DNA of 11,018 bases from Desulfovibrio sp. (GTDB lineage: Bacteria; Desulfobacterota; Desulfovibrionia; Desulfovibrionales; Desulfovibrionaceae). Shown here piece after piece: positions 1 to 11,018 of this stretch (position 1 is its first letter; the number at the start of each line of letters is the position of its first letter). The stretch lies in the NCBI GenBank assembly GCA_028708195.1, contig JAQVZK010000041.1, forward strand, positions 1 through 11,018, in the 5' to 3' direction. Below the pieces are notes generated by a model that worked only from the letters and a program-made list of their open reading frames with translations, searched no databases and had not been told where the DNA came from. Both the position numbers and the translations under genes were made by a program.

Positions 1-1
1 C

Positions 2-280
2 CACGCCAGACGAAGCCAGCTTTTGCGCGGCCAGAGCGGCGGTACGCGGGTCGCCCGCGTCGTCTTCCACCACAATCTCGATTTTGCGGCCATTGATGCC
101 GCCCTTGGCATTCACCTCGTCAGCCAGCAGACTGACAATATTTTTCATGTCCTGCCCTTCAGAAGCCCATTTGCCAGTCAGCGGACACATGAGACCAATC
201 TTGATGTCTTCGGCAAGAACCGCCGCAGGCACCAGCAGGGTGAGGGCCAAGGCCCCGAGCAAACGACCAAGTGCTTTCAT
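2..280 (-). CDS. Branched-chain amino acid type ABC transporter substrate-binding protein, N-terminal part (cut by window edge)
   Basis: This gene would encode the periplasmic receptor of an ABC importer in the LivK/LivJ family; such proteins capture branched-chain amino acids or related small ligands and deliver them to an inner-membrane permease. Only the first 93 codons are inside the window. Residues 1-23 form a classic signal peptide: MKALGR, a hydrophobic core, then a VLA site before EDIKIG. No lipobox cysteine is present, so a soluble periplasmic protein is expected. The mature start (IKIGLMCPLTGKWASEG), then LLADEVNAKGGINGRKIEIVVEDDAGDP, is the usual opening of the type I periplasmic binding fold of this family. 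The start is supported by GGGGGA five bases upstream. The gene lies beyond the glycogen cluster terminator and appears to be a separate transcription unit. The true ligand cannot be read from this fragment. Confidence 0.9.
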   Translation of the reverse strand, partial: MKALGRLLGALALTLLVPAAVLAEDIKIGLMCPLTGKWASEGQDMKNIVSLLADEVNAKGGINGRKIEIVVEDDAGDPRTAALAAQKLASSGV

Positions 281-305
281 AAAATCCCCCGTCCGTTGTG
301 CGATG

Positions 306-333
306 ATGATAATAACAAAATAGCATACCTCAA
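306..333 (-). promoter_or_regulatory. Candidate sigma-70 type promoter of the substrate-binding protein gene
   Basis: Reading the minus strand, TTGAGG (333-328) and TATCAT (311-306) are separated by 16 bases in a locally AT-rich stretch. Transcription would begin near 299 and give a leader of about 20 bases containing the ribosome binding site. The boxes match consensus only partly, and TATTTT preceded by TG in the same stretch is an alternative -10. It was judged by eye only. Confidence 0.35.
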
Positions 334-427
334 AATGCCAGAAAGAAAAAGCCCCAGATTTTCCGCCCGTAATCCGCAGAGATACAGACCTTCCGCCACA
401 CACTAAAACTTATTTCCCTTCTTTAGT

Positions 428-495
428 TCTGCCGCCTGCGCCGCGCGCGGCAAGACGGCAGACGCGCCCTGCGCGGGGGACTCCACGCGCAGGGC
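428..495. repeat. Two adjacent GC-rich inverted repeats (hairpins) between the terminator and the substrate-binding protein gene
   Basis: A perfect 10-base inverted repeat, GCCCTGCGCG at 466-475 and CGCGCAGGGC at 486-495, encloses 10 bases. Beside it, TCTGCCG (428-434) pairs with CGGCAGA (456-462) around a very GC-rich centre containing CCGCGCGCGG. Neither stem is followed directly by a T-run on either strand, so they are not ordinary intrinsic terminators. They could be a structured leader, if a second promoter lies further upstream, or protein-binding sites. Function is unknown. Confidence 0.55.
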
Positions 496-538
496 ACAAC
501 ACATCCACGCAAGCGACTCTTCTCTTTTTCTGATGCTT

Positions 539-574
539 AAAAGAAAGCGGGCCACCCTTGGGTAGCCCGCTTTC
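539..574 (-). terminator. Strong intrinsic terminator of the glycogen cluster
   Basis: On the minus strand GAAAGCGGGCTACCC (574-560) pairs with GGGTGGCCCGCTTTC (557-543) across a tiny loop and is followed at once by TTTT (542-539). The single non-Watson-Crick position is a U-G wobble in the minus-strand RNA but a C-A mismatch in the plus-strand RNA, so the stem is better formed in the direction that follows the synthase/phosphorylase gene. It starts 38 bases after that gene's stop codon. Confidence 0.9.
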
Positions 575-612
575 ATTATGCGCTTAAGCGCAACAAGCCA
601 TGCGCGGCATCC

Positions 613-3600
613 CTACGCCCACAACACAAGCCCTGTTTCCAGCGGCGAAGCCAGATACTTGTGAAATGGCAATACACGCACACCATAGCGGTATTGCCCG
701 CTTTGCGTCGGTATGTAGGTTGCGGCATAAGCCATGCCGCCGTTGCCGTTATCAGTAACGCGCGATTCAAGACGCAGTATTTCCGGCTTGTCAATGAAGT
801 TGCCGTCAATAAGGGCACTGCCTATGACAAGCTGCACAAGAATCTCTTCAGGCTTCATTTCACCTATATCCAGGTGCAAGCGTACACTCACGGGTTCACC
901 GCATATCATCGTGTTGTTATCCACACCGCTGATGAGCATTCCTTCTATCTTGACGGTGCCGAATCTGGCTGGCAGCTCTTTTTCCCAGGCGGCGAGCTGG
1001 CGGCAGGCGCTCCAGTTATCATCGGCCAGCATGTTGCGGCGCCGGGCCGCCCGCAGATAGTACTGACGGATGTAGTCGTTAAGCATGCGGTTGCTGCTGT
1101 ACATGGCGGTCAGGCTCTTGAGCGAACGTTTGCCCATAGCAATCCACTGAGAGGGCAAGCCGCTCTGATCACGCTCATAGTACAGGGGCAGGACGGCATT
1201 TTCCAGCAGACTGTACAGGGATTCCGCATCAACATAGTCGTTCTGTTCGCTGCTGGGCAGTTCGTTGGTGATAACGGGGCCGATGGTCCAGCCGTTCTGC
1301 CTGTTGTAGCCCTCGCACCACCAGCCGTCGGAGATGCTCAGGTTGACGCCGCCGTTGACAGGCAGCTTCATGCCGCTGGTGCCAGAGGCCTCGTGCGGGC
1401 GACGGGGTGTGTTAAGCCACACATCGCAGCCCTGTGACATAAGCCGCGACACGGACAGGCTGTAATTTTCGAGAAAGAAAATACGCCCCACGAAGCGGTC
1501 GTCCTGGCACATGCGCATGACTTCCTGGATGAGGTTGATGCCAGCCTCATCCGCAGGGTGTGCCTTGCCAGAAAAGACCAGCACCACGGGCCTTGCGGGA
1601 TTGTTGAGGATGCGCGCCAGCCTGTCGGGATCAGCAAAAAGCAGCGTGGCGCGCTTGTACGGCGCGAAGCGGCGGGCGAAACCAATAATGAGGGTTTCGG
1701 GCTTGAGCAGTGTCTCCATGTTTTTACGGGTGGCCGGGTCCAGCTTGAACCGCTGGGCGAAGACGGGAATCCGCTTGCGCAGTGCGTCAAGCAGCGCTTC
1801 TTTCTGGTTTTGACGGGCAGCCCAAAAGACATCGTCGGGTATTTGGTCCACCTGATCCCATACGCCAGCGCCGGGCAGAGCCTGCAGCCAACCCTCGCCG
1901 AGATATTTGTTCAGTACCTCGTGCACCCAGCTGCCCACGTATGAGGGGGTGTGTATCCCGTTGGTAACGTGCCCGATGGGCGTTTCTGCCGTGGGCAGTC
2001 CCTTCCACAGTTTGTTCCACATATGGCGCGAAACAACACCGTGCAGCCGGCTGACGGCGTTGGCCCAGCAGGAGAGCCGCAAGGCCAGCACTGTCATTTC
2101 AAAGGCCTGACTGTCGCCGCCTTCTATCTGCCCCAGCTTTGTAAACTGTTGCCATGAAAGATTCAGGTTTTGTGCCATGCCGCTGAAGTAGCGGTTCATG
2201 AGTTCGAGAGAGAAGGATTCATTGCCTGCAGACACGGGGGTGTGGGTGGTAAAGAGCGTATTGGAGCGTACGCGCACCACGGCTTCTTCATAGTCCATAC
2301 CTTGGGTCATGCAGTCGCGTACCCTTTCAAGGGCCATGAAGGCCGAATGCCCTTCGTTCATGTGGTACACGCTGGGGATGATGCCCAGGGTACGCAAAAG
2401 GCGCATGCCGCCCTGACCCAGCAGAATTTCCTGCAACAGCCGGGTTTCGCGGTTGGCCTCATAGAGGCGGTCGGTGATGCGGCGGTCTTCGTCGGTATTG
2501 CGGCTGGTGTCCGTATCCAGAAGGTAGAGGGTCACCCGGCCTACCTGCAATCGCCACACGCGGGCAAAGAGGATGCGGCCGGGCAGTTCCAGCTGCACAT
2601 AGACGGGTTCGCCCATACTGTCATAGACCCGTTTTATGGGCATCTGGCCAAAATTGTTGACGGGGTACTGCGCGATCTGGCGGCCGTTGGAATCAATCTC
2701 TTGCATGAAGTAGCCGCTTTTGTAGAGCAACCCGATGCCAACCAGGGGCAGGGACAGGTCTGAAGCGGATTTGAGGTGGTCGCCCGAAAGCACGCCCAGC
2801 CCGCCGGAATAGATGGGTATGGATTCATTAAGCCCGTATTCTGTAGAAAAGTAGACAATGGGATGTTCGGGCGTCACGTCCAGGCTGAGGGAGCGGATGG
2901 GCTCGGCCATGTAGGCGTCAAATTTTTCCATAACCATCCGGTATATTGCCATATACTCTTCATTGGCTATAAGCTCCTTGAAGCGTGCAGGCCATGCTTC
3001 TTCAAGCATTTTCAATGGATTGCGGCAGGCCTCCCAAAGCTGGGGGTTCAGGGCCATAAAGAGGCCCTTGGCATGGTCGTGCCAGCTCCACCAGACGTTC
3101 TGGGCCAGCTCGCGCAGGCGCAGAAGCTCACGGGGCACTTCGGCGACAGCCATGATGGAACGCAGAAAAGGGGTGGCCGAGCAGGAGGCCGTGAGCACAC
3201 GCGTAAGCGCGCCGTGCCCCGCATCGTGGTCGGCGCGGGTGTCGGACTTGGCAAGGGCGATGTGAAACGCTTTTACGTAGTTATCAAAGAAATATGCCCA
3301 AGAACTTCTTTCGGCCAGGTTACGGGCGTGCACCCGCCAGGAGAGCAGCTCCTCTGGGGAGCTGGAGTTTGCCATGAGTATTCTTTCGTGCAGCACATGA
3401 ACGCTCTGCTCAAAGTTCGTGCCCCGTCTGGGCATGACGTATATGCCCCTGTGGTCCACGCCCTCTTCTTTCATCTGTGCTCTGACCCACATGCCGAAGC
3501 CTGAAAGGTCGGTGGTGAGCGTGGGCACGGCCCAGGCCGCGCTTTCTTGCGGTGTGTAGCCCCAAGGCTCGTACCAGGAGGGGAAAAAGCCCACATCACA

Positions 3601-4869
3601 AGCGGCCAGAACTTCCTCGTAGGGCATGTTCAAAAAGCCGTCATGGCCGTCGAGCATGGCGGGTACAAAGATTACCTTGACGTGCCTTTCGTTCTTGTTA
3701 TTGAGCCCCAGGCGGCGGCAGGAGTTGATGATGGGGTCCTGGGGGGCGTTCCATGCGTAGTGTGTGCAAATAAAGGGCTGGCCGTTGTCTGTGTCGGCCG
3801 GGTCGCCGGATACGGCGGCCGGGTTGACGCCCGTATGCCCGCCCATGACGAGGCAGAGAACCAGAATGGAGCTGTCGGTGCCTGTCAGGTTGCGGTCAGC
3901 CTGGGCCAGAGCATCGAGAAAAACGTCCACACCCTTATTGTGCATTTCATAGCGGCCCGAAATGACAAAAATTCGGGTATTTTCCGCCAGGGGGGCGCGC
4001 AAAAAGCGGGTCGCGGCGTCCATTATCTTGGCACGGGTGGCCAGGGGGGTGCTGCGGTCCTGAGAATAGTTGGGTATGACGCGCAAATCCAGGCCGTTGG
4101 TGGTGATGACATCAGGCTGGCGGCCCAGAAAAACCGTGGACTCCTCACCGGTGATGGGGCTCACGGTGGTGAAAGCATCGGCCTCACGGGCGGCGGTGCT
4201 TTCCATAGACCATTTGGCCGTGATGTTCAGGGCGGCGGCCTCGTTGGCCGGGTTGATGTTGCGCATGTTGGTGTAAATATCGCGCCCTGTGGCGGCCAGG
4301 GCGCGCCCCAGCATGGTGGCGTGGGTGGTGAACACCGTGCCAACCCCTGGCGCGAGTTTTTTTACTGTAAGCAGCCCCGCCGCGCACATCCATTCATGAA
4401 ACAGGGCTACGCTGCGTCCCTGCATGGGCTCCACCCGGCTTTCGTGCACGGCTGCGATGACCTCACCGCAGGCCGCAGCGAACATGACGGGCTCTATATA
4501 GTCCCATCCGCCGGAAAGTGAATCCACGCCGTAGTTTTTCCACATTTCGAAGAGCAACTGGTTGCTGGAATAGCGCTTCTCAAATTCAACCAGAATGACC
4601 TTGGGGCGGCCGGGGATATTCCAACGGCCCAGGCGGCACTTGAGGTCCCGCGTGGCAAGACCAATGCGCAGAGAATCCCAGGCGTGCTCATCGGTTTCTT
4701 CAAAGCCGGGATTCTCTTTCAGAGCGGGGCCCAGAAGAAAATAGTCCTCGCCAAAATGCTCCACTGCCTGGAGAGCCTTGCTGGTGACAACGGAATGTAT
4801 GCCGCCTACCTTGTTGCAAACTTCCCAACTCACTTCAAACAGGGTTACCAGGGACGAGTTGAACTCCAT
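613..4869 (-). CDS. Glycogen synthase (GT3) – alpha-glucan phosphorylase (GT35) fusion protein, 1418 residues
   Basis: One uninterrupted frame joins two enzymes of opposite direction. Residues 1 to about 540 are a GT3 (eukaryote-type) glycogen synthase: the sugar-nucleotide loop motif EVSWEVCNKVGGI (12-24) and the hallmark SWYEPWGYTPQE, with the E-x7-E pair at 434 and 442. Residues about 541-578 look like a linker. From about 580 comes a phosphorylase of the DUF3417-containing bacterial/archaeal type: LRELAQNVWWSWHDHA (585-600), STEYGLNESIPIYSGGLGVLSGDHLKSA, GFARRFAPYKRA (1063-1074), and the pyridoxal-phosphate site EASGTSGMK with Lys1168. The C-terminal beta-rich end (about 1305-1418, finishing ETGLVLWA) is also typical of that family. 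The synthase part would extend alpha-1,4-glucan from a sugar nucleotide; the phosphorylase would release glucose-1-phosphate. Standalone family members are about 550 and 830-850 residues, so both halves look full length. The eukaryotic glucose-6-phosphate-sensing arginine cluster is not seen. The start is fixed by AAGGAG five bases upstream. It is the last gene before the terminator. The sugar donor (ADP- or UDP-glucose) is unknown. Confidence 0.95.
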   Translation of the reverse strand: MEFNSSLVTLFEVSWEVCNKVGGIHSVVTSKALQAVEHFGEDYFLLGPALKENPGFEETDEHAWDSLRIGLATRDLKCRLGRWNIPGRPKVILVEFEKRYSSNQLLFEMWKNYGVDSLSGGWDYIEPVMFAAACGEVIAAVHESRVEPMQGRSVALFHEWMCAAGLLTVKKLAPGVGTVFTTHATMLGRALAATGRDIYTNMRNINPANEAAALNITAKWSMESTAAREADAFTTVSPITGEESTVFLGRQPDVITTNGLDLRVIPNYSQDRSTPLATRAKIMDAATRFLRAPLAENTRIFVISGRYEMHNKGVDVFLDALAQADRNLTGTDSSILVLCLVMGGHTGVNPAAVSGDPADTDNGQPFICTHYAWNAPQDPIINSCRRLGLNNKNERHVKVIFVPAMLDGHDGFLNMPYEEVLAACDVGFFPSWYEPWGYTPQESAAWAVPTLTTDLSGFGMWVRAQMKEEGVDHRGIYVMPRRGTNFEQSVHVLHERILMANSSSPEELLSWRVHARNLAERSSWAYFFDNYVKAFHIALAKSDTRADHDAGHGALTRVLTASCSATPFLRSIMAVAEVPRELLRLRELAQNVWWSWHDHAKGLFMALNPQLWEACRNPLKMLEEAWPARFKELIANEEYMAIYRMVMEKFDAYMAEPIRSLSLDVTPEHPIVYFSTEYGLNESIPIYSGGLGVLSGDHLKSASDLSLPLVGIGLLYKSGYFMQEIDSNGRQIAQYPVNNFGQMPIKRVYDSMGEPVYVQLELPGRILFARVWRLQVGRVTLYLLDTDTSRNTDEDRRITDRLYEANRETRLLQEILLGQGGMRLLRTLGIIPSVYHMNEGHSAFMALERVRDCMTQGMDYEEAVVRVRSNTLFTTHTPVSAGNESFSLELMNRYFSGMAQNLNLSWQQFTKLGQIEGGDSQAFEMTVLALRLSCWANAVSRLHGVVSRHMWNKLWKGLPTAETPIGHVTNGIHTPSYVGSWVHEVLNKYLGEGWLQALPGAGVWDQVDQIPDDVFWAARQNQKEALLDALRKRIPVFAQRFKLDPATRKNMETLLKPETLIIGFARRFAPYKRATLLFADPDRLARILNNPARPVVLVFSGKAHPADEAGINLIQEVMRMCQDDRFVGRIFFLENYSLSVSRLMSQGCDVWLNTPRRPHEASGTSGMKLPVNGGVNLSISDGWWCEGYNRQNGWTIGPVITNELPSSEQNDYVDAESLYSLLENAVLPLYYERDQSGLPSQWIAMGKRSLKSLTAMYSSNRMLNDYIRQYYLRAARRRNMLADDNWSACRQLAAWEKELPARFGTVKIEGMLISGVDNNTMICGEPVSVRLHLDIGEMKPEEILVQLVIGSALIDGNFIDKPEILRLESRVTDNGNGGMAYAATYIPTQSGQYRYGVRVLPFHKYLASPLETGLVLWA

Positions 4870-4907
4870 GTTATCTCCTTGCTCAGGATATCATTGGCAC
4901 AGATTGA

Positions 4908-5016
4908 CTTTGAGAATATGCATGCTCAAAGGGTAAGACACGCTTGGTGTGGCGCTTGAAAGCGCAAACAAATGTATGCTCACGTATCGCCAGAGCATTT
5001 CAGGATAAAAATGCTC
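4908..5016 (-). promoter_or_regulatory. Structured intergenic region upstream of the fusion gene: direct repeats and inverted repeats
   Basis: The 177 bases between the GH57 stop and the fusion start (4870-5046) hold no gene. ATGCATGCTCA (4918-4928) and ATGTATGCTCA (4972-4982) are a direct repeat, 10 of 11 bases identical, 54 bases apart. A shorter ATGCTC lies at 5011-5016. Three inverted repeats are present: CTTTGAG/CTCAAAG (4908-4914, 4925-4931), GCGCTT/AAGCGC (4952-4957, 4960-4965) and GAGCATTT/AAATGCTC (4993-5000, 5009-5016). None has a T-run, so none is a clear terminator. The arrangement suggests regulator binding or an mRNA processing or attenuation region giving the fusion gene separate control. 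No convincing promoter boxes were seen. Confidence 0.45.
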
Positions 5017-5046
5017 CAAGGGCCGAAACCGCAATGATTGGCCCAG

Positions 5047-6513
5047 TCATACGGGAGTACCGGTCTTGCGGCGCGGGGCCGCAGTTTTTTTTTCTGCTGC
5101 CGAATCCCCGGTTTTTGCGCCGGGCTTTGTGCCAGCCTTTGCACTGATCTTTGCTCCGGGTTTTGTGCCGGGTTTTGCACTGGGCTTTGTGCCGGGTTTT
5201 GCGTCTTTTTTGGCGCTGCTCCTACTTTTGCCCGACGTTTTTTCCGGGGCCCCGGCCAAAGGCTTGCGGCTCCGCCCGGCGCGGCTTTTAGCAGGAGCCG
5301 TGGCATCCGGGTCAGGCACTGGTTGCAGCTCTTCAGTGGTCTTGAGGCGCATTTCAAAGTCGGCCAGCACGTTCATGAAGGTGATATAGGCGTCATAGGG
5401 ACTGCCAAAGGGGCTTGGCCTGTCCGGTGCTTCGCTGGAGAACCATTTTGTGGACATGTGGCGAAAGTGGTCAGCGGTCTGCAGACGGTCAAAATCGTGT
5501 TGCAGATCAGGCGCGCCGCAGAGTGCGACCCGTGAAGACAGGGCATAAAGCGCGTGTATGGCGTCTTTTTGCATGTCATTGCCAAGCCACCCGGTGAGGT
5601 CGCCGCTTTCATCCTCCCACGACACAAACTGGGGCACGTCCATTGTGCCCACGGTCTTGAAGCTCTTGATTGCCGCAGCTGGCGTGGTGAAGTGAACCCC
5701 CTTGCGGGCCAGCAGGGCTTCGGGCAGGGCTTCCATAAAATCAAAAATGCCCGATTCTTTGCTGTGGCGCAGGCCAAATACGTGGTAATCGTTGATTATA
5801 TTTATAATGTCGGCAGATTCTGCCAACCCGTGGCACCATGAGGCAAAGGTCTCAGACTTGAGGGGCCAGGCGGGCCAGGTATTGTCAGAAAAGCGCAGGC
5901 CCACATCGCCCGAAAGGTTGGTGTTACGCAGCAACAAAGCCAGACCGGGAGCGCTGACGGGCTGATAAAGATAATTGGCGCTACGCCAGCCCAGCACATG
6001 GTCTGTACCCTCGGCCAGAACAGCCTTGAAACCGAGTTCGGCAACAGCGGCGGCCAGATCGTTATTGTAGACGCATTCGGTATTTTTGAAGGTTACCGGC
6101 GTGTAGCCAAAGAGGGTTTTAAGGCGTGTTGCCTGCGCCTGCACCTGGCGGTCGAATTCCTGACGGGAATAGAGGAAGGCCAGTGAGTGCGGTGCGGTTT
6201 GCGCCACAAATTCCACGCAGCCGGTGCGGGCCAGAGCCACAAAACTCTCCAGCACTTCGGGCACATACTGCTCAAACAGATCAAGGGCCGTGCCCGAAAT
6301 GGCGTAAGACAGGCGAAAGGCCCCGTCGTAACGGCGGATGAGTTTGAGCATAAGCTCATTGGCTGGCAGGTAACAAAGGCGGGCGGCGCGCAACATGGCG
6401 TCGCAGTTATGGTCATCGTCTTCGTATATCGAGTTCTGTCCCATATCAAAAACGGTATAGCGGCGCAGTTGATAGGGCTCGTGAACTTCATAGCACAAGC
6501 AGATGGCAGACAT
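5047..6513 (-). CDS. Glycoside hydrolase family 57 protein (alpha-amylase / glucanotransferase-like) with a repetitive basic C-terminal tail
   Basis: GH57 enzymes are retaining enzymes acting on alpha-1,4/1,6-glucans; members include amylases, 4-alpha-glucanotransferases and branching enzymes. Visible conserved regions are HEP at 11-13, the nucleophile region TFKNTECVYNND with probable catalytic Glu146, and INDYHVFGLRH with probable general acid Asp242. Residues 1 to about 400 match the length of the compact GH57 subgroup. Residues about 401-488 are a low-complexity tail rich in Lys, Ala, Pro, Gly, Ser and Thr, with 8-residue repeats of the form AKPGTKPx and almost no hydrophobic residues, so probably disordered. 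No signal peptide is seen, so it is likely cytoplasmic and acts on stored glucan. The chosen ATG overlaps the stop of the upstream GT4 gene (TAATG) and is preceded by GGAGG at six bases, which implies translational coupling. A start 20 codons further upstream is open but lies inside the GT4 frame and adds nothing conserved. Exact activity (hydrolase, transferase or branching) cannot be decided by eye. Confidence 0.92.
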   Translation of the reverse strand: MSAICLCYEVHEPYQLRRYTVFDMGQNSIYEDDDHNCDAMLRAARLCYLPANELMLKLIRRYDGAFRLSYAISGTALDLFEQYVPEVLESFVALARTGCVEFVAQTAPHSLAFLYSRQEFDRQVQAQATRLKTLFGYTPVTFKNTECVYNNDLAAAVAELGFKAVLAEGTDHVLGWRSANYLYQPVSAPGLALLLRNTNLSGDVGLRFSDNTWPAWPLKSETFASWCHGLAESADIINIINDYHVFGLRHSKESGIFDFMEALPEALLARKGVHFTTPAAAIKSFKTVGTMDVPQFVSWEDESGDLTGWLGNDMQKDAIHALYALSSRVALCGAPDLQHDFDRLQTADHFRHMSTKWFSSEAPDRPSPFGSPYDAYITFMNVLADFEMRLKTTEELQPVPDPDATAPAKSRAGRSRKPLAGAPEKTSGKSRSSAKKDAKPGTKPSAKPGTKPGAKISAKAGTKPGAKTGDSAAEKKTAAPRRKTGTPV

Positions 6514-7868
6514 TAGCGACCTCCGTGTACGTTGTGGTAAATGACCAGCAACTGGTCGGCGGCATTTTCCCAACGGATGGATTTCATTTCTTCACGGCAG
6601 TTTTTCACCAGTTCAGCCGCAAGGCAGGGATAGCGCAGGACAGCGCAAATTTTGTCGGCCATTTCGCGGGTATCCCAAAAGTCGGCTTTGAGGGCGTGCT
6701 CCAGCACCTCTGACACGCCCGACTGGCGCGAAAGCAGCACAGGCACGTCGTAGAGCATGGCTTCTAACGGGGTTATACCAAAGGGTTCGGACACTGAAGG
6801 CATGACATACAGATCGCTCAGGGCAAACATGCGGTCCACCTCTTCGCCTTGTAAAAATCCGGCAAAGTGAAAACGGCTGCCCATGCGCAACTGCCCCGCC
6901 CTGCGGATGAGGCGCGGCAGCATATCGCCGCTGCCCGCCATGAAAAAACGTACATTGGGCATTTTTTGCAGTACAAGGCGCGCGGCTTCCATAAAATATT
7001 CCGGCCCTTTCTGAAAGGTAACGCGGCCCAGAAAGAGCACACGTTTTTCATGCCGGATGCGCGGGGGGATGGTGTAGTGGCGCTGGGCCTCGTGCCGGGC
7101 CACGGCATTGTACACAACGTGAACTTTTTCAGGGGGGATGCCGTAGCGTTCGATAACAGTCTTGCGGGTGAGGCGGCTCACGGCCACCACCGCGTCGGCG
7201 GCCAGCATGCCCGCACGCTCGATACCCGCCACCTGCTTGTTTATGCCGGCCCCGCTTCGGTCGTATTCTGTGGCGTGGATGTGGACCACAAGCGGTTTGC
7301 CCGTAATATTTTTGGCCAGCATGCCTGCGGGATAGGTCATCCAGTCGTGCGCGTGGATGACGTCAAAACTTTCCTCTGCGGCCAGGGCAGCGGCCAAATG
7401 GCTGTAGCGCAGCACCTCGGTCATGAGGTCGGGGCCATAACCACCCTGAAGAAAATGGGTGAAGGATTGCCGCTGATGGAATTTGTGGCTACCAGCCGGG
7501 TATTGGGTAGAGGAGCACGACTGCTCCACGCACGGCAGGGCACCGGAAGTGCCTGTGACGCTGGCGTAGTCCTGCGGTGTCAGGTAGGGCATGAGGGGGC
7601 TGTCAACGGGCAGGTAGCGTATTTCTTCCTGCCAGACTTCCCGCGCTGCCCAGTCTATGCGCCGCTCCATATCTTCAGTAATGGGAGTACCGGATGCAGG
7701 TCGCAGCCGCAGGAATCCGTCCCGCCCTTTGTTGTCGTCAATGCGGGGCAGTATAAAGATTATTTCCGCTCCTCTGCGGGCCAGGGCCTGGGTCATGCCG
7801 AAGCAGGCCGTGCCCAGGCCGCCGCTGATGTGAGGTGGGAACTCCCAGCCGAACATAAGCACTCGCAT
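6513..7868 (-). CDS. GT4-type glycosyltransferase, probable glycogen/alpha-glucan synthase-like protein
   Basis: This 451-residue protein has the two-domain GT-B layout of family GT4. The N-terminal MRVLMFGWEFPPHISGGLGT includes the glycine loop SGGLG (15-19) found in bacterial starch/glycogen synthases and relatives. FDVIHAHDWMTYPAG (169-182) follows, then VVHIHATEYDRSG. The C-terminal domain carries the donor-binding motifs VLFLGRVTFQKGPEYF (277-292), MAGSGDM (310-316) and the E-x7-E motif SEPFGITPLE with Glu361 and Glu369. No signal peptide or membrane segment is seen, so it should act in the cytoplasm. Family knowledge suggests transfer of glucose from a sugar nucleotide; the setting between a debranching enzyme and a GH57 protein supports an alpha-glucan acceptor, but a maltosyl-phosphate or other acceptor cannot be excluded. 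GAGGGAG five bases before the ATG supports the start. Its stop overlaps the GH57 start, so the two are co-translated. The cluster also contains a GT3 synthase, so two different polymerases may act in one pathway. Confidence 0.9.
   Translation of the reverse strand: MRVLMFGWEFPPHISGGLGTACFGMTQALARRGAEIIFILPRIDDNKGRDGFLRLRPASGTPITEDMERRIDWAAREVWQEEIRYLPVDSPLMPYLTPQDYASVTGTSGALPCVEQSCSSTQYPAGSHKFHQRQSFTHFLQGGYGPDLMTEVLRYSHLAAALAAEESFDVIHAHDWMTYPAGMLAKNITGKPLVVHIHATEYDRSGAGINKQVAGIERAGMLAADAVVAVSRLTRKTVIERYGIPPEKVHVVYNAVARHEAQRHYTIPPRIRHEKRVLFLGRVTFQKGPEYFMEAARLVLQKMPNVRFFMAGSGDMLPRLIRRAGQLRMGSRFHFAGFLQGEEVDRMFALSDLYVMPSVSEPFGITPLEAMLYDVPVLLSRQSGVSEVLEHALKADFWDTREMADKICAVLRYPCLAAELVKNCREEMKSIRWENAADQLLVIYHNVHGGR
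6520..6524 (-). promoter_or_regulatory. Ribosome binding site deciding the GH57 start
   Basis: GGAGG lies six bases before the ATG at 6513-6511, inside the last codons of the upstream GT4 gene. With the TAATG stop/start overlap it selects this ATG over the one at 6573. Confidence 0.75.
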
Positions 7869-7885
7869 GTATTCTCCCTCGTACA

Positions 7886-7900
7886 GCGAAATTATTTCGC
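7886..7900. repeat. 15-base palindrome just upstream of the GT4 ribosome binding site
   Basis: GCGAAAT and ATTTCGC flank one central base, a perfect dyad whose edge is 18 bases from the GT4 start codon. It could be an operator or an RNA stem affecting translation; no regulator can be assigned. Confidence 0.45.
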
Positions 7901-7970
7901 CGGATTCAGCAACTTTTTTGTCAGCCGCCGCAAATATTTTCCTCCGCTCCTGTTTAGACTTTTACACTTC

Positions 7971-8055
7971 GAGATGCCTGCTTGGCGGCGAAGCATCTCT
8001 GCTGTCTTCGTCCGTAACTTCCTTCGTCGTAACGGTCGAAGCATCTCTGCTGTCT
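7971..8055. repeat. Intergenic direct/inverted repeat element
   Basis: A 19-base sequence, CGAAGCATCTCTGCTGTCT, occurs perfectly at 7989-8007 and 8037-8055, a period of 48. An inverted partner, GAGATGC at 7971-7977, can pair with GCATCTC at 7993-7999 or 8041-8047, giving alternative stems. Between the two copies CGTAAC also recurs. This mixture of short perfect direct copies and inverted arms resembles REP-like dispersed intergenic elements; I infer but cannot show that copies exist elsewhere in the genome. Confidence 0.7.
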
Positions 8056-8152
8056 GTTTCCCCAAGCCGCAATGCGGCAGAAGAAATACCCGGCAGCGCG
8101 GGCACGCTTTGCACAGCGTGATGGCACGAATTCTTATAAAAATCCGTGCAGC

Positions 8153-8181
8153 GCAGATAAACATTTTCAATGTTAATCTGC
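8153..8181 (-). repeat. Long AT-rich hairpin abutting the debranching enzyme stop codon
   Basis: On the minus strand GCAGATTAACATT (8181-8169) pairs with AATGTTTATCTGC (8165-8153) around a three-base loop with one T-T mismatch. It begins one base after the stop codon at 8185-8183. A run of five T lies at 8142-8138, about ten bases after the stem, too far for a standard intrinsic terminator. It may be a weak or partial terminator, or a 3' end stabiliser that lowers expression of downstream genes. Confidence 0.6.
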
Positions 8182-8182
8182 T

Positions 8183-10339
8183 CTAACAGGCTGCCCCCGG
8201 CTCCGGCGTGGCGACCGGCGCACATTGGTGATGTTTTTTGCAGCCTTCCAGAACCATGCTCACGCGGCAAACCCCTGCCGTATCTCCGATGACAGGGTGA
8301 GCCATGCGGTGAGCTGCCAGTTTTTGCCAGCGCCGGTAGACGGCGGGTGCGGCTTTTTGCATCCGCAGCAAAAGGCGCAGGCATTCGGCTACACTCCAGG
8401 CCTGGGCAATGCAGCCATTGGGTTTGTAAGGGGGTGAACCGTCAAAAATTTCAGAAATGCTGCCCAGACCCGCCTGCGAGATATGGTCGCAGTAAAGCGG
8501 CGTGAGGGTATCCAGAAGAGCCAGCGCAGCCCCGTCAATATCCCAGGCTGTGCGCAGCAAAGCATCGGCATAATGCCCCAACAGCCAGGGCCAGACTGTG
8601 CCCTGATGATAGGCCGCGTCACGGGTGGCGGGGTCGCCGTCATAACGCCCCTTGTAAAGGGGAGAGTCCGGCGCAAGGGTGCGCAGCCCGTAGGGCGTCA
8701 GCAGCTTGTTGCGCACGCATTCCACCACCTGCGCCTGATACTCTTCAGCCAGGATGGCGTGAGGCAGAGAAACCGCAAATATCTGGTTGGGCCGCACACT
8801 GGCGTCAAGCTTGCCAGCACGCCACACGTCACCCAAATACCCTCCCCCGCCGTGAATCCAGAAACGCTGAAAAAACACCGCGCGCAATCTGTGCAGGGCC
8901 GTGTCGCCCGTAAGGGGGGCTTCGCCAAACCATGCGGCCAGTTGATCGGCAAATGCCAGGGTATTGTACCAGAGGGCGTTGATTTCAACGGGGTAGCCCT
9001 GCCGGGGCGTTACCGGGCCATTGCCTGCCTGCGCGTCCATCCAGGTGAGCTGGCTGTGGGCGTTGCCCGCGTGCAGCAGGCCATCGGCGTCCACATGAAT
9101 ATCCAGCTGGCGCGCCTTGCCCTCGCCCGCGCGGTAGCCCGCAATGACAGCCTTTAACGCGGGCCAGGCGTTTTCACGCACCCAGGCGATCTGACCGGCG
9201 TCAACCTCAAGGCAGCTTTGCAGGGCAAAGGCGTACCACAGGGCGGCGTCAACAGAATTGTAGGCATGATCGCCCTGAGGGGAAAACATGTTGGGGATAA
9301 GCCCGTCTTGCACATGCCTGCCCATATCTGCCAGGACGCGCAGACCAAAGTCTGTACGGCCCGCGTGAAAAGTCAGGCCCGGCAGGCTGATAAGCGTGTC
9401 GCGGCCCCAGGCGTCAAACCAGTGGTAGCCAGCCAGAACTTCGGGCCTTCCTGACGGGCCTTCGATGCAGAACTGCTGCCCGGCCTGGCTCAGGTATTCA
9501 GCCAGACCGCCCCCGGCCTTGTGGGTTCTTGTGCGTTCCTGACTGGCGTCGTTCCACAGCTGGCGCAGGTTCTGCGTGCAGGGGCTGGTGCCGACCACAA
9601 GGTAGACGCAGCACTCGTCCGCTCCCTCGGCAGGGGGCGGTATGGACACATCCAGTGTGCCCGGTATGAAAAGGTCTTCGCTGTAGGGAAAGCCCCGCTC
9701 ACGTTCTTCAAGGTATTCCACATTGCGGCACCAGTCCGGCTGCGGCGTGAACACATGCCCCTGGCTTGTCTGGCACTGGACGTAGAGGGTGGGCAGCCCT
9801 TCATAGGGGCTGATGCTGAACCCGTCGGGCAGTGGGCTTGTGTCTGTACACAGATCGGGATTGGCGTGGGTGAGTTTGTGAAAACTGCGGTAGGCCAAAA
9901 GCGGCCGCAGGCGCAGGGTCAGTGGCGGCACAGGGTTTGGCCCGCGCACGCTCCAGCGTAGCACGATCTGGCTCTCACCCTGAACAAGAAGGGCCTCGCG
10001 GCACAGGCGCACATCGCCAACCCGGTACACGCACTGGGGCCACTGGTCCAGCCGAAAGGCCTCCAGATAGTCGTGACCGTGAGGATAGAGTGTGCCCGGA
10101 TGTTGCCGCGTTGAAAGATAAAATTCCTTGCCGCCGCCCACAACGGATTCTTCAAATCCAGAGAGCAGCACGTGGCGGCCATATGGCGTATTGACTGTGA
10201 GCAGGCCGTGGTATTTGCGCGTATTGCAGTAAAGGATGGTGCTGCTGGCATAGTCGCCCAGACCGTTGGTGAGCAACCATTCCTTACGTAACGCCCTGCG
10301 TGTGTTCTGGCAGGCGGCCTTGTCAAAGCTGAACCGCAT
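8183..10339 (-). CDS. Glycogen debranching enzyme, archaeal/bacterial amylo-alpha-1,6-glucosidase type (GH133-like), 718 residues
   Basis: This family hydrolyses alpha-1,6 branch stubs of glycogen left after phosphorylase action, releasing glucose. The N-terminal domain (about 1-280) opens with KEWLLTNGLGDYASSTILYCNTRKYHGLL (19-47), the diagnostic start of the GDE N-terminal family. The (alpha/alpha)6-barrel catalytic domain (about 290-665) shows LAGYHWFDAWGRDTLISLPGL (302-322), IPNMF, DAALWYAFALQ, VEINALWYN (451-459), the RPNQIFAVSLP stretch, YHQGTVWPWLLGHYADAL (577-594) and SEIFDGSPPYKPNGCIAQAWSVAECLR (629-655). Acidic residues in the WFDAWGRD and SEIFDG stretches are the likely catalytic candidates. 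The last 40 or so residues are not conserved to my eye. No signal peptide is present, so it is cytoplasmic. The start has AGGAGG four bases upstream. It is the first gene of the cluster and works naturally with the phosphorylase half of the fusion protein downstream. Confidence 0.93.
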   Translation of the reverse strand: MRFSFDKAACQNTRRALRKEWLLTNGLGDYASSTILYCNTRKYHGLLTVNTPYGRHVLLSGFEESVVGGGKEFYLSTRQHPGTLYPHGHDYLEAFRLDQWPQCVYRVGDVRLCREALLVQGESQIVLRWSVRGPNPVPPLTLRLRPLLAYRSFHKLTHANPDLCTDTSPLPDGFSISPYEGLPTLYVQCQTSQGHVFTPQPDWCRNVEYLEERERGFPYSEDLFIPGTLDVSIPPPAEGADECCVYLVVGTSPCTQNLRQLWNDASQERTRTHKAGGGLAEYLSQAGQQFCIEGPSGRPEVLAGYHWFDAWGRDTLISLPGLTFHAGRTDFGLRVLADMGRHVQDGLIPNMFSPQGDHAYNSVDAALWYAFALQSCLEVDAGQIAWVRENAWPALKAVIAGYRAGEGKARQLDIHVDADGLLHAGNAHSQLTWMDAQAGNGPVTPRQGYPVEINALWYNTLAFADQLAAWFGEAPLTGDTALHRLRAVFFQRFWIHGGGGYLGDVWRAGKLDASVRPNQIFAVSLPHAILAEEYQAQVVECVRNKLLTPYGLRTLAPDSPLYKGRYDGDPATRDAAYHQGTVWPWLLGHYADALLRTAWDIDGAALALLDTLTPLYCDHISQAGLGSISEIFDGSPPYKPNGCIAQAWSVAECLRLLLRMQKAAPAVYRRWQKLAAHRMAHPVIGDTAGVCRVSMVLEGCKKHHQCAPVATPEPGAAC

Positions 10340-10399
10340 ACGGCCTCCTGGCGGTATGGGTGCTTGTGGGATGCGCTGCGTGAAGCGAGGAGGATCAAG

Positions 10400-10621
10400 A
10401 TGAAGTCGCAGCGGGCCTGTGTGAGACTACTGAAGGTGTGGAACCAGGACGCGAAACCGCGCGGGACGATTGAAAGCAGTGCGCAGCGCCCACTCTTTGA
10501 CATGGACGAAGCCATGCAGGAATGCCAATGGGGAGCATGCCGCCACCATGTGGCTGAAACGCGCGCCGCAGACAGGGGGCAGGCGGTCCTTCCCCATGTC
10601 TGTCTTACTGTTAGCCTATAG
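10400..10621 (+). CDS. Possible small ORF of 73 codons, unknown function (doubtful)
   Basis: This is the only plus-strand frame in the gaps with a good ribosome binding site: GAGGAGG lies five bases before the ATG. The product (MKSQRACVRLLKVWNQDAKP…, ending VCLTVSL) is basic at its N-terminus and has three cysteines and two adjacent histidines (QECQWGACRHHV), but I recognise no family. It would be transcribed divergently from the debranching enzyme. Short open frames are frequent by chance in GC-rich DNA, and no promoter or terminator supports it, so it may well be spurious. Confidence 0.18.
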   Translation: MKSQRACVRLLKVWNQDAKPRGTIESSAQRPLFDMDEAMQECQWGACRHHVAETRAADRGQAVLPHVCLTVSL

Positions 10622-10709
10622 GATAATTTTATGCATGTCGAGTTTTACGGATTTGCGCCAGAATGACGACAAAACGATACCGTCAGGGCGCTGCAGCGGA
10701 TGTTATGCT

Positions 10710-10753
10710 TCTCAGGCTGTTTTCCGGCCCCGGTCTCAGGCTGTTTTCCGGCC
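10710..10753. repeat. Short tandem repeat, 24-base period, about 1.8 copies
   Basis: The 20-base unit TCTCAGGCTGTTTTCCGGCC occurs perfectly at 10710-10729 and 10734-10753, separated by CCGG. It is intergenic. No stem or known site explains it. Confidence 0.85.
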
Positions 10754-10810
10754 ATAAAATGGTGCAGATGAAGACGCGGGCGCATGCTGAAAGCTGCTGC
10801 CAGAACAATA

Positions 10811-10857
10811 CAGCCAGAATTGTTTGGGCTACCTTGTCTGGCTAACCTGTCTGGCTG
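10811..10857 (-). terminator. Possible weak terminator of thiM with alternative stems
   Basis: After the thiM stop the minus strand offers two AGCCAGA copies (within 10857-10850 and 10843-10837), either of which can pair with TCTGGCT(G) at 10818-10811. The nearer pairing gives a 7-base stem with an 18-base loop, followed by TATTGTT. The loop is long and the tail impure, so this is only a candidate. The two copies sit in an imperfect direct repeat, ACCTTGTCTGGCT / ACCTGTCTGGCT (10831-10843, 10845-10856 on the plus strand). Confidence 0.3.
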
Positions 10858-10859
10858 AA

Positions 10860-11018
10860 TCAGACGTATTTTACGTCCGCGCGACAGGCCAGCGCCGGCC
10901 CGTCCAGCATGCTCATGGCGTCCAGCAGCAGGGCGCGGTAACTGCCCGTACCGCCGCCAACACCGGCCATATTTTCAGCGGCCACTTCGCCTGCCACCCC
11001 CATGATGCTTACGGCGCA
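10860..11018 (-). CDS. thiM: Hydroxyethylthiazole kinase, C-terminal fragment (cut by window edge)
   Basis: The enzyme phosphorylates 4-methyl-5-(2-hydroxyethyl)thiazole with ATP, a salvage step toward thiamine diphosphate. Only the last 52 codons and the TGA (10862-10860) are in the window. The fragment reads AVSIMGVAGEVAAENMAGVGGGTGSYRALLLDAMSML, matching the C-terminal helices of ThiM, where G-(I/V)-AGE-x-AAE is followed by a glycine-rich turn with G-(S/T)-(F/Y) and LLDAL/M. The upstream catalytic region lies outside. The last residues (DGPALACRADVKYV) are variable in the family. It runs in the same direction as the glycogen cluster but is 520 bases away, so it is probably a separate unit. 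A thiazole-kinase-like member of the ribokinase fold is the only alternative I would consider. Confidence 0.82.
   Translation of the reverse strand, partial: CAVSIMGVAGEVAAENMAGVGGGTGSYRALLLDAMSMLDGPALACRADVKYV

Follow-up and report, generated by a model that had tools for sequence, protein, structure and literature searches.

How can a bacterium use a protein in which the synthesis and the breakdown of glycogen are written into one polypeptide? This question is raised by a single gene at 613..4869 of the Desulfovibrio DNA analysed here (the window, meaning the whole stretch of 11,018 nucleotides). Like every feature given below it lies on the minus strand, and it runs from an ATG at 4869 to a stop codon at 613-615, encoding 1418 amino acids with no internal stop. 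The plus-strand reading of 613-4869 was ruled out, as it has stops all through. A reading of the sequence alone had proposed a GT3 synthase and a phosphorylase in this one frame, and domain matches to Pfam and TIGR02094 confirm it: the N-terminal GT3 glycogen synthase is tied by a short, flexible linker to a GT35 phosphorylase of the DUF3417 type.

The Fused Gene is Real and Already Catalogued

Is the join an accident of chance or of assembly? Such an origin is ruled out: of the 77 named loci extending as far as the GT35 region, 76 show the identical join free of stops, as do all 13 carriers of a sample of the window's phylum, and the chain is conserved even in relatives with as little as 39% identity over residues 1-1200. 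In the one exception, L117, the frame is interrupted by a stop within the phosphorylase half. Among 7999 scored matches, 4521 relatives bear a GT3 at E ≤ 0.001; 120 are listed, and among these matches, own copy included, 118 have a length of 1415-1441 amino acids, while the frames of the 13 phylum-sample carriers are 1418-1481 amino acids long. Purifying selection acts on both halves of the window's protein, with dN/dS against the relative L062 of 0.07 for GT3 and 0.08 for GT35.

The architecture is already catalogued by KEGG and IMG. K16153, named "glycogen phosphorylase/synthase" with EC 2.4.1.1 and 2.4.1.11 in a table of PMC8307300, is a database label that assigns the same two activities to one protein; the window's protein has both domain sets. 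Among the matches listed, several close relatives carry the IMG name "phosphorylase/glycogen(starch) s...", and NCBI names relatives "alpha-glucan family phosphorylase" only. Literature searches of open-licence PMC papers found no biochemical study of the fusion. A comparable case is the TreS-Mak/Pep2 fusion of the GlgE pathway, in which two glycogen-pathway enzymes likewise share one chain (PMC11046441); it joins consecutive steps of one route, whereas the window's fusion joins opposing steps.

The Synthase Half

The GT3 half, residues 12-542 (3244..4836), matches Pfam Glycogen_syn (PF05693) with 323.8 bits against a cut-off of 27, and its best solved relative is human GYS1 (280 bits). The catalytic E-x7-E had been placed at residues 434 and 442, and the alignment bears this out, pairing E434 and E442 (3544..3570) with E509/E517 of yeast Gsy2 and E510/E518 of the human enzyme; both are invariant in 196 of 196 full-length fusions. 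The K20-V-G-G23 loop (4801..4812), which we take to be the donor-side loop of GT3, has K at its first position in 188 of the 196 (otherwise M in four, Q in two and R in two), and is changed throughout to Q/R-V-G-D/E in one side clade. The family, the E-x7-E, a K/R-V-G-G loop, and the R and K of GRYExxNKG are shared with eukaryotic GYS1 and Gsy2. Unlike these enzymes, the window's protein has a phosphorylase attached, a reduced glucose-6-phosphate (G6P) cluster, and no insert of about 50 residues, which in the human enzyme lies between residues 370 and 439. In eukaryote-type GT3 this insert is presumably a coiled-coil with a role in the tetramer. At its site, residues 343-366 (3772..3843), all 41 fused or split rows have 14-29 residues, and all 10 eukaryote-type rows, which represent 7 different sequences, have 75-77. 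This loss goes beyond the sequence-only reading, which had noticed just that the G6P arginine cluster was lacking. That claim holds in part: in yeast numbering R589 and R592 are replaced by H514 and N517, while R587 is kept as R512; of the three positions this one alone is conserved, with R found in 176 of the 196 fusions. Neither the insert nor the complete R587/R589/R592 cluster of the G6P-regulated, tetrameric, eukaryote-type GT3 is therefore found in the window.

The Phosphorylase Half

The second half has at its N-terminal end, as is usual for phosphorylases of this type, a DUF3417 domain (residues 578-684, 2818..3138; PF11897, 98.2 bits), followed by the GT35 core (residues 671-1272, 1054..2859), which scores 809 bits to TIGR02094 against a cut-off of 191.7, and 86.8 bits to Pfam Phosphorylase. 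The phosphate-site motif R1067..K1072 (1654..1671), presumably equivalent to R569 and K574 of the rabbit enzyme, is invariant in 196 of 196 fusions, and so are E1160 and K1168 of the motif E1160-ASGTSGM-K1168 (1366..1392), whose K1168 we take by motif to be the pyridoxal-phosphate lysine. The expectation of an apparently complete phosphorylase with this lysine was thus correct, and with the key residues of both catalytic sets invariant throughout, neither half is degenerate.

The C-terminal part, residues 1273-1418 (616..1053), is covered as far as residue 1406 by both NF041129 and PDB 9l6i, although the former, an equivalog for Thermococcales maltodextrin phosphorylase, stays below its cut-off (823 versus 1500 bits). 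The solved DUF3417-type alpha-glucan phosphorylases 9l6i and 20yr resemble this half in carrying DUF3417 and GT35 over their full length, but the solved chain is a separate protein of 852 amino acids, and it matches an unfused Bacteroidota phosphorylase (L124) far better, with 1460 bits, than the fused half in the window, with 615 bits.

Distribution and History of the Fusion

The fusion is widespread and old. It had been expected in Desulfovibrio-type genomes, where it is indeed present, but this was too narrow: our survey also found it, often with the same operon, elsewhere in Desulfobacterota, in Bacteroidota, in Planctomycetota, in a Lentisphaerae MAG and in other lineages. GT3s without the insert are nearly always fused to a phosphorylase. 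Of 33 short-type GT3s sampled from Planctomycetota, 5 lie in frames below 1402 amino acids. Three of these (L168, L169, L172) are continuous with GT35 in a single open frame, L170 has GT35 in the same frame behind two in-frame stops, and the contig of L171 stops before the GT35 region. The other 28 are called fused by frame length, and two of these (G299, G300) also hold TIGR02094 in the frame. A second frame of 1277 amino acids in G271 was considered as a further fusion, but it contains no GT3 match; we interpret it as an unfused phosphorylase whose frame happens to extend further upstream.

Does the chain need to be a single chain? In two Bacteroidota genomes (L124, L125) the same two short-type proteins are encoded in the same order by two adjacent genes, separated by gaps of 40 and 32 bp, so that the halves need not be covalently joined in every genome. 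Since these pairs are nested within the fused radiation in our trees, they look like a secondary fission of the fusion, and the linkage looks dispensable. That the genes are still adjacent suggests that close association may matter. As judged by eye, the split pair adjoins an apparent V-type ATPase cluster.

Operon and Genome Context

Upstream of the fusion lie a GH57 glycoside hydrolase gene (5047..6573; PF03065, 192 bits), found there in 53 of the 70 loci that have at least 1.5 kb upstream, and two further conserved neighbours: a GT4 glycosyltransferase gene overlapping the GH57 frame (6513..7868), and a glycogen debranching enzyme gene with GDE_N and GDE_C (8183..10339; 225 and 340 bits). 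The order debranching enzyme-GT4-GH57-fusion is seen in 38 of 51 loci. The closest solved relatives of the GT4 protein are alpha-maltose-1-phosphate synthase and then GlgA glycogen synthase; by this resemblance, the neighbour could itself be the main synthase.

What do the carriers lack? In the sample of the window's phylum, GlgC at E ≤ 1e-80 is found in none of the 13 fusion genomes, 8 of which belong to one genus, versus 191 of the 284 others; 93 of these non-carriers are likewise without it. The window's own genome, which is 78% complete, has no GlgC over the cut-off. Over the NCBI cut-off, GlgC occurs in 1 of 22 fusion genomes, and Chitinophaga rupis is a carrier outside the window's phylum that has it. 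GalU exceeds its cut-off in 7 of 8 genomes of the window's genus; at E ≤ 1e-40 it was not found in the window's own genome (78% complete), in the other five phylum carriers, or in 4 of 7 named carriers, so that UDP-glucose is not secured for those carriers. No TIGR02094 match at E ≤ 0.001 exists beside the fusion in eight genomes of the genus, nor any further PF00343 match in the window's own genome, and thus the fusion has to serve as the phosphorylase there.

How May One Chain Build and Break Glycogen?

On balance, we consider it somewhat probable that the protein is a single bifunctional glycogen enzyme, whose net direction is set by supply and which, together with its operon, replaces the GlgC-based route. 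The N-terminal half would elongate glucan ends with glucose, its donor being a sugar nucleotide and probably UDP-glucose, and the C-terminal half would remove glucose as glucose-1-phosphate by means of phosphate. The two GT-B enzymes may be pictured as rigid bodies tethered by about 24 flexible residues; made 1:1, both could then work on the same granule. Direction would most likely follow the supply of sugar nucleotide versus phosphate rather than an obligatory switch within the chain, and the debranching, GH57 and GT4 genes would stand in, with the fusion, for the GlgC-based route in carriers. The fusion may be a sugar-storage route in bacteria without the textbook glycogen pathway; in the window's phylum it is found where GlgC is missing. 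According to a 2023 review, all members of Bacteroidetes are without GlgC and their route of glycogen synthesis is only suggested (PMC10395257). The fusion and its split form are a concrete candidate for it, one that Bacteroidota share with Desulfobacterota and Planctomycetota. The family is also a clean test bed: it unites enzymes of opposite action in one polypeptide, nature supplies both split forms and GT3 variants, and the insert-bearing GT3s, which are unfused, contrast sharply with the insert-free, fused ones.

Is there nevertheless a switch within the chain? The phosphorylase half might have taken over control of the synthase from the tetramer hairpin and G6P cluster that were lost, so that only one half is active at any given time. 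We regard this as possible, though unlikely. It would fit the absence of the insert and of most G6P residues from fusion-family GT3s; GT3s with a gapless eukaryote-type match were not found in a fusion-length frame, the 8 and 14 copies seen in two samples lying in frames of up to 774 amino acids. The narrow spacing from W524 to N591, 64-74 residues across 196 fusions, points the same way. The halves have also co-evolved, with a distance correlation of 0.92 (67 fusions), but any inheritance in one chain gives this value. Against a switch, the predicted model of residues 1-1200 has pLDDT mostly of 85-97 in both halves but no confident inter-domain arrangement (pTM 0.58, a low value that is no proof of flexibility), and pairs between the halves make up 218 of the top 500 covarying pairs (43.6%), not above the 45.5% among all pairs, in a test of low power in which even within-half pairs are barely enriched. 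The split pairs do without a covalent bond altogether. More speculative still is a third bacterial design, in which the attached phosphorylase is regulator and oligomer scaffold of the synthase and the chain toggles between building and breaking on one granule, as opposed to the G6P/tetramer switch of eukaryotic GT3 or the GlgC control of classical bacteria, and in which, in one Syntrophales-type MAG clade, the synthase half would have given up catalysis to act as a sensor attached to a working phosphorylase. A futile cycle, allostery supplied by the phosphorylase half, and a role in sensing length or phosphate, all considered in the sequence-only reading, are likewise conjectural.

That one half alone is catalytic, the other being a glucan-binding or regulatory pseudo-enzyme, is improbable for the window. 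The idea draws on a clade of three rows (L033, L045, L046; support 100), in which 11-12 of the 104 near-invariant GT3 positions are changed, those of the K-V-G-G loop among them, versus 0-1 of 126 in GT35, and dN/dS is 0.21-0.31 for GT3 versus 0.14-0.21 for GT35. However, this clade retains the E-x7-E, and its excess of GT3 dN/dS is not special: among the 8 pairs measured, 7 have the higher value in GT3, and only the window pair does not. The next most deviant row is changed in both halves (7 positions in GT3, 5 in GT35). The possible objection, raised earlier, that one half might have lost its catalytic residues does not apply to the window's protein, the cluster of donor-side changes being confined to the three-row clade.

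A little less probable again is that the linker is cut after synthesis, or that an additional internal start yields the second half on its own, the two enzymes then working apart. The linker (residues 548-571, 3157..3228) is predicted to be disordered, with pLDDT < 50, and shows the lowest conservation among the eight regions compared. Among the in-frame ATG, GTG and TTG codons within residues 530-605 (positions 558, 573, 578 and 605), the ATG at 605 is preceded by AAGGG at a distance of seven bases. But this start would drop the first 27 residues of DUF3417, and the codons at 558, 573 and 578 show no clear ribosome site (sites judged by eye). As for the concern that the enzymes might always be independent, at the gene level the fused form is retained across several phyla, even though a two-gene version exists.

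Finally, both halves might serve mainly synthesis or chain-length trimming rather than storage and mobilisation, the phosphorylase extending primers from glucose-1-phosphate and GT3 elongating them. We know of no glycogenin in bacteria. This reading, to which that point and the primer requirement of GT3 enzymes in heterotrophic eukaryotes (PMC11046441) lend themselves, is the least likely of all, as priming could come from the GT4 neighbour, and the sole phosphorylase found in the window's genus, with a debranching enzyme in the same operon, points to mobilisation.

Architecture and distribution of the fusion

Translation of the minus strand of the window from 4869 to 613 gives one stop-free frame of 1418 amino acids, in which matches to Pfam and NCBIfam profiles assign the first 540 residues to a GT3 glycogen synthase, residues 578-684 to DUF3417 and residues 671-1272 to a GT35 phosphorylase of the TIGR02094 type. 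The solved relatives are human and yeast glycogen synthase for the GT3 half and PDB 9l6i/20yr, 'alpha-glucan family phosphorylase', for the other; none of the 60 solved sequences matched covers both halves. A structure model of residues 1-1200, built from an alignment of 51 fusions (50 loci and the window), has a mean pLDDT of 88.9, mostly 85-97 within the halves and under 50 in segment 548-571, with a pTM of 0.58. We read it as two rigid enzymes joined by a putative short flexible tether, the model giving no prediction of their relative placement.

Since KEGG K16153 is labeled 'glycogen phosphorylase/synthase' in a table of PMC8307300 and IMG names of relatives combine phosphorylase and glycogen synthase in one, the architecture is already catalogued. 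In the available excerpts of other articles, K16153 is placed among synthesis genes (PMC11093988), a DUF3417 phosphorylase is tabulated (PMC6355812), the glycogen route of Bacteroidetes is left open (PMC10395257), and bacterial and archaeal GT3 is treated as a GlgA (PMC11046441, Chemical Reviews, 2024); the excerpts of this last article do not mention the fusion, and the words DUF3417 and Desulfovibrio are absent from the first 300,000 of its 445,374 characters. No biochemical study of the fusion was found in the literature searched, which covered papers outside subscription.

In the window's phylum, Desulfobacterota, GT3 exceeds the cut-off in 13/297 genomes, always in frames of 1418-1481 amino acids, and GT35 shares the open frame in the window and in the 12 other carriers. 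DUF3417 phosphorylase is far commoner (153/297 genomes, 140 of these without GT3 over the cut-off). GT3 occurs in 10/247 Bacteroidota genomes, seven of eukaryote type, that is, with an insert of about 50 residues (eight copies, frames 609-669), and three of the short type, one fused and two split into adjacent genes, and in 48/294 Planctomycetota genomes, 14 of eukaryote type (frames 607-774), 33 short and one marginal, the insert being measured directly in seven of the eight Bacteroidota copies and elsewhere deduced from a gapless profile match. Frames of 1402-1889 amino acids hold 28 of the 33 short-type Planctomycetota GT3s; among the other five, three continue as a single open frame to the GT35, a fourth reaches it past two in-frame stops, and the contig of the fifth ends earlier. 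The fourth is locus L170 (1-2175, genome G622); both of its stops are TAG, and error, decay or recoding may account for them. Named genomes hold at least 585 relatives, a biased sample of GT3 because the search patterns derived from fused GT3s; in the best 80, among them Desulfobacterota, Bacteroidota, Planctomycetota, a Lentisphaerae and a Raymondbacteria MAG, 77 reach GT35, 76 in one open frame and one with an in-frame stop. This one is locus L117 (8954-13246), on a low-coverage MAG contig, where the stop falls within the phosphorylase half and may reflect sequencing error or decay.

Integrity and control of the two halves

Is one half dead, as the sequence-only reading had allowed? The alignment comprised 196 complete fusions, of which 117 are database proteins, 66 come from named loci, 12 from the phylum sample and one from the window; excluded were 14 named loci that are cut or interrupted, two proteins that are short and a copy of the window itself. 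The set is biased to Desulfovibrio, with an effective number of about 100 at 80% identity. Invariant in 196/196 are H158, H183, N258, R306, K312, E434, W436, G437, Y438 and E442 of GT3 and N838, E839, H841, H876, N970, H973, R1067, K1072, E1160, G1163, T1164 and K1168 of GT35; other tested positions deviate in one row (Y1136), one (R189), eight (K20) and 31 (R1142). This alignment and comparison with yeast also bear out the earlier assignment of E434/E442 and K1168. Between the window and locus L062, dN/dS is 0.07 and 0.08 for the two halves. Thus, a dead half is unsupported for the window's protein. In the other seven pairs measured, dN/dS of GT3 is above that of GT35 (0.06-0.31 vs 0.04-0.21). 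In the clade of loci L033 (8118-12365), L045 and L046, 11-12 of 104 near-invariant GT3 positions have changed, against 0-1 of 126 in GT35, with donor-side changes of K-V-G-G to Q/R-V-G-D/E, T182L, A184S and, in one, R189Q; its GT3 half may have changed function and is a possible natural pseudo-synthase.

The insert site holds 14-29 residues in 41/41 fused or split GT3 rows versus 75-77 in 10 eukaryote-type rows (seven different sequences), where the insert is presumably the tetramer-forming hairpin. From the yeast arginine cluster R587/R589/R592 the window retains only the first, which is R in 176/196 fusions, and at yeast H280, H286 and K290, which we take to be G6P contacts, it has S, P and R. 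Because the insert is gone and the cluster is mostly lost, the earlier view that the GT3 half lacks the eukaryotic G6P arginine cluster holds in essence, one arginine excepted. That the phosphorylase half supplies control in place of the G6P switch is a guess.

Origin of the fusion and its split form

In the phosphorylase tree, 61 fused and two split rows lie on one side of a branch with 31 stand-alone rows (the 30 strongest DUF3417 matches from a single phylum and one further row) opposite, at a support of 97, and the split pair sits within fused Bacteroidota. A second, smaller tree (support 95) and the GT3 tree are concordant, and the AU test rejects the fused rows as a clade without the split pair (p = 1.5e-5); these are quick trees, and the tested group was selected in view of the question. 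Across 67 fusions, the distances for one half track those for the other (correlation 0.92, against at most 0.14 after shuffling), which is what inheritance as a single chain would give. These results suggest that the fusion is old and that the split came later. In loci L124 (8441-12782) and L125 (5981-10239), the split GT3 and GT35 frames are 40 and 32 bp apart; the split phosphorylase matches PDB 9l6i closely, at 1460 bits over the full length. By eye, the split genes adjoin an apparent V-type ATPase operon.

We conclude that the fusion is most likely a real bifunctional enzyme, the point of which may be to co-localise synthase and phosphorylase at 1:1 dosage through one chain, with the net direction following supply. 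The main rival is a reciprocal switch between the halves; if that switch is an obligatory covalent one, the natural split form speaks against it.

Pathway and operon context

At E <= 1e-80, GlgC is found in 0/13 fusion genomes versus 191/284 others of the Desulfobacterota sample (Fisher 9e-7) and, by genus, in 0/6 versus 125/192 (p 0.002), related genomes not being independent; in family f33 the sole fusion genome lacks GlgC and eight other genomes have it. Among 22 fusion genomes, only Chitinophaga rupis has GlgC over the NCBI cut-off. GalU is over the cut-off in 7/8 genomes of the window's genus; at E <= 1e-40 it is absent from the window's own genome (78% complete), from the five other Desulfobacterota carriers and from 4/7 named carriers. 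A GH13 branching-enzyme match occurs in 11/20 genomes, always below the cut-off, and the fusion is the only phosphorylase found in the window's genus.

Of 51 loci for which 6 kb or more of upstream sequence is available, 38 share the window's arrangement, with debranching enzyme first, then GT4, GH57 and the fusion, all on a single strand; 10 lack all three of the fusion's partners. Among solved structures, the GT4 neighbor is nearest to alpha-maltose-1-phosphate synthase and next to GlgA; the GH57 neighbor has no match at E <= 0.001. If GH57 starts at the listed TTG, its frame overlaps that of GT4 by 61 bases (window 6513-6573); the real start probably lies downstream. The GH57 frame closes, beyond the Pfam domain, with a Lys/Ala/Pro/Gly/Thr-rich tail encoded by 12-base repeats (5114-5203). 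Downstream of the fusion, a partial minus-strand gene (2-403) by eye shows a signal peptide and resembles the binding protein of an ABC transporter for branched-chain amino acids.
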